A DNA stretch of 64,000 nucleotides from Oscillatoriales cyanobacterium CG2_30_40_61 (lineage in GTDB: Bacteria > Cyanobacteriota > Cyanobacteriia > Cyanobacteriales > Microcoleaceae). The stretch is taken from contig MNYZ01000067.1 in assembly GCA_001873365.1 (NCBI GenBank), positions 1 to 64,000 on the forward strand, given 5' to 3'. This document shows positions 1 through 64,000 of the stretch, piece after piece. The first letter of the stretch is position 1. Each line of letters opens with the position of its first letter. The position numbers were made by a program, and so were the translations under genes. The notes under the pieces were generated by a model. That model was not told the origin of the DNA. It ran no database searches and saw only the letters and a program-made list of their open reading frames with translations.

Positions 1-99
1 CTGGTAGGGGCAATCCCCCTGTGGTTGCCCTGGTAGGGGCAATCCCCCTGTGGTTGCCCTGGTAGGGGCAATCCCCCTGTGGTTGCCCTGGTAGGGGCA
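1..99. repeat. Tandem 29-bp repeat, at least 3.4 copies, cut by the window edge
   Basis: Three perfect 29-bp units begin at 1, 30 and 59, and a partial fourth begins at 88. Each unit contains the short inverted pair TAGGGGCAAT / ATCCCC, so transcripts could fold. The fourth unit grades into a different G/C-rich hairpin up to about 120. The array lies just downstream of cobS, which is read leftward, and may extend left of the window. Confidence 0.9.
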
Positions 100-150
100 G
101 GCACGGGGGCACTGCCCCTACGGAAAACCCGACCTCCATCCCCTGCTCCC

Positions 151-945
151 CTACCCCTGAAGTGCCACAACTAACACTAATAAAAAGGCTTCTGTCCATT
201 CCACCACGGCCCCATAGGTATCTCCGGTGTGTCCTCCCAGGCGGGAGTTAAACCAAGCCCCAATTAAAATCGCGATCGCACTTCCCCCCAGGGCTAGACC
301 CACGGCTACTAACCAATGTTGGGGATGGAGAATCATTAATATCCCGCTTAAACCCATTAATATCAGCACACCGGGAATTAAATCCCAGGAGGAATAGGGG
401 GTATCTTTATGAAAAGCTCCCTTTCCTGTGGCTTTCAAATAGGGATAACGGGCGATCGCCACCAACTGTCCCCACCGTCCCCAACCTGCTACGGCCATTA
501 AAATCAATCCTCGGTCGGCCGTCATATCCCGTAAAGCTGCGACTTTCAACAAAATAATCGCGATCGCGGCCATTACCCCAAAGGCTCCCGTGACGCTATC
601 CGCCATCACTTCCAAGCGTCGATTTGGGTCAGTCACGGCCAAACCATCAGCCGCATCCATGGCCCCATCTAAATGCAATCCTCCGGTTATTGCTATTCCG
701 GTGACAATTACTAAGACCGAGCGAGTCAAAACCGGACACCCTAATAGAGATAGTCCCCCATCCATCAATCCTAAAATACCGCCAATCAATATCCCAATCA
801 CCGGGGCCAAACGGGCGATACCTCTAAACTCCAGCGTCCAAGACAGAGGAATGGGAAAACAGGTATAAAAAGCGATCGCGGCGGCTAAGGCGGCTCCCTG
901 TCGTTGGCAAAATTGGGAGAGCGATCGAAAGTAATCCTCTGACAT
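151..945 (-). CDS. cobS: Adenosylcobinamide-GDP ribazoletransferase (cobalamin synthase)
   Basis: CobS joins adenosylcobinamide-GDP to alpha-ribazole (phosphate) in the last steps of the lower-ligand branch of cobalamin synthesis and is an integral membrane enzyme. The 264-residue protein has the family length and several hydrophobic segments. It carries the conserved acidic motif [11 protein letters not shown] at residues 91-101, preceded by GG, and an N-terminal FPIP motif near residue 30. The start at 945 is the only ATG that keeps the amphipathic N terminus. No other cobalamin gene is adjacent, so it is probably monocistronic or follows only the tiny ORF at 955-1083. Confidence 0.93.
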
Positions 946-954
946 GGTAAAAAA

Positions 955-1083
955 TTAAATCGGCATAGATGTATGAATATTTTCTAGGGTATGCCAGAAT
1001 TGAAATAGCAACTCAGGTTTTGTCTGCAAGTCAAAATACCTGGCACTAGAGTTCAACAACTCCAGGGTTGTTAAATCACTCAT
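955..1083 (-). CDS. Possible 42-residue protein upstream of cobS
   Basis: An ATG at 1083 opens a 42-residue frame (begins MSDLTTLELLNSSARYF, ends HTSMPI) that stops 9 bp before the cobS start on the same strand. An AAGGATGG stretch lies roughly 15 bases upstream, which is far for a ribosome site. The composition looks like a soluble helical peptide. I do not recognise it. The close spacing to cobS suggests a leader ORF or a small cotranscribed gene, but it could be chance. Confidence 0.3.
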   Translation of the reverse strand: MSDLTTLELLNSSARYFDLQTKPELLFQFWHTLENIHTSMPI

Positions 1084-1327
1084 CTAAAAACAAATCCATC
1101 CTTTTTGATTAATTTTAATGATCAAAGATTAGAGAAGGAATAGAGGAACAAGAGATTGAAGGTTTACCCATTAGCAGGTATATGGTCGTTAACTACCTGT
1201 ATAGCCAGATGCCTTTATTTACAATTCCTCAAGACCTCTGGATGGGAAAACTTGATGACTACAAATTTCATTCAACAGAATCATCGCCATTCTGTAATTC
1301 ACAGATTACATCTGAGGCTTTTGTTCC
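1084..1327. other. Intergenic stretch, probable divergent promoter region
   Basis: AT-rich DNA between the leftward cobS side and the rightward gene at 1328. A 60-codon frame that overlaps the next gene is present but has no ribosome site and no protein-like composition. I see no RNA gene or repeat here. Confidence 0.4.
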
Positions 1328-1780
1328 ATGAGTTATGATCAACTAAACTACAGGGTGTCTGCTCCTTGCATTATCGATACAGGGATCATAGTTAACAAGC
1401 GGGATATGCAAAAACTGCTTGTTGATTTGGGTCGCGTCCGTTATCTTAATATTCAAGACGGACAAGTATGCAGCGAGCACCAAGGATACATCCTAGAAGT
1501 TTTTGCCAATCCCCAACAGGCGACTTTAGTTGCCAATCATTCGTTGTATTTGAATGTTTATAGTTTTGATTACTTAGAACTCAAACAATCTTCTGACCAA
1601 GAAACTTATTTTGATCTAGTTCAAGAGGGAGGGCGATTATTACGATTAATTCCCTTAACAAATCCCTTACAAGAACAATTTAATCGTAACTTTAATGCAG
1701 CGGCTCTTGATGCGGTCATGGATCAAGTTTTATCATCAAATTGGGAAAATCCCCTAGATGATGAAGACTGCCCATTCTAG
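1328..1780 (+). CDS. Conserved cyanobacterial protein of unknown function
   Basis: A 150-residue soluble protein starting MSYDQLNYRVSAPCI. It has no signal peptide or membrane segment and an acidic C terminus (DDEDCPF). The alternating hydrophobic/charged pattern in the middle suggests a mixed alpha/beta fold. It ends 27 bp before tgt on the same strand, so the two may be cotranscribed. I cannot assign a function, and linkage to tgt alone is weak evidence for a role in tRNA modification. Confidence 0.7.
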   Translation: MSYDQLNYRVSAPCIIDTGIIVNKRDMQKLLVDLGRVRYLNIQDGQVCSEHQGYILEVFANPQQATLVANHSLYLNVYSFDYLELKQSSDQETYFDLVQEGGRLLRLIPLTNPLQEQFNRNFNAAALDAVMDQVLSSNWENPLDDEDCPF

Positions 1781-1807
1781 GTAATTAAGCCGTTTTTCTA
1801 TTGTTTT

Positions 1808-2959
1808 ATGTCACATCCTTTTTCCTTTGAAGTTCAGGCGTGCTGTAGTCAAACTAAAGCCCGTGTCGGCTTATTTCATACTCCCCATGGTTGGGTAGAA
1901 ACCCCAAGATTTATGCCCGTGGGAACCCTCGCCAATGTCAAAACCCTGACTCCAGCACACCTCAAGGATGCGGGCGCTCAGATGGTGTTATCTAATACCT
2001 ATCACCTACATTTACAACCCGGGGAAAAGATTGTGGCCGGGGCGGGGGGACTCCATCGGTTTATGGGCTGGGATGGCCCGATGCTGACGGACTCCGGGGG
2101 GTTTCAAGTTTTTAGTTTAAGTAAAATTAACACCATTACCGAGGAAGGTGTTACCTTTCGTTCCCCCCATGATGGACGACTGATTAATTTTACCCCGGAA
2201 CTTTCGATCCAAATTCAAAACGAATTAGGGGCGGATGTGATTATGGCTTTTGATGAATGTCCCCCCTATCCGGCGACCCGGGAGGCGGTTGTCAAGGCTA
2301 CGGAACGGACTAAACGCTGGTTAGAACGCTGTATTAAAGCTCATAAACGGCCTGACCAAGCGTTATTTGGGATTGTTCAGGGGGGTGTTCATGCGGACTT
2401 ACGACAACAGGCGGCCCGGGATTTAGTGGAATTTGATCTCCCTGGATATGCTATTGGTGGGGTGAGTGTGGGGGAGCCTTCCGCCTTAATTGAAAAGATT
2501 GTGCAGGTGACTACCCCAATTTTACCGTTTAATAAACCCCGTTATTTAATGGGAATCGGAACCTATCGAGAAATGGCCCAAGCGATCGCGGCCGGGGTGG
2601 ATTTATTTGATTGTGTAATTCCGACTCGTTTGGGCCGTCACGGGGCGGCGTTGGTTCAAGGAGAACGATGGAATTTAAAAAATGCTCAATTTCGGGAGGA
2701 TTTTCGACCCTTAGATGCCACTTGTCCCTGTTATACCTGTCAAAATTTTAGTCGGGCCTATCTGAGTCATTTGGTACGGGCAAAGGAAGTTTTGAGTTAT
2801 ACCTTAATTGCCATTCATAATGTTACCGAATTAATTCGTTTTACCCAACGCATTCGAGAGTCGATTTTAAATAATCGGTTTGCGGATGAGTTTCAATTTT
2901 GGCTCACCTCAACGGATGCGGTCGCCACTTTAGAGGACTACGAAATCGATCCCCCGTAG
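1808..2959 (+). CDS. tgt: Queuine tRNA-ribosyltransferase (tRNA-guanine transglycosylase)
   Basis: The enzyme exchanges guanine-34 of tRNAs with GUN anticodons for a queuosine precursor. The 383-residue protein has the family length. [10 protein letters not shown] (Asp95) matches the general acid/base region. [11 protein letters not shown] near residues 264-273 holds the expected nucleophilic Asp268. The zinc site is visible as Cys305, Cys307, Cys310 and His336. The QGG motif at about 191-193 and GGVSVGE at 217-223 form the base pocket. It follows the unknown gene at 1328 with a short gap. Confidence 0.97.
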
Positions 2960-2960
2960 T

Positions 2961-2976
2961 AAGCCCGACCGGGCTT
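2961..2976 (+). terminator. Short GC hairpin after tgt
   Basis: A self-complementary AAGCCCGACCGGGCTT immediately follows the tgt stop and is followed by CTTC rather than a clean T run. It may act as a weak terminator. It is too short to be certain. Confidence 0.35.
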
Positions 2977-2998
2977 CTTCAACGGTAAAGTTTAATTT

Positions 2999-3026
2999 AA
3001 CCACAAAGACACAAAGACACAAAGTT
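2999..3026. repeat. Short tandem CACAAAGA repeat
   Basis: Three copies of an ACACAAAG-like unit lie between tgt and the convergent TPR gene. Related sequence occurs at 16272-16292 and, with a G change, at 30641-30667, always between genes. It is a dispersed simple repeat with no visible function. Confidence 0.6.
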
Positions 3027-4255
3027 TAACCCCCCTGTTTTTTCTCTAATTCATCAATTCTGAGTTGGGTTTCCTGGGCGGCTTTTTGATTTCCGGTTTT
3101 TTCGAGAATGGCTAAGGCTTCTTTCCAGGTTTGCAGGGCTTGGGAATATTCCCCCTGTCCATAATAAAGTGTGGCTAAATTGTTCAAAGCGGTGGTTAAA
3201 TTATTTTGATCATTGGCTAATTTTGCTAATTCAACTGCTTTTTGATAGGAGCTTAAAGCCTGATCGGGTTGTTTTAATTTTTCCTGAATTTCTCCGATCA
3301 AATTATGAATTTTAGCCGCCCCAGTATGATCGGCAATTCGAGTCATGAATTCTGATGCTTGTTTTAAATAAACTAAAGCCTGGGTATCATCTCCTAATTG
3401 ACGATATAATAATGCCATATTACCTAATAGCCGTCCGACTCCAGCTTGGTCGCCAATTTGACGCCGCAGGGCTAGGGCTTGTTGATAAATTTCTAAGGCT
3501 TTTTGGGTATCTCCTTGAACTAAATATAATGCCCCTAAATTATTTAAGGTGCGACTAAGATCCCGTTTATCTCCCACTTCTTCCCGAACTTTGCGGGCTT
3601 CTTGATAGAATTTTAGGGCTTGATCATATTGTTTTAAACTGGTATAATCGGAGGCTAAATTATGTAGGGATTCGGCAATATTGGGTCGATCATTAATAGA
3701 TTGAGCAATTTGTAAGGCTTGTTGATGGAGTTTCAATGCTTCTGAGATTTTGTTTTGATTGCGATAGGAAAATCCGATTAAATTCAAACTGCGACTAATT
3801 CCTATTTGATACTCTGGATTTTTATTTTCTGCTTGTTGATTTAATTGTCGATAGGATGTGAGAGCTTGTTGTAGGACTTTTAAGGCTTCTGTATCGTTGC
3901 CTAAATTACTATAAACTTCTCCAATATAAGTTAGGGTTTCGGCAATTTCTTCGGGTTTACCTTGTTTTTGTTGTTGTTCTAAAACTGTTTTAAATGTTGC
4001 TAATGCTTCGGGAAATAACCCTTGACGAAATTGTTCAACCCCGCTTTGAAATAAAGGATTAAGATCGGGTTTTTCTGGAGTTTGAGCTAGAATTATTGTT
4101 GATTGTCGCCCGATAAAATTCAAAGGGGGTGTATGGAGCAAAAACCAACTGATGACTAAACCCAGGGAAACGGGCAAAACTCTCGCACTAGCGGTTAAAA
4201 TACCCAGGGGTTTTAATAAAAATAACCGCTTTTGAAACAATAATGAATTATTCAT
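3026..4255 (-). CDS. Membrane-anchored TPR-repeat protein
   Basis: A 409-residue protein. Residues about 11-41 are hydrophobic and look like an uncleaved anchor or signal. From about residue 70 onward there are seven or eight tetratricopeptide repeats with the usual A-L-x-x-Y-x-Q-A-L pattern (for example QALEIYQQALALRRQIGD). TPR arrays of this type bind protein partners; no catalytic domain follows, so no specific role can be given. It resembles the TPR half of the TPR-CHAT protein encoded at 24604-27789 but lacks the protease. Confidence 0.85.
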   Translation of the reverse strand: MNNSLLFQKRLFLLKPLGILTASARVLPVSLGLVISWFLLHTPPLNFIGRQSTIILAQTPEKPDLNPLFQSGVEQFRQGLFPEALATFKTVLEQQQKQGKPEEIAETLTYIGEVYSNLGNDTEALKVLQQALTSYRQLNQQAENKNPEYQIGISRSLNLIGFSYRNQNKISEALKLHQQALQIAQSINDRPNIAESLHNLASDYTSLKQYDQALKFYQEARKVREEVGDKRDLSRTLNNLGALYLVQGDTQKALEIYQQALALRRQIGDQAGVGRLLGNMALLYRQLGDDTQALVYLKQASEFMTRIADHTGAAKIHNLIGEIQEKLKQPDQALSSYQKAVELAKLANDQNNLTTALNNLATLYYGQGEYSQALQTWKEALAILEKTGNQKAAQETQLRIDELEKKQGG

Positions 4256-4380
4256 GGCAAGATTTCAGAATAAACACTGGATATGACAGGAAAAATAGGG
4301 GAAATACAAAGGATTGATTTTCGGTGGTTTCTCCTCTCCCACCCCTAATTAGGTTCACCTCTATATTAATATTGATCAAA

Positions 4381-5523
4381 ATGCTCCTAAATTTAACTGT
4401 TGATACCATTCTTAACCGTGAAGCCGCAGGTGATGATTTATCCCCGGAGGAGGGGGTGATTTTGCTCGAACAAACTGATCCAGCTATTCGGGAGAATATT
4501 CGGGCGGTGAGTGATAGTTTGCGATCGCAACAAGCCGGGGAGACTGTGACTTATATTATTAATCGTAATATCAATTTTACGAATATTTGTGAACAGCATT
4601 GCAGTTTTTGTGCCTTTCGTCGAGATGCGGGGCAGGAGGGAGCTTTCTGGTTAGACATTGAGCAAATTTTGGAAAAAACAGCCGATGCAGTTTCCAGGGG
4701 GGCGACGGAAATTTGTATGCAGGGAGGGTTAAACCTGGAAGCGAAAATTCAAGGGAAATCCTTACCCTATTATCTGAATTTAGTCCAAACTATTAAGACT
4801 AAATTTCCTCACCTCCATTTTCATGGCTTTTCACCCCAAGAAGTCCAATTTATCGCCCGAGAAGATGATCTTAGTTACGCCGATGTGATTATGGCTTTAA
4901 AAGATGGGGGAGTGGGTTCGATGCCGGGAACTGCTGCGGAAATTCTAGCAGATTCAGTCCGAAATATTATCTGTCCTGAAAAAATTAATACCGCCACTTG
5001 GTTAGAAATTGTTGAAACAGCGCATCGTTTGGGAGTTCCGACCACGAGTACAATGTTATCGGGTCATATTGAAACACCCCAACAGCAAATGCACCATTTA
5101 CAGCAGTTGCGATCGCTACAACAAAAAGCCCAGAATTATCCTGCTAGAATTACGGAGTTTATTGTTTTACCGTTTGTGGGAGAAATGGCTCCAGCCCCTT
5201 TGCGGCGACGGGTGGGACGGGATCAACCGATTTTACCAGATACCTTGTTATTAACGGCTGTGGCTCGAATTTTTCTGGGAAATTGGATCTCTAATCATCA
5301 ACCCAGTTGGGTGAAATTAGGGTTAGAAGGGGCGACGGAAGCCCTGCGATGGGGTTGTAATGATATCGGGGGTACTTTAATGGAGGAACACATTACTACC
5401 ATGGCGGGTGCTAAAGGTGGCACTTGTATGCAACCCGAAACCTTGAAAAATGCGATCGCTTCCCTGGGGCGTCCCTATCAACAACGGGATACGCTTTATA
5501 AGAGGGTAATGGGGAATGGGTAA
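4381..5523 (+). CDS. cofH: FO synthase subunit 2 (radical SAM, CofH)
   Basis: CofH transfers the hydroxybenzyl part of tyrosine to the ribityl-pyrimidine to start formation of FO, the deazaflavin chromophore that some cyanobacterial photolyases use. The radical-SAM cluster motif CEQHCSFC is at residues 70-77 counted from the ATG at 4381. This ATG is preferred over a GTG 57 bp upstream because the extra residues are not family-like. [19 protein letters not shown] and [14 protein letters not shown] are typical CofH segments. The C-terminal residues VMGNG are encoded by a tandem repeat that begins inside the gene. cofG is not in this window. Confidence 0.93.
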
Positions 5524-5550
5524 TGGGGAATGGGTAATGGGGAATGGGGA
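5504..5550. repeat. Tandem GGGTAAT/GGGGAAT heptamer repeat overlapping the cofH end
   Basis: A 14-bp unit GGGTAATGGGGAAT is repeated about three times. The first copy contains the last codons and the TAA of cofH. The same heptamer family, on the other strand, forms the tail of the repeat region after hoxE (52141-52268). It matches the pattern of the short tandemly repeated repetitive (STRR) sequences of cyanobacteria. Confidence 0.8.
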
Positions 5551-5610
5551 TTACACAAATTAAAATCTGTGAAATCCGTGAAATCCTCTTAAATCCGTGA
5601 TCGGTAATTG

Positions 5611-5656
5611 AAAAAAAAGACTCGCCCGGATGAAGATTAAATCATCTTGACGAGTC
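5611..5656 (-). terminator. Rho-independent terminator of the TagA-like gene
   Basis: Read on the minus strand, a long stem with outer arms GACTCG/CGAGTC and inner arms around AAGATGAT/ATCATCTT is followed directly by eight T residues. It lies 28 bp after the stop of the gene at 5684-6880. Confidence 0.85.
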
Positions 5657-5683
5657 GAAAGGACAAAACAGAAACTTTGATTT

Positions 5684-6880
5684 TTAGGCAGCAGAAGTAT
5701 CATTTAATTCTTCTGTTAAACCATCATTTAATTCTTCTGTTAAGTAATCCAAAACCGTATCAAGGGTTTGCTGTTTTACCCAACCTTTCATTACCGCAAC
5801 TTCTCCAAATCGCAGTTTTAATTGGTTCTGTTGTTCTAAGATTGATTCTATTTGGGCTTCATCTAACAATTTAGCTTTATAGAGATAGTGACCTAAAGGA
5901 TGTCGATGTTTGGAAAGTCCTAATTCTGGTAAAAAGTCGGCAAAAAAATCAACCGTTTCTTGCTCCAACCATCCTAGCTCTACGATAAAATCGCCAAAGC
6001 GTTTTTGCGGTTGTTGCTTCTGCAATTCTAAAACTTTATCGACTTGTTCAGTAGATAATAAACCTGCTTTAGTGAGCAATTGTCCTAAGAGGGGAGATTC
6101 CCAGATCACAAATTCTTGTCTGGTGGAAAAGGGCGGTTTATACAGTTTTAATTTTTGCAATAGCAATAACCAGAAAAAAGGAATATCCTCAACTAAATAC
6201 CGCTTCCACATCCGTCCGGGTTCGGAAAATAGCCGGTGTAGCCACTCGATTCCCATATCGCTCATCCATTGGGGAGAACGTTTTTTTTCTCCGGCTTCAA
6301 AGTCAATTGTTGCACCAATAGCTAGAAAAACTTTGACATTTTTGAGTTGATTTCGGTATTTAGCAATCCATTTTTCTTGTTTGGGCGCCCCTACACCAAT
6401 GGCTAATACCGTAGCTCCAGATTCGTTAATTCGAGTTACAATCCGTTGACATTCTACCTCATCTTTCTCAAACCCAAAGGGGGGAGAATAGGACTCGATA
6501 ATCATTTCTCGGCCTACTTTGGCATTGATTTTTTCCTGAGCGCGTTTAGCCACTCCTTCGGCGGCTCCCATCAAAAAGATGGTAATTTCTTCATTATTTT
6601 TATAATAATCGTAGAATGCTGGAAATAAATCTGACCCTGAAATTTTTTCTTTGATGGGCTGTCCTAAAAATTTAGAGGCATAAATTAGAATTTTACTATC
6701 ACAAACCCGGTAGGTTGAACCCTTATAAATCTCGTAGAATTCGGGATCTTTTTGCAGCTTCATCAAGTGATCCACATTCGGTGTCACAACAGTACCCCCT
6801 TCGGAACCGAGTCGTTTTAGAAGCTCGATTATGGTAATGTTATGAATACGCACATTAAGGATGTTAATTTCGTCATCCAT
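5684..6880 (-). CDS. WecG/TagA/CpsF-family glycosyltransferase with fused C-terminal repeat domain
   Basis: Residues 1 to about 245 are a WecG/TagA/CpsF glycosyltransferase. VTPNVDHL near 32-39, VCDSKILIYASKFLG, LMGAAEGVAKRA, GVGAPKQEKWI and AIGATIDFEAGEKKRSPQW are all family hallmarks. Such enzymes add a HexNAc-type sugar to a lipid-linked precursor for wall or exopolysaccharide. From about 265 to 390 there are two copies of a 55-residue motif (LGQLLTKAGLL...FGDFIVELGWL and LGHYLYKAKLL...FGEVAVMKGWV) like the N-terminal domain of GspE/MshE ATPases, some of which bind cyclic di-GMP. The final ELNDGLTEELND is a small tandem duplication. It is followed by its own terminator. Confidence 0.9.
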   Translation of the reverse strand: MDDEINILNVRIHNITIIELLKRLGSEGGTVVTPNVDHLMKLQKDPEFYEIYKGSTYRVCDSKILIYASKFLGQPIKEKISGSDLFPAFYDYYKNNEEITIFLMGAAEGVAKRAQEKINAKVGREMIIESYSPPFGFEKDEVECQRIVTRINESGATVLAIGVGAPKQEKWIAKYRNQLKNVKVFLAIGATIDFEAGEKKRSPQWMSDMGIEWLHRLFSEPGRMWKRYLVEDIPFFWLLLLQKLKLYKPPFSTRQEFVIWESPLLGQLLTKAGLLSTEQVDKVLELQKQQPQKRFGDFIVELGWLEQETVDFFADFLPELGLSKHRHPLGHYLYKAKLLDEAQIESILEQQNQLKLRFGEVAVMKGWVKQQTLDTVLDYLTEELNDGLTEELNDTSAA

Positions 6881-7383
6881 AGGGTTCCTCTGTCCTGTCC
6901 TAAAAAATAATGGAATAATCCTAATTAAGCGCGACAGCTTAGTTAATCTTATACCGCAACATTCGACCTCGCTATCGGCGACAACCTGATTGTTAAATAA
7001 TCGAGTCGTGTACTCTGGGAAATTTCTTCAATTCCGCGACCGACTGCTGGGAAAGGGACAACTAACTCTAGTCGCTGACCCAACCCTTGCTCTAGTAATC
7101 GAGAAATGCTCACTGACTACTCGAAGTTATATTAAGTAGAAGAAAGCGACTTTGAGTTATATTATTTTAGAGCAAAAACCTACCAAAAAGCTAGATCTTT
7201 TTATAAAACTTTATCATAATTCTGGTAAAAATTGTAAAGATTTTGTAAAGACTCACTCCGGTGGAAAATTTTGTTATATAATTATAAGTCTTTGGGAAAA
7301 TAGCTGAGTTAAGTCTGACTAATTGTAGCGTTACTCGATACAATCATAAAGTTCAGTGATGGGTTGAAACTCAGAGGTTTAGA
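6881..7383. other. 503-bp intergenic region, divergent promoters
   Basis: This region separates the leftward TagA-like gene from the rightward aldolase-like gene. The right half (about 7140-7380) is very AT-rich and suits promoters. The left half is less AT-rich and holds the short frame at 6949-7113. I see no tRNA, terminator or known riboswitch. Confidence 0.4.
6949..7113 (-). CDS. Possible 54-residue small ORF or gene remnant
   Basis: A GTG at 7113 opens a 54-residue frame with protein-like composition, including ELVVPFPAVGRGIEEISQ and ending SPIARSNVAV. An in-frame TAG lies two codons upstream and there is no good ribosome site, so it may be the surviving end of a longer, decayed gene. 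It precedes the TagA-like gene on the same strand by about 70 bp. I do not recognise the family. Confidence 0.3.
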   Translation of the reverse strand: MSISRLLEQGLGQRLELVVPFPAVGRGIEEISQSTRLDYLTIRLSPIARSNVAV

Positions 7384-7992
7384 ATGATTGATGAGGGCGT
7401 AGTCAAATATTCCTGTGAATGGGTTTTAGGGGAAAAGGTTGCTCTGGAATCGATTAACTGTTTAATGCAATGGCGGGATCATATTCATCAATTAGGATTA
7501 ATTGGAGTTTATGATCATGGGATTGGATTTGGAAATATTAGCATCCGGATTCCAGGTACGCTAAAATTTATTATTTCTGGGAGTCAAACCGGACATTTAG
7601 CTCAGTTGGAAGCCGAACATTTTACGGTTGTTACAGATTTTAATATTGAACAAAATCATCTCACCTGTTGCGGGCCAATTCAAGCATCCTCTGAATCCCT
7701 AACCCATGCCGCAATTTATAGTGTTCAACCCCAGATTAATGCTATTATTCATGTTCATCATCCCCAACTTTGGCAACATCTATTATATCAAATTCCCACC
7801 ACCAGTAAACAAGTTAAATATGGAACCCCAGCCATGGCGACAGAAATGTTTAGATTATTTGCAGAAGAAAATTTAAGTCAGCACAAAATATTAGTCATGG
7901 CTGGACATGAAGATGGGTTTCTTACCTTTGGTAAAGACTTAAACGAAGCCGGAGAAATCCTCATGCAATATTATAATTCTAGCATAGATTAG
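7384..7992 (+). CDS. Class II aldolase/adducin-domain protein
   Basis: The 202-residue protein has the class II aldolase/adducin fold. It shows GFGNISIRIPG, the substrate-side SGSQTGHL, the metal-binding IIHVHHPQLW (His-x-His) and a later AGHEDGFLTFG histidine. Family members include fuculose- and ribulose-phosphate aldolases and methylthioribulose-phosphate dehydratase; the sequence alone does not fix the substrate. It is convergent with the CapA-like gene, with stop codons 2 bp apart. Confidence 0.82.
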   Translation: MIDEGVVKYSCEWVLGEKVALESINCLMQWRDHIHQLGLIGVYDHGIGFGNISIRIPGTLKFIISGSQTGHLAQLEAEHFTVVTDFNIEQNHLTCCGPIQASSESLTHAAIYSVQPQINAIIHVHHPQLWQHLLYQIPTTSKQVKYGTPAMATEMFRLFAEENLSQHKILVMAGHEDGFLTFGKDLNEAGEILMQYYNSSID

Positions 7993-7993
7993 T

Positions 7994-9184
7994 CTATTTT
8001 AAAGATTTCAGATGAAGATTAATATTATTTAGGTCAATTTCTAACTGTCGATAATCTCCTGGGGATAATAGGGGATCTTTGCGAGATTTTAATATCTGTT
8101 CGATGGGCAAAACACGAAACTGATATTTGCCATTTTTCTGATAGCGATGTACCCAAGTGGGTAAGGTTTCAATCCCTTTAATTTCAATAGTTTCATCGGG
8201 GAAATGCTTGACAATATTAACTTTAAAAATAACTCCCAAATCTCGATATTTTTCCCGTTGATTAGAAATAAAATTCCCCATAGAATAAATAACAATCGCT
8301 TTTTTAGGTTTTCCTGATTCTCCTGTTTGTTCAAAAATTTGATAGGGTTGGACAACATGGGGATGACTACCTAAAATAATATCAGCCCCGGCATTAACTA
8401 ACTGTTTAACTAAGGTTTTTTGTTCTGTATTTGGTTGACGTTGATATTCGGCACCAAAATGTAAAATCACAGTAACTATATCTACCCCTAATTTCCGAGC
8501 TTTAGTAATATCTTGGGTAATTTTTTGGGGGTCTATTAATGAAACCAAATAATTTTTACCCGGGGGAATTGGGATACCATTAGTTCCATAACTATAACCT
8601 AAAATTGCCATAGAAATATTATTTTTTTCAACGATAACTATTTTTTGAGCTGCTGGGGGAGAAGCCGCCGTCCCCACGGAAATCAAACCGCGTTTTTTAA
8701 CATTTTCTAGGGTTTTTAAAACTCCTTTTTCTCCTCGATCCAAGGAATGATTATTGGTTGTTGAAATAATATTAAATCCGGCTTTTTTAATCCCATCTGC
8801 TAAGGTATCTGGAGCATTAAATAAAGGATATCCTGTATATCCAGTTTCCGGCCCTGCTAAAGTTGTTTCTAAGTTACCAATCACCCAATCTCCTGAAGAT
8901 AAAATTCCTTTAACTTCTTTGAAAAAATGATCATAATTATAGGTTTTTGTGGTAGAATTGTAACCGGATTTAATTTGCGTACCGTGCATCATAATATCCC
9001 CTACGGCAATTAATTCTGCTTCCTTTGTATAAGGTTTAGGTTTAGGGGGTTGGGTGGCGGTAATTTCTGCTACGGCTTCTGCTGTTTCGGTCGGGGTTGA
9101 ATTGCGATTACATCCCCCAATTAAAATCAAAAAACTGCTGGTTAATATTAAAGTAAGCCATCGACTTTTTAAACTAATAGCCAT
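7994..9184 (-). CDS. CapA-family (poly-gamma-glutamate capsule type) metallophosphatase-like lipoprotein
   Basis: A 396-residue protein starting at 9184, chosen over the longer frame because a GAGG ribosome site lies upstream and a lipoprotein signal follows at once (LTLILTSSFLILIGGC, Cys about 24). Then comes the CapA domain: AVGDIMMHGTQI, GNLETTLAGPETG, TTNNHSLDRGEKGV, GSHPHVVQPYQIFE and YSMGNFISNQ. The Asp, Asn and His residues of the calcineurin-like metal site are present. CapA proteins act in capsule or wall metabolism at the cell surface. No capB or capC is nearby. Confidence 0.88.
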   Translation of the reverse strand: MAISLKSRWLTLILTSSFLILIGGCNRNSTPTETAEAVAEITATQPPKPKPYTKEAELIAVGDIMMHGTQIKSGYNSTTKTYNYDHFFKEVKGILSSGDWVIGNLETTLAGPETGYTGYPLFNAPDTLADGIKKAGFNIISTTNNHSLDRGEKGVLKTLENVKKRGLISVGTAASPPAAQKIVIVEKNNISMAILGYSYGTNGIPIPPGKNYLVSLIDPQKITQDITKARKLGVDIVTVILHFGAEYQRQPNTEQKTLVKQLVNAGADIILGSHPHVVQPYQIFEQTGESGKPKKAIVIYSMGNFISNQREKYRDLGVIFKVNIVKHFPDETIEIKGIETLPTWVHRYQKNGKYQFRVLPIEQILKSRKDPLLSPGDYRQLEIDLNNINLHLKSLK

Positions 9185-9323
9185 AAATTCATCCTCACCC
9201 TGAGATTTTGATAATTTTACCGCAATTGTCACCCTAGATATACTAGAGAACACCGGAACAGGGGGGAAAATTAGTAGAAAAGTTGCGATCGCTCGGTATT
9301 AATCCAGAGGAAATTAATTAGAC

Positions 9324-9426
9324 AGGACTTACGCACAGAAACCGGGTTTTTTTTGTGAAAATACTTGGTTGTGACCCACTTATGATCTAAAAAACCCGGT
9401 TTATCGGGCGACGGTGCGTAAGTCCT
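9324..9426. mobile_element. MITE-like element, family A copy 1
   Basis: A 103-bp element with 13-bp perfect terminal inverted repeats (AGGACTTACGCAC / GTGCGTAAGTCCT) and internal inverted motifs around GAAACCGGGTTT. Two other copies lie at 31752-31860 and 32464-32573, the last in reverse orientation. It has no coding capacity, as expected for a non-autonomous element moved by a transposase elsewhere. Confidence 0.85.
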
Positions 9427-9438
9427 ATTAGAATAATT

Positions 9439-9484
9439 AAAAAGCGATGCAGCCGCCGATTTAACTAGCCGCATCGCTTTTTTT
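9439..9484 (-). terminator. Terminator of the gene at 9486
   Basis: A 12-bp stem AAAAAGCGATGC / GCATCGCTTTTT begins just after the stop codon of the leftward gene. T runs lie at both ends, so it could work in both directions. Confidence 0.7.
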
Positions 9485-9485
9485 A

Positions 9486-9827
9486 TTAATTTTCCAATAA
9501 GGATTCAAAAGTATTACGCAGGAATTTGATATCGGCGACCCTGGCGACTAAGAGATTTTGTTGTCCGGCATCTTCTAGGCGGGTTTTCCAGTATTGGATG
9601 CTGTCGGCGTTATTCATCCAGAAGTGAATTACCGTATCGACAACTTGATCAACATTCCAACCCCGCCCCGGAGAAACCGTCTGTACAGACTCAATAAAAG
9701 TATCGAGGGTACACTTATGATTTCCCAGGTATTCAACCCCTGGGGCGGGTTGTTGGTTTAATTCCTGTTGTTCATAAAAAAAGGCAAGAATGGGAGAAAC
9801 ACCCACGAAATCAAAGGTGTATACCAT
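9486..9827 (-). CDS. Conserved cyanobacterial protein of unknown function
   Basis: A 113-residue soluble protein beginning MVYTFDFVGVSPILAFFYEQQ. It has no membrane segment or recognisable motif. It is preceded by a good ribosome site (GGAGGAACC just upstream of the ATG) and followed by a clear terminator, so it is almost certainly a real single-gene unit. I cannot assign a function. Confidence 0.75.
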   Translation of the reverse strand: MVYTFDFVGVSPILAFFYEQQELNQQPAPGVEYLGNHKCTLDTFIESVQTVSPGRGWNVDQVVDTVIHFWMNNADSIQYWKTRLEDAGQQNLLVARVADIKFLRNTFESLLEN

Positions 9828-9978
9828 TGGTTCCTCCTGTCCATTTTTAACTATTTGTTGGTTATAGCAGGTAAATTCGGTTAAGATAGTAAATTTACTT
9901 ACAACTTACCCAAATTTTGGGGATTTTAGATCGGATTTCGCAAAAATTCACAAGTAGACGTAGGTAGGTCTTCGTATT

Positions 9979-10203
9979 ATGCACAGCATCAAGTTAAAAT
10001 CTCATATCGGTAGTGATGGTTTTTTGAAAGTTCGCTTACCTGATGTACAGAATATGGATATCGAGGTGATCATTGTCTATCAAACTAACTTACCTAAACC
10101 AATGGAAGCAACACCGCTTTCACAGTTTTATGGATGTATTCAGGACGACTCCTTTATTAGACATCCTCAAAACGAACAACCTGAACGCGAACCCCTAGAA
10201 TGA
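9979..10203 (+). CDS. VapB-type antitoxin, now orphaned
   Basis: A 74-residue protein with the pattern of cyanobacterial antitoxins paired with PIN toxins: an N-terminal beta-strand module (KLKSHIGSDGFLKVRLP), a short linker, and a C-terminal toxin-wrapping tail ending EREPLE. The stop overlaps the ATG of the next frame in an ATGA, the usual antitoxin-toxin coupling. That next frame is only a stump of vapC, so the antitoxin has no intact cognate toxin here. It may be decaying or may act on a toxin encoded elsewhere. Confidence 0.72.
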   Translation: MHSIKLKSHIGSDGFLKVRLPDVQNMDIEVIIVYQTNLPKPMEATPLSQFYGCIQDDSFIRHPQNEQPEREPLE

Positions 10204-10256
10204 AATATATTCTTGATACAAATGTCTGTATTATTTATTGTTTTTTAAGGTTTTAA
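10200..10256 (+). pseudogene. vapC remnant (PIN-domain ribonuclease toxin, N-terminal 18 codons)
   Basis: The frame reads MKYILDTNVCIIYCFLRF and stops. The first 13 residues are the canonical first strand of a VapC PIN domain with the catalytic Asp6. An intact toxin is about 130 residues. The remainder is gone and the frame runs directly into the convergent mobA end, so a deletion removed the toxin body. Confidence 0.78.
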
Positions 10257-10832
10257 GTCATCTGGTCTATTGCAATTTAATAACATTTGTGATTCTGCTG
10301 CCGATAGCTCAATTGCTTCCACAGGAATTAGGCTTAACCAACGTTGAAAAGAGCGACCCCCGGGAGCCATAAACCCTTGTAAATGGTCATAGGCGGAACG
10401 GCGATAAAATCCACACAAAGGTTCCCAACGGGACTGGGTTTGGGGAATAACGGCTAAAATACTATCAGGAACAACGGTTAAACGGGTTTGCCAATGTTGA
10501 ATAATAGCAGGTTCTAATCGGGGTAAATCACAGGCTAATAACCAAATCCAATCAAAGGGAATTTGTGATAATCCTTGGGATAGGGCGGTTAACGGCCCCT
10601 GATTCGATTCCGTCTCTAATATAACTTCGTAATCCTCAGTCAATAGGGTTTCATACCGTTTTGGCCAAGGTGTGGCAATATAGACTTTCCGGCTACAGAG
10701 GGCCGCCACTTCATAGACACGCTGAAGCAGGGGTTTTCCTTGATAAAGAACAAAAGCCTTATCCTCACCCATGCGGGAACTTTGACCCCCAACTAGAATT
10801 AAAGCGGCAATAGAAAGATCCTTGTCCATCAC
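10245..10832 (-). CDS. mobA: Molybdenum cofactor guanylyltransferase
   Basis: MobA attaches GMP to molybdopterin to make the bis-MGD cofactor, needed for example by assimilatory nitrate reductase. The 195-residue protein begins with the nucleotide-binding motif LVGGQSSRMGEDKAFVLYQGKPLL. LLACDLPRL holds the metal-binding Asp, and the length fits the family. Its ATG overlaps the stop of the TrpD2-like gene by 4 bp, so the two are translationally coupled. With ntcB upstream this looks like a nitrate-assimilation-linked cluster. Confidence 0.92.
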   Translation of the reverse strand: MMDKDLSIAALILVGGQSSRMGEDKAFVLYQGKPLLQRVYEVAALCSRKVYIATPWPKRYETLLTEDYEVILETESNQGPLTALSQGLSQIPFDWIWLLACDLPRLEPAIIQHWQTRLTVVPDSILAVIPQTQSRWEPLCGFYRRSAYDHLQGFMAPGGRSFQRWLSLIPVEAIELSAAESQMLLNCNRPDDLKP

Positions 10833-11923
10833 TTTAAATCTCCATGCAAAAAGTAGTTTTGAATCTCCTGCAATTTAGCCAGAACTTTCCCTTTTGTGAG
10901 TAAAGATTCAGCCATTGATAATCCCGATTCTAAATCTTGACAAACCCCAGAACGCCAGAGGTAAAAGCCTCCATTCCACAGGGCTGCTTTCATAAATTCA
11001 CTATTTTGACCCATTAAAACCGTTTGAATTTGTTCAATTAAAATCGGAGTTGAGGATAGAGAAACTTCCCGACCTTCAAATCCATAATCTCGCGGATGTA
11101 ATAATAATCGTTCAAAATAAATATCATCGATGTGTATTTGTTTTGCTGGCTCGGTTTGGGTGTGTTGACTAGGTTGACGTAGCCCAATAATACAAGTGCG
11201 ATCTCGCGGTAAATCGCAACTGCCTTCTAACCCTTTAACCGTAATAAATTCCGCCTCCCCACGCCAACGAAATGCCTCCCTAAACATGGTTTCCGTTGGG
11301 GGATGGACATACCCACAAACCACCGTGGCTGACCCTAGATAGGGTTTCCAGATTAATTCCATCGTCGCTACCGGGGGACGTTTACCAATTTCTCGACGAT
11401 AGGTAACTAATTTTTCTGCGGCTAGGAAATGTTGGGGAAGATAGACAAACCCTAAACCCAATTGGGCAAAGACCTTTTGTACTTGTGTTAAGGATAATTT
11501 AGACCAGTCCAACCCCAAACCCTGCCAAACTTCAATTAAGGGAATACCTTCTTTCGTGGGCATTCGCTGACCCCCATGTAAAATTACTGGAACCCCGGCG
11601 GTGACTAAGATTAAAGCCGTTAGGGGAGCCATCGGAGCCGTGCGAGATCGACCATCGTAGGGACAACCTAACACAAAGGGCGCGGGAGTAACCGACTGGA
11701 GTTGGGGGCCAATTTCTTGATATGCGTCTAACATTCCGGCTAATTCTTCCCCCGTCGGCCGTCGGATCCGGTGGGCGATCAAAAATGCACCAATTTGAGC
11801 CGGAGTTGCTACTTCTAATAGCATTAATCTCATGGCTTCGGCCGCTTGAGAACGAGTTAAGGCTTCACTGGTATGGGTACCACTGCCCACTTGACGAAGC
11901 AAGTCCCTAAATCTATCACTCAT
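10829..11923 (-). CDS. Anthranilate phosphoribosyltransferase-like protein (TrpD2 type)
   Basis: A 364-residue glycosyltransferase family 3 protein. The N-terminal helical domain includes TRSQAAEAMRLML and PAQIGAFLIAHRIRRPTGEELAGM. The phosphoribosyl domain has CPYDGRSRTAPM and HGGQRMPTKEG in place of the GTGGD and KHGNRSVSS signatures of true TrpD, so tryptophan synthesis is unlikely. It overlaps mobA by 4 bp and follows ntcB, which hints at a nitrogen-related role. The true substrate is unknown. Confidence 0.82.
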   Translation of the reverse strand: MSDRFRDLLRQVGSGTHTSEALTRSQAAEAMRLMLLEVATPAQIGAFLIAHRIRRPTGEELAGMLDAYQEIGPQLQSVTPAPFVLGCPYDGRSRTAPMAPLTALILVTAGVPVILHGGQRMPTKEGIPLIEVWQGLGLDWSKLSLTQVQKVFAQLGLGFVYLPQHFLAAEKLVTYRREIGKRPPVATMELIWKPYLGSATVVCGYVHPPTETMFREAFRWRGEAEFITVKGLEGSCDLPRDRTCIIGLRQPSQHTQTEPAKQIHIDDIYFERLLLHPRDYGFEGREVSLSSTPILIEQIQTVLMGQNSEFMKAALWNGGFYLWRSGVCQDLESGLSMAESLLTKGKVLAKLQEIQNYFLHGDLK

Positions 11924-11975
11924 TTTGATAAAATTTTAATTGTAAGATCAACCACTATACCAATCAATGATCAAG

Positions 11976-12980
11976 TTATTTTAACAAAGGTATTTGAGGA
12001 TTTAAAGAACTAATTGCTCCATTAATTTGATCGGGAATATAATCATGAACTAATTGCCAAAAATAGGCGATCGGAGGAATTTGCATTCGATCGGGTGTGG
12101 TGACAATTACTACTTCGCGAGTCCAATTTGTATCTATATCCCCGGAAATTAACTCGGATGAAGCAGAATTTTTAGGATGTTTCAGGGTTATGGGTGCTAA
12201 CCCTCTAACGGCCAAACTGGGATCGGTTCGGGCTTCTATTAAGGCAGAATAGGGTAATAAAGCAATCAGTTCTCCTTGACGAATCACCCCACGAAACCCA
12301 TCTAATGTATTTAACTCTAAAACTGCATTTAATTTTGCTTCAGCTTTAGTAAAGTTTTCTTGAACTAAACGCTGCATTCCATAACCATCTTTAAAAACAA
12401 CTTGCGGATACCGAATTAATTCATCCCAAGGTACTTGAGAATATTTGGTTAAAGGATGGTTACTTGCCATTAATACTTGAATGGATTCTTGATAGAGAAG
12501 ATCAACTAAAAGTTCTCCACTGACTGTAAAAGCACGATTATTCATAATAATAGCAATATCTACTAATCCATCTTTAAGCACTTTTAAAGCCCGATCACTT
12601 CCCAGGGATGTTACTCTTAACTGAACCTCTGGATAAGCATAACAAAATTTCTGTAAAACCGGAGGTAAATAGGAGGAACAAACCGAATGAATTACCGCTA
12701 CACAGAGTTCCGGTTGTTTTCCCATTAACAAAGATGCTAGTTCTTCTTTGGCACTCTCCCAAGTTTGACAAATTTTGCGAGCATAGGGCCAAAAACGTTC
12801 ACCTCCAATGGTTAATTTAATTTGCGCTGTGCGATGAAACAAGGGTAAACCCAGTTCTTCTTCTAGTCCTTGGACTTGTCTACTAATTGTTGATTGAGTT
12901 AGACCCAATTTCCGTGCTGCTTGTTGAAAACTTCCCGTCTCAGCAACGGACAGAAAAGATTGCAGTTGCTCTAAACGCAT
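11976..12980 (-). CDS. ntcB: LysR-family regulator, probably NtcB (nitrate assimilation activator)
   Basis: A 334-residue LysR protein. Its N-terminal winged helix-turn-helix (MRLEQLQSFLSVAETGSFQQ, then TQSTISRQVQGLEEELGLPLF) is followed by a substrate-binding domain from about residue 90. The N terminus is very close to what I remember of NtcB, the nitrite-responsive activator of nir/nrt/nar genes. Neighbouring mobA, needed for nitrate reductase cofactor, supports this. A CbbR/NdhR-type LysR is the alternative. It lies 52 bp upstream of the TrpD2-like gene on the same strand. Confidence 0.75.
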   Translation of the reverse strand: MRLEQLQSFLSVAETGSFQQAARKLGLTQSTISRQVQGLEEELGLPLFHRTAQIKLTIGGERFWPYARKICQTWESAKEELASLLMGKQPELCVAVIHSVCSSYLPPVLQKFCYAYPEVQLRVTSLGSDRALKVLKDGLVDIAIIMNNRAFTVSGELLVDLLYQESIQVLMASNHPLTKYSQVPWDELIRYPQVVFKDGYGMQRLVQENFTKAEAKLNAVLELNTLDGFRGVIRQGELIALLPYSALIEARTDPSLAVRGLAPITLKHPKNSASSELISGDIDTNWTREVVIVTTPDRMQIPPIAYFWQLVHDYIPDQINGAISSLNPQIPLLK

Positions 12981-13113
12981 AAATACAGTTATCAGTTACC
13001 AGTCATCAGTAAACAGTTATTAGTAGACCGTAAAAAGTTATGGGTAAACATTTATCATTAATCATTAATCATTTACACTGATAATTGGTAACCGATGACT
13101 GATTTCAGTTACA

Positions 13114-13205
13114 GGCGGGTTATTTTAGATAGGAGTTAATCACCGCCCATCTCGATGTTCCCGCCCCTACAAATGTTACCGGCGGGTTATTTTAGATAGG
13201 AGTTA
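13114..13205. repeat. Degenerate 67-bp tandem duplication
   Basis: A 25-bp block beginning GGCGGGTTATTTTAGATAGG occurs at 13114 and again at 13181. The DNA after each copy is also alike (CTCGATnnnnnCGCCCCTACAAAT). The second copy runs on into the end of the HEAT-repeat gene. Confidence 0.8.
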
Positions 13206-13211
13206 CTTACC

Positions 13212-14477
13212 CTAAATCTCGATCAAAGCGCCCCTACAAATTTCTGATAAAGCCCTGAGAACTGCTTGTTTAATATCAGAACTAATATTTTCTTGCTGGG
13301 ATAAAGTTTTTAAATATTGATAGGTTTGTTCAGGTTCAATTTGTTTTAGGGCTGAAATACAATGAAATTGTACTGAGGGATTCGGATCAAGTAAGAGATT
13401 AATTAAAGGATGAATTGCCGTTATTAATCCTAATTTTCCCAAGCTAAATGCCATCAATTGTTTGATTTTGACATCGAAAATAGCCGGATGATTACTATTA
13501 ATGAAATTGATCAGAATTTGAGTAGCTTTTTCCTTTAATTCTACAGTTTCAATCTGTCCGATGCCCTGAATAATTTCTTGAATTAGGATAATTTCTTCTC
13601 CGGTGGCGGGGGTGGAATTTAGATTGAATTGAATGTACTGTAAATAATCTAAACTTTTAGCGGTTTCGATCCATCCCAAGCAGTGAATTGCATCTATTTT
13701 TAAGGCAAGGGGGACACTGGGAGATTGTATCTGTTCAAACAGAGCGGCGGCGGATTCATCGGTTTTGAAACGGGCTAAAGCGAGTTGAGTTTGTTGACAA
13801 ACTTCCGGTCGAATATCCCATAATAAGGGTTTAAGTTTTTCGACTAAATTAATATTTTCTAATAAATCTAATCGCACTCCTAAACCTATTACTGCTTGTT
13901 TTCTTACCTCAGCAACGGGATCATTTAAAGCTCCTAATAAAATCGGAATTACTCTAGGATCATGAAAACTACCTAATGCTTCAATGGCGATCGCTCTAAT
14001 TCGAGAATTTGGATCATCAACAACGGTTAATAAGGGGGTAATGGTTTCAGAATTATGAATTTGAGCTAGGGTTTGGGTTGCTAATAATTTAGAATCGGGT
14101 TTTTCTAATAATTTAGTTAAAGGAGCGATCGCGGTAATTCCCAAACCAGCCAGGGTAATTGTTATTATTTCTTGAAAAGATATTTCTTCTTCTGTCGCCT
14201 CAACTTTAGCATTTTTGAGTAGATTAATTAAGGGTTCAATAATTAATTCTGATTTAAAATTTCCTAAAATTCGAGCTACAAACCAACGCATTTCTACATC
14301 GGCAGTTTCATCTTGTAAAATATTAAGCAGTGGCTCTAGGGCAATTGTGCCTAAACCGGGTAAAATCTTACTAATTTCCCATCGTTGTTGAAAATCTCCC
14401 TGTTCTAACTGAGTTAAAATATTATTTAATAATGCTTCGGGTTCCTGTTGTGAAAAATCAATCTCTAAGTTGTCCAT
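13212..14477 (-). CDS. HEAT-repeat protein (phycobilisome-lyase-like repeats)
   Basis: A 421-residue protein built of about ten HEAT units of the type LGxxxxxxVxPLLxxLxDxxxxVRxxAxxALG (for example IRAIAIEALGSFHDPRVIPIL and VRKQAVIGLGV). Such repeats occur in phycobilin lyase subunits CpcE/CpcF and in many scaffolding proteins. No bilin-lyase partner or phycobiliprotein gene is nearby, so I call it a scaffold of unknown partner. The last residues (RGALIEI) are encoded inside a dispersed GTAGGGGCG-type repeat, so the original C terminus may have been different. Confidence 0.85.
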   Translation of the reverse strand: MDNLEIDFSQQEPEALLNNILTQLEQGDFQQRWEISKILPGLGTIALEPLLNILQDETADVEMRWFVARILGNFKSELIIEPLINLLKNAKVEATEEEISFQEIITITLAGLGITAIAPLTKLLEKPDSKLLATQTLAQIHNSETITPLLTVVDDPNSRIRAIAIEALGSFHDPRVIPILLGALNDPVAEVRKQAVIGLGVRLDLLENINLVEKLKPLLWDIRPEVCQQTQLALARFKTDESAAALFEQIQSPSVPLALKIDAIHCLGWIETAKSLDYLQYIQFNLNSTPATGEEIILIQEIIQGIGQIETVELKEKATQILINFINSNHPAIFDVKIKQLMAFSLGKLGLITAIHPLINLLLDPNPSVQFHCISALKQIEPEQTYQYLKTLSQQENISSDIKQAVLRALSEICRGALIEI

Positions 14478-14616
14478 ATTTTTTTAAAAGTGGTAATGGG
14501 TAAGATTCTTTGAGTTTTTATGTCAAGAATTTTTGAGTTAATTGATGAATAGTTAACAATTGACGCTTATACTGATCAATGATAATCTGTTGCTCTAATC
14601 TTGATTTTATAACGTT

Positions 14617-15063
14617 ATGCAACACTTTAAATATTCTTCGATTATTCATGCCCCCGTAGAAGTCGTTTGGGACTTTCATAAGCGCCCCGATATTTTGCAA
14701 GTGTTAACTCCTCCTTGGCAACCGGTAGAAATCCTGCGTCGGGAAGGGGGGTTAGAAATAGGGGCAATTTCTGAATTTAGGATAGGATTCGGGTTAATGT
14801 CGGTGCGCTGGGTTGCAGTTCATACTGAATATAAACCCTATGAATTATTTACCGACGAACAACAAGAAGGAATAGTCGAAAGTTGGGTACATCGACATCA
14901 ATTTGTAGCAGAAAATGGTCATACTCGTCTAACCGATGCGATCGCATTTTCTCTCCCCGGTGGAATATTAGCCGAACAAATATTACAAAATTGGGTGCAT
15001 AGTCGTTTACAAGATATGTTTGATTATCGGCATCAAGTCACCAAAAAAGAATGTGAAACCTAA
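14617..15063 (+). CDS. SRPBCC/START-like domain protein
   Basis: A 148-residue single-domain protein of the ligand-binding SRPBCC superfamily. It starts with the typical strand YSSIIHAPVEVVWDFHKRPDIL and ends with the long C-terminal helix (LQNWVHSRLQDMFDYR). Related proteins are often called cell division inhibitors or polyketide-cyclase-like, without proof. A good ATG opens it and it stands alone, convergent with the SLH gene across a hairpin. Confidence 0.82.
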   Translation: MQHFKYSSIIHAPVEVVWDFHKRPDILQVLTPPWQPVEILRREGGLEIGAISEFRIGFGLMSVRWVAVHTEYKPYELFTDEQQEGIVESWVHRHQFVAENGHTRLTDAIAFSLPGGILAEQILQNWVHSRLQDMFDYRHQVTKKECET

Positions 15064-15079
15064 ATCAGTCATCAGTTGT

Positions 15080-15136
15080 AGGGGCGGGTTCATCAAGATT
15101 GAGGTGATGAAATCAGATCTAAAAGAACCCGCCCCT
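15080..15136. terminator. Inverted repeat between convergent genes
   Basis: Perfect 12-bp arms AGGGGCGGGTTC / GAACCCGCCCCT enclose about 33 bp. The right arm is followed by ATTTTT. It lies between two convergent genes and probably works as a bidirectional terminator. The arm sequence belongs to the dispersed TAGGGGCG family. Confidence 0.6.
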
Positions 15137-15155
15137 ATTTTTCTTAACTAGAAAA

Positions 15156-16229
15156 CTATTTTTTTTCAACGGGTTTTACCAAATAATCGGAAGAAATCGG
15201 TTCTGCTTTTTTTTGATAGACTAACCCTTGGTAAATCATCGATGAAACTTCTCCATAGGTCGCCGATTGCTTAGGATTGAGGGTGTTTTTATCTGGATAA
15301 TTAACCACTAATCCGGCTTCTGTTGCCGCCGCTACAGCTTCAATTGCCCACGGGGGAATTTGATCCGCATCCTTAAATAGTTTTAGGGTTTCTTGGGCAT
15401 TAGTCGAGGGTTTTAAACTTAACCCACTGGCTAAAGCCACTAACACTTGAACGCGAGTAATTTCTTGTTGGGGTTTAAAGATATCCTGGGGATATCCGGC
15501 TAAAAAACCCGATTGATTAGCGGATTTCAGATCGGATTTAGTCGCTGAGTTTTCAGGAATATCTTTAAATTGAATAGCCGCTGGTTCAGGTTTAAGATCA
15601 AACGCCTTTTGTAGTTCGGTGGCAAATTGTTCCCGGGTCATGTTTTCATCCGGTTGAAACTGTTTTTGATCCGATTTAACCGGCTGATTTTTATTAATAA
15701 AATACACGATAAATGGAGTAGCCCAATAGGATTCGGTCGGGGTAGAAGATGAGGCGATCGCAGAAGGTGGAGTGGTTGCACAGACCTCTACTCCCGAAGT
15801 TGGAAGCGAACAAGCAGTTTTTGTGGGAGTTGTATTCTGGGACTCGGTGGCGGGGGTAACTTGGGGCGCAGGGGCGGGCTGAATCGGTTTCTGTCCTGGG
15901 GTTAAAAAGCCTAACCCCAAAATAGCTGAGGTCGGTTGTTTCACCTTTGGGGTCGGTGAAATGGGGGTTGTTGTTGCTGGGGTGGGATTTTCGGACACAG
16001 GGGAAACGCCATCGGGAAGGGAATCTTTTGGGATTTCGGCGACGGTGGGATTGGTTGAAGGGATCAGGGTTTGGGAGGAGGTTAAATCGGGGTTGAGAAC
16101 TAATTTTCGGTTGGGGTGACTTAAAGTCCAAAACAGAATTGTCCCGATTGTTGTCAGGGCAACAATAATGGCGATAATCTCATCCCAGTGGTGATGGGAA
16201 CCGGGATTGGGGGGATAGGATTGTGACAT
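15156..16229 (-). CDS. Membrane-anchored S-layer-homology (SLH) domain protein
   Basis: A 357-residue protein with a short cytoplasmic N terminus and one membrane segment at about residues 17-36. A long Pro/Thr/Ser-rich linker runs to about 165. Two or three SLH-type modules follow (WATPFIVYFINKNQPV..., REQFATELQKAF, QEITRVQVLVALASGL, PPWAIEAVAAATEAGLV). Cyanobacterial proteins of this build span the periplasm and bind peptidoglycan-linked polymer. The exact role is unknown. Confidence 0.85.
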   Translation of the reverse strand: MSQSYPPNPGSHHHWDEIIAIIVALTTIGTILFWTLSHPNRKLVLNPDLTSSQTLIPSTNPTVAEIPKDSLPDGVSPVSENPTPATTTPISPTPKVKQPTSAILGLGFLTPGQKPIQPAPAPQVTPATESQNTTPTKTACSLPTSGVEVCATTPPSAIASSSTPTESYWATPFIVYFINKNQPVKSDQKQFQPDENMTREQFATELQKAFDLKPEPAAIQFKDIPENSATKSDLKSANQSGFLAGYPQDIFKPQQEITRVQVLVALASGLSLKPSTNAQETLKLFKDADQIPPWAIEAVAAATEAGLVVNYPDKNTLNPKQSATYGEVSSMIYQGLVYQKKAEPISSDYLVKPVEKK

Positions 16230-16336
16230 AGATTAAAAATCTACCTGATTTAAAAGGATTAAGCCTAATTTAACCACAAAGATCCAAAGACACCGGTTTT
16301 TGCTAATCTAATCTCAAATACAAAATCGATAATTCA

Positions 16337-17212
16337 ATGCGTGTTATCTCTTTTCTTCCTTTGAAGGGGTTTCGGGTTGCTTCGGTGTCAACGGCTATGA
16401 CCTTTTTTGGATTAGTCCTGACCCTTTTATTTTTATTGATTGCGGTATTATCGCCGTTATTTTTAAGTTGGGGATGGATACAAAGTCCTACGGAATTTCT
16501 CTCTAACCCCATCCATCAACCTCCATCCTCTCAATATTGGTTGGGAACCAGTCGTTTAGGATATGATGTCTTGGCTCGGACATTATTTGGGACGCAAGTG
16601 GCTTGGCAAGTAGTGTTATTAGCAACTATTTTGAGTGTGGGAATTGGTGTGCCTTTGGGGATGGTAAGTGGATATTTAGGGGGGAAAATAGATCGGGTTT
16701 TATTGTTTTTGATGGATACAATTTATACGTTACCCGGATTATTACTTTCAATTACTTTAGCATTTGTTGTGGGAAAAGGGGTTTTGAATGCGGCGATTGC
16801 CCTGAGTGTTGCCTATATTCCTCAATATTACCGTGTGGTTCGGAATCATACTACTTCGGTGAAAACCGAATTATTTATTGAAGCTGCTCAAGCTTTAGGA
16901 GCTAGTACCGGTCGAATTTTAACCCGTTATTTGTTTTTAAATGTGATCCAAAGTGTTCCCGTATTATTTACATTGAATGCGGCGGATGCCATTTTAACTT
17001 TAGGGGGATTAGGATTTTTAGGGTTAGGTTTACCCGATCAAATTCCTGAATGGGGACATGATTTAAGAATTGCCCTAGAAGCATTACCCACCGGAATTTG
17101 GTGGACAACCCTATTTCCGGGTCTAGCATTAACCATTATGGTCGTCGGTTTATCTCTCTTAGGAGAAGGATTAAACGATTTTCTCAATCCCCGTCTTCGC
17201 AATCAACGTTAA
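16337..17212 (+). CDS. ABC transporter permease, oligopeptide/dipeptide type (DppC/OppC family)
   Basis: A 291-residue inner-membrane permease. It has an OppC N-terminal segment with one membrane helix, LGTSRLGYDVLARTLFG, five further helices, and the EAA loop that contacts the ATPase (EAAQALGASTGRILTRYLFLN). It would pair with a DppB-like permease, ATPases and a binding protein, none of which is next to it. Scattered dpp genes are common in cyanobacteria. The transported solute (peptide, nickel or other) cannot be told. Confidence 0.9.
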   Translation: MRVISFLPLKGFRVASVSTAMTFFGLVLTLLFLLIAVLSPLFLSWGWIQSPTEFLSNPIHQPPSSQYWLGTSRLGYDVLARTLFGTQVAWQVVLLATILSVGIGVPLGMVSGYLGGKIDRVLLFLMDTIYTLPGLLLSITLAFVVGKGVLNAAIALSVAYIPQYYRVVRNHTTSVKTELFIEAAQALGASTGRILTRYLFLNVIQSVPVLFTLNAADAILTLGGLGFLGLGLPDQIPEWGHDLRIALEALPTGIWWTTLFPGLALTIMVVGLSLLGEGLNDFLNPRLRNQR

Positions 17213-17236
17213 CCTCAAAAAAGTTAACAAAAAATA

Positions 17237-17261
17237 GCTGTCCGACTTGAGAGGGGACAGC
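17237..17261 (+). terminator. Hairpin after the ABC permease
   Basis: Arms GCTGTCC / GGACAGC with an 11-nt loop lie 25 bp after the stop, followed by an AT-rich stretch without a pure T run. It is a probable but weak terminator. Confidence 0.5.
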
Positions 17262-17329
17262 ATTATTAATTAGGTATTTTTACTTCTTTTTATCAGTTTC
17301 TATGCCAAGCTCGGTTGACACACAGGGCA

Positions 17330-17521
17330 TCAGGCTTCAACTGTTTCCTCCGAATCTTCCGTATCTAAATTATCGGGATCAACATAATAACAAACAGTAT
17401 CGTCAACACAGATCAATGCCCAACCTGACTCATCAATATTTTTGAGTTTATAGGCTCCTTGTTTCACAAAAAAGCCTTTGTGGTTACGGGTTTCGGCTTT
17501 GACAAAAACTTGGCTATCCAT
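17330..17521 (-). CDS. Small conserved acidic protein of unknown function
   Basis: A 63-residue protein beginning MDSQVFVKAETRNHKGFFVKQG and ending in an acidic tail (DTEDSEETVEA). The pattern suggests a small beta-barrel. A GGAGATGGG ribosome site precedes the ATG. It is a lone gene; I do not recognise the family. Confidence 0.65.
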   Translation of the reverse strand: MDSQVFVKAETRNHKGFFVKQGAYKLKNIDESGWALICVDDTVCYYVDPDNLDTEDSEETVEA

Positions 17522-17766
17522 AGTGATCCCATCTCCTTAATTGATTATCAAAAAATTTTTTGAACCGTCGATTTTGATTGTTAGTAACTGAAGTTTTCAA
17601 ATAATATCACTATTTTTTGTCTTTGTTCGTTAACTTATGTAATTTTTTGTTTCGATTTCTTAATGGTTTTTGGGGGATTATAGATTTTTAGTCATTTTTA
17701 ACCGTTTTTAGTAGATTTACGGCAATTTTAAGAATTCAATCATCAGTTCAGTTACTGATTGTGAAT

Positions 17767-17808
17767 TTTTACCTAATTATGCCAAGAGAAGCGCAAAATT
17801 AGGTAAAA
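17767..17808 (-). terminator. AT-rich inverted repeat after the TPR gene
   Basis: Arms TTTTACCTAATT / AATTAGGTAAAA are perfect over 12 bp with an 18-nt loop. It sits 6 bp after the stop of the leftward TPR gene. The rest of 17522-17766 is AT-rich with no gene that I can see. Confidence 0.55.
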
Positions 17809-17813
17809 GTTCC

Positions 17814-18233
17814 CTAACCCTCAAATAACCATTGTTTGACTCGGGCTAAGGATTTCCAGTCGGGTTTACGAGTTAATCCATCTTCAAAATTCTTGGCTAT
17901 TTCCTGTTGCCAATCTGTATCAACCAGTACCAACTGACTGACCAGTTCAATATGAGAACGTACCCCGGTTTTTCCTAACTCTAACATCGCCGTCGCTAGA
18001 TTAACTCGGGCTTGGGGATCATGGGGATTGAGTTTAACGGCTGATTTGGCGGCGTTATAGGCTAATTTCGGTTTATCTGTTAATAGATATAACCAGGCTA
18101 AACTTGTCCAAGCATTACTATTTTTGGGAGCGTGATCACAAATATCTTTAAAAACTGGAATCAATGTTTCCGGGTCTTCCCCCGCCTGATACCGTTCAAA
18201 ACCTTCTTTGAATAATTCTTCTGGAGTTGTCAT
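17814..18233 (-). CDS. Small TPR-repeat protein
   Basis: A 139-residue protein. Residues about 35-100 form two TPR units (NSNAWTSLAWLYLLTDKPKLA and DPQARVNLATAMLELGKTG) and the C terminus ends in WLFEG. It lies downstream of the iscA-like gene on the same strand, 154 bp away with a hairpin between, so cotranscription is doubtful. It probably mediates protein-protein contact; the partner is unknown. Confidence 0.78.
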   Translation of the reverse strand: MTTPEELFKEGFERYQAGEDPETLIPVFKDICDHAPKNSNAWTSLAWLYLLTDKPKLAYNAAKSAVKLNPHDPQARVNLATAMLELGKTGVRSHIELVSQLVLVDTDWQQEIAKNFEDGLTRKPDWKSLARVKQWLFEG

Positions 18234-18258
18234 AAGTTGTTATGGATTTAAAATACAG

Positions 18259-18303
18259 CCCTAGGCTATAACTGGGTAATTGATTCCCCAATTTATACCT
18301 AGG
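18259..18303. repeat. Inverted repeat between iscA-like and TPR genes
   Basis: Arms CCCTAGGCTATAA and TTATACCTAGGG (one bulged base) form a hairpin. A second one, TAGGGGAA/TTCCCCTA, follows at about 18347-18371. Together they may separate two transcription units. Confidence 0.5.
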
Positions 18304-18387
18304 GTGAAGTGGCAACCTTTGATTATAACATAACTTCAGTATATGTAGGGGAAATCCATAAATTCCCCTATACACAAACAATTGATA

Positions 18388-18744
18388 TTAGGTGGCAAAG
18401 GACTTTCCACAGCCACAGGTTTGAGTGGCTTGAGGATTGGTAAATTGAAACCCGCCACCAATTAGAGCATCGTTATAATCAAGGACTAATCCGTAAATGT
18501 AGAGTAGGCTTTTGCGATCGCAAACCACCTTAAACCCCTCATAATCAAAGACATCATCATCCTCTCTAATCGTGCTAGGGTCAGCAAAATCCATTAAATA
18601 GGACATTCCAGAACAACCGCCCTGGCGGACTCCGACCCGCAGACAGAGATCTTTTCCTTGCTTAGACCGGAGAAATTGAACTTGTTGGATGGCTGATTCA
18701 GTCATCTGAACGCCTTGGGTTGGAGCTTGAGTCGTTTGTGTCAT
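18388..18744 (-). CDS. A-type iron-sulfur carrier protein (IscA/SufA/ErpA family)
   Basis: A 118-residue protein with the three cluster-ligand cysteines of A-type carriers: RQGGCSGMSYLMDF (Cys about 54) and the C-terminal CGCGKSF pair. It would receive a 2Fe-2S or 4Fe-4S cluster from the Suf/Nfu scaffold and pass it to target proteins. Cyanobacteria usually have two such genes; I cannot say which one this is. It is a single gene with its own upstream region. Confidence 0.92.
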   Translation of the reverse strand: MTQTTQAPTQGVQMTESAIQQVQFLRSKQGKDLCLRVGVRQGGCSGMSYLMDFADPSTIREDDDVFDYEGFKVVCDRKSLLYIYGLVLDYNDALIGGGFQFTNPQATQTCGCGKSFAT

Positions 18745-18995
18745 GGATTAGCCTTACTCGTTGTGGTAATGTTTTAAACCCATCAAAAAATCATAGCTTT
18801 TTGATGGAGATTCTCTATTTCTAATAGTCTATCGCAGAGAATCAATAACGGCTAACGGATTTGTGGCCATGGTTTTGGCTCCACCAGAGTTGATCAATAG
18901 GTCGGGGATGGATGCCCGGAAACCCAGATCACAGGTTAAACTTTGGATATACCCAACTGCTATAAGCTGGTTTCCACCCTTCCATCGGTATTCCT

Positions 18996-20213
18996 ATGAA
19001 TTTCCTAGAAAGTATAAAAATGTCAACGACAACGCTATTAGCTAATAAAATGCGAAGTAGCTTAACCATGTTAGGAATTATTATTGGCAATGCTTCTGTA
19101 ATTGCGATGGTTGGGATTGGAGAAGGAGCTCAAAAATTTGTCAATGGTCAAGTGAATTCCTTGGGGCCTAATGTTTTATTTGTGATGCCCGGAAGCCCTG
19201 AATCTCAACGTCGTCCGGTATTTCCCCCACAAACTTTGGTCTTAAAAGATGCCAAGGCGATCGCGGAACAAGTCCCCTCGGTTCAACAGGTTGCTCCCTC
19301 TTTAAATGGCAGTGAATTAATGACCTATCGCAGTAATAATGCTTCGGCTTCTATTGTGGGAACCACACCGGAATATTTATCGGTGCGAAATTTTGATCTG
19401 GCTAAAGGTCGATTTATTACGGAGTTAGACTTAAAACGAAATGAACAAGTTGTGGCGTTAGGGTCAGAATTAGCAGAACAATTATTTAGAAGTGAAGATC
19501 CGATTGGGAAATCAGTTCGACTGCGAAATCTGAGTTTACAAGTGGTGGGAGTCATGCAGCCTAAAGGCTCCAGTTTTGGCAATAATGAAGATATGAATGC
19601 CTTTGTTCCTCTGACAACAATGGCGAATCGAATTGTGGGAAATCGCTCGCCCTACGGAACCCAAGTTACTTTTATTTCTATTAGCATTGATAGTCAGGAT
19701 AATATGAGAGCCGCCCAATTTCAAATTGAAAATTTATTGCGGTTACGTCATAAAATCACCAGTGAAGATGATTTTACCGTCCGCAACCAAAAAGATTTAA
19801 TGAATATTTTGGGTAGTATTACCGGAGCTTTAACCCTTTTATTAGCAGCAACCGCCGCCATTTCCTTGTTAGTTGGTGGAATTGGGATTATGAATATTAT
19901 GCTGGTTTCTGTCACCGAAAGAACCCAGGAAATTGGACTTAGAAAAGCGATCGGAGCCACCCAATCGGATATTTTAATTCAGTTTATGATTGAATCCGTG
20001 ATTTTATCGGCGGCTGGGGGTTTTATTGGTACTTTAATCGGTGTCGGTGGGGTTTTAGTCGTCGGTGTTTTCAGCCCTTTACAAGCGGGGGTGTCTACGG
20101 TGGCGATTGTCACCGCCGTTAGTATTTCTGGGGCTATTGGCTTATTTTTTGGGGTTGTACCCGCGAAACAAGCCGCTAAACTTGACCCGATTGTGGCTTT
20201 AAGAAGTATTTAA
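18996..20213 (+). CDS. MacB-type ABC transporter permease (FtsX-like)
   Basis: A 405-residue permease with the MacB topology. An N-terminal membrane segment (residues about 20-45, RSSLTMLGIIIGNASVIAMVGIG) is followed by a large periplasmic domain. Three C-terminal helices form the FtsX domain, with the coupling motif VTERTQEIGLRKAIGATQSDI. Such permeases work with an ATPase and a periplasmic adaptor in efflux or lipoprotein/glycolipid export. The ATPase is not adjacent. The 250 bp upstream hold no other gene I can support. Confidence 0.9.
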   Translation: MNFLESIKMSTTTLLANKMRSSLTMLGIIIGNASVIAMVGIGEGAQKFVNGQVNSLGPNVLFVMPGSPESQRRPVFPPQTLVLKDAKAIAEQVPSVQQVAPSLNGSELMTYRSNNASASIVGTTPEYLSVRNFDLAKGRFITELDLKRNEQVVALGSELAEQLFRSEDPIGKSVRLRNLSLQVVGVMQPKGSSFGNNEDMNAFVPLTTMANRIVGNRSPYGTQVTFISISIDSQDNMRAAQFQIENLLRLRHKITSEDDFTVRNQKDLMNILGSITGALTLLLAATAAISLLVGGIGIMNIMLVSVTERTQEIGLRKAIGATQSDILIQFMIESVILSAAGGFIGTLIGVGGVLVVGVFSPLQAGVSTVAIVTAVSISGAIGLFFGVVPAKQAAKLDPIVALRSI

Positions 20214-20282
20214 TTGGGGCTTGGCGATATTAGGAATTGCTCAGGCGTGAAAAATCGATCCAAACCCTGATCAAATTCCGAA

Positions 20283-20435
20283 CTATAGCGAGTCTAAATG
20301 AATTGTACACTCATAATAATAAAGATTATTAATCCCAAAAAATACCCCGATGTCTTTGTAGGGGCGAGGCGCGCCTCGCCCCTACGAGGAATTAGATTTT
20401 AAGTCTGATGTACAACTGATTTAGACTTACTATAG
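20283..20435. mobile_element. MITE-like element with near-perfect terminal repeats and a central palindrome
   Basis: The ends are imperfect inverted repeats of about 26 bp: CTATAGCGAGTCTAAATGAA on the left against CTATAGTAAGTCTAAATCAG read from the right end, both continuing TTGTACA. The centre (20358-20385) is a perfect 28-bp palindrome of the TAGGGGCGAGGC type. No ORF is present. This looks like a non-autonomous element carrying a second repeat inside it. Confidence 0.7.
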
Positions 20436-20443
20436 AGGGTTTT

Positions 20444-21379
20444 CTATTCAATATTGCTCGTCGTTGCTCCTTGAGTATCGAGTTGTAAAACCTTAACTTC
20501 TGGGTTGACGCCCTCTTGTTTCCAGGCACTCGTCATAGCCTCGGCTACCCTAGGGGCGGAAACCCCATCGGTTAAGGCTAATAAGGTCGGCCCGGCCCCA
20601 CTAATCACTAATTCAAAGGCTCCGGCTGTTAATGCTGCTGTGCGGACGGCTTCAAACCCTTTAATTAGGGATTTTCGATAGGGTTGATGAATTTTGTCCT
20701 GAAGGGCTACCCTTAACCAGTCGGGGTGTCCGGTTTCTAACCCGCGAATTAATAACCCCAGATGGGCGGTATTGAAAATCGCATCTCCCCGACTATAGGT
20801 TTGGGGGAGAACTTTTCGGGCTTGGGCGGTGGATAATTCAAAATCGGGAATTGCCAGAACTGGAATTAGATCGGAATGCCAAGGAATGGGGCAAATTTCC
20901 CAGCCGATGCCATTTTCTCCTCTGGATACGGATAATTGACAATTGCCTAATAGGGCGGGAACCACGTTGTCCGGGTGTCCCTCCATTTCAATCGCCAATT
21001 GCAAGATATCTCTTTGATTTAAGGGATTTCCAGCTAAGGTATTTGCCCCTAATATTCCTGCGACAATGGCCGTGGCGGAACTGCCTAAACCCCGGGCTAG
21101 GGGAATGCCCAAATCAATTTCTATGTGAACGGGGGGCGGGGTTTGACCTAGGTGCTGATAAACCCGAATAAAGGCTTGATAGGCTAGGTTACTCTCATCG
21201 GTTTGGACGGCCGCGGCTTCTGTGCCTTGAACCGTAATTTTTAGAGCCTCAGTTAAAGTATTTTTTAAATTAGAAAAACGGAGCGTGTTATAAAGAGTCA
21301 GGGTGGCTCCAATACAATCAAATCCTGGCCCCAGGTTAGCAGTTGTGGCGGGAACGGTGACAGTAACAGTGTTAGGCAT
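20444..21379 (-). CDS. thrB: Homoserine kinase
   Basis: ThrB phosphorylates homoserine in threonine biosynthesis. The 311-residue GHMP kinase has VPATTANLGPGFDCIGATL near residue 8, the ATP-binding PLARGLGSSATAIVAG at about 92-107, EGHPDNV for substrate and metal, and SGAGPTLLAL near the C terminus. Its length is normal. It stands alone, its 3' end 9 bp from the MITE-like element. Confidence 0.95.
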   Translation of the reverse strand: MPNTVTVTVPATTANLGPGFDCIGATLTLYNTLRFSNLKNTLTEALKITVQGTEAAAVQTDESNLAYQAFIRVYQHLGQTPPPVHIEIDLGIPLARGLGSSATAIVAGILGANTLAGNPLNQRDILQLAIEMEGHPDNVVPALLGNCQLSVSRGENGIGWEICPIPWHSDLIPVLAIPDFELSTAQARKVLPQTYSRGDAIFNTAHLGLLIRGLETGHPDWLRVALQDKIHQPYRKSLIKGFEAVRTAALTAGAFELVISGAGPTLLALTDGVSAPRVAEAMTSAWKQEGVNPEVKVLQLDTQGATTSNIE

Positions 21380-21389
21380 GGGGAATTGG

Positions 21390-21420
21390 GAATTACGAAT
21401 TACGAATTACGAATTACGAA
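21390..21420. repeat. Heptameric repeat (GAATTAC)n
   Basis: Four perfect copies of GAATTAC plus a partial one lie 10 bp upstream of the thrB start. This is an STRR-type heptamer array. It probably sits inside the thrB leader or promoter. Confidence 0.88.
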
Positions 21421-21600
21421 TGGGTTTTGGGTAAGAGGTAATCTTGCTATAGGGAAGAAAAGATTTCACCTTCGGGGTTTGGGCATTAGTTTATGTCCTA
21501 ATTGTCGGGCGCGATCGCTATGTCGCCTTGTCTTTATTTTTCTATTTTGCCCTAGGATTGATCTGATAGAACAAATTAAACTTATTGAATTGACAACACT

Positions 21601-21969
21601 ATGTTACAGCCCATTGAAACCGTAAAACTGTTTAAAAAACAGCCAGAACAACCCTATCTGGCCAATCAAGTTATTTTTGAGGAGGGCCAAACCGGAAATG
21701 TTTTGTATGGCATTATTGAAGGGGAAATCCAGTTATGGGTGAATGGGAAAGTCGTGGAAACTCTAACGGCTGGAGATGTGTTTGGGGAGGGTGCTTTAGT
21801 TCAACCCGATCACACACGAGCGTCCACGGCGATCGCTAAAACCGATTGTCTTTTAGCCACCATGGATAAATCTCGGTTTCTGTTTGCGGTTCAGCAAACC
21901 CCCATGTTTGCCCTAGAAGTTCTCAAAAGTTATTCCGATCGCTTACGTCGGTTAAAACACTCTATTTAA
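21601..21969 (+). CDS. Stand-alone cyclic-nucleotide-binding domain protein
   Basis: A 122-residue protein made of one cNMP-binding domain. Beta-roll motifs VIFEEGQTGNVLYGIIEGEIQL are followed by a phosphate-binding cassette FGEGALVQPDHTRASTA, with the Glu and Arg that hold the cyclic phosphate. There is no DNA-binding helix-turn-helix, so it is not a full Crp/Fnr regulator. It could sense cAMP or cGMP and act through a partner. It is convergent with pfkA, with 2 bp between stops. Confidence 0.85.
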   Translation: MLQPIETVKLFKKQPEQPYLANQVIFEEGQTGNVLYGIIEGEIQLWVNGKVVETLTAGDVFGEGALVQPDHTRASTAIAKTDCLLATMDKSRFLFAVQQTPMFALEVLKSYSDRLRRLKHSI

Positions 21970-21971
21970 AC

Positions 21972-23126
21972 CTAATTAATCTGAGTTATTGTCTCCAAGG
22001 AAGAAGGTTTTAAACCATTAATATTCGGGTTTATCGAAGAAATATTTTCACAGTCGAGTTCTTCTCCCAGGTAAATTCCTAGGGATCTGGCCGTTTCTAC
22101 CCAAAATCCCTGGGGGTCAACCAGTAGGGGACTATCGGCAAACACCTGAGCTAAGGGAATAGTGGTGACAGCATTATTATGCCAAGCCACCATCACCCCG
22201 TAGGTTTCCTGGGCAATTAAATCGACGGCCACCTTGCCAAAGGCTGTGCCAATTAATCGATCCAAGGCCGAAGGAGCCCCACCCCGTTGAACATGGCCCA
22301 GGACGGTGACTCGGGCTTCAACCCCCAGATTTTTTTCGATTTCCGTGGCCACATATTCGCCAATTCCCCGCAGTCGGACTTCTCCCAGGGCGTCTTTATA
22401 ATATCGGCTTTCCCCGTCGGCGGTTTTTGCTCCTTCAGCAACTACCACAATGGCAAATTTCCGTCCCCAAAGATTGCGTAACTCGCGAATGCGTCTACAG
22501 AGGGTTTTAATCGAATAGGGAATTTCTGGGATTAAAATAGCATCAGCCCCGCCAACAATGCCCGAATATAGGGCTAAATGTCCGGTTGTCCTTCCCATTA
22601 CTTCCACCACCATCACCCGGTCGTGGCTGGCGGCGGTATAACTCAACCGATCTAAACAGTCTAAAATCGTGGTGACGGCGGAGTTAAAGCCCACGGATAA
22701 TTCGGTATGGGCGACATCATTATCAATGGTTTTGGGGACTGCGACTAAATTCCAACCGCCTTTTTCAGCAAGTTTCTGCAAAATTGCTAGGCTACCATCT
22801 CCGCCAATGGCGATCAAAGCATCAAGTCCTAAATCATAATAAGCCTGAATAATATCATCTGTCTTGCCTTCATTATCTCCCTTGTTAATCGACCCTAAAA
22901 TAGTTCCCCCCATACTTAACAATGGGTCAGTGCCGTGCCGTTCTAAACCATAGGAATTTAATATTACACTTTTTCGTTCAATCAGCCCCTGAGTGGCATA
23001 GGGAATGCCTCGGACTTCCCAGTTATATTCAGATGTGGCATGATTGACAACAGCCCGAATTACGGCATTGAGACCCGGGCAGTCTCCGCCACTGGTAAGA
23101 ATGCCAATTCGTTTACGTTTGTTCAT
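21972..23126 (-). CDS. pfkA: 6-phosphofructokinase
   Basis: The key glycolytic kinase. The 384-residue protein has TSGGDCPGLNAVIR at 11-24, the phosphoryl-donor motif GGDGS (Asp110-Gly111) and the catalytic PKTIDND at 131-137. Gly at the 104-equivalent position indicates ATP rather than pyrophosphate as donor, while Lys132 is the residue usual in PPi enzymes; this Gly/Lys combination is known from one bacterial ATP-PFK group. Its start is 390 bp from the divergent gap1 start, so the two glycolytic genes share an upstream region. Confidence 0.94.
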   Translation of the reverse strand: MNKRKRIGILTSGGDCPGLNAVIRAVVNHATSEYNWEVRGIPYATQGLIERKSVILNSYGLERHGTDPLLSMGGTILGSINKGDNEGKTDDIIQAYYDLGLDALIAIGGDGSLAILQKLAEKGGWNLVAVPKTIDNDVAHTELSVGFNSAVTTILDCLDRLSYTAASHDRVMVVEVMGRTTGHLALYSGIVGGADAILIPEIPYSIKTLCRRIRELRNLWGRKFAIVVVAEGAKTADGESRYYKDALGEVRLRGIGEYVATEIEKNLGVEARVTVLGHVQRGGAPSALDRLIGTAFGKVAVDLIAQETYGVMVAWHNNAVTTIPLAQVFADSPLLVDPQGFWVETARSLGIYLGEELDCENISSINPNINGLKPSSLETITQIN

Positions 23127-24539
<1,413 letters not shown>

Positions 24540-24544
24540 ATTAC

Positions 24545-24579
24545 AGAAACCGGGTTTCTGTGATAGAAACCCGGTTTCT
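24545..24579. repeat. Paired AGAAACCCGGTTTCT palindromes
   Basis: Two 15-bp near-palindromes (24545-24559 and 24565-24579) lie between the gap1 stop and the convergent CHAT gene. The same pair occurs at 59729-59761, and the core GAAACCGGGTTT lies inside the family A MITEs. It may serve as a transcription stop. Confidence 0.75.
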
Positions 24580-24603
24580 AGGAACTGGGTGCAGGTTAAC
24601 ACT

Positions 24604-27600
24604 CTAGCGCCAATCTCCCTGAACTGTAAACGCCGCCCAATAATAGGGAGACTGCCATTTTCCCGATTTCCACATCTCTAACTGTGCCTCTCTTAAGGCG
24701 ATAATGGGATTCTTACCCTCCTTCAATATCGGCTGATAAAATCGAGTCATTAACTCAGAAGTTGACGCATCATTAACACTCCATAAACTAACAACAACCC
24801 GCCGCGCACCAGCATACATAAATCCTCTTGTCATCCCCACTAAACCTTCCCCTTTCGTCTCTTTGCCTAAGCCCGTTTGACAAGCACTTAATACTACTAA
24901 TTCCGCAGGTAAATTCAAGTTAAAAATATCATGGAGACGCAAAAATCCATCCTCAGCTTGTCCTTGTTGATTAAATAGGGAAAACACCACTCCCGATAGT
25001 TCAGGATTAACAGAATCGAGTAAACCATGAGTAGCAAAATGAACTATTTGATATTCGGATAAATTGGGATTTTTGGCTTCTTCTAGGGAGGCTTGAAAGT
25101 CTAGGGCTTGTAACCTTTGATTTTCGGGAACTAATGCTAGAATTTTCTCAGCTTCGGTGCGGGTATACTCCAGACGGCCATAAGCTTTGGGCCCTTCCCC
25201 AATACCTAAATTACGGGTAGCCCGTTTGAGGGCTAAGTTGTCGAGGGTTTCCGGGTATTGTTGGGGTGCATTTCTAGTAACGCGAGAATCATTAATGCTG
25301 AAAACGGGGTCGGCTAATACCGCGATCATTTTGGCTACCGTTGGGCGATTTTGTAGTTGTTCTCGTTGAATAGCAATGGTTGAAGTTGAGGGAGAGGTAA
25401 CAATTTCATGCTCTATTAAAAGGGGTGTATTAGGTTGAGATGGAATAGGTAAGGCGGCAAAGGGAATATATTGTAATACCCCATCCCCCACAATTAATAA
25501 ACGTTTATTTCCCAGTTGAGACGCAACGGGTTTTAGTAATATTTCACTGAGGGGAAGTCCGCTTTCTACGGAAGTAGATTCATTAATCTCTCGCCAAGGT
25601 TTGGCAATTTCTTCTATTTCACTTTGTTTAGGTAAAATATAGCTGGTAATACTATTTTTAGTTACAGCCCAGAGATAACTGCGGTCTTCTCCCAAGGAAT
25701 ATTCTAATAGTAAGGTATCATCATCAAGGACTTTTTCTTGGATTTCTTGTAAATTTAAGGGTTCAGGATATTTAAGATTGGCATAACGGGGACTGGTAAG
25801 GCGAATTTTAGCTTTCAGTTCGTTGAGTTGATTGATTAAAGATTGAGATTGTTGTTTAATTTCATCGAGTTTTTGTTGGGTATATTCAGCGCTTAAGAGT
25901 TCCTGTTTGCGACGTTCTACGGCGTTGAGTTGCTGTTGTAAATTCTGTTCTTGTTCTAATAGTTTGGGGTCAGCACCTTGGCGGATATTGGCACCCGCTT
26001 CGGTGAGGAGTTCTACAAGACTTCGAGCGCGACTGCTTTCGCTGGCGTGGAGGGCTTTGGCATCATATCCCTGGGAGGGGTTTTGTTGATGCAGTTGCAT
26101 TAATAGGTCGATATAGAATTGGTAATAATCTTGAACGGTGGCAAAATAGGATTGTCGGAGTTCCTGACTACCTATTTTTGTGCGGAGGTCTTCAATAATG
26201 GTAATGGCGGCTTCAATGTTAGTCAGAGATTGATTAAAATTGCCTCTATCTCTTTCTATTCGAGCTATTGTCGCTAACTCGGATGCTTGATTACTAAGAT
26301 TTCCCATCCCTTGCCATAGTTGTAGGGCTTGGTTATAGTATTTAAGTCCTTTCTCGTAATCTTTTAAGAAGTAATAGGTATTAGCAGCACGGGAAAACTC
26401 AAGAGCTTTAAAATTTGGATTGGGCAAGGTTTCAATGATTTGAATTGCTTGGTTGAGATATATTATTGCTTGATCTTTATCTCCTAATAAGCTATATACC
26501 ATAGCCAATTTTACCAGGGTTTCTGCTTCCCAAATAGGGAGTTTTTGAGCTTGGAATATTTGCAGTGACTGATTTAGATATGCCTGCGCTTGTTGGTAAT
26601 TTTTTGACCAATAATAGATACTACTAATAGCATTGAGAATCTTAGCTTCTTCTGACTGGTTATTCAATGATTGCCAAAGAGAACGTGCCTGTTCATAGTA
26701 GGAAATAGCTTGTTTTGTATCGTCTAAAGTGTAATAACTTAAGCCAATGTCTGAGAGCATCTCGGCTTGACCTGCCGAATCATTGAGAGCTTCCCAGAGG
26801 GAAAGAGCTTGTTTTTGGTAGGATAAACTGGTGTCAATATCGCCTAGCTCTCTGTAAAGTTGACCTAAAAATTGAAAAGTCCTAGCTGTCTGATTTTTTT
26901 CTCCCAGATCTTGCCAAATAGAAATGGCTTGGTTGTAGTAATTAATCGCTTGCTGATAATTACCTAAATTGCTGTCACTAGCACCCATAAGTTTTAGCAA
27001 GCTGGCTGCCTCACTTTTCGAGTTAATAGCTTGCCAATGGGAAAGAGCTTGTTGGAATTGAGCGATCGCACTCTGATTATTACCTAATGATTGGTAAATT
27101 AATCCCAAGGCTTTCAGGGTATTAGCAGCATTTGCAGAGTCTTTTTCGGCTTCATAGAGGGTGATGGCTTGGTTATAATAAGCGATCGCTTGCTCGAAAT
27201 TGCCTAGAGATTTGTATGCCTCAGCGATTTCTCCCAGAACGTGAGCTTCTTTAGTTTTTTCTCCAGTTGTTCGCAACAGAGGTAATGCTTGTTTGTAGTA
27301 AGATATAGATTGCTGTAGTTGATTCAATTTTTGGTAAGCCAGCCCAATCCTAACTAAAGAAGTGATTTGATTGGGAATATTTTTTTCAGCTTCAGATAAT
27401 TTTAATGACTGGTTTAAATAGTTAATTGCCTGTTGTTGTTCGTCCAATTGGGAGTAAGCAATACCAATACTACCCAGAGTTTTAGCTTCTCCATGTTGAT
27501 CGGCTGCGGCTCGAAATAACTGGAGCGCTTCTTGATATTTTGCGATCGCTTGTTTCAAGGATTCTACAGTTTCTTGATTTTGGAGTTGCAAGGCTTCAGC

Positions 27601-27789
27601 AAATGCTTTTTCAGCAAGTTCTTTAGCTGTCTGTTGTTCGGTAGTAGCTGGCTGTTGTGCTATATTTGATATTGGTTTTTTGGCTTGATTAAAAAGGGGT
27701 TTGGGTGTGGCGATCGCTAACACTCCAGGGAAAAGAAATAATATAATTGTTAGTAATGCAGTCCCCCAAAATTTATTTTGTTTATTCAT
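24604..27789 (-). CDS. TPR-CHAT protein (caspase-like protease with long TPR array)
   Basis: A 1061-residue protein. Residues 8-26 form a signal or anchor. About a dozen TPR units run to roughly residue 540 (repeated YNQAI.L...G and QLGDxxQAIxYY patterns), followed by a coiled linker and a C-terminal CHAT domain. The catalytic pair is intact: His921 in HFATHG and Cys970 in [23 protein letters not shown] and VVSLWSVND complete the CHAT signature. CHAT proteases are caspase-superfamily enzymes; here export or membrane attachment is likely. A small gene and a metacaspase follow upstream on the same strand. Confidence 0.93.
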
Positions 27790-27858
27790 TGGTTTAGGGA
27801 ATATTTTTTATTTTTATTTAACATTCAATTTCTTTAAAAATCCGTAACGGTTCATTCA

Positions 27859-28080
27859 CTAGGCTAATTCCCTTAACGCATTTTTATACTTTTCGCTCCC
27901 TTGTTTATAAATTTGCATTGCTTTGTCAAATTCAGATTTACCAATAGTTGAGGAATTATCGGAGTGATTATTCTGTGCTTTTTCGGCGAGAGAATGCAAA
28001 AAGACTAGGGCTTCTGCTAACAGTTCATCAGGTAATTCTCTGGCTAAGGTAACAATTTTTTGGCGCATTTCTTGAGTCAT
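27859..28080 (-). CDS. Small helical protein between two caspase-family genes
   Basis: A 73-residue hydrophilic, helical protein (MTQEMRQKIVTLARELPDELLAEALVFLHSL at the N-terminal side). The LPDELLxEALxFLxxL pattern resembles small antitoxin-like or DUF2281-like proteins, but I cannot place it firmly. It lies 69 bp upstream of the CHAT gene and 86 bp downstream of the metacaspase gene, all on one strand. Confidence 0.65.
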   Translation of the reverse strand: MTQEMRQKIVTLARELPDELLAEALVFLHSLAEKAQNNHSDNSSTIGKSEFDKAMQIYKQGSEKYKNALRELA

Positions 28081-28166
28081 GGTTATTGCCTATTATATTT
28101 TAAAGTATAACAAAAGACATCTGATCACGGCTTAATCCGGTTTTTTATAACATATTAATATTCCTC

Positions 28167-29363
28167 TTAACTTATCAAGTGCAAGGGCGTTCCTACGGTT
28201 ACGGGTTGCTCAATCTTTACCTGTCCTACTAACCCATCACGGGAAATGATTTTCACTTTTCCTGTACCATTAATAGCAGTAAATATTGTTCCCGTTGTCA
28301 CCTTTCTTAAATCAATTCCCCCTAACCATAATTGGGCAGTTTCCCCACTGACTGCCGTTACAACTGCTTGGGCGGGAGATTGGGGAGAATCAATAAAATA
28401 GGGCAGTTGTTGTTGATACCCACTCCCCACTTTAACTTCATAACGGGGAACTTGGTTGTATCTTTCAGGAATTTCTGGGAGAATGTTTTGAAATACTCGT
28501 TCAATATTGTTGTCTTCCTGCCAGAGATAATAAGTTAGTAAATAACTAAATAGACCACATTGAAAACCATTAATATTTTCTTCCCGCGCCAGTTGGTTTA
28601 GGGAAGTTGCTGCTAATACGACCCCTTTAGCTACCCCGGTTTGATAGCCTTTAACAAATTGTTCAGGAGATAAATTTAATCGAGATAACCAATGTTGCTG
28701 ATAGTTTTTTTCATCAGAAGAAACTAAAATATTTTCACCTCCGGCGCGGGAACGCACCCGGACTTCTCGGGTTGCTCCACCGGAAAAACAACTATCTAAA
28801 ACCACCGTCACATTTTCGGTTTTCAGGGCTGACATTAATAAAAATAAGGTATGCCCCATAATATCTTGGACAACTCCCCCAACTTCTGGATATCCGGTGG
28901 GTAAGTTACTATTAATAGGAACAAAGGTTCCATTTAATCCTTGTCTATCTCCTAATCGGGTTATAATGGGGTCAGGATCAAAAATGCGGGAACCATGCCC
29001 AGAATAGTGATAAATCACAATATCTCCGGGTTTAGCTTGTTTGATTAAATGTTCTTCAAAGGCGGTTAAAATTCCTGTCCGAGTGGCTTCTGTTTGGGGT
29101 AAAATATAAATATCTTTGGGATTAAACCCGAAACGATGAATTAACAAATAGCGCTGTAAATCTACATCGTTGATACATCCTTCTAGGGGGGAGGAGGCAT
29201 ATTGATTAATCCCTACTAATAAAGCTAATTTGCGGGGTGTACTTTGGGCAAGGACTTTGCCAGCTTGTTCAGCTTTTTGTCGGAATAGGAATTGATTAAT
29301 TCCCAGAGTTGCTAGTGCTGAACTTGCAAATTTGAGGAAATAGCGGCGAGTGTTACGAGTCAT
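28167..29363 (-). CDS. Metacaspase-type caspase-family peptidase with Tat-like signal
   Basis: A 398-residue peptidase C14 protein. The start at 29363 is chosen because it gives a twin-arginine-like signal (TRRYFLKFASSALATLGI). The catalytic domain runs from about residue 45 (LALLVGINQYA) with dyad His123 in YHYSGHGS and Cys192 in LDSCFSGG. Metacaspases cleave after Arg/Lys and are calcium-activated in studied cases. The C-terminal 80 residues form a beta-rich domain. It lies upstream of the small gene and the CHAT gene. Confidence 0.92.
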   Translation of the reverse strand: MTRNTRRYFLKFASSALATLGINQFLFRQKAEQAGKVLAQSTPRKLALLVGINQYASSPLEGCINDVDLQRYLLIHRFGFNPKDIYILPQTEATRTGILTAFEEHLIKQAKPGDIVIYHYSGHGSRIFDPDPIITRLGDRQGLNGTFVPINSNLPTGYPEVGGVVQDIMGHTLFLLMSALKTENVTVVLDSCFSGGATREVRVRSRAGGENILVSSDEKNYQQHWLSRLNLSPEQFVKGYQTGVAKGVVLAATSLNQLAREENINGFQCGLFSYLLTYYLWQEDNNIERVFQNILPEIPERYNQVPRYEVKVGSGYQQQLPYFIDSPQSPAQAVVTAVSGETAQLWLGGIDLRKVTTGTIFTAINGTGKVKIISRDGLVGQVKIEQPVTVGTPLHLIS

Positions 29364-29539
29364 GATATACAGCCTTATCGTACTACAGGTTAAGTTGTTT
29401 TTGAAGGGGTTACTTAACATTATAGTCTTTGCTAATATTAGATAACCCATGGAATAGGTTAGAGTTGATCAACACCCATCTTGCAAAAATAGACTTTTTA
29501 GTCAATATTGAAGATATCACCTTTGCTAACGTCCTATCC

Positions 29540-30235
29540 ATGTCAGACTCAAACCCAAAGATTAACCCTCCTGAACGGGGATATCTGACGCTTCTCCTCC
29601 CCCTGGCGGTGGTTTTGTTTATCCTCCAAAAAGCATTCCCCTTAGCGATTTTAACCGTTGGGGGATGGGGGTCTTGGCGGATGTGGAAATACTATCAACA
29701 GCGTCAACAAAATCAGTTAGCCACCTTGGATGAGGTGTTTTATCGGTTAATTCGGGAAAACCAAGGACGAATTACGGCTTTAGATTTAGCCATGCACACC
29801 CAACAGTCGGGGACAAAAGTACAGGAATATCTCGACCAACGAGCCACGGAGTTCGCCGCCCAATATGAAATTACCGACGTGGGCGGGATGATTTATTATT
29901 TTCCCACCGCCCAACCGTCTCAGACCGTTGAAAACCCTCCCCCGGTTGTTTCTCCAGAAAACCCTAATTCCGTGGTTTTATTTCCTGTCAACCCGGCTTC
30001 TGGTTCTATTTTACCCGAAACCTTAAATCAGTCGGAACTCGCCCAACGGTTAGGGGTACATCCGACTACCCTGAGCAAGTGGAAAACTAAACCGGAATTT
30101 CCCGCCTGGAGTTATCAACGTGACCCGGATGCTATCTGTTGGAGTTATTCGGCGGAAACTAAACGGTTTTCCCCCCAAAAGTCTAACAAAAAAATTAGTA
30201 AAATTAGTGAGTTAATGAAGAAAAATAAAGTTTAG
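29540..30235 (+). CDS. Membrane protein with C-terminal helix-turn-helix-like segment
   Basis: A 231-residue protein. The ATG at 29540 begins a sensible N terminus (MSDSNPKINPPERGYLTLLLPLAVVLF); the region before it in the frame overlaps the metacaspase promoter. One membrane hairpin lies at about residues 17-48. A winged-helix-like domain follows (LDEVFYRLIRENQGRITALDLAMHT), then a Pro-rich linker and a second helix-turn-helix (NQSELAQRLGVHPTTLSKWK). A DNA- or protein-binding role at the membrane is possible but unproven. gvpV begins 53 bp downstream on the same strand. Confidence 0.72.
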   Translation: MSDSNPKINPPERGYLTLLLPLAVVLFILQKAFPLAILTVGGWGSWRMWKYYQQRQQNQLATLDEVFYRLIRENQGRITALDLAMHTQQSGTKVQEYLDQRATEFAAQYEITDVGGMIYYFPTAQPSQTVENPPPVVSPENPNSVVLFPVNPASGSILPETLNQSELAQRLGVHPTTLSKWKTKPEFPAWSYQRDPDAICWSYSAETKRFSPQKSNKKISKISELMKKNKV

Positions 30236-30288
30236 GAATCCTACAAATTCTATTGTTACAATAATTTCATAGTCATCCCCCAATTATT

Positions 30289-30615
30289 ATGCGTCCTTTT
30301 CGTTCTCAACCTCCGATTTTACCAAAAATTAGCACCATGCCTCGCAGAAAAACCGAAGCTACTCTCTACCGGAGTTTATATCAATTGGCGGTAGAGAAAA
30401 AACGGTTACAAGAGGAATTAGCTAGTTTAGGACAACGCTTTGAAACTGTTACTCAACGTTTGGAGCAGATTGAAAGTCAAATTCAAGGGTTGGAAACCGA
30501 CGTTAAACAAATTGCTCAACCTAAACCTATAGAAACAAAAACTACCCCATCTCCGACTTCAACTCCTAATAAACCTAAACCCGGTTCAGTTTCAACTTTT
30601 ACTTTAGACTATTAG
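30289..30615 (+). CDS. gvpV: Gas vesicle protein GvpV
   Basis: A 108-residue protein with a coiled-coil core (LYQLAVEKKRLQEELASLGQR, then LEQIESQIQGLE), a basic start ISTMPRRKTEA and a Pro/Thr-rich tail. This is the cyanobacterial GvpV pattern as I remember it. Its function in gas vesicle assembly is not well defined. Translation may start at 30289 or at the internal ATG at 30337. It faces the gvpG/F/K genes, which are on the other strand. Confidence 0.85.
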   Translation: MRPFRSQPPILPKISTMPRRKTEATLYRSLYQLAVEKKRLQEELASLGQRFETVTQRLEQIESQIQGLETDVKQIAQPKPIETKTTPSPTSTPNKPKPGSVSTFTLDY

Positions 30616-30690
30616 TGGGGTGGAATTTGATCATTTAAGCAAACACGAAGACACTAAGACACGAAGGAGGAGAGTTTTGGTTTAATTAGC

Positions 30691-30945
30691 TTAATCTATT
30701 TCTTCTTCTTGGTTGGCTTCATCTTCTAAGGCTTGAATTTGTAGTAATAATTCTTCTTCTTGAACTTCAAATTCTTCTTCGGGAATATCCCCCATATCAA
30801 AGGCTAACTGGAGGGCTAATAACCGCTTTCCTAAGTTTTCTTTATCGTCTAGTTCGGCTTCCGCCCTTTCTAGGAGTTGTTCCCCAATCCAGATTACACC
30901 TTCAAAGGGGGCTGTGATCGGAGATAGTAATAATCGTAATACCAT
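30691..30945 (-). CDS. gvpG: Gas vesicle protein GvpG
   Basis: An 84-residue acidic protein with the GvpG signature: MVLRLLLSPITAPFEGVIWIGEQLLERA, then an acidic helical C terminus. GvpG is a minor protein needed for gas vesicle assembly. It begins 11 bp after the gvpF stop on the same strand, so the two are cotranscribed. Confidence 0.93.
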   Translation of the reverse strand: MVLRLLLSPITAPFEGVIWIGEQLLERAEAELDDKENLGKRLLALQLAFDMGDIPEEEFEVQEEELLLQIQALEDEANQEEEID

Positions 30946-30956
30946 AACGGCTCTAA

Positions 30957-31694
30957 TTAAGGGTTGAGTTGGGCGAAATTAAACGGGGCTGTAAAGTTAT
31001 TATAGCGAATTCGCAGGCGGTTATTAAAATGGTGATCCAGTTCTTCTATTTTATCACCAAATTGCGGTTCTGTATCCCAGGGAATTAAATAGGCGGCGTT
31101 ATAAATCATGGCAATGGTTAAATTATCGTTTTCGACAAGTTCTTCTGCGAAAGGGTTTAATGTCTGTTGGAATTTATCGATAATTTCCTGTTGACGATTT
31201 TTCATCGCCCATTCAATTTCCTGACCAATACGAATGACTTCATCCATACTCAGACGTTTACCTTCTAGGCTATCTCGTTTTTCCCTTAATTGCTGATTTT
31301 CTGTCATTAATAGGTTTAATTCTTCGGTTTCTTCCCAAAATATTTTGACCCCTACTTCCCGTTTTCCTTCTAATTTATGAAATAATTCTTTTAATCGCTC
31401 TTGATAGGGGATAATTAATTGTGCTTTTACACTTTCCCAATCTTTAACAATTAATCCAAATTGCAACGGTAAAACGCTTCGATACCCATGTTGCATCACC
31501 TTTTCTAATACGTCTTCATGGCCTAATAGGTTTCGCCGACTGGCTAAATAACGTTCTTGTTGAGTCTCGGAATATAAAAAGCTAAACTCATCAATGGGAT
31601 GGGTTTGTATGGGTTGTTTGTCTAACCCATGTAAGGCTAAGGGTCGGACTCGGTTGGTCGGTAAAATTCCGTATAAATATAAACCATTTCCCAT
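30957..31694 (-). CDS. gvpF: Gas vesicle protein GvpF/GvpL
   Basis: A 245-residue protein of the GvpF/GvpL family. It has the N-terminal LYLYGILPT strand, the basic LPLQFGLIVKDWESV, a helical middle and the C-terminal LTIAMIYNAAYLIPW segment. Studied GvpF is an assembly factor or minor component that contacts GvpA. The order gvpK-gvpF-gvpG is the usual cyanobacterial order. A MITE copy separates it from gvpK upstream. Confidence 0.93.
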   Translation of the reverse strand: MGNGLYLYGILPTNRVRPLALHGLDKQPIQTHPIDEFSFLYSETQQERYLASRRNLLGHEDVLEKVMQHGYRSVLPLQFGLIVKDWESVKAQLIIPYQERLKELFHKLEGKREVGVKIFWEETEELNLLMTENQQLREKRDSLEGKRLSMDEVIRIGQEIEWAMKNRQQEIIDKFQQTLNPFAEELVENDNLTIAMIYNAAYLIPWDTEPQFGDKIEELDHHFNNRLRIRYNNFTAPFNFAQLNP

Positions 31695-31751
31695 AATTAA
31701 ACCCTATTAATTAAACCCGTCGGGTGTATCAGCGATCGCACCAATATCTAC

Positions 31752-31860
31752 AGGACTTACGCACCCAATCAAAGAAACCGAGGTTTTTTACGCAAATACT
31801 TCGTTTTGACCAACAGATTCTCTAAAAAACCCGGTTTCTGGAGCCTCATGCGTAAGTCCT
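31752..31860. mobile_element. MITE-like element, family A copy 2, between gvpK and gvpF
   Basis: A 109-bp copy with ends AGGACTTACGCA / TGCGTAAGTCCT, in the same orientation as copy 1 and with more substitutions. It lies in the 225-bp gap between gvpK and gvpF. It could add a hairpin to the transcript and alter expression of gvpF and gvpG. Confidence 0.85.
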
Positions 31861-31919
31861 AACCTATTATAAACCTTAACGTTAAACTCCCCAATATAGC
31901 AGGAAAAATAATATAATAG

Positions 31920-32381
31920 TTAGATCGGTTTGGAGGTTAAGACTAATCTGAGTTTTGCATGAATTAAGTTGATTTGTGCTAACCCTAAATCTACACTTCC
32001 CTCAACTACAATTCCCGCATTCATTAACCGATCTAATAATTCCAAAATCGAAGGGTTTTGGGTGGTTTCCCCTGGATAATAAGTTCCTGATTTGGGTAAT
32101 AATGTTCCAAATTCTGATAACTCAATATTCAAGTCTTCTGGGTCTATTTCAAAGATTTCACATAGTTTTAATACCTGAATTTCTAATTGTCGTAAACTCT
32201 CCGCCGCCCGGTCTAATTCCTCCTCGGTTAGAGTATTTCCTTCCATCCGTCGGATGACTTGGGCTTCCATTAACTGTCGAATTAGTTCTACCAAGGTCAA
32301 CACCAATGGCGCTAAACCTGCATCTTTTTGAGAAGATTTCGGCGTAATACTTGTTTCTATCGAAGGTTGAGAAGATGACAT
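31920..32381 (-). CDS. gvpK: Gas vesicle protein GvpK
   Basis: A 153-residue protein of the GvpK family. The domain runs from about residue 22 (GLAPLVLTLVELIRQLMEAQVIRRMEGNTL) through LTEEELDRAAESL to LLDRLMNAGIVVEGSVDLGLAQINL. GvpK is required for gas vesicle formation. It is the first gene of the leftward gvp group here and has family A elements on both sides. Confidence 0.94.
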   Translation of the reverse strand: MSSSQPSIETSITPKSSQKDAGLAPLVLTLVELIRQLMEAQVIRRMEGNTLTEEELDRAAESLRQLEIQVLKLCEIFEIDPEDLNIELSEFGTLLPKSGTYYPGETTQNPSILELLDRLMNAGIVVEGSVDLGLAQINLIHAKLRLVLTSKPI

Positions 32382-32463
32382 TTGTTTAAAATGTTATACC
32401 CTACCAGAATAACAGGGTTTTATTGTTACTGGAAAATTATTAATACTTTTATTTTTTATAGAT

Positions 32464-32573
32464 AGGACTTACGCACCGTCGGTCCAGAAACCGGGTTTTT
32501 TAGATAATATGTGGGTCACAACCAAGTATTTTCACAAAAAAACCCGGTTTCTTTGGTTGGGTGCGTAAGTCCT
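32464..32573. mobile_element. MITE-like element, family A copy 3, upstream of gvpK
   Basis: A 110-bp copy with perfect 13-bp ends. It is in reverse orientation relative to copy 1 and almost identical to it after reverse complementing. It sits 82 bp upstream of the gvpK start, in the likely promoter region. Confidence 0.88.
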
Positions 32574-32993
32574 GACAGAAAAACCATATTTTGATCACGA
32601 TCGCTATTTTACCCTACAGCACAAATTGGCGATTTTGTCAAGATAGCCCTTTGGGGTTGAGCCCTTTCCCTCAAAAATCCGTGCATCGCCAGGTGAGAAT
32701 TTAGTCAGGAAATCATCATATTTGACGAAATAATCAGGGTTCTAGCCTCGATTTTGACCTATAGACACAATAAGCCCTTGAGCGATGTTTTTTATATAGT
32801 ACCAGAACCCCTATAATCTCGTCAACTATTTGAGAGTAATTTTCAATAAAATATCAGGATTTCCTGACAATCTTTTAAAAAACAAAACAATATTGAGAAA
32901 ATGATAAGAAAAAATTAACATAGGAACAGTTAAAGAGAACAATCTCCAGAATATTGCTAAACTAAAATACAAGCATTTCATAGCCACAAAGCC
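32574..32993. other. 420-bp intergenic region
   Basis: AT-rich DNA between the gvp group and the Uma2 gene. A TATAAT hexamer at 32812-32817 could be a -10 element for a rightward transcript, without a clear -35. I see no ORF with a ribosome site. Confidence 0.35.
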
Positions 32994-33557
32994 ATGACCG
33001 TTGCCAAAGCCAAATTTTTAAGATTAGAGGAATTTCTGAAGTTAGCGGAAACTAAACCTGCTGGCGAATATATTGACGGTGAAATCATTCAGAAACCCAT
33101 GCCAAAGCCTCGCCATTCTCGACTTCAAGGAAAGTTAATTAATGCCATCAATGAAGTCACAGAAACAGAGAAAATTGCCTATGCTTTTCCCGAGTTGCGT
33201 TGTACCTTTGGGGGTCGTTCAATTATTCCTGATATCGCCGTCCTGCGTTGGCAAAATATTCAATTAGATCAGCAGGGGGAACTCAGTGATAATACACTAA
33301 TTATTCCTGATTGGTCAATTGAAATTCTTTCCCCTGATCAAAAAGCAAATCGTGTGATCGATAACCTTTTACACTGCATCAAACATGGCTGCCAATTGGG
33401 ATGGATGATTGATCCTGATGACTATTCTATTTTGATTTTTTCTCCTCAACAAGAGCCTAATGTGTTTAGAGGTTCTTGTCAATTACAAATCTTAAAAGAT
33501 ATTAATTTAGAACTAACCGCCGAACAGGTTTTTACCTGGTTAAAAATAGGCAAATGA
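32994..33557 (+). CDS. Uma2-family (DUF820) putative restriction-endonuclease-fold protein
   Basis: A 187-residue protein of the Uma2 family, which is hugely expanded in cyanobacteria. It has the PD-(D/E)xK nuclease core: IDGEIIQKPMPKPRHSRLQG with the early Glu, IIPDIAVLRW with the Asp, and DWSIEILSPDQKANRV with the Glu. It then has GCQLGWMIDPDDY. Activity and target are unproven for the family. It is a lone gene. Confidence 0.88.
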   Translation: MTVAKAKFLRLEEFLKLAETKPAGEYIDGEIIQKPMPKPRHSRLQGKLINAINEVTETEKIAYAFPELRCTFGGRSIIPDIAVLRWQNIQLDQQGELSDNTLIIPDWSIEILSPDQKANRVIDNLLHCIKHGCQLGWMIDPDDYSILIFSPQQEPNVFRGSCQLQILKDINLELTAEQVFTWLKIGK

Positions 33558-33594
33558 TTAATTAAAATAAAACCCTAGGGGGTCGGTTAGTGTA

Positions 33595-33643
33595 GGGAGC
33601 ATCCCGAATTTGCAAATATATCCTACAAAATCGGGATGCTCCC
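33595..33643. repeat. Inverted repeat GGGAGCATCCCGA
   Basis: Perfect 13-bp arms (33595-33607 and 33631-33643) enclose 23 bp. They lie 38 bp after the Uma2 stop and may terminate that transcript. An isolated copy of one family A terminal repeat (AGGACTTACGCGC, 33648-33660) follows directly. Confidence 0.7.
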
Positions 33644-33664
33644 GATCAGGACTTACGCGCTGAC

Positions 33665-33702
33665 AAAAAAATAAGAGTGAAGTTAATCTATCACTCTTAT
33701 TT
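33665..33702 (-). terminator. Rho-independent terminator of the small peptide gene
   Basis: Read leftward, the arms ATAAGAGTGA / TCACTCTTAT (11-13 bp paired) enclose a 10-nt loop and are followed by a run of T residues. It is the natural end of the transcript carrying the 59-residue peptide. Confidence 0.75.
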
Positions 33703-33745
33703 AGATTTTATGATATCTAATATGATGTCCGCTTAATTAATGTGA

Positions 33746-33793
33746 TGCTTTTCTTGTAGAGACTTAGTAGACAAACTCCCTACAAGAAAAGCA
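33746..33793. repeat. Strong hairpin 3' of the peptide gene
   Basis: Perfect 14-bp arms TGCTTTTCTTGTAG / CTACAAGAAAAGCA enclose 20 bp. It lies 29 bp after the peptide stop codon and 44 bp before the T-tailed terminator. It could be an RNA processing or stabilising structure. Confidence 0.7.
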
Positions 33794-33821
33794 GTCAGAC
33801 TAACATCATATTGTCTAAGCT

Positions 33822-34001
33822 TTAGCAACCGCCGAACCCACCAAAACCTCCCAAAAGAGAGTTTAAAGATGCTGAAGGTTGATTTAGCATCTTCTGAACC
33901 TGAGCAGCAGGACTTTGTGACAATTGCTGTTGCTGCTGCTTCATCAGCAACAGCAACTTATGGTCTTTTATCGCCAATTTAGCATTATGGTTTGAATTCA
34001 T
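33822..34001 (-). CDS. 59-residue peptide with Gln-rich leader-like region and GGFGGFGGC end; RiPP-precursor candidate
   Basis: The ATG at 34001 is preceded by a perfect AGGAGG with 8-bp spacing. The peptide begins MNSNHNAKLAIKDHKLLLLM, continues with KQQQQQLSQSPAAQVQ, then KMLNQPSASLNSLL, and ends GGFGGFGGC. A charged helical N-terminal part, a Gly/Phe repeat and a single terminal Cys are what one sees in precursors of modified peptides or bacteriocins. A hairpin and a T-tailed terminator follow, so it is an independent transcript. No modifying enzyme or exporter is adjacent. A small structural glycine-rich protein is the alternative. I do not recognise the family. Confidence 0.7.
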   Translation of the reverse strand: MNSNHNAKLAIKDHKLLLLMKQQQQQLSQSPAAQVQKMLNQPSASLNSLLGGFGGFGGC

Positions 34002-34203
34002 GATCTTTTCCTCCTATTGGGAGAGAGAAACAATAATCTAATCGTAGCTAGGTCAACCCGATATGTGTCCAGATTTTTCTAGGGAATGCTAATATAGAAA
34101 AATATAGAAAAACCTGGAAAACCCTGGAAAATATTGACAAATCAGGATCAAATCTAATATAGTAGACCTACCGTTAAATAATCCTTCTCATAATGATTAT
34201 AAT

Positions 34204-35601
34204 ATGCAATCTATGGATGTTAAGGAAACAGTCGATCGCTTGGTCTTTGCGGAAACAGGGAAACACTTGAGCGGTATTCAAAAGAAAGTAATAAAAGGAA
34301 TCTGCCAGGAGCAAAGTTACGGTGATATTAGTGAAAAATCTAGTTATAATTATAAATATGTTGCTGGCATAGCCGCCGAACTTTACAAAATTATCTCAAA
34401 ACAATTAGGATTACAAGAAAAATCTGTCAATTACTCAACTTTTATTAGCACAATAGAGGCAGCAAAAATGCGAAATATTGGCTCACAGGTTGTTAATGCA
34501 AATGATGTTAATGTTTTAGGCAATCATAATTTTAATATTTATTCAAATACTTCTAAATCCGATCATAATGATATTTCACAAGCAGAAATTAATTCTATAT
34601 CTAATTACCAAGAGTTACTAATTGCACCCAAGATCACTAAATTTTACGATCGCACTTCTGACCTCGCCACCCTTTCAGAATGGATACTAACTCAAAATAT
34701 TCCGTTAATTGCTGTATTAGGATTAACCGGAATTGGCAAAACTACTCTAGTTAAAAGATTTATTGAGTTAAACCATCAACAATTTGAAGTAATTATTTGC
34801 AGAAACCTCAAATTTCCTAAATCATTAAATAATTTACTGACTAATATTTTAAATAATTTATCTGATCAAAATAAAAGTTTGACAAATATCGAAGATCGAT
34901 TAACTAAGTTATTTGAAATATTACGTCAGAAAAAATGTTTAATTGTTCTGGACAATCTGGAAAATATTTTTATGAATGGTCAACTAGCAGGACAATATCA
35001 GCCAGAATATGGTGATTACAAAACTTTATTTGAAATGACAACTCAAATTGAACATCAAAGCAGTTTAATTTCGATCAGTCAAGAAAAATGTCGAGAAATG
35101 GTATCTTTAGATGATGATTTAGGTCTGATTAAAACATTAGAATTAAACGGCTTAAATGATGTAGAGTTTTTGAGCGAGTTCAGATTAACAGATCGAGAAA
35201 ATTGGTCGAAATTAATTGATTTATACGATGGTAATCCTTTATATTTAAAGCATATTGGAACTTTAATTAAAGACGTATTTTCAGGTAAAGTCAGCAATTT
35301 TCTTAATGAAAATAGCACATTATTGAATGAAGATTTAAAGTCAATTTTTAATCAAAAATTTATCGAACTATCGACAATAGAACAACAAATTATTTTTGCA
35401 CTCACTCAACCCAAAAAATCATTTTCCATAGATGATTTGAATTCGTGTTTATCTTCGCCTATAACCGATATTGCTGATGGCTTACGGTCTTTAAATAGAC
35501 GGTATTTATTAAAAAAGATAGGAGAGAATGAAAGTTTATTTACTCTCAAACCCTTATGGATAGAGTATGCGATCGCCAAGTCCCAAATTTTTCTAAAATA
35601 A
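34204..35601 (+). CDS. NB-ARC-type STAND ATPase with N-terminal vMAP-like domain, C-terminally truncated
   Basis: A 465-residue protein. Residues about 4-85 are the helical N-terminal domain common in cyanobacterial NB-ARC/WD40 proteins (LVFAETGKHLSGIQKKVIKG, QSYGDISEKSSYNYKYVAGI). A linker with QVVNANDVNVLGNHNFNIYS follows. The NB-ARC ATPase starts near 140: FYDRTSDLATLSEWI, Walker A LGLTGIGKTTLVKRF, Walker B KCLIVLDNLENIF and GNPLYLKHIG. STAND ATPases oligomerise on sensing a ligand with C-terminal repeats. Here the repeats are missing, and one WD40 blade survives after the stop in the same frame. Confidence 0.85.
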   Translation: MQSMDVKETVDRLVFAETGKHLSGIQKKVIKGICQEQSYGDISEKSSYNYKYVAGIAAELYKIISKQLGLQEKSVNYSTFISTIEAAKMRNIGSQVVNANDVNVLGNHNFNIYSNTSKSDHNDISQAEINSISNYQELLIAPKITKFYDRTSDLATLSEWILTQNIPLIAVLGLTGIGKTTLVKRFIELNHQQFEVIICRNLKFPKSLNNLLTNILNNLSDQNKSLTNIEDRLTKLFEILRQKKCLIVLDNLENIFMNGQLAGQYQPEYGDYKTLFEMTTQIEHQSSLISISQEKCREMVSLDDDLGLIKTLELNGLNDVEFLSEFRLTDRENWSKLIDLYDGNPLYLKHIGTLIKDVFSGKVSNFLNENSTLLNEDLKSIFNQKFIELSTIEQQIIFALTQPKKSFSIDDLNSCLSSPITDIADGLRSLNRRYLLKKIGENESLFTLKPLWIEYAIAKSQIFLK

Positions 35602-35745
35602 GTTAATGAGAAAGGCGATCGCTTGTTTTATTATCAAGAAACTTCTAGCTCTGTAAGTTTTAGCCTGGATGGAAAGCAAGTAGCAATAAGTGGTAGTAAC
35701 GGTAAAGTTTTACTGCGGCCTGTGAGAAACTTAGAGTTAGTGTAA
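35602..35745 (+). pseudogene. WD40 blade remnant in frame behind the NB-ARC stop codon
   Basis: Directly after the TAA at 35599-35601 the same frame reads on as VNEKGDRLFYYQETSSSVSF and SLDGKQVAISGSNGKVLLRP, ending RNLELV. SFSLDGKQVAISGSNGKVLL is a standard WD40 blade. An intact homologue would have many blades, so most of the beta-propeller has been deleted and the last blade is stranded behind a stop. Confidence 0.75.
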
Positions 35746-35865
35746 CCCTTGATAAATATAGCAATGAGTCAAGATACCAGTAAGTTAAGCAGGTTTAGAA
35801 AGGTTATTGGTGGGAAGCATAGATTTTTAATGAACCTGCCCCTACAGATGATTATAGATCAGTTT

Positions 35866-36762
35866 TTAAAGTAAAAATCCACTAATCATTCCCCCTAATA
35901 AAATAAAACCAATTCCCACATTATTCCGAAAAATTGCAGCATAAATAGGTTTAGGAAGATCGGGATTTAGCAGTTGACAATATTGCCTAGACCATAGTAT
36001 AATAGAAAGGATGAGAGTTAACCAATATTCCCAATTTAGCTGAAGATTCCAGCCCAAAATTCCTAATAATATTCCCGTCCCTAAAAACAAAATTCCGACG
36101 GCATTCGCCGATTGATCTCCGAAGAAAATAGCACTGGAATTAATACCCAAACGTTGATCGTCTTCCCGATCGCTCATGGCATAAACCGTATCAAATCCCA
36201 ACGTCCATAATACCGTTGCTCCCCATAAAAACCAAGTCTCGGTCTGTAAATTTCCCACCGCCGCCGTCCAACTAATTAATACAGCAAAACCCCAAGCAAT
36301 TGATAACACTAATTGCGGCACCCGAAAGACTCGTTTTGCTAAAGGATAACCAATAATTACCGGAACTGCTGCGACCGATAAGCCAAAACTCAAGGGGTTT
36401 AAATAAACCGCCAGTCCCGCCGCACAAGCAAAGGAAATCACCGCCACCACAATCGCCGTTTTTACGGTCAACGCCCGGGAAGCTAGGGGACGGGTGCGGG
36501 TGCGTTCTACTTCTGGGTCAATATCCCGATCCCATAAATCATTCACCACACAGCCCGCCGCACTGGTGGCCAAAGTTCCAAAGACAATAATTAAAATTAG
36601 GCTCACCGGCGGTGTGCCATGGGTAGCCAGAAAAATTGCCCATAGTGCTGGAATCATTAAAATCAGACGTCCGGCGGGTTTATCCCATCGCAATAGCCGC
36701 ATAATCGTTTGCCAAGTAGGTTCGGGGGGATTAGATGGGGTGAGCATGGCAGGTTGAATCAA
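35866..36762 (-). CDS. ubiA: 4-hydroxybenzoate polyprenyltransferase (plastoquinone pathway)
   Basis: UbiA joins 4-hydroxybenzoate to a solanesyl-type diphosphate, the committed membrane step of cyanobacterial plastoquinone synthesis. The 298-residue protein has the two Asp-rich motifs NDLWDRDIDPEVERTRTRPL and SDREDDQRLGINSSAI and about eight membrane helices. The start may be 36762 or the ATG five codons on (36747), both being compatible. It is divergent from ppx. Confidence 0.93.
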   Translation of the reverse strand: MIQPAMLTPSNPPEPTWQTIMRLLRWDKPAGRLILMIPALWAIFLATHGTPPVSLILIIVFGTLATSAAGCVVNDLWDRDIDPEVERTRTRPLASRALTVKTAIVVAVISFACAAGLAVYLNPLSFGLSVAAVPVIIGYPLAKRVFRVPQLVLSIAWGFAVLISWTAAVGNLQTETWFLWGATVLWTLGFDTVYAMSDREDDQRLGINSSAIFFGDQSANAVGILFLGTGILLGILGWNLQLNWEYWLTLILSIILWSRQYCQLLNPDLPKPIYAAIFRNNVGIGFILLGGMISGFLL

Positions 36763-36850
36763 AAAAATTGAATTGAATCTTCACAATATTTTGTCACATA
36801 GATCCGCCCTCGGTTTAAAATTAAAAGCAGTAGCTTCTTAGAGACTAATT

Positions 36851-38476
36851 ATGGTCACATCAATGCCTTTGGCGAGCGGCTCTGAACTCACTGACGACCG
36901 AGATCGAATCCTAGCCGCCATTGATTTAGGCACGAATTCTTTACACATGGTTGTGGTGAAAGTGCAACCCCAACTGCCTACCTTTACGATTATTGCCAGG
37001 GAAAAAGAAACTATCCGTTTGGGAGATTGTGAGGAAAAAGGCAATCTCAAACTGGATGTAATCGAACGAGCTATTACTTGTTTAAAACGGTTTCAAGGTA
37101 TTGCTAAAACCTTTAACGCCGAACAAATTGTGGCGGTAGCTACCAGTGCCGTGAGAGAAGCGCCCAATGGTCGGGAATTTATTAGCCGAGTCGCCGATGA
37201 ACTGAACTTAGAAATTAGTTTAATTTCCGGTCAAGAGGAAGCCCGACGCATCTATTTAGGGGTGCTGTCGGCGATGGAATTAAATAATCAACCCCATATT
37301 ATTATTGATATTGGTGGCGGGTCTACGGAATTAATTTTAGGGGATGGTTGGGAACCTCGATTTTTAAGTAGTACAAAAGTTGGTGCTGTTCGATTAACCA
37401 AGGATTTTGTCCATAGTGATCCGATTAGTCGCACGGAATTTTTATATTTACAAGCTTATATTCGAGGAACATTAGAACGGGTTGTGGATGAATTATTTTC
37501 CCATTTACAACCGGGAGAAATTCCTCGTTTAGTCGGAACTTCTGGAACTATTGAAACCTTAGTCGGAATTAAAGCCAGAGAAAAATCAGGCATAGACCCA
37601 ACTCGTTTAGGTGGCTATGAGTTAACTTTAGAAGAATTGCAGGAATTTGTCAATAGAATTCGCAAATTATCCTATCAAGAACGATTACAAATTCCGGGTA
37701 TGGCTGACCGTCGGGCGGAAATTATTGTCGCCGGAGCTGTGATTTTACAAGAAGCTATGACTTTGTTAAATATTCCGTCTTTAAAGGTCTGTGAACGGAG
37801 TCTGAGGGAAGGAGTAGTGGTAGACTGGATGTTAACCCATGGGTTAATTGATGATCGTCTCCATTATGGCAGTTCGGTTCGAGAAAGAAGTGTTTTAACT
37901 ATTGCTCAAAAATATCAAGTTGATTTAGAACATAGTCAACGGGTGGCGGCTTTTGCCTTAAGTTTATTTGATCAGACTAAAGGATTATTACATAATTGGG
38001 GATTGGCCGAACGGGAGTTATTATGGGCGGCGAGTATTCTACATAATTGTGGATTATATATTAGTCATTCCGCCCACCATAAACATTCCTATTATTTAAT
38101 TCGTTATGGGGAGTTATTGGGATTTACGGAAACCGAAATTGATGCGATCGCAAATTTAGCCCGATATCATCGCAAGAGTAGTGCGAAAAAGAAACATGAA
38201 GCCTATCAAAATCTCCCCCGCAGGTTTCGACAGGTAATTGATCAATTGCATCCTTTATTAAGGCTATCAGTCGCCTTAGATCGACGAATGATCGGGGCAA
38301 TTTCTCAAGTGGTTTGTGAATATAAACCCCTGACGCGGGAATTGTATTTGAAGTTAAAACCCACCCACCCCAATGATGATTGTGCTTTGGAATTGTGGAG
38401 TTTGAATTTGAAAAAAGAATCCTTTGAAATTAACTATGGATTAAAGTTAGTGGCTAAATTAAAATCTAAGATTTAG
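36851..38476 (+). CDS. ppx: Exopolyphosphatase (Ppx/GppA family)
   Basis: A 541-residue protein with the Ppx/GppA phosphatase core: AAIDLGTNSLHMVVVKV at about 17-33, ATSAVREAPNG, IIIDIGGGSTELIL and LVGTSGTIETLVG. It also has a C-terminal HD-type domain (LEHSQRVAAFALSLF, SILHNCGLYISHSAHHKHSYYL). It degrades polyphosphate, releasing phosphate. The last 11 bp overlap the end of the convergent response-regulator frame. Confidence 0.94.
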   Translation: MVTSMPLASGSELTDDRDRILAAIDLGTNSLHMVVVKVQPQLPTFTIIAREKETIRLGDCEEKGNLKLDVIERAITCLKRFQGIAKTFNAEQIVAVATSAVREAPNGREFISRVADELNLEISLISGQEEARRIYLGVLSAMELNNQPHIIIDIGGGSTELILGDGWEPRFLSSTKVGAVRLTKDFVHSDPISRTEFLYLQAYIRGTLERVVDELFSHLQPGEIPRLVGTSGTIETLVGIKAREKSGIDPTRLGGYELTLEELQEFVNRIRKLSYQERLQIPGMADRRAEIIVAGAVILQEAMTLLNIPSLKVCERSLREGVVVDWMLTHGLIDDRLHYGSSVRERSVLTIAQKYQVDLEHSQRVAAFALSLFDQTKGLLHNWGLAERELLWAASILHNCGLYISHSAHHKHSYYLIRYGELLGFTETEIDAIANLARYHRKSSAKKKHEAYQNLPRRFRQVIDQLHPLLRLSVALDRRMIGAISQVVCEYKPLTRELYLKLKPTHPNDDCALELWSLNLKKESFEINYGLKLVAKLKSKI

Positions 38477-39146
38477 TCGGGAACTTAGAAATCAATCCTT
38501 TCTGAATTGCTAGAATTGCGGCTTGAGTGCGATCGCGCACTTCTAACTTTTGTAAAATCGTATGAACATGACTCCTAACCGTTCCTGATGTAATATGAAG
38601 TAAATTCGCAATTTCTTGATTGTTTTTTCCTTCGACAATTAGGGCTAAAATTTCCTGTTCCCGTTGGGTTAAATCATGATCGGCGATCGCTAAATTTGGG
38701 GTTTCTCCTGATGCGATATTATCAAAAAATGTCCGAATTTCGGCTGTTACCGTTTGATCCCACCAAGAAGCACCCGCCGCCACGGAATGTAAAGCTAAAA
38801 TTAGTAAATTAGGTTCAATTCCTTTTAAACAATATCCCGATGCACCCGCTTTAATTAATCGTTCAATTAGGCTTTTTTGGGAGTGAGAAGTTAAGACTAA
38901 AATCGGAATTTCAGGATGGTTTTGTTTGATTTGACGACAGGCTTCTACTCCTCCAATTCCCGGTAATCCTACATCTAATAATACCACATTTGGTAAATAT
39001 TGATTTGTCAATTCAACGGCGGTTTCTCCATCAGTTGCTTCCCCAATAATTTTAATTTCGGGTTATTTTTGCAAACGAATATTTAGTCCTAAACGGAATA
39101 ATTCATCATCTTCGACTAATAAAACTCTTAATAGGTTTGATGGCAT
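38466..39146 (-). pseudogene. NarL/FixJ-type response regulator interrupted by an in-frame TAA
   Basis: From the ATG at 39146 the frame reads MPSNLLRVLLVEDDELFRLG and on to NIRLQK, then TAA at 39063-39065 (codon 28), and then continues without frame change as PEIKIIGEATDGETAVEL through the phospho-acceptor Asp58 (VVLLDVGLPG) to a complete LuxR-type helix-turn-helix (LTQREQEILALIVEGKNNQE). Relatives have a sense codon, usually Gln or Glu, at this point. A single C-to-T change from CAA would explain the stop. It could be a true nonsense mutation or a sequencing error. A TTG at 39011 allows a receiver without its first strand. The kinase gene is 33 bp upstream. Confidence 0.85.
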
Positions 39147-39178
39147 TTTTACTAACTTTTTTCAAAATATTGGAAGTT

Positions 39179-40255
39179 TTATCGTTGAATGTCTCCCTGA
39201 GCTAGAGCCGGAAGACGAAAACAAAACATTGCCCCATTGGGGATTTTATTTTCTGCCCAAATTATACCCCCATGGACTTCAATAATTTGTCGAGTTAAGT
39301 ATAATCCTAATCCTGAGCCTTGGGCTTGGCGATCGCTATTTCCCTGATAAAATCGCTTAAATAAATTGGGCAATTCGGCGGGGGTTATTCCTAAACCCTG
39401 ATCCCAAATTTTCACCACCTGAAAATTAGCTTCAGATTCTAATATTACCTCAACCCGACCCCCACGGGGAGAATGATTAATCCCATTAATTAATAAATTG
39501 CTAAAAACGCGCTGAAGTTGCAGTTGATCGCCTTTTACCCAGAGAAATCGCCGAAAATTAGAGTCCCGATAACTTAAACCTAAATAAATTCGTCGGATTG
39601 TGGCTAAATCTGTTAAATTTGCGATCGCTTCTTCTGCAATTTTAACTAAATTAATTGCTTCTAAATTGAGGTTTAATCCCTCCGTATCATGGCGGTAAAT
39701 ATCTAATAAAGTTTGAACTAATTGTAAGCTGTTTTGGTGAGAACGCAACATCATATCGAGAATTTTTTCTTGAGTCGAATTAATTTCACCAAATTGTCTA
39801 TTTTGAAAGGATTTTAGAGTTTCAATTGCCCCTAAAAGTGGTGTTTTTAAATCATGGGTTAGAGTAGAGGCAAAATCTTCTCGAACACTGGCTAGTTTTT
39901 CGTGAGCTTGGAGTTGAACTTGTTGTTGGGCGATCGCTTCTTCATAACGACGGGCGCGATCGCTTAACCAACCCGTAACAATTAAGGCAAAAACAGCAAT
40001 CACTCGATTAGCAACTGTTGCTAAATTGATAATTTCAGGACTAGGCAAAACTAAGTTAAATAACGTTAACAAACAAGCAGCTACAGTCACTTGTAAGGTA
40101 ATTCTCTGATTCAAACGGGGGTGAGCTAATAAAATAGTAATTGTATAAAGATAACCAAAAACATATTCTGCGGGGGTCATATATTCTAATAAAATTACTA
40201 CCGCAAAGAATCCTAAAATTAACCAATGAATTTTTAAAGTATTTTTTAAAATCAT
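39179..40255 (-). CDS. Membrane sensor histidine kinase
   Basis: A 358-residue kinase. The N-terminal 100 residues hold four membrane helices with short loops, so it probably senses within the membrane. A short coiled linker is followed by the HisKA motif FASTLTHDLKTPLLGAIETL with the phospho-His. The ATPase domain shows the N box (FSNLLINGINHSPRGG), G1 (WDQGLGI) and G2 (GSGLGLYLTRQI). Its cognate regulator is almost surely the interrupted gene directly downstream. Confidence 0.92.
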   Translation of the reverse strand: MILKNTLKIHWLILGFFAVVILLEYMTPAEYVFGYLYTITILLAHPRLNQRITLQVTVAACLLTLFNLVLPSPEIINLATVANRVIAVFALIVTGWLSDRARRYEEAIAQQQVQLQAHEKLASVREDFASTLTHDLKTPLLGAIETLKSFQNRQFGEINSTQEKILDMMLRSHQNSLQLVQTLLDIYRHDTEGLNLNLEAINLVKIAEEAIANLTDLATIRRIYLGLSYRDSNFRRFLWVKGDQLQLQRVFSNLLINGINHSPRGGRVEVILESEANFQVVKIWDQGLGITPAELPNLFKRFYQGNSDRQAQGSGLGLYLTRQIIEVHGGIIWAENKIPNGAMFCFRLPALAQGDIQR

Positions 40256-40312
40256 AATTTATTTCTCAATGAATTACTCTTTTTAATCTAGCTTAAAATT
40301 ACCATTTTGGTC

Positions 40313-40389
40313 GATCCCCCTAAATCCCCCTTTTTAAGGGGGACTTTGAACTCTAATTCCCCCCTTGGGAAGGGGGGTTAGGGGTGATC
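40313..40389. repeat. Family B inverted-repeat element, copy 1
   Basis: Ends GATCCCCCTAAATCCCCCTT and, from the other side, GATCACCCCTAACCCCCCTT enclose AAGGGGGACTTTGAA. It lies upstream of the kinase gene. Other copies are at 41886-41995, 46775-46852 and 55716-55863. Confidence 0.88.
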
Positions 40390-40531
40390 TAAAACTAGAA
40401 AAAAATCAACTAACTTTCGGTTTTCTAGCTTAATTTTATTAATTGCATAATAACGAATAAGCTGTATAATCAAGATATAAGAGTTATTTCTTTTTGATTA
40501 ATACACCTCCTAACGGTCAGCATCTCTTTAA

Positions 40532-41785
40532 TTAATCTAAAAATAAGGTTTTAAAGCTTTGGCGACGATATCGGGGCGAGTCGGGAGTAAAATAACTCCA
40601 GAGAGTTTCCCAATAGAAAAATGAGACTCCATCAAAGCCGCGATCGCGCACAACTTTTACTTGTTTTTCAATTTGTTCCATGGGTACAGGATGGCGTAAT
40701 GTTCCACTTAATAACCCAATAACTACCGGAACTTTACGTCTAGCAATTTGAACAGATTCATGGTCTAATTCTGAATTAAATTTGACCATACTATCTCGAT
40801 AAACCTGTAAAATAATTTCATCCACTAATCCTTGATTGACCCAGGTTAACCAATCTTGTAAATACATTTCATAGGTATATTCATAGGGATTAGGGGATAG
40901 GGAAATAATACAATTAGGTTTAACTATTTTAACTTTTTTAACAATGCGTTCAACTAATTCTGTGATTTTATTTGCCCTCCAACTGCGCCATTCTTGATCA
41001 TAATAATTATTGGGGGGAGACTGACCATTATGTTCTTTTTGATAGAGTTTAATTGTATATTCATCATAACCAAATTCCACAGGAAGACCGAAATGATCAT
41101 CTAGTTGAATCCCATCAATGTTATATTTGATCACGACTTCTAAAATTAAATCTTCAATAAACTGTTGGACTTGGGGATGAAGGGGATTTAACCAGACATT
41201 TTCAATCGTCATCGCTTCTAAAATTTGATTCACAATCCAGTTTTTAACTTTAGTTTGATAGGAAACATCCTCGGAATTTCTTAAGGGTTCTAACTCTTTT
41301 TCTCCTTTTTGAGTTTGGGCAATCCAGTCGGGATGTCGTTGGACAATAGCGGAGTTTTTAGGCGCCATAAACCCATATTCAAACCAAGGAATTACTTTTA
41401 ATCCTTTTTTGTGTCCTTCTATCACAATTTTTGATAAAATATCTCCCCCTAATTGCATTATATTTAATAAGGAATCTTGAGAACGACCCATGACTCTTTT
41501 CCCCACTGCACTTTTATAAAAGGTGCTTCCTCTATTCCAAACTACGGGATAGATAGTATTAAATTTTAGTTGGGATAATTGATCTAACGCTCGATTAATT
41601 CCCCAGGGGAAAAATAAGACTCCACTACTAACATTAGTTAACCAAACTCCTCTAATTTCCTTGGGGATAATTACAATCGGTTGGGAAGATGTGGGCGGAA
41701 TTAAAAGGGCGATCGCTAAAATTAATGATAAAATTAAACTGGAAATCCCATAGATAATTAAGCTAGTTTTTTTTGTGAATTTCAT
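40532..41785 (-). CDS. Secreted GHL10-type glycoside-hydrolase-like protein
   Basis: A 417-residue protein. The start at 41785 (MKFTKKTSLIIYGISSL) gives a proper signal or anchor, unlike the longer frame. The domain of the glycosyl hydrolase-like 10 family (DUF187) runs from EIRGVWLTNVSSGVLF to the C terminus: FNTIYPVVWNRGS, VIPWFEYGFMAPKNS, VDGIQLDDHFGLP-type acid residues (IDGIQLDDHFGL) and CIISLSPNPYEYTY. Family members such as YngK-like proteins are thought to act on cell wall or exopolysaccharide. The substrate is unknown. Confidence 0.87.
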   Translation of the reverse strand: MKFTKKTSLIIYGISSLILSLILAIALLIPPTSSQPIVIIPKEIRGVWLTNVSSGVLFFPWGINRALDQLSQLKFNTIYPVVWNRGSTFYKSAVGKRVMGRSQDSLLNIMQLGGDILSKIVIEGHKKGLKVIPWFEYGFMAPKNSAIVQRHPDWIAQTQKGEKELEPLRNSEDVSYQTKVKNWIVNQILEAMTIENVWLNPLHPQVQQFIEDLILEVVIKYNIDGIQLDDHFGLPVEFGYDEYTIKLYQKEHNGQSPPNNYYDQEWRSWRANKITELVERIVKKVKIVKPNCIISLSPNPYEYTYEMYLQDWLTWVNQGLVDEIILQVYRDSMVKFNSELDHESVQIARRKVPVVIGLLSGTLRHPVPMEQIEKQVKVVRDRGFDGVSFFYWETLWSYFTPDSPRYRRQSFKTLFLD

Positions 41786-41885
41786 TATTATACCGCAGAT
41801 AAAATATTGATCATTCCTAGGAAGTTTGCTATCCATATTAGTGTCAACTTTAGCCCTAGAAACTCCTGCTTTAACCCTTAGATTA

Positions 41886-41995
41886 GATCCCCCTAAATCC
41901 CCCTTAAAAAGGGGGACTTTGAATTTTAATTTTTGGGGTTACTGGTGGGGTAAGTGTATCCATTTCCCCCTTTTTTAAGGGGGTTAGGGGGGATC
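41886..41995. repeat. Family B inverted-repeat element, copy 2
   Basis: A 110-bp copy with ends GATCCCCCTAAATCCCCCTT and GATCCCCCCTAACCCCCTTA (from the right). It fills most of the gap between two leftward genes. Confidence 0.88.
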
Positions 41996-42001
41996 TAAAT
42001 T

Positions 42002-43543
42002 TTAATATAATTTTTGCCATTGCTGATCAATATTTTGGGTGGTATCAATAGTAGTAAGATAGTTTTTTTCGGAATCTGTAAAAGGTTGAGATGTGATACG
42101 TTGAGAGGTTAATAAATCAACAGTTGCATCAGAAATATCTCCTTGACGTTGTTGCAAACGTTCTTGTAAAATATCCATGGGTGCGGTACATTCAATAATT
42201 TGTAGGGGTAATTGATGGGTATGACAGGTTTCTATGACTTCTCCCCGTCGTTCCTGTTGTTCATATTTGGCATCTAAAATTACCCAAAATCCTTGTTTTG
42301 CTAATAATAATCCTAACTCTAATAACCGTTTATAGGTCTTTTCTGTCATCTCTGGAGTATAGATTTCTGCTCCTCCTGACTCATAAAGAGGAACATTTGC
42401 TAAATGTTTTCTAACTGCATCAGAACGAATATGAATAGCATTTAATCGTTTTGATAATTGGCGGGCGGTTGTGCTTTTTCCTGACCCCGACAACCCAGAC
42501 ATCATCACTATTCCCCCTAAGGATTTACGAGTATATTGCCAAGCTAATTTATAATATTGAGTTGCTTCTTGTTTGGCTATTTCTTTTTGGGCTTCAGTAA
42601 TGGCTGAATCATCTAATATTAAGGAATTAACTTTAGCTCTAACATAGGCTTGACGGGTTAAATAAAAGGGTAATAATTGTAATCCTTCCCAGTCTCCAGT
42701 TTGTTCAATATAGGTATTTAAAAACCTATTTCCTAAATCAGCCCGTCTCCGTGCTTCTAAGTCCATAACTACAAAAGCGACATCATAAATTACATCTACA
42801 AACCGAAATTCTTGATTAAATTCAATTCGATCAAATAGTAATATTTTATCTTGATAAATACAGATATTTTTTAAATGTAAATCTCCATGACATTCTCGAA
42901 TCCATCGATTTTGAATCCGACTTTCAAAAACAGGTTTATGGGTTTCAAAAAATTGATCTGTATATTGTTTGGTTTGTTCATATTGTTCTTGAGTTTGACA
43001 ACAGCCAATATATTTTACTGTTTTTTGATAGTTTCCATCAATAGAATGACGAATTTGAGCAATTTGTCCAAATTTTAAAATATCATCATTAGTTGGACAA
43101 TTAAAATGAAAATCAGCCACGACGTTTCCTAAATCCTCCATTTCTTGCTTAGTTAATTTATCCTGATTAAATAAATTAATCAATAGGTTTTCTTGAGGAA
43201 ATTGACGCATTTTTAAAGCAGATTCAACGACATTATTTTGCTCATCCCCAAATTGAAAATGATCACCTATTTCTATTATCGGTAAAACTTCTAAATATAA
43301 TTCTGGTGCTTGTTGCTGGTTTAGTTGCCATTCCTGTTCACAAAAATAGCGTCGTTTCTCTAAGGTTGAATAATCTAAAAATCCAAAATTAACGGTTTTT
43401 TTGATTTTATAAGCATATTCTCCCGTTAACAGAATAAATGAAATATGAGTTTGTAAAAGTTCAATGGGTGCTTCTACCGGATGGGGATAAAAATTCGGTT
43501 CTAACATTTGTTGAATCAGCCGAGGAAGTTCAGAGTCAGTCAT
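42002..43543 (-). CDS. Bifunctional aminoglycoside-phosphotransferase-like / P-loop kinase protein
   Basis: A 513-residue two-domain protein. Residues 1 to about 335 are a phosphotransferase-like fold with the catalytic loop ECHGDLHLKNICIY and metal site LLFDRIEFN. From about 345 comes a P-loop kinase domain: Walker A MSGLSGSGKSTTARQL, RSDAVRKHL and ILDAKYEQQERR. This fusion (COG2187 with COG0645) is common in cyanobacteria and proteobacteria; its substrate is unknown and it should not be read as antibiotic resistance. Confidence 0.88.
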   Translation of the reverse strand: MTDSELPRLIQQMLEPNFYPHPVEAPIELLQTHISFILLTGEYAYKIKKTVNFGFLDYSTLEKRRYFCEQEWQLNQQQAPELYLEVLPIIEIGDHFQFGDEQNNVVESALKMRQFPQENLLINLFNQDKLTKQEMEDLGNVVADFHFNCPTNDDILKFGQIAQIRHSIDGNYQKTVKYIGCCQTQEQYEQTKQYTDQFFETHKPVFESRIQNRWIRECHGDLHLKNICIYQDKILLFDRIEFNQEFRFVDVIYDVAFVVMDLEARRRADLGNRFLNTYIEQTGDWEGLQLLPFYLTRQAYVRAKVNSLILDDSAITEAQKEIAKQEATQYYKLAWQYTRKSLGGIVMMSGLSGSGKSTTARQLSKRLNAIHIRSDAVRKHLANVPLYESGGAEIYTPEMTEKTYKRLLELGLLLAKQGFWVILDAKYEQQERRGEVIETCHTHQLPLQIIECTAPMDILQERLQQRQGDISDATVDLLTSQRITSQPFTDSEKNYLTTIDTTQNIDQQWQKLY

Positions 43544-43716
43544 ATTTAAAAAATATAAAAATGAATTAAATTGTGCGGGAAAAAGGGTGATCAGTTGGGT
43601 ATTATTTTTATTATCTCACCGAAAAAAGCAAATTCTCAAGATTTGAAAATAAAAGTTACAGAAAATTTGCTATGATCAATAATTGAATTGTTCAAACCGT
43701 TTTATAGAAAGAATCA

Positions 43717-44718
43717 ATGACAGAACCCAAATCCTTTAATGTCTTTGGTGTGGGAAATGCCCTCCTCGATATTTTGGCATTAGTTGAGGATAATTTTATT
43801 CAAACCCATGACCTCAACCGAGGCGCCATGACCCTGATGGATACGGTCAAACAGGGGCAATTATTACAACAATTGGAGAACCATACCCTAGAATTACGCT
43901 GTGGGGGTTCTGCTGCTAATACCATGATTGCGATCGCTCAAAGTGGCGGTACGGGGATTTATTCTGGTAAAGTTAGTATGGACATCAATGGCGAATTCTA
44001 TCAACAGGATCTGGTCGCGGCTGGAATTGGGTTTGAAATTGAACCCACCGATAGTACCCAAGGGCCGACGGGAACCTGTTTAGTCTTGACAACTCCCGAC
44101 GCCGAACGCACCATGTGTACTAATTTGGGGGTTTCCACAACCCTATCGGTGACGGATATTAATATTGATCATTTGAGTCAGTGCCAATACAGTTATATTG
44201 AAGGCTATTTGTGGGATGCACCCGAACCCCGTAAAGCTAGTATTGAAACCATGGAACAGTCGAAACGCCTGGGGGTAAACGTGGCGTTTACCTTTTCCGA
44301 TATGTTTTTAGTCGGACGGTTTGGGGATGATTTTCGCAGTGTTTTAACTGAATATTGTGATGTGCTGTTTTGTAATGCGGATGAGGTGCGCCACTTCTGC
44401 GGTAGCGAAGATTTAGAGGTTTGCGCCCGTCAGTTAGGAGAAAAGGTGAATTTTGTTTTTATTACTAATAGTGATAAAGGCTGTTTAGTGGTGGAAAACC
44501 AAACCCTAATTCCTGTTCCCGGTTTCCCGGTTAAACCTGTTGATACTGTTGGGGCGGGAGATGCTTTTGCCGGTGGGGTATTATATGGACTTACCAACGG
44601 TTTAACGACGACCCAAGCCGCCCGTTGGGGAAATTATCTCGGTTCCCAAATCGTGCAAATTCATGGCCCCCGCCTACCCGGATCTCAACAGGAGAAATTA
44701 AAGGAAATTATTAATTAG
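43717..44718 (+). CDS. PfkB-family carbohydrate/adenosine kinase
   Basis: A 333-residue ribokinase-fold enzyme. It has the N-terminal GVGNALLDILALV, the GGSAANTMIAIAQSGG lid motif at about 67-82, and the catalytic anion hole DTVGAGDAFAGGVLYGL near 276-292. The family includes adenosine and fructose kinases. This cyanobacterial type is often annotated as adenosine kinase, but the substrate is unproven. Confidence 0.87.
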   Translation: MTEPKSFNVFGVGNALLDILALVEDNFIQTHDLNRGAMTLMDTVKQGQLLQQLENHTLELRCGGSAANTMIAIAQSGGTGIYSGKVSMDINGEFYQQDLVAAGIGFEIEPTDSTQGPTGTCLVLTTPDAERTMCTNLGVSTTLSVTDINIDHLSQCQYSYIEGYLWDAPEPRKASIETMEQSKRLGVNVAFTFSDMFLVGRFGDDFRSVLTEYCDVLFCNADEVRHFCGSEDLEVCARQLGEKVNFVFITNSDKGCLVVENQTLIPVPGFPVKPVDTVGAGDAFAGGVLYGLTNGLTTTQAARWGNYLGSQIVQIHGPRLPGSQQEKLKEIIN

Positions 44719-44723
44719 GCTGT

Positions 44724-44831
44724 GGGTTCAGGTTTCAGGGTTCAGGTTTCAGGGTTCAGTGTTCAGAGTAATTCCCGGTGCCTGCCGGTGCTCCCGGTGC
44801 CCCCGGTGCCCCCGGTGCTCCCGGTGCTCCC
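44724..44831. repeat. Two adjacent tandem repeats: GGGTTCAGGTTTCA and CCCGGTGCTCCC
   Basis: About three units of a 14-bp GGTTCAGGTTTCAG-type repeat (44724-44766) are followed by six or seven units of a 9-10 bp CCCGGTGCC/CCCGGTGCTC repeat (44774-44831). The second unit is the reverse complement of the GGGAGCACCGGG unit at the hoxE 3' end. Confidence 0.85.
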
Positions 44832-44836
44832 TAAAA

Positions 44837-45427
44837 CTAAGCTTCGGCTTCTTCGGCTTCCTCCTCACCCCGCTCAGGATGAATGATGCTGACAACTACT
44901 TGTTCGCTATCACCTGTGGCTGTGACTCCCGCAGGTAAGTTGAGTTCTCTAATGTGTAGGGCTTGACCTTGATGTAATTCTGTGACATCGACATCAATAC
45001 GAGCTGGAATGTTACCCGGTTCGCACTCGATTTCCAATTCCGAGAGGACGACATCTAACAGACCACCTTCAAATTTAACCCCAACAGATTCGCCGACGAA
45101 ATGCAGACGAACAGAAACGGTTAAACTGTCTTGTTGAGCCACAGAAAAGAAGCTCAGGTGATAGGGAAATCCTTTCCAAGAATGTTTTTGCACTTCCCGC
45201 AGTAGGGTTTTGCCACTCCAAGAGATATCAGGAATATTCAGTTGAATTAGAGCCTGGTTAACAACGTTCTTTTTGAGTAGGGTTTCTACGGTTTTCGCCG
45301 GAATGGTGATATTAATAGATTCTGCCCCTTGATGACCATAGAGCACCGCCGGAATTAATCCTTGACGGCGCAAAGCATTGGGTTTAGAGCCTTCTGGTCG
45401 TTTTTGACCTTCAATTGTAATTTCCAT
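44837..45427 (-). CDS. rplY: 50S ribosomal protein L25 (general stress protein Ctc type)
   Basis: A 196-residue long-form L25. The ATG at 45427 (MEITIEGQKRPEGSKPNALRRQG) is chosen; the upstream extension is not family-like. The N-terminal 5S-rRNA-binding domain has LIPAVLYGH, and the C-terminal beta domain contains FVGESVGVKFEGGLLD and PARIDVDVTELHQGQAL. The tail is acidic (EEEAEEAEA). The stop is 6 bp from the tandem repeat. Confidence 0.93.
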   Translation of the reverse strand: MEITIEGQKRPEGSKPNALRRQGLIPAVLYGHQGAESINITIPAKTVETLLKKNVVNQALIQLNIPDISWSGKTLLREVQKHSWKGFPYHLSFFSVAQQDSLTVSVRLHFVGESVGVKFEGGLLDVVLSELEIECEPGNIPARIDVDVTELHQGQALHIRELNLPAGVTATGDSEQVVVSIIHPERGEEEAEEAEA

Positions 45428-45515
45428 GAGGTTTTTTTCGCTTAGGGTAAAACACTGAAAAATTTTTAGCCAAACTGTCATTATACCAAAATTTAGCCCA
45501 ATCGCCATAAAAAAT

Positions 45516-45694
45516 CCTCCCCTGGGGGTAAGGGCATGGCTGTTTCATTCTCAAGGAAACCAGGGTTTTGTAGGGGTAGTGCCCGGTGTGCCTACCCTCC
45601 CCATCCCCGATTTGCCGGCGTTTCCGGGATGGGGGCCACCACGGGGGGGATGGCCCCTACAAAGAATCAAACAGCCCTGGAGGGTAAGGGGAGG
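45516..45694. mobile_element. Inverted-repeat element, possible MITE, between rplY and the DHOD-like gene
   Basis: The outer arms share CCTCCCC, GGGCATGGCTGTTTCATTCT (left) against GGGCTGTTTGATTCTTTG (right, reverse complement), and TTGTAGGGG further in. The centre holds G/C-rich palindromic sequence. No ORF is credible. About 180 bp in all, it lies 14 bp from the 3' end of the upstream gene and 88 bp upstream of rplY. Confidence 0.65.
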
Positions 45695-45707
45695 ACTGGG
45701 GTGGGGT

Positions 45708-46718
45708 CTAAACTAAACTATGATCGGGTTGATAGGATGTAATTGTCTTCATATATTGGGCGCGTTCATAAGCTGATTCATCCTCACAATGGAGTTGCGA
45801 CATAGAACCCTGCATTTGTTTAATAGAATCATATTCATGTTCTTCCATCCAGTGTTTCATATCCTCCTCCATGACTTTAATATAATTAAAACCATGGCGT
45901 AATAAGGTAGAACAAACTTGCGTAATTTTTGCCCCCGCCATTAACACTTTAATTGCATCATGACCCCTTTGAACCCCACTGGTACAGGCTAAATCCGCAT
46001 TAATTCGACCAGATAAAATTGCAATCCAACGCATCGGTAAACGTAGGTCATGGGGACTACTTAAAATCGTTCCAGGTTCAACAATTAATTCCTCGGGGTT
46101 AATATCCGGTTGCAGGAAGCGATTAAATAATACTAAACCATCGGCCCCCGCATCACAAAATTGTTTCGCCATATTCGCCATATTGCTGAAATAGGGACTC
46201 AGTTTTAAAGCCACAGGAATTGTTACTTCCGCTTTAACTTCTCTGAGAATATTGAGATAGTTTTGTTCGATTTGTTCTCCTGTTAAATTAAAGTCCGTTG
46301 GTACATAATAAATATTCAATTCCAGAGCATTCGCCCCCGCTTGTTGCATCAGTTGAGCATATTCCACCCAACCCCCAGGAGAAAAACCATTTAAACTAGC
46401 AATAATCGGGATATTTGTAGATTCTCTGGCCTGACGAATATGCTCTAAATACAATTCTGGACCGACGTGGTATTCCTCGGGTTCGGGAAAATAACTTAAA
46501 GCCTCTGCAAAGCTATTAGTTCCGTATTCTAAATGATGATACAGTTCAAATTTATCCCGCAGTAATTGTTCCTCAAATAAGGAATGCAAAACCACCGCCG
46601 CCGCCCCCGCATCTTCTAAGCGTTTAATATTATCAATATCTTCAGATAACGGTGCAGCAGCAGAAGGAACAATCGGGGTGCGTAAATTTAATCCTAGATA
46701 AGTTGTGGTTAAATCCAT
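45708..46718 (-). CDS. Dihydroorotate dehydrogenase-like flavoprotein linked to PFOR
   Basis: A 336-residue TIM-barrel flavoprotein: DLTTTYLGLNLRTPIVPSAA, NIPIIASLNGFSPGGW, ALELNIYYVP, VALKLSPYFSNM, GLVLFNRF and QRGHDAIKVLMAGA. It resembles class 1 PyrD but is usually annotated as DHOD-like in cyanobacteria, and it regularly lies next to nifJ. It is 151 bp downstream of nifJ with a family B element between. Its reaction is not established. Confidence 0.82.
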   Translation of the reverse strand: MDLTTTYLGLNLRTPIVPSAAAPLSEDIDNIKRLEDAGAAAVVLHSLFEEQLLRDKFELYHHLEYGTNSFAEALSYFPEPEEYHVGPELYLEHIRQARESTNIPIIASLNGFSPGGWVEYAQLMQQAGANALELNIYYVPTDFNLTGEQIEQNYLNILREVKAEVTIPVALKLSPYFSNMANMAKQFCDAGADGLVLFNRFLQPDINPEELIVEPGTILSSPHDLRLPMRWIAILSGRINADLACTSGVQRGHDAIKVLMAGAKITQVCSTLLRHGFNYIKVMEEDMKHWMEEHEYDSIKQMQGSMSQLHCEDESAYERAQYMKTITSYQPDHSLV

Positions 46719-46774
46719 TGTTTTTAGTCCTAAGTTTTAGATGATTAATATTGATTGGTTTTCCGCCGAGATTA

Positions 46775-46852
46775 GATCCCCCTAAATCCCCCTTCCCAAG
46801 GGGGACTTTAATTTTCCGGTTCCCCCCTTGGGAAGGGGGGCTAGGGGGGATC
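46775..46852. repeat. Family B inverted-repeat element, copy 3
   Basis: A 78-bp copy, ends GATCCCCCTAAATCCCCCTT and GATCCCCCCTAGCCCCCCTT (from the right), 17 bp after the nifJ stop. It shares the flank GCCGAGATTA with copy 4, so the repeat unit extends left of the GATC. Confidence 0.9.
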
Positions 46853-46869
46853 TTACGAGCTAGAACGGT

Positions 46870-49800
46870 TTATACAGAGGTGGTTTCCGGCGGTGTTCCT
46901 TCCGAAATGGGGGCTGGTTTGGCCTCAGGAGCCCCGTTATTCCCCTTAGTTTCTGAGGGACGGGCGGCCATATATTCATACATTTTCCACCGGGTGCTGA
47001 CGTCCTGTTGTGCCTCTTGTAGCAACCGTTTGGCATCGGCCGGTTTGCTTTTAGTTAACATTTTGAAACGGTTTTCCGCATACATAGACGCTTCAACGGT
47101 TTTCTTAGGTGATTTAGAATCCAAAATTAACGGGTTTTTGCCTGCTTCTTTCAAGTCGGGGTTATAGCGATACAGTAACCAACGGCCACTTTCCACCAGT
47201 TGTTTTTGATGGCTCATAGCCGTTGTCATGTTAATCCCGTGGGCAATACAGTGAGAATAGGCAATAATTAATGATGGCCCGTCATAGGCTTCGGCTTCTA
47301 AGAAGGCTTTCAGGGTATGTTCATCCTTGGCCCCCATTGCCACACTCGCCACATAAACGTTACCGTAGGTCATGGCAATTAGGCCGAGATCTTTCTTGGG
47401 TGACGCTTTTCCTCCGGCGGCAAACTTAGCAACCGCGCCGCGGGGGGTCGCTTTCGAGGACTGACCGCCGGTATTAGAATAAACTTCCGTATCCAAAACC
47501 AAAATATTGACGTTACGGCCACTGGCAATAACATGATCTAAGCCACCGTAACCAATATCATAGGCCCAACCATCTCCGCCAATAATCCAAACGGATTTTT
47601 TCACTAAATAGTCAGCCAAACTGAGTAACTGTTGGGCATCGGGGGAATTGAGTCCTTGAAGTTTTTCTTTGAGTTCGACAACCCGTTGCCGTTGTTCCCA
47701 AATATCGGCCTCGGATTTTTGGGCGTTATCGGTAATTTGGGTAACTAAATTATCCCCCACCTCGCCGCCTAGTTTATGTAACAATTCCAGGGCAAACCCG
47801 GCGTGTTTGTCGATGGACATTCGGAACCCTAAACCGAATTCGGCGTTATCTTCAAATAAGCTGTTAGACCACGCCGGGCCACGACCTTCGGCGTTTTTTG
47901 TCCAAGGGGTGGTGGGTAAGTTCCCGCCATAAATGGAGGAACATCCGGTGGCGTTGGCGACGATCATCCGATCGCCAAATAACTGACTGGCCAACTTAAT
48001 ATAGGGGGTTTCGCCACAGCCACCACAGGCGCCGGAGAACTCAAATAACGGCTCTTGCCATTGTTGTTGCCGGATCAGGTCGGGCCGTAATTTTAACCGA
48101 TCAGGGTTGGGAATGCCGAGGAAAAAGTCCCAATTAGCTGCTTCTTGTTCCCGCCGGGGTAACTGGGGTTCCATGTTGATCGCTTTTCTCGAAGGCATGG
48201 ATTTATTTTTGGCGGGGCAAACATCCACACAGATGCCACATCCGGTACAGTCTTCCGGGGCGACTTGGATGGTGAATTTTTCCCCGGTAAAGGTTTTATC
48301 CTTGACGTCGGTAAATTTGAAACTGGCGGGGGCGTTTTCTAAGACTGCTTCATCGTAGGCTTTACCTCGGATCACCGCATGGGGACAAACCATGACGCAT
48401 TTACCGCACTGGATACAGACATCCGCATCCCAGACGGGGATATCCTGAGCCACATTGCGTTTTTCCCATTTGGAGGTTCCGGTGGGATAAGTACCATCAC
48501 AGGGCAGTTTACTAACGGGTAAATCATCCCCCCGTCCGGCTATCATCACGCCTTCAACTTCTTTAACAAAGGCAGGGGCCGCTACAGGTACAGGTGCAGC
48601 CCGCCGTTGTACAGACGTGCCATGGCGCGTCTCTACTTCATAAAGGTGTTCGAGGGTATCGTCAACGGCTTTCAGGTTTAAGCGCACAATTTCGGCGCCT
48701 TTTTTACCATAGGTTTTTTCGATCGCTTTTTTAATTTTGGCGATCGCATCTTCCCTCGGCAATACTTTCGCTAGGGCAAAGAAACACACCTGCATAATTG
48801 TATTAATGCGGTTCCCCATCCCCGTATCACGGGCGACTTTGTTGGCATTAATTACATAAAACTTGATATTTTTTCTAACAATATCTTCTTGAATTTCTAA
48901 GGGCAGATATTCCCAAACTTCATCGGGGCCGTAGGGAGTATTTAAGAGAAAAGTTGAACCTTCGGTGGCACATTGGAGAACATCTAATTTTTCGATAAAT
49001 GTCCATTGATGGCAACCGATAAAATTCGCCTTACTAATTAAATAAATTGATCGGATCGGATCGGGGCCAAAACGCAAATGAGATACGGTAACTGCCCCGG
49101 ATTTTTTGGAGTCATAAACAAAATATCCTTGGGCATAATTATCGGTTTCTTCCCCAATAATTTTGATCGAGTTTTTATTAGCACCCACCGTACCATCCGC
49201 ACCCAACCCATAGAACATCGCTCGCACCACGCTATCGGGTTCGGTGGAGAAGTTGGGATCGTATTCTAAGGAGGTATGGCTAACATCATCATTAATACCG
49301 ATGGTAAAGTGATTTTTGGGTTTAGTTTGGGCTAAATTCTCAAAAATACTCTTAACCATGGCGGGGTTAAATTCTTTAGAAGACAGGCCATAACGTCCAC
49401 CTACTAAGGCTTTAAGATTTTTAATCTTAGCTTTAAGGGTATCGTTATCTCCTAACATCACTTCTTGAACCGCCGTAACCACATCTAAATAGAGGGGTTC
49501 CCCACTAGAACCGGGTTCTTTGGTTCGATCTAAAACCGCGATCGCTTTTACCGTTTCCGGCAGGGCAGCAATTAATTGTTCCCCATCCCAAGGCCGATAT
49601 AATCGAACTTTTAATACCCCTAATTTTTCCCCTTGGGCGTTCAAATAATCGACGGTTTCATGGACGGTTTCACAACCTGAACCCATGAGAATTATCACCC
49701 GTTCGGCATCGGGGGCGCCGTGATATTCAAATAGTTGATAATTGCGTCCGGTCAACTGACCCAATTTATCCATAGCCCGTTGCACAATTTCCGGGGTTTG

Positions 49801-50514
49801 ATCATAAAAGATGTTAACGGTTTCCCGGCCTTGGAAATAGACATCGGGGTTTTGGGCCGTGCCTCGTAGGACGGGGCGATCAGGAGTTAAGGCTCGGTTA
49901 CGGTGTTCGTAAACGTATTTATCATCGATTAATTCTCGGATATCACTATCTTCTAATAGTTCAATTTTTTGGACTTCATGGGAGGTACGAAATCCGTCAA
50001 AGAAGTGAATAAACGGAATCCGGGATTCTAGGGTAGCGGCTTGGGCAATTAAGGCCATATCCTGGGCCTCCTGCACCGAGGCGGAACACAACAGGGCGAA
50101 CCCCGTGGCCCTCGCGGCCATGACATCACTATGGTCACCAAAAATCGATAACCCTTGGGCGGCTAAGGAACGGGCGGCCACTTGGATCACCGCACAGGTT
50201 AACTCTCCGGCAATTTTGTAGAGGTTGGGGAGCATTAACATCAACCCTTGGGAGGCGGTGAAGGTGGTGGTCAGCGAACCCGCTTGTAAAGCCCCATGTA
50301 CGGCCCCGGCTGCCCCGCCTTCGCTTTGCATTTCCACCACGGCTGGGACAGTTCCCCAGAGGTTTTTATCCCCCACGGAGGCCCAGGTATCGGCCCACTC
50401 TCCCATAGGTGAGGAGGGGGTGATCGGATAAATGGCGATCACCTCACTCAAACGATAAGCAACACGGGCAACGGCTTCGTTACCATCTAGGGTTGCATAA
50501 TTTTTTGTATTCAT
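46870..50514 (-). CDS. nifJ: Pyruvate:ferredoxin (flavodoxin) oxidoreductase
   Basis: PFOR oxidises pyruvate to acetyl-CoA and CO2 and reduces ferredoxin or flavodoxin. The 1214-residue single-chain enzyme has domain I (YPITPSSPMGEWADTW), a CoA-binding region, two 4Fe-4S motifs (CIQCGKCVMVCPHAV and CTGCGICVDVCPAKN), the proximal-cluster region CGGCGETPYIKL and the TPP site GGDGWAYDIGYGGLDH...NTGGQSS. The C-terminal 40 residues are a Pro/Glu-rich tail. hypC precedes it on the same strand and hoxE is divergent, so pyruvate oxidation and hydrogen metabolism are neighbours. Confidence 0.96.
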   Translation of the reverse strand: MNTKNYATLDGNEAVARVAYRLSEVIAIYPITPSSPMGEWADTWASVGDKNLWGTVPAVVEMQSEGGAAGAVHGALQAGSLTTTFTASQGLMLMLPNLYKIAGELTCAVIQVAARSLAAQGLSIFGDHSDVMAARATGFALLCSASVQEAQDMALIAQAATLESRIPFIHFFDGFRTSHEVQKIELLEDSDIRELIDDKYVYEHRNRALTPDRPVLRGTAQNPDVYFQGRETVNIFYDQTPEIVQRAMDKLGQLTGRNYQLFEYHGAPDAERVIILMGSGCETVHETVDYLNAQGEKLGVLKVRLYRPWDGEQLIAALPETVKAIAVLDRTKEPGSSGEPLYLDVVTAVQEVMLGDNDTLKAKIKNLKALVGGRYGLSSKEFNPAMVKSIFENLAQTKPKNHFTIGINDDVSHTSLEYDPNFSTEPDSVVRAMFYGLGADGTVGANKNSIKIIGEETDNYAQGYFVYDSKKSGAVTVSHLRFGPDPIRSIYLISKANFIGCHQWTFIEKLDVLQCATEGSTFLLNTPYGPDEVWEYLPLEIQEDIVRKNIKFYVINANKVARDTGMGNRINTIMQVCFFALAKVLPREDAIAKIKKAIEKTYGKKGAEIVRLNLKAVDDTLEHLYEVETRHGTSVQRRAAPVPVAAPAFVKEVEGVMIAGRGDDLPVSKLPCDGTYPTGTSKWEKRNVAQDIPVWDADVCIQCGKCVMVCPHAVIRGKAYDEAVLENAPASFKFTDVKDKTFTGEKFTIQVAPEDCTGCGICVDVCPAKNKSMPSRKAINMEPQLPRREQEAANWDFFLGIPNPDRLKLRPDLIRQQQWQEPLFEFSGACGGCGETPYIKLASQLFGDRMIVANATGCSSIYGGNLPTTPWTKNAEGRGPAWSNSLFEDNAEFGLGFRMSIDKHAGFALELLHKLGGEVGDNLVTQITDNAQKSEADIWEQRQRVVELKEKLQGLNSPDAQQLLSLADYLVKKSVWIIGGDGWAYDIGYGGLDHVIASGRNVNILVLDTEVYSNTGGQSSKATPRGAVAKFAAGGKASPKKDLGLIAMTYGNVYVASVAMGAKDEHTLKAFLEAEAYDGPSLIIAYSHCIAHGINMTTAMSHQKQLVESGRWLLYRYNPDLKEAGKNPLILDSKSPKKTVEASMYAENRFKMLTKSKPADAKRLLQEAQQDVSTRWKMYEYMAARPSETKGNNGAPEAKPAPISEGTPPETTSV

Positions 50515-50587
50515 TCTTGAAATTCCTCTGTTTAATAAAAATTTGATGCGATGGCGTAGCCGCCACTTTGTGGCATCGCCCGCTTTT

Positions 50588-50672
50588 CTACAGAATTATT
50601 GTGGTAATTTCCGCGCCTGAATTCATCCTGGCTGATGTTGAGTTTGAATTTACAATAATTGTAGTTCTGTAG
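50588..50672. promoter_or_regulatory. Inverted repeat upstream of nifJ
   Basis: CTACAGAATTATTGTGGTAA (50588-50607) pairs with TTACAATAATTGTAGTTCTG (50650 onward) with one 5-base bulge. The right arm contains the perfect 11-bp palindrome ACAATAATTGT. It lies 74-158 bp upstream of the nifJ start. It may be an operator pair or a leader hairpin. The rest of the 368-bp gap shows no gene. Confidence 0.45.
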
Positions 50673-50882
50673 TTAAACGGACAGAATTTTCCTTAACAAT
50701 TAATTCAGCTTTGTCTAATGATCTCCGTCGTTGTTGAATTGAGAATTTCTAGGGTTAAATCCTAATCGAGATTAAAACCTCCTTAAATTTTGATTAAGAA
50801 TTTTTGAGGTCTACTTTCGGTGAGTTATTGCTTTAGATCATCTAATAAAAATGGCAGAAAGTGGATCACAGCTTAACGTTTT

Positions 50883-51116
50883 TTAACTTATGGCGGCCAT
50901 TTGTTCTAAGTCTGTTAAGGTTTGTTGCGCGGCTTGTTCATCCACAATACTCAAAGCAAAACCAACATGAACAATCACATAGTCACCGACTTGAACCTCT
51001 GGAACATAGGCCAAGTTGACTTCTTTGACCATTCCACCAAAGCTGACTTTGCCGACTTTTTCCAAGGGGTCATCCCCGGAAATACTCAATAATTGACCTG
51101 GAATCGCTAAACACAT
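50883..51116 (-). CDS. hypC: Hydrogenase assembly chaperone HypC
   Basis: HypC carries the Fe(CN)2CO unit with HypD and delivers it to the hydrogenase large subunit. The start at 51116 gives MCLAIPGQLL with the essential N-terminal Cys2, as in all HypC proteins; the frame extends further upstream but without sense. 77 residues, with VNLAYVPEVQVGDYVIVHVGFA as in the family. It is divergent from hoxE and upstream of nifJ. hypD, hypE and hypF are not in the window. Confidence 0.95.
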   Translation of the reverse strand: MCLAIPGQLLSISGDDPLEKVGKVSFGGMVKEVNLAYVPEVQVGDYVIVHVGFALSIVDEQAAQQTLTDLEQMAAIS

Positions 51117-51519
51117 CGCGGCACCTAAAAATGTTACATTTATTGAAGCAAGGACAGAAAACTGGTGGAACATCCAGGCAATTGATCAGGGCGGGGATTG
51201 TCCCAATATTTCAGTCCGATCCATGCTACATACATTATTAACCCAGGTTGATTAATTCTTTGCTTTATTTTAATACTTTTTTCCCTAAATTAGCAGTAGA
51301 CTTACAATTCAGGTGAGAAGTTGAAACCCAAACCAAAATCATCAAGATAAACAACATAGGCGTTGTTTATACAACTCTCAACCTAGTCTATAATCCTTGA
51401 GTCCCCAAGGTTCATGATTAAATTTATGACCCTTTTGTGGTGAACTGAACCCAACTTTTCTGAAGGTGTATTTGATTACAAAATGAGTGACACCCCCATT
51501 ATTAGTAGAGAACAGAACT
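51117..51519 (+). promoter_or_regulatory. hoxE upstream region with dyad operator candidate
   Basis: A TATAAT -10 candidate lies at 51389-51394, about 125 bp upstream of the hoxE ATG. A perfect 9-bp dyad ATAAACAAC-N6-GTTGTTTAT occupies 51347-51370. Its centre would be near -42 if transcription starts about 7 bp after the -10 hexamer, which is where class II activators bind. No good -35 hexamer exists, as expected for an activated promoter. Inference only. Confidence 0.45.
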
Positions 51520-52068
51520 ATGCAATCTTCTACAGTAACTACTGCAAAAGCCGATAAACCCAAAGCTGAAGCCACAAAAGGAGGCGATAAACGGTTTAAA
51601 GTCTTAGATATGACCATGAAGCGCAACCAATATCGTCAGGACGCTTTAATTGAGGTGCTACATAAAGCTCAAGAATCCTTTGGCTTTTTAGAAGAAGATG
51701 TTCTAATTTATGTAGCCAGAAATCTGAAACTTCCCCTCAGTTATGTCTATGGAGTCGCCACCTTCTATCATTTATTTTCCCTTAAACCCAATGGCGCCCA
51801 TACCTGTGTGGTTTGTTTAGGAACAGCTTGTTACGTTAAAGGGAGCGGAGATGTCTTAACCGCCTTAGAAGCCAAAACCGGAATTAAAGCCGGGGAAACT
51901 ACCGCCGATGGTCAAATTTCGATTATGACCGCCCGTTGTATTGGCGCCTGTGGTATTGCTCCAGCCGTTGTCTTTGATGGCAAAGTCGCCGCGCAACAGA
52001 CGCCGGAGATGGCTTGTGAGCGGATGGCCGAATGGGAGCAGGGGGAGCAGGGGGAGCACCGGGAGTAG
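51520..52068 (+). CDS. hoxE: Bidirectional hydrogenase diaphorase subunit HoxE
   Basis: HoxE is a NuoE-like 2Fe-2S subunit that links the Hox enzyme to its electron partner. The start at 51520 gives [15 protein letters not shown]. The thioredoxin-like domain has [14 protein letters not shown] and [14 protein letters not shown], supplying the four Cys ligands. The last twelve residues ([12 protein letters not shown]) are read from a tandem repeat that runs past the stop, so the natural C terminus has been replaced or extended. hoxF begins 223 bp downstream after that repeat. Confidence 0.95.
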
Positions 52069-52268
52069 GGGGAGCAGGGGGAGCAGGGGGAGCACCGGGA
52101 GCAGGGGGAGCAGGGGGAGCACCGGGAGTAAACTTTTGCTATTACCCATTCCCCATTCCCCATTCCCCATTCCCCATAACCCATAACCCATAACCTATTA
52201 CCTATTACCTGTTACCTATTACCCATAACCTATTACCTATTACCCATTACCTATTACCCATAACCTAG
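52034..52268. repeat. Compound tandem repeat between hoxE and hoxF
   Basis: From 52034 to 52129 there are about eight units of GGGAGCAGGG / GGGAGCACCG; the hoxE stop TAG lies inside (52066-52068). From 52141 to 52268 come heptamers of the CATTCCC, ATAACCC and TATTACC types. It sits inside the hox transcript and separates hoxE from hoxF by over 200 bp. Confidence 0.92.
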
Positions 52269-52290
52269 GATATAGAGGAAAACAGAAATT

Positions 52291-53907
52291 ATGGAATATA
52301 GCGAATTATTAGAATTGGCTGAGAAGGAACAAAAATCCCAAAAACCGATCCGGGTTCATTGTTGTACCTCAACCGGATGTGTAGCATCAAATTCCTTGGG
52401 TGTCAAAGACAAAATGGATGCAGCCGTGAAAGCCGCCGGACTCGAGGAGAGGGTGCAAGTGGTCGGGGTGGGTTGTATGGGATTTTGTGGCCGCGGGCCA
52501 ATCGTCGAAATCGAACCCGCCGGACTCCAATACGAGAAAGTCACCCCCGAAGAAGCCCCCTCAATTATTGAAGCCCTGAATGGCGGAGAAGCCAAACCCG
52601 TCCAAGGCGATCGCCACCATCCCTTTTTCAGTGGTCAACTGCTAATTGTTAGAGAAAATAGCGGTAAAATTGACCCGGAAAAAATTGGCGAATATATCGC
52701 CGTGGGTGGATACCAAGCCCTGCACCATGCCGTTTATGAAATGAGTCCGGCTGATGTGGTAGCGGAAATTACCAAATCCGGGCTACGGGGCCGAGGCGGA
52801 GCCGGATATCCCACCGGGTTAAAATGGGCCACCGTTGCCAAAATGCCATCGGGACAGAAATATGTGATCTGCAACGCCGATGAAGGAGATCCCGGCGCCT
52901 TTATGGATCGGAGTGTGTTGGAAAGTGACCCGCATCGGATTTTAGAAGGAATGGCGATCGCTGGGTATGCTGTTGGTGCGACCCAGGGCTATATTTATGT
53001 CCGGGCCGAATATCCCCTAGCCATCTCCCGTCTGCAAAAAGCCATCCAACAGGCCAAACGCCAAGGGATTTTAGGAAGTCAAATTTTTGGGTCGGGGATA
53101 GATTTTCGCATCGATATCAGGGTAGGAGCCGGAGCCTTTGTCTGTGGGGAAGAAACCGCCCTAATTGCCTCCATTGATGGGGGACGGGGCACTCCTCGCC
53201 CTCGCCCACCCTATCCCGCCGTTTCCGGGTTATGGGGGGCTCCTACCTTAATTAATAACGTCGAAACCCTGGCCAATATTGCCCCAATTATCAAAAAAGG
53301 GAGCGACTGGTTTTCGAGTATTGGCACAGAAAAAAGCAAGGGGACTAAAATTTTCTCCCTCACGGGCAAAATTCGGAATACCGGTTTAATTGAAGTCCCC
53401 ATGGGGATTAGTTTACGGACAATTATCGAGGACATGGGCGGCGGTATTCCCGGCGGGGTGAAGGTGAAAGCTGTGCAAACCGGAGGGCCATCGGGCGGTT
53501 GTATTCCCGCAGAATATTTAGATACCCCGGTAGATTACGAATCCTTGGCCAAATTAGGATCTATGATGGGGTCAGGGGGCATGGTGGTACTCGACGAAAA
53601 CACCAGTATGGTGCAAGTTGCCCAATTCTATATGGAATTCTGTCGGGGGGAAACCTGCGGAAAATGTGTTCCCTGCCGCACCGGAACAGTTCAACTGTAT
53701 CAAATGTTAACCAAAATTCTCAATAAACAAGCCACTACCGCAGATCTTGAGAAAATGAAACTGTTGTCGGAAATGGTCAAAGCCACCAGTTTATGCGGAC
53801 TCGGACAAACTGCCCCTAACCCGGTCTTGAGTACCTTGCGTTATTTCCCAGAGGAATATCAGGCATTATTGCAACCCGAAGAAAGCGGACGGGTTTCGGG
53901 GTCTTAA
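52291..53907 (+). CDS. hoxF: Bidirectional hydrogenase diaphorase subunit HoxF
   Basis: HoxF is the NAD(P)H- and FMN-binding subunit. The 538-residue protein has an N-terminal thioredoxin-like 2Fe-2S domain ([16 protein letters not shown]), the NADH/FMN domain with [17 protein letters not shown] and [17 protein letters not shown], and the 4Fe-4S motif [11 protein letters not shown] near residue 455. A GAGG ribosome site precedes the ATG. It is followed by hcp rather than hoxU. Confidence 0.97.
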
Positions 53908-53938
53908 CCTCCAGTAAAAACCAGACGGTTTCTATCTG

Positions 53939-53987
53939 CAATGGGTGATTATTTATTGTGATCAACAAAGATAAAATTCACCCATTG
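53939..53987 (+). promoter_or_regulatory. Leader hairpin and palindrome upstream of hcp
   Basis: Perfect 10-bp arms CAATGGGTGA / TCACCCATTG enclose TTGTGATCAACAA, itself a near-palindrome resembling a Crp/Fnr-type half-site pair. It ends 31 bp before the hcp ATG. It could be an attenuator-like structure or an operator for nitrosative or redox control of hcp. Confidence 0.45.
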
Positions 53988-54018
53988 TATCCAATACTTT
54001 CAATTAAGGATAATAAAA

Positions 54019-55668
54019 ATGTTTTGCGAACAATGTGAACAAACCGCCAGTGGAAATGGCTGCCATCAATGGGGCGCCTGTGGTAAAAGTCCTGAAGTCA
54101 ATTCAATCCAAGATTTATTAGTCTATTGCTTACGCAGTATTGCCCCGATTGCGTTAAAAGCATATCAGTTAGGAATTCCCAATCGAGAAATTGATCGATT
54201 TACCTGTGAATCGATGTTTTCTACGATGACGAATGTTAACTTTAGTACCAAGCGATTTGCTGACTCGGCTCAACAGGCTTTACAATTGCGGGAAACCTTA
54301 AAACAAACGGTGGAAAGTAAAAGTCCCACCCCGATTTCCTGGCCAGAAATTTGTAATTATCAGCCAGATTTTGAGGAAAATTTATCGGAACAGGGACAAC
54401 AATTTGCCTTAGATTTAATTCAAAAAGCCAATGGGAATATTGATATCTATTCCCTGCAATTAACAACTATTTATGGCATCAAAGGATTAGCTTCCTACGC
54501 ATTCCACGCCTATGAACTGGGTCAAGAGGATGAAAAGATTTATCAGTTTATTTATGAAGCCTTAGTTGCTTTAGATCGGCAGGATTTAGACCTAAATGCC
54601 TGGGTGGGTTTAGCATTAAAAGTCGGAGAAATGAACCTACGGGCGATGGAGTTATTAGACGCCGGACACACCGGACATTATGGACATCCCACCCCGACAA
54701 CTGTTCCCTTAAATCATCGTCAAGGTAAGGCTATTTTAGTATCGGGACATGACATTAAACAGTTAGAAGCTCTGTTACAACAAACCGTAGATACGGGGAT
54801 TACAGTTTATACCCATGGAGAACTTTTACCCGCCCATGGTTATCCGATTTTAAAACAAAATTATCCCCATTTGTTCGGACATTATGGCACAGCATGGCAG
54901 AATCAAACCAAAGATTTTGCGAAGTTTCCCGGGGCTATTATCGTGACAACCAACTGTTTAATGCCACCCCATGAAACCTATAATGAAAAACTGTTTACAG
55001 TTGGGCCGGTGGGCTATCCAGGGTTAAATTATTTACCTTCAAATGCAGATGGTATTCCTGATTATACTCCGGTGATTCAACAAGCACTAGAACTCCCCGG
55101 CTTTTTAGATGATGAAACTCCCCGGGAAGTTAAAACCGGATTTGCCCATAATGCGGTTTTAAGTGTAGCTGATCACGTCGTTGAAGCGGTTAAAGCAGGC
55201 AAAATTCGTCACTTCTTTTTAGTTGGTGGTTGTGATGGGGCCAAACCAGGACGCAGTTACTATACGGAATTTGTGGAAAAAGTTCCTCAAGATTGTGTTG
55301 TCCTCACCTTAGCTTGTGGAAAATTCCGCTTTTTTGATAAAGAATTAGGTGAAATTGGTAACATTCCTCGATTGATGGATGTGGGACAATGTAATGATGC
55401 CTATTCTGCCATCCAAATTGCTTTAGGATTAGCCAAAGCCTTTGATATTGGTGTGAATGAATTACCCCTATCCATGATTTTGTCATGGTATGAACAAAAA
55501 GCTGTGGCGGTGTTATTAACCCTGTTATATTTGGGTATTCAAGACATCCGTTTAGGGCCTACATTACCCGCCTTTATTTCTCCCAATGTGTTCCAATTAC
55601 TGTCAGACACCTATCATCTGAAAGCTATTTCTACCCCCGATGAAGATTTAGCCGCTTGTTTAGCATAG
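54019..55668 (+). CDS. hcp: Hybrid-cluster protein (Hcp), hydroxylamine/nitric oxide reductase
   Basis: Hcp carries a cubane and a hybrid 4Fe-2O-2S cluster and reduces NO or hydroxylamine in vivo. The 549-residue protein has the N-terminal cubane motif Cys3, Cys6, Cys15, Cys21 (C-x2-C-x8-C-x5-C), the spacing of the type found in strict anaerobes. Hybrid-cluster ligands lie further on in YTHGELLPAHGYP, VTTNCLMPPHETY, VGGCDGAKPGRSYY and LACGKFRF. It sits between hoxF and hoxU on the same strand, so a fermentative or redox link is likely. I recall hcp beside hox genes in some other filamentous cyanobacteria. Confidence 0.96.
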   Translation: MFCEQCEQTASGNGCHQWGACGKSPEVNSIQDLLVYCLRSIAPIALKAYQLGIPNREIDRFTCESMFSTMTNVNFSTKRFADSAQQALQLRETLKQTVESKSPTPISWPEICNYQPDFEENLSEQGQQFALDLIQKANGNIDIYSLQLTTIYGIKGLASYAFHAYELGQEDEKIYQFIYEALVALDRQDLDLNAWVGLALKVGEMNLRAMELLDAGHTGHYGHPTPTTVPLNHRQGKAILVSGHDIKQLEALLQQTVDTGITVYTHGELLPAHGYPILKQNYPHLFGHYGTAWQNQTKDFAKFPGAIIVTTNCLMPPHETYNEKLFTVGPVGYPGLNYLPSNADGIPDYTPVIQQALELPGFLDDETPREVKTGFAHNAVLSVADHVVEAVKAGKIRHFFLVGGCDGAKPGRSYYTEFVEKVPQDCVVLTLACGKFRFFDKELGEIGNIPRLMDVGQCNDAYSAIQIALGLAKAFDIGVNELPLSMILSWYEQKAVAVLLTLLYLGIQDIRLGPTLPAFISPNVFQLLSDTYHLKAISTPDEDLAACLA

Positions 55669-55715
55669 GGTTAATTTAATGATTGACTGAAATCCGAGGA
55701 TTATAGCCGAGATTA

Positions 55716-55863
55716 GATCCCCCTAAATCCCCCTTCCCAAGGGGGACTTTGAGAATCCTATTCCTTCGTTAATCAGGGAGACTTTGAGAATCCTATTCCT
55801 CAATTTAAAAGGGGGACTTTGACACTCTTATTCCCCCTTTACTAAGGGGGGTTAGGGGGGATC
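55716..55863. repeat. Family B inverted-repeat element, copy 4, extended
   Basis: A 148-bp copy with the usual ends but with the internal GGGGGACTTTGA..ATTCC unit repeated three times, making it the longest copy. It lies between hcp and hoxU inside the presumed operon. Confidence 0.88.
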
Positions 55864-55976
55864 AAACCCTAAAAATCATGTAAAAATTATTAGTAAAAAC
55901 TGCTATAATGAAACCAGATACATCTTAAAATAAAAGGATTAAATTTGATATTTAAACCTCAGAGGAGATAAAAAAT

Positions 55977-56693
55977 ATGTCCGTAAAAACCCTAGTTATT
56001 GATGGAATTGATGTTGCCGTTGAAGAAGGAACATCCGTACTCAAAGCCGCCGAAGAAGCCGGGGTAAAAATTCCTAAACTCTGTCATTTAGACGGGGTTT
56101 CCGATGTGGGAGCTTGTCGGTTATGCCTAGTAGAAATTAAAGGAATTAATCGTTTATTACCAGCTTGTGTAACCGAAGTTGCAGAAGGTATGGAAGTCTG
56201 TACCCAAACCCCCCAACTGCAAGAATATCGACGGATGACCGTGGAGTTATTATTTGCAGAAGGAAATCATGTTTGTGCCGTTTGTGTCGCCAATGGTAAC
56301 TGTGAATTACAGGACGTTGCGATTGAAGTTGGCATGGATCATAGCCGTTTTACCTATCGTTTTCCACAACGGGAAGTAGACATTTCCCATGAAAAATTCG
56401 GCATCGATCATAACCGTTGTATTATGTGTACTCGGTGTGTGAGAGTTTGCGCCGAAATTGAAGGAGCCCACGTCTGGGATGTCGGCTATCGGGGGGCGGC
56501 AGCTAAAATTATTAGTGGTTTAAATCAACCTTGGGGGGATGTGGATGCTTGCACCTCCTGTGGCAAATGTGTTGATGCTTGTCCCACGGGTTCAATCTTT
56601 AAAAAAGGCACGACCACGGCGGAAATGCAACGGGATAGTGAAAAACTAGAATTCTTAGCAGATGCAAGAGGAAAACATCAATGGACAAGATAA
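55977..56693 (+). CDS. hoxU: Bidirectional hydrogenase subunit HoxU
   Basis: HoxU is the NuoG-like electron-transfer subunit. The 238-residue protein has a plant-type 2Fe-2S domain (CHLDGVSDVGACRLC, then PACVTE), a His-Cys motif (HVCAVCVANGNCELQ), and two 4Fe-4S motifs (CIMCTRCVRVC and CTSCGKCVDACPTG). AGAGGAG precedes the start. It overlaps hoxY by 13 bp in another frame, so the two are translationally coupled. Confidence 0.97.
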   Translation: MSVKTLVIDGIDVAVEEGTSVLKAAEEAGVKIPKLCHLDGVSDVGACRLCLVEIKGINRLLPACVTEVAEGMEVCTQTPQLQEYRRMTVELLFAEGNHVCAVCVANGNCELQDVAIEVGMDHSRFTYRFPQREVDISHEKFGIDHNRCIMCTRCVRVCAEIEGAHVWDVGYRGAAAKIISGLNQPWGDVDACTSCGKCVDACPTGSIFKKGTTTAEMQRDSEKLEFLADARGKHQWTR

Positions 56694-57229
56694 GATTTGC
56701 TACGGTTTGGTTGGCGGGGTGTTCCGGTTGCCATATGTCGTTTTTAGACTTAGATGAATGGCTATTTGATCTCGCGGAAAAAGTTGATGTTGTCTTTAGT
56801 CCTGTGGGTTGTGACTTAAAAGAATATCCTGAAAATGTGGATGTTTGTTTAGTAGAAGGAGCCGTGGCTAATGAAGAAAATTTAGAGTTATTATATCAAG
56901 TCAGAAAACGAACTAAACTCTTAATTTCCTTTGGAGATTGTGCGGTAACAGCTAATGTTCCGGCGATGAGAAATATGTTAGGTAGTACGGAACCTGTATT
57001 AAAACGCTGTTATTTAGAACTTAGTGATGTCGGGGCTCAATTGCCTAATGAACCGGGTATTGTGCCGGAACTATTAGAACGAGTTCGTCCGATTCATGAA
57101 TTAGTAGATATTGACATCTTTTTACCCGGATGTCCTCCTTCTGCGGATAGAATTAAATCGGCGATCGCTCCTTTATTAGAAGGGAAAAAACCCGTAATGG
57201 AAGGACGGGAAATGATCAAATTCGGTTAA
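56681..57229 (+). CDS. hoxY: Bidirectional NiFe hydrogenase small subunit HoxY
   Basis: The 182-residue small subunit holds the proximal 4Fe-4S cluster. Its ligands are in GCSGCHMSFLD, SPVGCDLKEY, FGDCAVTANVP and PGCPPSADRI. There is no Tat signal, as expected for a cytoplasmic enzyme. It starts inside the hoxU end. Confidence 0.97.
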   Translation: MDKIRFATVWLAGCSGCHMSFLDLDEWLFDLAEKVDVVFSPVGCDLKEYPENVDVCLVEGAVANEENLELLYQVRKRTKLLISFGDCAVTANVPAMRNMLGSTEPVLKRCYLELSDVGAQLPNEPGIVPELLERVRPIHELVDIDIFLPGCPPSADRIKSAIAPLLEGKKPVMEGREMIKFG

Positions 57230-57241
57230 TCGTTGTTGCGC

Positions 57242-57338
57242 CGTTGTTGCGCTTGCTGCGCACCCAAGGATATAAATTATAACCCTTAATTTTTATCCTC
57301 AAATCTAATTAATAAAGATGCGCTTCAGCGCAACAACG
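57242..57338. repeat. Inverted GTTGTTGCGC repeat between hoxY and hoxH
   Basis: Arms CGTTGTTGCGCTTGCTGCGC and GCGCTTCAGCGCAACAACG flank about 58 bp. The same motif forms direct repeats after hoxH (58821-58921). It would form a hairpin in the operon mRNA. Confidence 0.75.
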
Positions 57339-57382
57339 GGGTGAAAGTTAAAGCTAAATAACAAACTACAGAGGTTAAAAAT

Positions 57383-58813
57383 ATGTCTAAAACCGTTATT
57401 ATTGATCCAGTAACTCGGATCGAAGGTCATGCTAAAATATCTGTCTATTTAGATGACGCCGGAGAAGTCGAAAATGCCCGTTTTCACGTCGTAGAATTTC
57501 GCGGCTTTGAAAAATTCTGCGAAGGACGACCAATGTTTGAAATGGCTGGAATTACGGCTAGAATTTGCGGAATTTGTCCCGTTAGTCACCTGTTAGCTTC
57601 TGCTAAAACCGGGGATAAAATCCTTGCAGTCCAAGTACCTCCAGCCGGGGAAAAACTGCGCCGGATGATGAATTTAGCCCAATTAACTCAATCCCATGCC
57701 TTAAGTTTTTTCCACCTGAGTAGTCCTGATTTTCTATTAGGTTGGGATAGTGATCCAGCTAAACGAAATGTCTTCGGTTTAATGGCGGCTGATCCCGATT
57801 TAGCCCGGGCAGGAATTCGCTTGCGTCAGTTCGGACAAACGGTGATTGAACTATTAGGAGCCAGAAAAATTCATGCGGCTTGGGCTGTTCCTGGTGGGGT
57901 GCGTTCTCCCCTTTCCGATGAAGGGCGAGAATGGATTATTGATCGCTTACCTGAAGCTCGACAAACTACCGAATTAGCTATTAGTATCTTCAAGCGTTTA
58001 TTAGATACGGAATTAAAAACCGAAATTGATGTTTTTGGCAAATTCCCCTCATTATTTATGGGATTAGTTGCCCCCAATGGCAATTGGGAACACTACGGCG
58101 GACACCTGAGATTTATTGATAGTAATGGGGAAATTGTCGCCGATGGTTTGAGTGAAGATAACTATCAAGACTTCCTGGGAGAAGCCGTCGAAAATTGGTC
58201 TTATTTGAAGTTTCCCTATTACAAACCCCTGGGATATCCCGATGGAATTTATCGGGTTGGGCCCTTAGCTAGATTGAACGTTTGTGATCAAATTGGCACC
58301 CCAGATGCAGACCGAGAATTAATTGAATTTCGTCATCGGGCGGGGGGACGGGTAGCCACTTCTTCCTTCTTCTATCATTATGCTCGTTTGGTGGAAATTC
58401 TAGCTTGTATTGAAGCCATTGAACTGTTAGTTGATGACCCTGATGTTATCTCAAAACGGGTGCGTTCAGAGGCGGGGATTAACTGTTTAGAAGGAGTGGG
58501 GGTTAGTGAAGCACCGCGCGGCACTTTATTCCATCATTATCAAGTAGATGAAAATGGATTAATTAAGAAAGTTAACTTAATTATTGCCACCGGACAAAAC
58601 AATTTAGCCATGAATAAAACCGTGACTCAAATTGCCCAACATTATATTCATGGTAATGATATTCCAGAGGGAATGTTAAACCGAGTAGAAGCCGGAATTC
58701 GGGCTTATGATCCTTGTTTAAGTTGTTCCACCCACGCCGTCGGACAAATGCCCTTACACATTCAATTAATTCAAAAGGACGGAACAATTATTCAAGAAAA
58801 ATACCGCCATTAA
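57383..58813 (+). CDS. hoxH: Bidirectional NiFe hydrogenase large subunit HoxH
   Basis: HoxH carries the NiFe active site. Cys62 and Cys65 ([10 protein letters not shown]) and Cys445 and Cys448 (DPCLSCSTH) are the four ligands. HoxW should cut after His451, removing 25 residues. AGAGG precedes the ATG. The 476-residue length is normal, and no change in any catalytic residue is seen. Confidence 0.98.
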
Positions 58814-58820
58814 CCCCACC

Positions 58821-58921
58821 GTTGTTGCGCTGAAGCGCAATCTTAAGATCTCAAGCCCAACAACATTTTTCAATCCTGTTGTTGCGCTTGAGCGCAATCT
58901 TAAGATCTCAAGCCCAACAAC
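58821..58921. repeat. Two direct 44-bp repeats after hoxH
   Basis: Copies at 58821-58864 and 58878-58921 begin GTTGTTGCGCT and end AAGATCTCAAGCCCAACAAC. Each can fold on itself (GTTGTTG...CAACAAC). They separate hoxH from the signalling insert and may terminate or process the hoxH message. Confidence 0.9.
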
Positions 58922-58947
58922 GGATTTATGATATTAGGAAGCAAAAA

Positions 58948-59211
58948 ATGCCAAAGGAAAACTTATATTTGTGTATGGGTTCTGCTTGTCATCAGCTTGG
59001 AGTGTATGAAGTGTTACCGAAATTGCAAGCCTTGATGAGTGAATATAATATTGATCACAAAGTCGAGCTAAAAGGCTCATTTTGTTTAGAAACTTGTAGT
59101 TCAGGAATTGTGATGAAATTTAAGGATTTGCATTTTATTAATATTAGTCCTCAAAATATTGAAGACAAATTTTTAAAAGAAATTCTTCCCGCCATTAAAA
59201 ATCATAATTAA
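58948..59211 (+). CDS. Thioredoxin-like 2Fe-2S ferredoxin-domain protein
   Basis: An 87-residue protein. The ATG at 58948 follows TAGGAAG; the earlier start would lie in the repeat. LYLCMGSACHQ and GSFCLETCSSG give four cysteines in the arrangement of NuoE/HoxE-type 2Fe-2S domains. It resembles the small 2Fe-2S proteins of clostridial FeFe-hydrogenase clusters. It is first of three genes inserted between hoxH and hoxW and ends 10 bp before the PAS gene. It could be an electron relay or a redox sensor for the next two proteins. Confidence 0.85.
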   Translation: MPKENLYLCMGSACHQLGVYEVLPKLQALMSEYNIDHKVELKGSFCLETCSSGIVMKFKDLHFINISPQNIEDKFLKEILPAIKNHN

Positions 59212-59221
59212 TATAACGACT

Positions 59222-59722
59222 ATGTTAGAAACCACTCAAAATCACCTCTGGCAACTTTTATGGGAATATGATCCTAACGGTTTAATTGTAGTAGACTCAG
59301 ACTTGATAATTAAAGTTGTTAATCCGGCTTTTTGTAAACTGTTCAATGTTGAAGAAAGTCAAATTATTGGTCAACCAGTAACGGAAATTTTAGGAACAGT
59401 AGATCATTTTAAAACTGTTTGGGAAACTAATCAAGTGATTCGGGGACAGGAAACAGAATATCCTGAATATCATTTGTATATTCGAGAGTTTATTTTTCCG
59501 ATTAAGGAAGAAAATATTATTGGCTGTATTATGAGCGATATTACGGCGGAAATGGAACGCAAAAAAGAAACGGATATAATCAAGGCTGAAACTGTTAAAA
59601 AAGTGAATGAAGTCGTTGATAATCAAATGAAAGTCGCTCAAGAAATTGCCGGGTTATTAGGAGAAACTACCGCCGAAACTAAAATTAGTTTACTTAAAAT
59701 TATTGAAATGGTGAATCAGTAA
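59222..59722 (+). CDS. PAS-domain signalling protein
   Basis: A 166-residue protein. A single PAS domain covers residues about 8-110 (GLIVVDSDLIIKVVNPAFCKLFNVEE, then REFIFPIKEENIIGCIMSDI). It is followed by a long amphipathic helix (KKETDIIKAETVKKVNEVVD...QEIAGLLGETTAETK) with no kinase or output domain. It must therefore act through a partner, most simply the phosphatase encoded 69 bp downstream. Whether it holds a cofactor cannot be seen; Cys43 in AFCKLF could matter. Confidence 0.85.
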   Translation: MLETTQNHLWQLLWEYDPNGLIVVDSDLIIKVVNPAFCKLFNVEESQIIGQPVTEILGTVDHFKTVWETNQVIRGQETEYPEYHLYIREFIFPIKEENIIGCIMSDITAEMERKKETDIIKAETVKKVNEVVDNQMKVAQEIAGLLGETTAETKISLLKIIEMVNQ

Positions 59723-59728
59723 ACCATC

Positions 59729-59761
59729 AGAAACCCGGTTTCTAAGAGAAATCGGGTTTCT
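59729..59761. repeat. Paired AGAAACCCGGTTTCT palindromes
   Basis: Two near-palindromes (59729-59743 and 59746-59761) of the kind seen after gap1 (24545-24579). Here they lie between two cotranscribed genes. Confidence 0.75.
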
Positions 59762-59791
59762 ATCTATTCCCTAGATTTTAATAAAATTAAT

Positions 59792-60958
59792 ATGAATCAA
59801 GATAACTTTTTTGATATTTGTCACCTGAGTTTGAATAAAAAAGGCGAAGAACTTTGTGGTGACCAAGTTAAATTTACCAAAACCGAAACTAAAAGCACCA
59901 TTGTTTTATCCGATGGTTTAGGAAGTGGGGTAAAAGCGAGTATTTTAGCCACCTTGACCACGGAAATTTTAATCACCATGTTAAATGCGGATGTTCTGCT
60001 TGAGGAAGTGATTAAAACCGTGATTGGAACCTTACCTATTTGTCAGGTGAGAAAAATTGCCTATGCAACTTTTACGATTATTTCTATTAATCATTTAACC
60101 AATGAATTTAAAGTAATTAATTTTGATAATCCGCCAATTCTTTATTTTAAAAAAGGTCGAATTGTTAAATTAGAAACAAAAACTGATAAGATTTTAGGGA
60201 AAAAAATTCAATATTCAGGAGGAAAATTAGAACGGGGAGATTTTATTGGGGCGATTAGTGATGGTATCCTTTATGCGGGGTTAGGGGATACGATGAATTT
60301 TGGCTGGGGTTGGGATAATATTGCTAAATATATGGAGAGAATTTTTATTAGTCAAGCGACTAATTCCCGCACTATTATTGAACAAGTCCTATCAGAAACC
60401 CGTTCTTTATATCGGGAAAAAATTGGCGATGATGCTACATTTGTGGGGGTTTATGTTAGAAAACCAAACCCGGTGATGATTTTTACTGGCCCCCCTTTAG
60501 ATATTACTCAGGATGAATTGTATGCCGATAGATTATTAAATTTTCCCGGTAGAAAAGTAATTTGTGGCGGAACAACAGGTAATTTAGTGGCTAATTATAT
60601 GGGAGAAACTATTGAAATGGATATTGCGACCATGCGAAAAGATTTACCGCCTATTGGTAAATTAAAAGAAGTGGATTTAGTCACAGAAGGGATTTTAACT
60701 ATTTCTAAAGCTACGGAAATTTTGAGAAAATGTAAGGGGGATATTGCCCGGTTAGCTTCTGATAATAATGGCGCGGTTTTATTGGCGCGGGAAATTATCG
60801 AAGGGGATTCAATTTATTTTTTAGTGGGTCAACAAATTAATGAGTTTTATCAGAACCCTTTATTACCTAAAAATATTTCAATTCGTCGCAATTTAATTGA
60901 GGATTTAGTCCAGTTACTTCGTAGTCAACAAAAGGAAGTTGTGATAGAATATTGTTAA
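59792..60958 (+). CDS. SpoIIE/PP2C-type serine phosphatase of the hydrogenase-linked kind
   Basis: A 388-residue protein. The PP2C-like domain spans residues about 10-230 with metal-binding acidic motifs: LCGDQ (Asp24), VLSDGLGSG (Asp41), GAISDGI and GDDATFVGVYV. The C-terminal 150 residues form a separate domain (KVICGGTTGNLVANYMGE, MDIATMRKDLPP, EILRKCKGDIARLASD). This build matches the phosphatases I recall beside clostridial FeFe-hydrogenase genes (HsfB-like). It ends 20 bp before hoxW. Its phosphoprotein target is unknown. Confidence 0.85.
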   Translation: MNQDNFFDICHLSLNKKGEELCGDQVKFTKTETKSTIVLSDGLGSGVKASILATLTTEILITMLNADVLLEEVIKTVIGTLPICQVRKIAYATFTIISINHLTNEFKVINFDNPPILYFKKGRIVKLETKTDKILGKKIQYSGGKLERGDFIGAISDGILYAGLGDTMNFGWGWDNIAKYMERIFISQATNSRTIIEQVLSETRSLYREKIGDDATFVGVYVRKPNPVMIFTGPPLDITQDELYADRLLNFPGRKVICGGTTGNLVANYMGETIEMDIATMRKDLPPIGKLKEVDLVTEGILTISKATEILRKCKGDIARLASDNNGAVLLAREIIEGDSIYFLVGQQINEFYQNPLLPKNISIRRNLIEDLVQLLRSQQKEVVIEYC

Positions 60959-60978
60959 TATTAAATATATAAAATGAT

Positions 60979-61422
60979 ATGATCTTAATCGTAGGATATG
61001 GGAATCCTATTCGAGGAGATGATGGTGTTGGTCAAGCGGTAATAACAGAGGTTGAACAGTGGAATTTAACAAATGTGCGATCGCTTTCTCTACATCAACT
61101 TACCCCCGAAGTTGCCGCCCAAATGGCTGAAGTTGATACGGTTATTTTTGTTGATGCTGCTTTAGAAGGAGAGACAATTAATATTACTTCCTTGGAAGCT
61201 TTACCCTCAAATTTATTTAATTGGGGACATTCTTTAAATCCGCGATCGCTTTTATCCTTAACCCAATTTCTCTATCAGAAACAACCCCAAGCCTGGTTAA
61301 TTGCGATCCCAGGAGAAAATTTTGAACTCTGTGAAACCCTATCTCAAAAAGCTCTCAATGGGATGCAAGAGGCTTTAAAAATTATTAAAAATATTGTTAA
61401 TAAAACCCCAAATGAATTATAA
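60979..61422 (+). CDS. hoxW: HoxW, maturation endopeptidase of HoxH
   Basis: A 147-residue HycI/HoxW-family nickel-dependent protease. GYGNPIRGDDGVG at 6-18 provides Asp14/15. HQLTPEVAAQMAEVDTVIFVDAA provides the second acidic ligand, and GHSLNPRSLL the His. It should cleave HoxH after His451. The signalling trio lies directly upstream and a triple repeat downstream. Confidence 0.93.
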   Translation: MILIVGYGNPIRGDDGVGQAVITEVEQWNLTNVRSLSLHQLTPEVAAQMAEVDTVIFVDAALEGETINITSLEALPSNLFNWGHSLNPRSLLSLTQFLYQKQPQAWLIAIPGENFELCETLSQKALNGMQEALKIIKNIVNKTPNEL

Positions 61423-61428
61423 TTAACC

Positions 61429-61599
61429 GTAGTAAGTCCTTTAGGACTCAATCAAACCCCGAAAAAGAAACCCCTAAAGGGGTTACTACGGTAGTAAGTC
61501 CTTTAGGACTCAATCAAACCCCGAAAAAGAAACCCCTAAAGGGGTTACTACGGTAGTGAGTCCTTTAGGACTCAATCAAACCCCGTTAGGGGTTACTAC
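61429..61599. repeat. Tandem 62-bp repeat, 2.8 copies, between hoxW and hypA
   Basis: Units start at 61429, 61491 and 61553; the third has lost 15 bp of its middle. Each unit is itself an inverted repeat (GTAGTAAGTCCTTTAGGACT ... AGGGGTTACTAC). It ends 5 bp before the hypA ATG, so it covers the place of the ribosome site. The region upstream of hypA reads TACTACAAATT, with no obvious Shine-Dalgarno. Confidence 0.92.
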
Positions 61600-61604
61600 A
61601 AATT

Positions 61605-61946
61605 ATGCACGAAGTTAGTATTATGGAACAAACCCTAGAGATTGCCTTAAATCATGCTAAAAAACAAGGGGCAACTCGAATTCATTGGGTTAAAATGAAA
61701 GTAGGAGAATTATCAGGAGTCATCCCAGAAGCGTTAGAATTTGCCTTTGATGTAGTGGCGAAAGGAACAATAGCAGAAACCGCTATTTTTGAAATAGATT
61801 CTATTCCAGTTCGCTGTTATTGCCATCATTGTCAGGTTGAATTTCAGCCGGATGATTATGTTTATGAATGTCCCCATTGTCATCAATATAGCCTTGATAT
61901 TCTTCAGGGAAAAGAATTAGAATTAACATCCTTAGAGGTTTCTTAA
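61605..61946 (+). CDS. hypA: Hydrogenase nickel insertion protein HypA
   Basis: HypA with HypB inserts nickel into the hydrogenase large subunit. The 113-residue protein begins MHEVSI with the nickel ligand His2. The zinc site is two CxxC motifs (CYCHHC region at about 71-76 and CPHC at about 90-93). It lies 2 bp upstream of hypB. Confidence 0.96.
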
Positions 61947-61948
61947 TT

Positions 61949-62740
61949 ATGTGTACAAATTGCGGTTGTGCTGTTACCCCTGGAACAATTGAAATCCATA
62001 GTCATGATGATCATGACCATCCCCATACCCACGATCATAATCATTTGCACGATCATGATCATACCCATCAAACCTTAAATATTCATCAAGCAATATTATC
62101 AAAAAATGAACGATTAGCCGAACGAAATCGCGGCTTCTTTTGGGGTAAAGGACTGTTTGTTTTAAACGTATTATCCTCTCCAGGTTCGGGAAAAACTGCC
62201 TTTATTGAACGCACCTTAACTGATATTAACTCCCATCTTCCTGGGGCGGTAATTGTCGGAGATTTAGCCACGGATAATGATGCTCAAAGGTTGAGAAGAT
62301 CCGGGGCGCAAGTGGTTCAAATTACCACCGGAAATGTTTGCCATCTGGAGGCGGATATGGTGGCTAAAGCTATTTCTGAAATTAACTTAGATGCGGTCAA
62401 ATTATTAATTATTGAAAATGTCGGCAATTTGGTCTGTCCGGCGGCTTATGATTTAGGAGAAAATCAACGGGTGGCGTTACTTTCTGTCACCGAAGGAGAA
62501 GACAAACCCTTAAAATATCCGACCTTATTTAAAACGGCTGATGTGGTGATTATTAATAAAATTGATATCGCGGAAGTCGTGGGTTTTGACCGAGAATTAG
62601 CCTTAAATAATATTAAAAAAATTGTTCCCCAAGCTCGAATTTTTGAGGTTTCTGCTAAAACCGGGGTCGGAATGAAGGAATGGTATCAATTTTTAGAACA
62701 ACAGATTTTAGGAAGCGATCGCACACTTATAGTAAAATAG
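61949..62740 (+). CDS. hypB: Hydrogenase nickel incorporation GTPase HypB
   Basis: HypB is the GTPase of nickel delivery. The 263-residue protein has an N-terminal CTNCGC, a His/Asp-rich nickel-storage stretch (residues 14-40, [14 protein letters not shown]), Walker [34 protein letters not shown] and the guanine motif NKID. It forms an operon with hypA. Confidence 0.97.
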
Positions 62741-62823
62741 AAAAAACCGATTTGTTTTCGTTTATCTAGCCCTAATAAGGAGCGCCGCAGCGCCACAACG
62801 ACCCTTGGCAAATTTTATCTAAA

Positions 62824-63141
62824 ATGGACTGGATTTATTTGATTTTAGCGGGGTTATTTGAATTAGGATTTTCTAGTTTTCTGAAACTCTCGGACGGACT
62901 AACAAAACCTCCTGCAATTTTAGCATTAGTTAGCTTTGGGGTATTAAGTGTATGGTTTATGAGTAAAGCAATGCAAACGATTCCCATGGGGACTGCTTAT
63001 GCGGTTTGGACGGGTATTGGAGCATTAGGAACTATAATTATGGGAGTTATTTTTTTTCAAGACCCTATGAGTTTAGGGCGGTTATTTTTCTTGGGTTTAT
63101 TAGTATTTGCCCTAATTGGTTTAAAAGCCACTTCTCCCTAA
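62824..63141 (+). CDS. Small multidrug resistance (SMR) transporter, SugE/Gdx-like
   Basis: A 105-residue protein with four membrane helices and the essential Glu13 in LAGLFELGF. The helix-3 segment MGTAYAVWTGIGALGT fits the SugE/Gdx guanidinium-exporter branch better than EmrE. No guanidine riboswitch is visible upstream, and the 83 bp after hypB carry a GCGCCGCAGCGCC palindrome. Functional link to the hox genes is unlikely. Confidence 0.85.
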   Translation: MDWIYLILAGLFELGFSSFLKLSDGLTKPPAILALVSFGVLSVWFMSKAMQTIPMGTAYAVWTGIGALGTIIMGVIFFQDPMSLGRLFFLGLLVFALIGLKATSP

Positions 63142-63152
63142 TCTAACTCATA

Positions 63153-64000
63153 TTATTCTTCCTGATCAATATACATCTTTCCCTTCGGCATTGTTGCTCC
63201 TTTTAACTGTACATCCCGCAGATTTGCTCCCTCTAAATCGGCTCCTTTTAAATTAGCACCGCGTAAATTTGCCCCTTGTAAATAGGCATTTTTGAGGTTA
63301 GCTTTACTTAAATTGGCTCCTCGTAAATCTGCCCCGGCTAAGTTGGCTTCTTGTAAATTAGCCCGTTCTAAATAAGCTCCTAATAAATTAGCCCGTTCTA
63401 ATTTAGCTCCTTTTAAATTGGCTTTTTGTAAATCCGTATCTTCTAAACTTGCTCCTTCTAATACCGCATCAATTAATTGAGCTTGATTCAAGTTAGCTTT
63501 ATTCAGTTTAGCATAACCTAACTTGGCTTTTTCTAAATTAGCCGATTCTAAATTAGCCGATTCTAATTTGGCTAACCATAACACGGCTTCAGATAAATTA
63601 GCATTGGTTAAATTAGCCCGATTTAGCATCGCATTTCCTAAATTAGCTTTGGTTAAATTGGCTTCAATTAAAATTGCATTTTGTAAATTAGCTTTTTCTA
63701 AATTAGTGTTTTCTAAATTAGCTCCATTCAAATTAGCACTCTCTAATTGGGCTTGTTTAAGATTAGCAGTTGATAAATTAGCAGTCAATAAATTAGCTGA
63801 TTTTAAATTAGCCGATTCTAAATTAGATTGACGTAAATCAGCTTGTCTAAGGATAGCATTAGGGAGTTGGGCATTTTTTAAATTAGCTTGCCATAAATTA
63901 GCCTGCTGTAAATCAGCATTACTCAGGTTTGCTCCGGTTAAATTAGCATATCCTAAATTAGCGCGTGCTAGTTGACTATTTCGTAAATCTGCCCCGGCTA
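63153..64000 (-). CDS. Pentapeptide-repeat protein (5' end beyond the window)
   Basis: The visible 281 codons are almost entirely A(N/D)Lxx pentapeptides in one unbroken frame (for example ANLRGANLKGADLEGANLR), ending KGATMPKGKMYIDQEE. The repeat continues to the last base, so the start lies to the right. Such proteins fold as a right-handed quadrilateral beta-helix; many exist in cyanobacteria and most have no known role. It is convergent with the SMR gene. Confidence 0.92.
   Translation of the reverse strand, partial: AGADLRNSQLARANLGYANLTGANLSNADLQQANLWQANLKNAQLPNAILRQADLRQSNLESANLKSANLLTANLSTANLKQAQLESANLNGANLENTNLEKANLQNAILIEANLTKANLGNAMLNRANLTNANLSEAVLWLAKLESANLESANLEKAKLGYAKLNKANLNQAQLIDAVLEGASLEDTDLQKANLKGAKLERANLLGAYLERANLQEANLAGADLRGANLSKANLKNAYLQGANLRGANLKGADLEGANLRDVQLKGATMPKGKMYIDQEE

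Follow-up and report, generated by a model that had tools for sequence, protein, structure and literature searches.

The hox operon of Oscillatoriales cyanobacterium CG2_30_40_61, analyzed here in a 64,000-nucleotide window (contig MNYZ01000067.1, positions 1 to 64,000), carries three packed genes that very probably form an HfsABC-like sensor–phosphatase set without its [FeFe]-hydrogenase sensor part, and related sets sit in the NiFe (Hox) operons of other cyanobacteria. We propose that this reduced sensor cassette gates a phosphatase that acts on fermentation and/or hydrogenase, a reading to which we assign a probability of about 0.6.

Gene content and operon context

All three genes lie on the forward strand. 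The first (58948..59211; ORF call, Pfam, and profile search) encodes Fd2, an 87-aa thioredoxin-like [2Fe-2S] protein. The second (59222..59722; ORF call, Pfam, and hhalign) encodes a 166-aa PAS protein with a C-terminal output helix, and the third (59792..60958; ORF call, Pfam, and structure search) encodes a 388-aa SpoIIE/PP2C-type phosphatase. An earlier note on this DNA had described a 2Fe-2S/PAS/SpoIIE-PP2C module between hoxH (57383..58813, + strand) and hoxW (60979..61422, + strand), and the open reading frames, Pfam matches, and profiles agree in placing it there. The tight packing that it reported is reproduced by the ORF coordinates, with gaps of 10 bp between Fd2 and the PAS gene and 69 bp between the PAS and phosphatase genes. 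Upstream, in addition to hoxH, are hoxE, hoxF, a hybrid cluster protein gene, hoxU, and hoxY; hypA and hypB follow hoxW, and a divergent block near the operon contains hypC, a PFOR gene, and a dihydroorotate-dehydrogenase-like gene. A promoter scan gave 10 matches compared to a mean of 11.6 in shuffled sequences, indicating no excess. Chance or mis-called genes are ruled out by the conservation and joint presence of all three genes.

Fd2 matches the Pfam family 2Fe-2S_thioredx with E = 5.5e-4 and 20.2 bits, below the curated cut-off of 24.8. A profile built from Fd2 and 17 relatives finds 7p5h_A, the C-terminal part of an Fe-hydrogenase alpha subunit, as its best solved match (E = 6.5e-18) and also matches the 2Fe-2S domains of HydA, HydC, and NuoE. 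The 2Fe-2S assignment is firmer because of this profile match and because Cys9, Cys14, Cys46, and Cys50 are invariant in 18/18 aligned proteins. The four-Cys pattern is likewise present in all 68 Fd2-type proteins found among the best 80 loci of at least 558 phosphatase relatives (see below). In three cyanobacterial genomes (G187, G109, and G119), the match runs past the stop at the end of Fd2, and the reading frames are 84 aa long.

The PAS protein and its output helix

The second protein contains a PAS domain only (PAS_9, E = 2.7e-9), and the Pfam scan found no histidine kinase in the cassette. Its structural model (pLDDT 83.7) shows a PAS fold followed by long helices, with the C-terminal helix modeled at low confidence (mean pLDDT of 55–73 from residue 131). 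The model resembles many PAS/LOV proteins, and these structure matches do not name a ligand for the PAS domain. Alignment by hhalign places short-PAS proteins, over nearly their whole length, on the C-terminal PAS domain and output helix of HydS/HfsB-type proteins (169 columns, HydS positions 408–576 of 585, E = 6.5e-45). Each of the 19 HydS-type proteins scanned (16 of the 61 from the scan loci and three from family f31) contains Fe_hyd_lg_C and a FeS domain. In view of this domain content and the 169-column alignment, the window protein is, judged by its sequence, the C-terminus of a HydS/HfsB-type protein minus the hydrogenase part: it shares the C-terminal PAS domain and output helix of group C HydS proteins (T. 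maritima TmHydS) but has none of their 4Fe-4S, H-cluster, or C-terminal FeS domains.

The output-helix segment (PAS residues 128–158; 59603..59695, + strand; motif QMKVAQEIAGLLGETTAETK) is kept across short-PAS and HydS-type proteins. An LGETTAETK-type helix follows the PAS domain in the window protein, and LGE is followed by the block TTAETK in 46 and by TAAETK in 15 of 73 rows (58 HydS type and 15 short PAS; the row for L068 is a regex artefact whose true tail has the motif). Since 10 rows looked at from families f31 and f33 (nine f31 rows and L049) do not match the motif, it is not universal. The second Thr of the TTAETK block was considered as a general phosphatase substrate and rejected, as this position is Ala in the 15 TAAETK rows. 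Cache-HAMP-receiver-PAS proteins encoded at two other loci (L085 and L119) end in the same output helix, so three different front ends are found with one output helix.

The phosphatase

The third protein matches the Pfam SpoIIE family with E = 1.1e-14 and 55.2 bits (cut-off 25). The metal site is kept in its phosphatase domain (residues 1–225; 59792..60466, + strand): the earlier note had raised the prospect that metal-site residues might be missing, and alignment shows D24, D41, G42, D157, G158, D213, and D214 intact in 52/52 sequences. A dead phosphatase is thus rejected for the metal-site residues tested. In the structural model (pLDDT 88.1, pTM 0.83), residues 2–225 match SpoIIE-type PP2C structures (5ucg_A, Z = 23.6; 3pu9_A, Z = 24.4). 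Among phosphatases of known structure, SpoIIE, RsbX, and the RsbU domain of Rv1364c come closest. The remainder, a C-terminal alpha/beta domain of 163 aa (residues 226–388; 60467..60955, + strand), is conserved among relatives, in line with the distinct C-terminal domain noted earlier. No Pfam family exceeds its cut-off for this domain in the 17 members scanned (best E = 0.0069, each match occurring in one member), and the best match to solved sequences has E = 0.31; a structure search with the full-length model mainly returns matches to the phosphatase domain.

The cassette phosphatase shares its fold and metal site with the PPM/PP2C enzymes SpoIIE, RsbX, and RsbU. In contrast to these, it has no regulatory domain on the N-terminal side of the phosphatase domain, has its own conserved C-terminal domain, and probably has a separate PAS protein as its partner. 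In SpoIIE, according to the text available from PMC5468089, a long regulatory helix keeps the switch helices positioned beside the metal-binding Asp-Gly. The window phosphatase is not preceded by a SpoIIE-like regulatory domain, and the PAS helix is the natural switch candidate.

The likeness to SpoIIE, RsbX, and RsbU also bears on partner switching as in the Rsb/SpoIIE systems, in which the phosphatase would dephosphorylate a STAS anti-anti-sigma factor encoded elsewhere and thereby release a sigma factor that acts on hox and fermentation genes. The genome does encode nine STAS and four over-cut-off HATPase_c_2 matches, two of them about 2 kb apart on contig C22. However, no over-cut-off STAS or RsbW-type match is found on the cassette's own contig (C15), and among the loci looked at, a Pfam scan covering part of the neighbors revealed neither gene type next to the cassette. 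We regard partner switching as a rather unlikely account. It is also one possible output arm of the sensor–phosphatase explanation.

Distribution among cyanobacteria

We searched 242 cyanobacterial genomes, accepting HoxH matches with E up to 1e-50 and PAS matches with E up to 1e-20. HoxH was found in 71 genomes, and the phosphatase and the PAS protein in 15 each; phosphatase and PAS carriers are the same 15 genomes, and all are HoxH-positive. The probability that all 15 carriers fall by chance within 71 of 242 genomes is 3.3e-9 if the genomes are independent, which they are not. With only 15 of 71 hoxH genomes carrying it, the cassette is, as the earlier note supposed, not a standard part of hox operons, and its absence from the other 56 indicates that Hox works without it. 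Mapping of gene neighborhoods shows that the genes do not lie mostly away from hydrogenase genes: Fd2 directly follows hoxH (gap of 13–424 bp) in 13/15 carriers. In G383, the hoxH–Fd2 gap is 3498 bp and contains adhE, and G310 has the cassette on a different contig, away from hoxH.

A phylum-wide sample of 292 genomes, 114 with a phosphatase match, adds seven high-identity carriers (G157, G255, G207, G187, G109, G119, and G151), all with HoxH and the PAS protein. Weak phosphatase matches in G203 and G197 (E = 2–3e-4), which occur without PAS and HoxH, were excluded from the carriers. The other 101 matches are 29–38% identical and, with the exception of G013, belong to family f31; a HydS-type gene stands beside the phosphatase in all ten loci read from these weaker matches. 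We sought Fd2 in 32 genomes and found it in 22/22 carriers and, at E = 1e-10, in 0/10 others, nine of which have HoxH. All 22 cyanobacterial carriers therefore have all three genes, even where these are scattered. Because the three occur in the same 22 genomes among those tested, they are more than chance neighbors, and treating them as one cassette, as the earlier note did, is upheld by this joint presence. Linkage among the genes or to hoxH is broken in four carriers (G109, G119, G151, and G187): G151 has Fd2, PAS, and phosphatase on three contigs, with Fd2 alone adjoining hoxH, and G109 and G119 have Fd2 and PAS together, with the phosphatase apart beside a HoxW-like gene. Seven cyanobacterial carriers from the phosphatase scan (L051–L056 and L061), which may overlap with these genomes, also have HoxH.

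Fermentation genes occur near several cassettes. A bifunctional AdhE (1406.7 bits) is encoded directly upstream of the cassette in L054, and in L160 an adhE whose product is 82% identical to the L054 AdhE lies between hoxH and the cassette, directly before the latter. PFOR is found near hox in several carriers and is no carrier-specific sign, since the non-carrier G262 has it too. The [FeFe]-hydrogenase family PF02906 is absent from 14/14 cyanobacterial carriers tested; in the control for this search, Thermotoga maritima was positive, alone of 14 control genomes.

Loss of the cassette as a unit

G262, a member of the same genus, has the gene order hoxEF-hcp-hoxUYH-hoxW-hypAB without Fd2, PAS, or phosphatase. 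Its 161-bp hoxH–hoxW spacer retains the start of Fd2 (33 nt, 88% identical) fused to the end of the phosphatase gene. These remnants of both cassette ends indicate that the three genes were deleted together, and since hox is intact, the cassette is dispensable for keeping hox.

This deletion also bears on whether Fd2 could be an accessory electron carrier or a Hox subunit, with PAS and phosphatase as secondary passengers. Such a role would fit the resemblance of Fd2 to the HydA C-terminal part (7p5h_A) and to 2Fe-2S domains of the HydC/HoxE/NuoE type, as well as the G151 arrangement, in which Fd2 alone stays beside hoxH. It is quite improbable, however, given that 22/22 cyanobacterial carriers keep all three genes and that G262 lost the three together while its hox genes remained intact.

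Relatives outside the window

A scan of bacterial and archaeal genomes with the phosphatase returned at least 558 relatives, and we analyzed the best 80 loci. Among these 80, the partner 5′ of the phosphatase is of the HydS type at 61 loci and a short PAS protein at 14 (13 identified by script and L053 by eye); at two it is another PAS protein (the Cache-HAMP-receiver-PAS proteins of L085 and L119), and at three none is recognized. The 61 HydS-type partners substantiate the earlier suggestion that relatives of the cassette reside in [FeFe]-hydrogenase clusters. A hydrogenase catalytic gene is nearby in 52 of the same 80 loci, which are stretches of unequal length. The short-PAS neighborhoods are varied: the cassette is beside the HydE and HydG genes in L057, beside rex in L063 and L071, before hydCBA in L060 and L071, and downstream of Nfn-like genes in L059. 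In L058, L059, L063, and L071, no Fd2 is found beside the cassette.

In genome searches, 7/7 non-cyanobacterial short-PAS genomes proved to encode an [FeFe] hydrogenase domain, a HoxH-like protein, or both, a count with no base rate for comparison. The [FeFe] domain is present in L057, L060, L062, L063, and L071, and a HoxH-like protein, encoded in hox-type clusters, in L058, L059, and L063. In the L085 genome, [FeFe] matches are absent and the HoxH-like match is only partial. One possible reading, which we consider doubtful, is that Hox serves as a sensor in trans: electrons passing through the HoxE/F/U iron–sulfur chain would set the redox state of Fd2, which would dock on the PAS protein as a substitute for the missing H-cluster domain and so gate the phosphatase. 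The 7/7 co-occurrence, with the same caveat on its base rate, speaks for such a role of Hox, and the HoxH-like proteins of L058, L059, and L063, encoded without Fd2 next to the cassette, speak against it.

We built a quick tree of 62 phosphatases (no bootstrap; unrooted, with a midpoint root for drawing; L049 on a very long branch). Short-PAS phosphatases occupy one clade in 18/19 rows (SH-aLRT 99), with L071 outside, and this clade spans Cyanobacteriota, Armatimonadota, Chloroflexota, Verrucomicrobiota, Fusobacteriota, and KSB3. The 12 cyanobacterial rows form one clade (SH-aLRT 99), and five f31 rows form a separate one. With L071 placed elsewhere, the tree does not establish a single origin for all short-PAS proteins. 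This topology suggests that a cyanobacterium gained the cassette from outside and that descent and losses followed. Vertical inheritance shared with the non-photosynthetic phylum members of f31 is not favored, as the cyanobacterial rows join the other short-PAS rows and f31 stands apart. In an unrooted tree, the short PAS protein could either have lost its H-cluster part or never have had one, with HydS being a later fusion.

The conservation across this clade also weighs on the idea of a decayed relic, brought in with other genes and functionless since its sensor part is missing. The hydrogenase sensor part is indeed missing, also elsewhere in the genome, and the patchy distribution and the loss in G262 would fit decay. 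Yet 18/19 short-PAS phosphatase rows form a single clade over several phyla, conservation extends to the catalytic residues, the four Cys, and the output helix, and the set persists where linkage is broken, making a relic very improbable.

Comparison with known systems

The closest parallel is the hfsABCD operon of Thermoanaerobacterium, in which HfsB is of the HydS type, HfsC is a serine phosphatase, and HfsD is of the HydA2 type; available text of PMC11837493 describes HfsC as serine-phosphatase-like and HfsB as a PAS-bearing [FeFe] hydrogenase. Both systems share the order small protein, PAS-bearing protein, and SpoIIE-type phosphatase, with a hydrogenase alongside, and L079 has an hfs-like order of Fd2-HydS-phosphatase-HydA. 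By gene order and domains, rather than hfs sequences, Fd2, the PAS protein, and the phosphatase would thus correspond to HfsA, the C-terminal part of HfsB, and HfsC, respectively. In contrast to hfsABCD, the cassette has the HydS part cut to PAS plus helix, is linked to a NiFe Hox hydrogenase, and resides in a cyanobacterial host without detectable [FeFe] hydrogenase.

Published genetics, in the portions available, back a regulatory role for the hfs operon (PMC5707799, PMC11837493). Strains deleted for hfsA or hfsB made about 1.8-fold more ethanol and showed increased adhE expression, whereas deletion of hfsC or hfsD gave no ethanol rise, with wild-type hfsC and hfsD being needed for a high ethanol yield (PMC5707799, in part). 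By analogy, these results implicate fermentation genes such as adhE no less than the hydrogenase. The same portions of PMC5707799 report mismatched changes in NADH-ADH and NADH-ALDH activity in T. saccharolyticum, where the authors hint at post-transcriptional control. Together with the tight hoxH linkage and the adhE linkage in two genomes, this mismatch would fit direct enzyme control, in which a Hox subunit, AdhE, or PFOR would be the substrate of the phosphatase and would change in activity without transcription. The adhE transcript also rose in that study, however, and we consider direct control unlikely.

HydS proteins are putative H2-sensing [FeFe] hydrogenases of fermenters; for TmHydS, the authors, in the part of PMC10055695 available, assume control of a hydrogenase in the same operon. 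The H2-sensing system HoxBC-HoxJ-HoxA of Ralstonia (PMC5707799, in part) is, like the cassette, a signaling system for hydrogenase genes in a NiFe context; unlike it, the cassette has neither a histidine kinase nor a regulatory NiFe hydrogenase and has a phosphatase output instead. In Anabaena PCC 7120, three ORFs lie between hoxH and hoxW according to the text of PMC3858816. The open-licence papers listed and the text available from PMC5186783, PMC3858816, and PMC2674450 (figures and supplements aside) make no mention of the cassette in a hox operon.

A proposed mechanism and its implications

In the sensor–phosphatase explanation, Fd2 through its redox state, a ligand bound by the PAS domain, or both would change the PAS coiled coil, and the conserved C-terminal PAS helix would contact the switch helices of the phosphatase, standing where Bacillus SpoIIE uses its own long regulatory helix. 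The phosphatase would then dephosphorylate a protein encoded elsewhere, and under dark or anoxic conditions this target could determine how far fermentation enzymes (AdhE, PFOR), the hydrogenase, or both are expressed or active. That the PAS helix gates the phosphatase is probable, as is an output on fermentation or hydrogenase; redox input through Fd2 is an even bet.

Control of the Hox hydrogenase and of dark fermentation in cyanobacteria is a long-standing and applied question. A sensor–phosphatase cassette inside the operon would offer a direct genetic handle on it, and the Thermoanaerobacterium relative has working genetics with ethanol and adhE as readouts. Were Hox to act as the sensor in trans, a catalytic hydrogenase would signal H2 and NAD(H) poise to a cassette that descends from [FeFe] sensing. 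The cassette also shows that a putative H2 sensor can keep its output half where the hydrogenase half is missing, which opens the proposed contact between PAS helix and phosphatase to study on small soluble proteins.

Features of the hox Operon and Loss of the Cassette

The hox operon of the window also contains a hybrid cluster protein gene (54019-55668), flanked by hoxF and hoxU; such a gene is reported at the same hox position in Lyngbya and Arthrospira (PMC2674450). Repeats are present in two of the intergenic spacers. The hoxH-Fd2 spacer has two copies of a 44-nt repeat (58821-58921), and a 62-nt direct repeat is found three times in the hoxW-hypA spacer (61426-61611), its third copy being 68% identical. 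In the congener G262, the hoxH-hoxW spacer (locus L170) shows that the cassette has been naturally deleted, with both of its ends left as remnants.

Other Forms and Neighbors of the Cassette

Beyond the photosynthetic-type carriers, we found phosphatase matches in 101 of the 292 genomes of the phylum sample, and all but one of these belong to the non-photosynthetic family f31. Members of this family (L041-L048 and L050) have genomes of roughly 2 Mb, in which the cassette takes its long HydS form. A Desulfomonilaceae variant was observed at L085:1736-4036 and L119:7614-10001, where the gene before the same phosphatase encodes a Cache-HAMP-receiver-PAS membrane protein that ends in the shared output helix. 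Among the best 80 of at least 558 relatives, the phosphatases at L109 and L070, in Myxococcota and Planctomycetota contexts, have no recognized PAS partner.

The cassette lies directly downstream of adhE in cyanobacterial carriers L160 (genome G383) and L054; in L160, adhE is positioned between hoxH and Fd2. At four further loci (L063, L066, L069, and L071), rex, a redox-repressor gene, is found near the phosphatase cassette, an arrangement in line with a redox/fermentation regulon.
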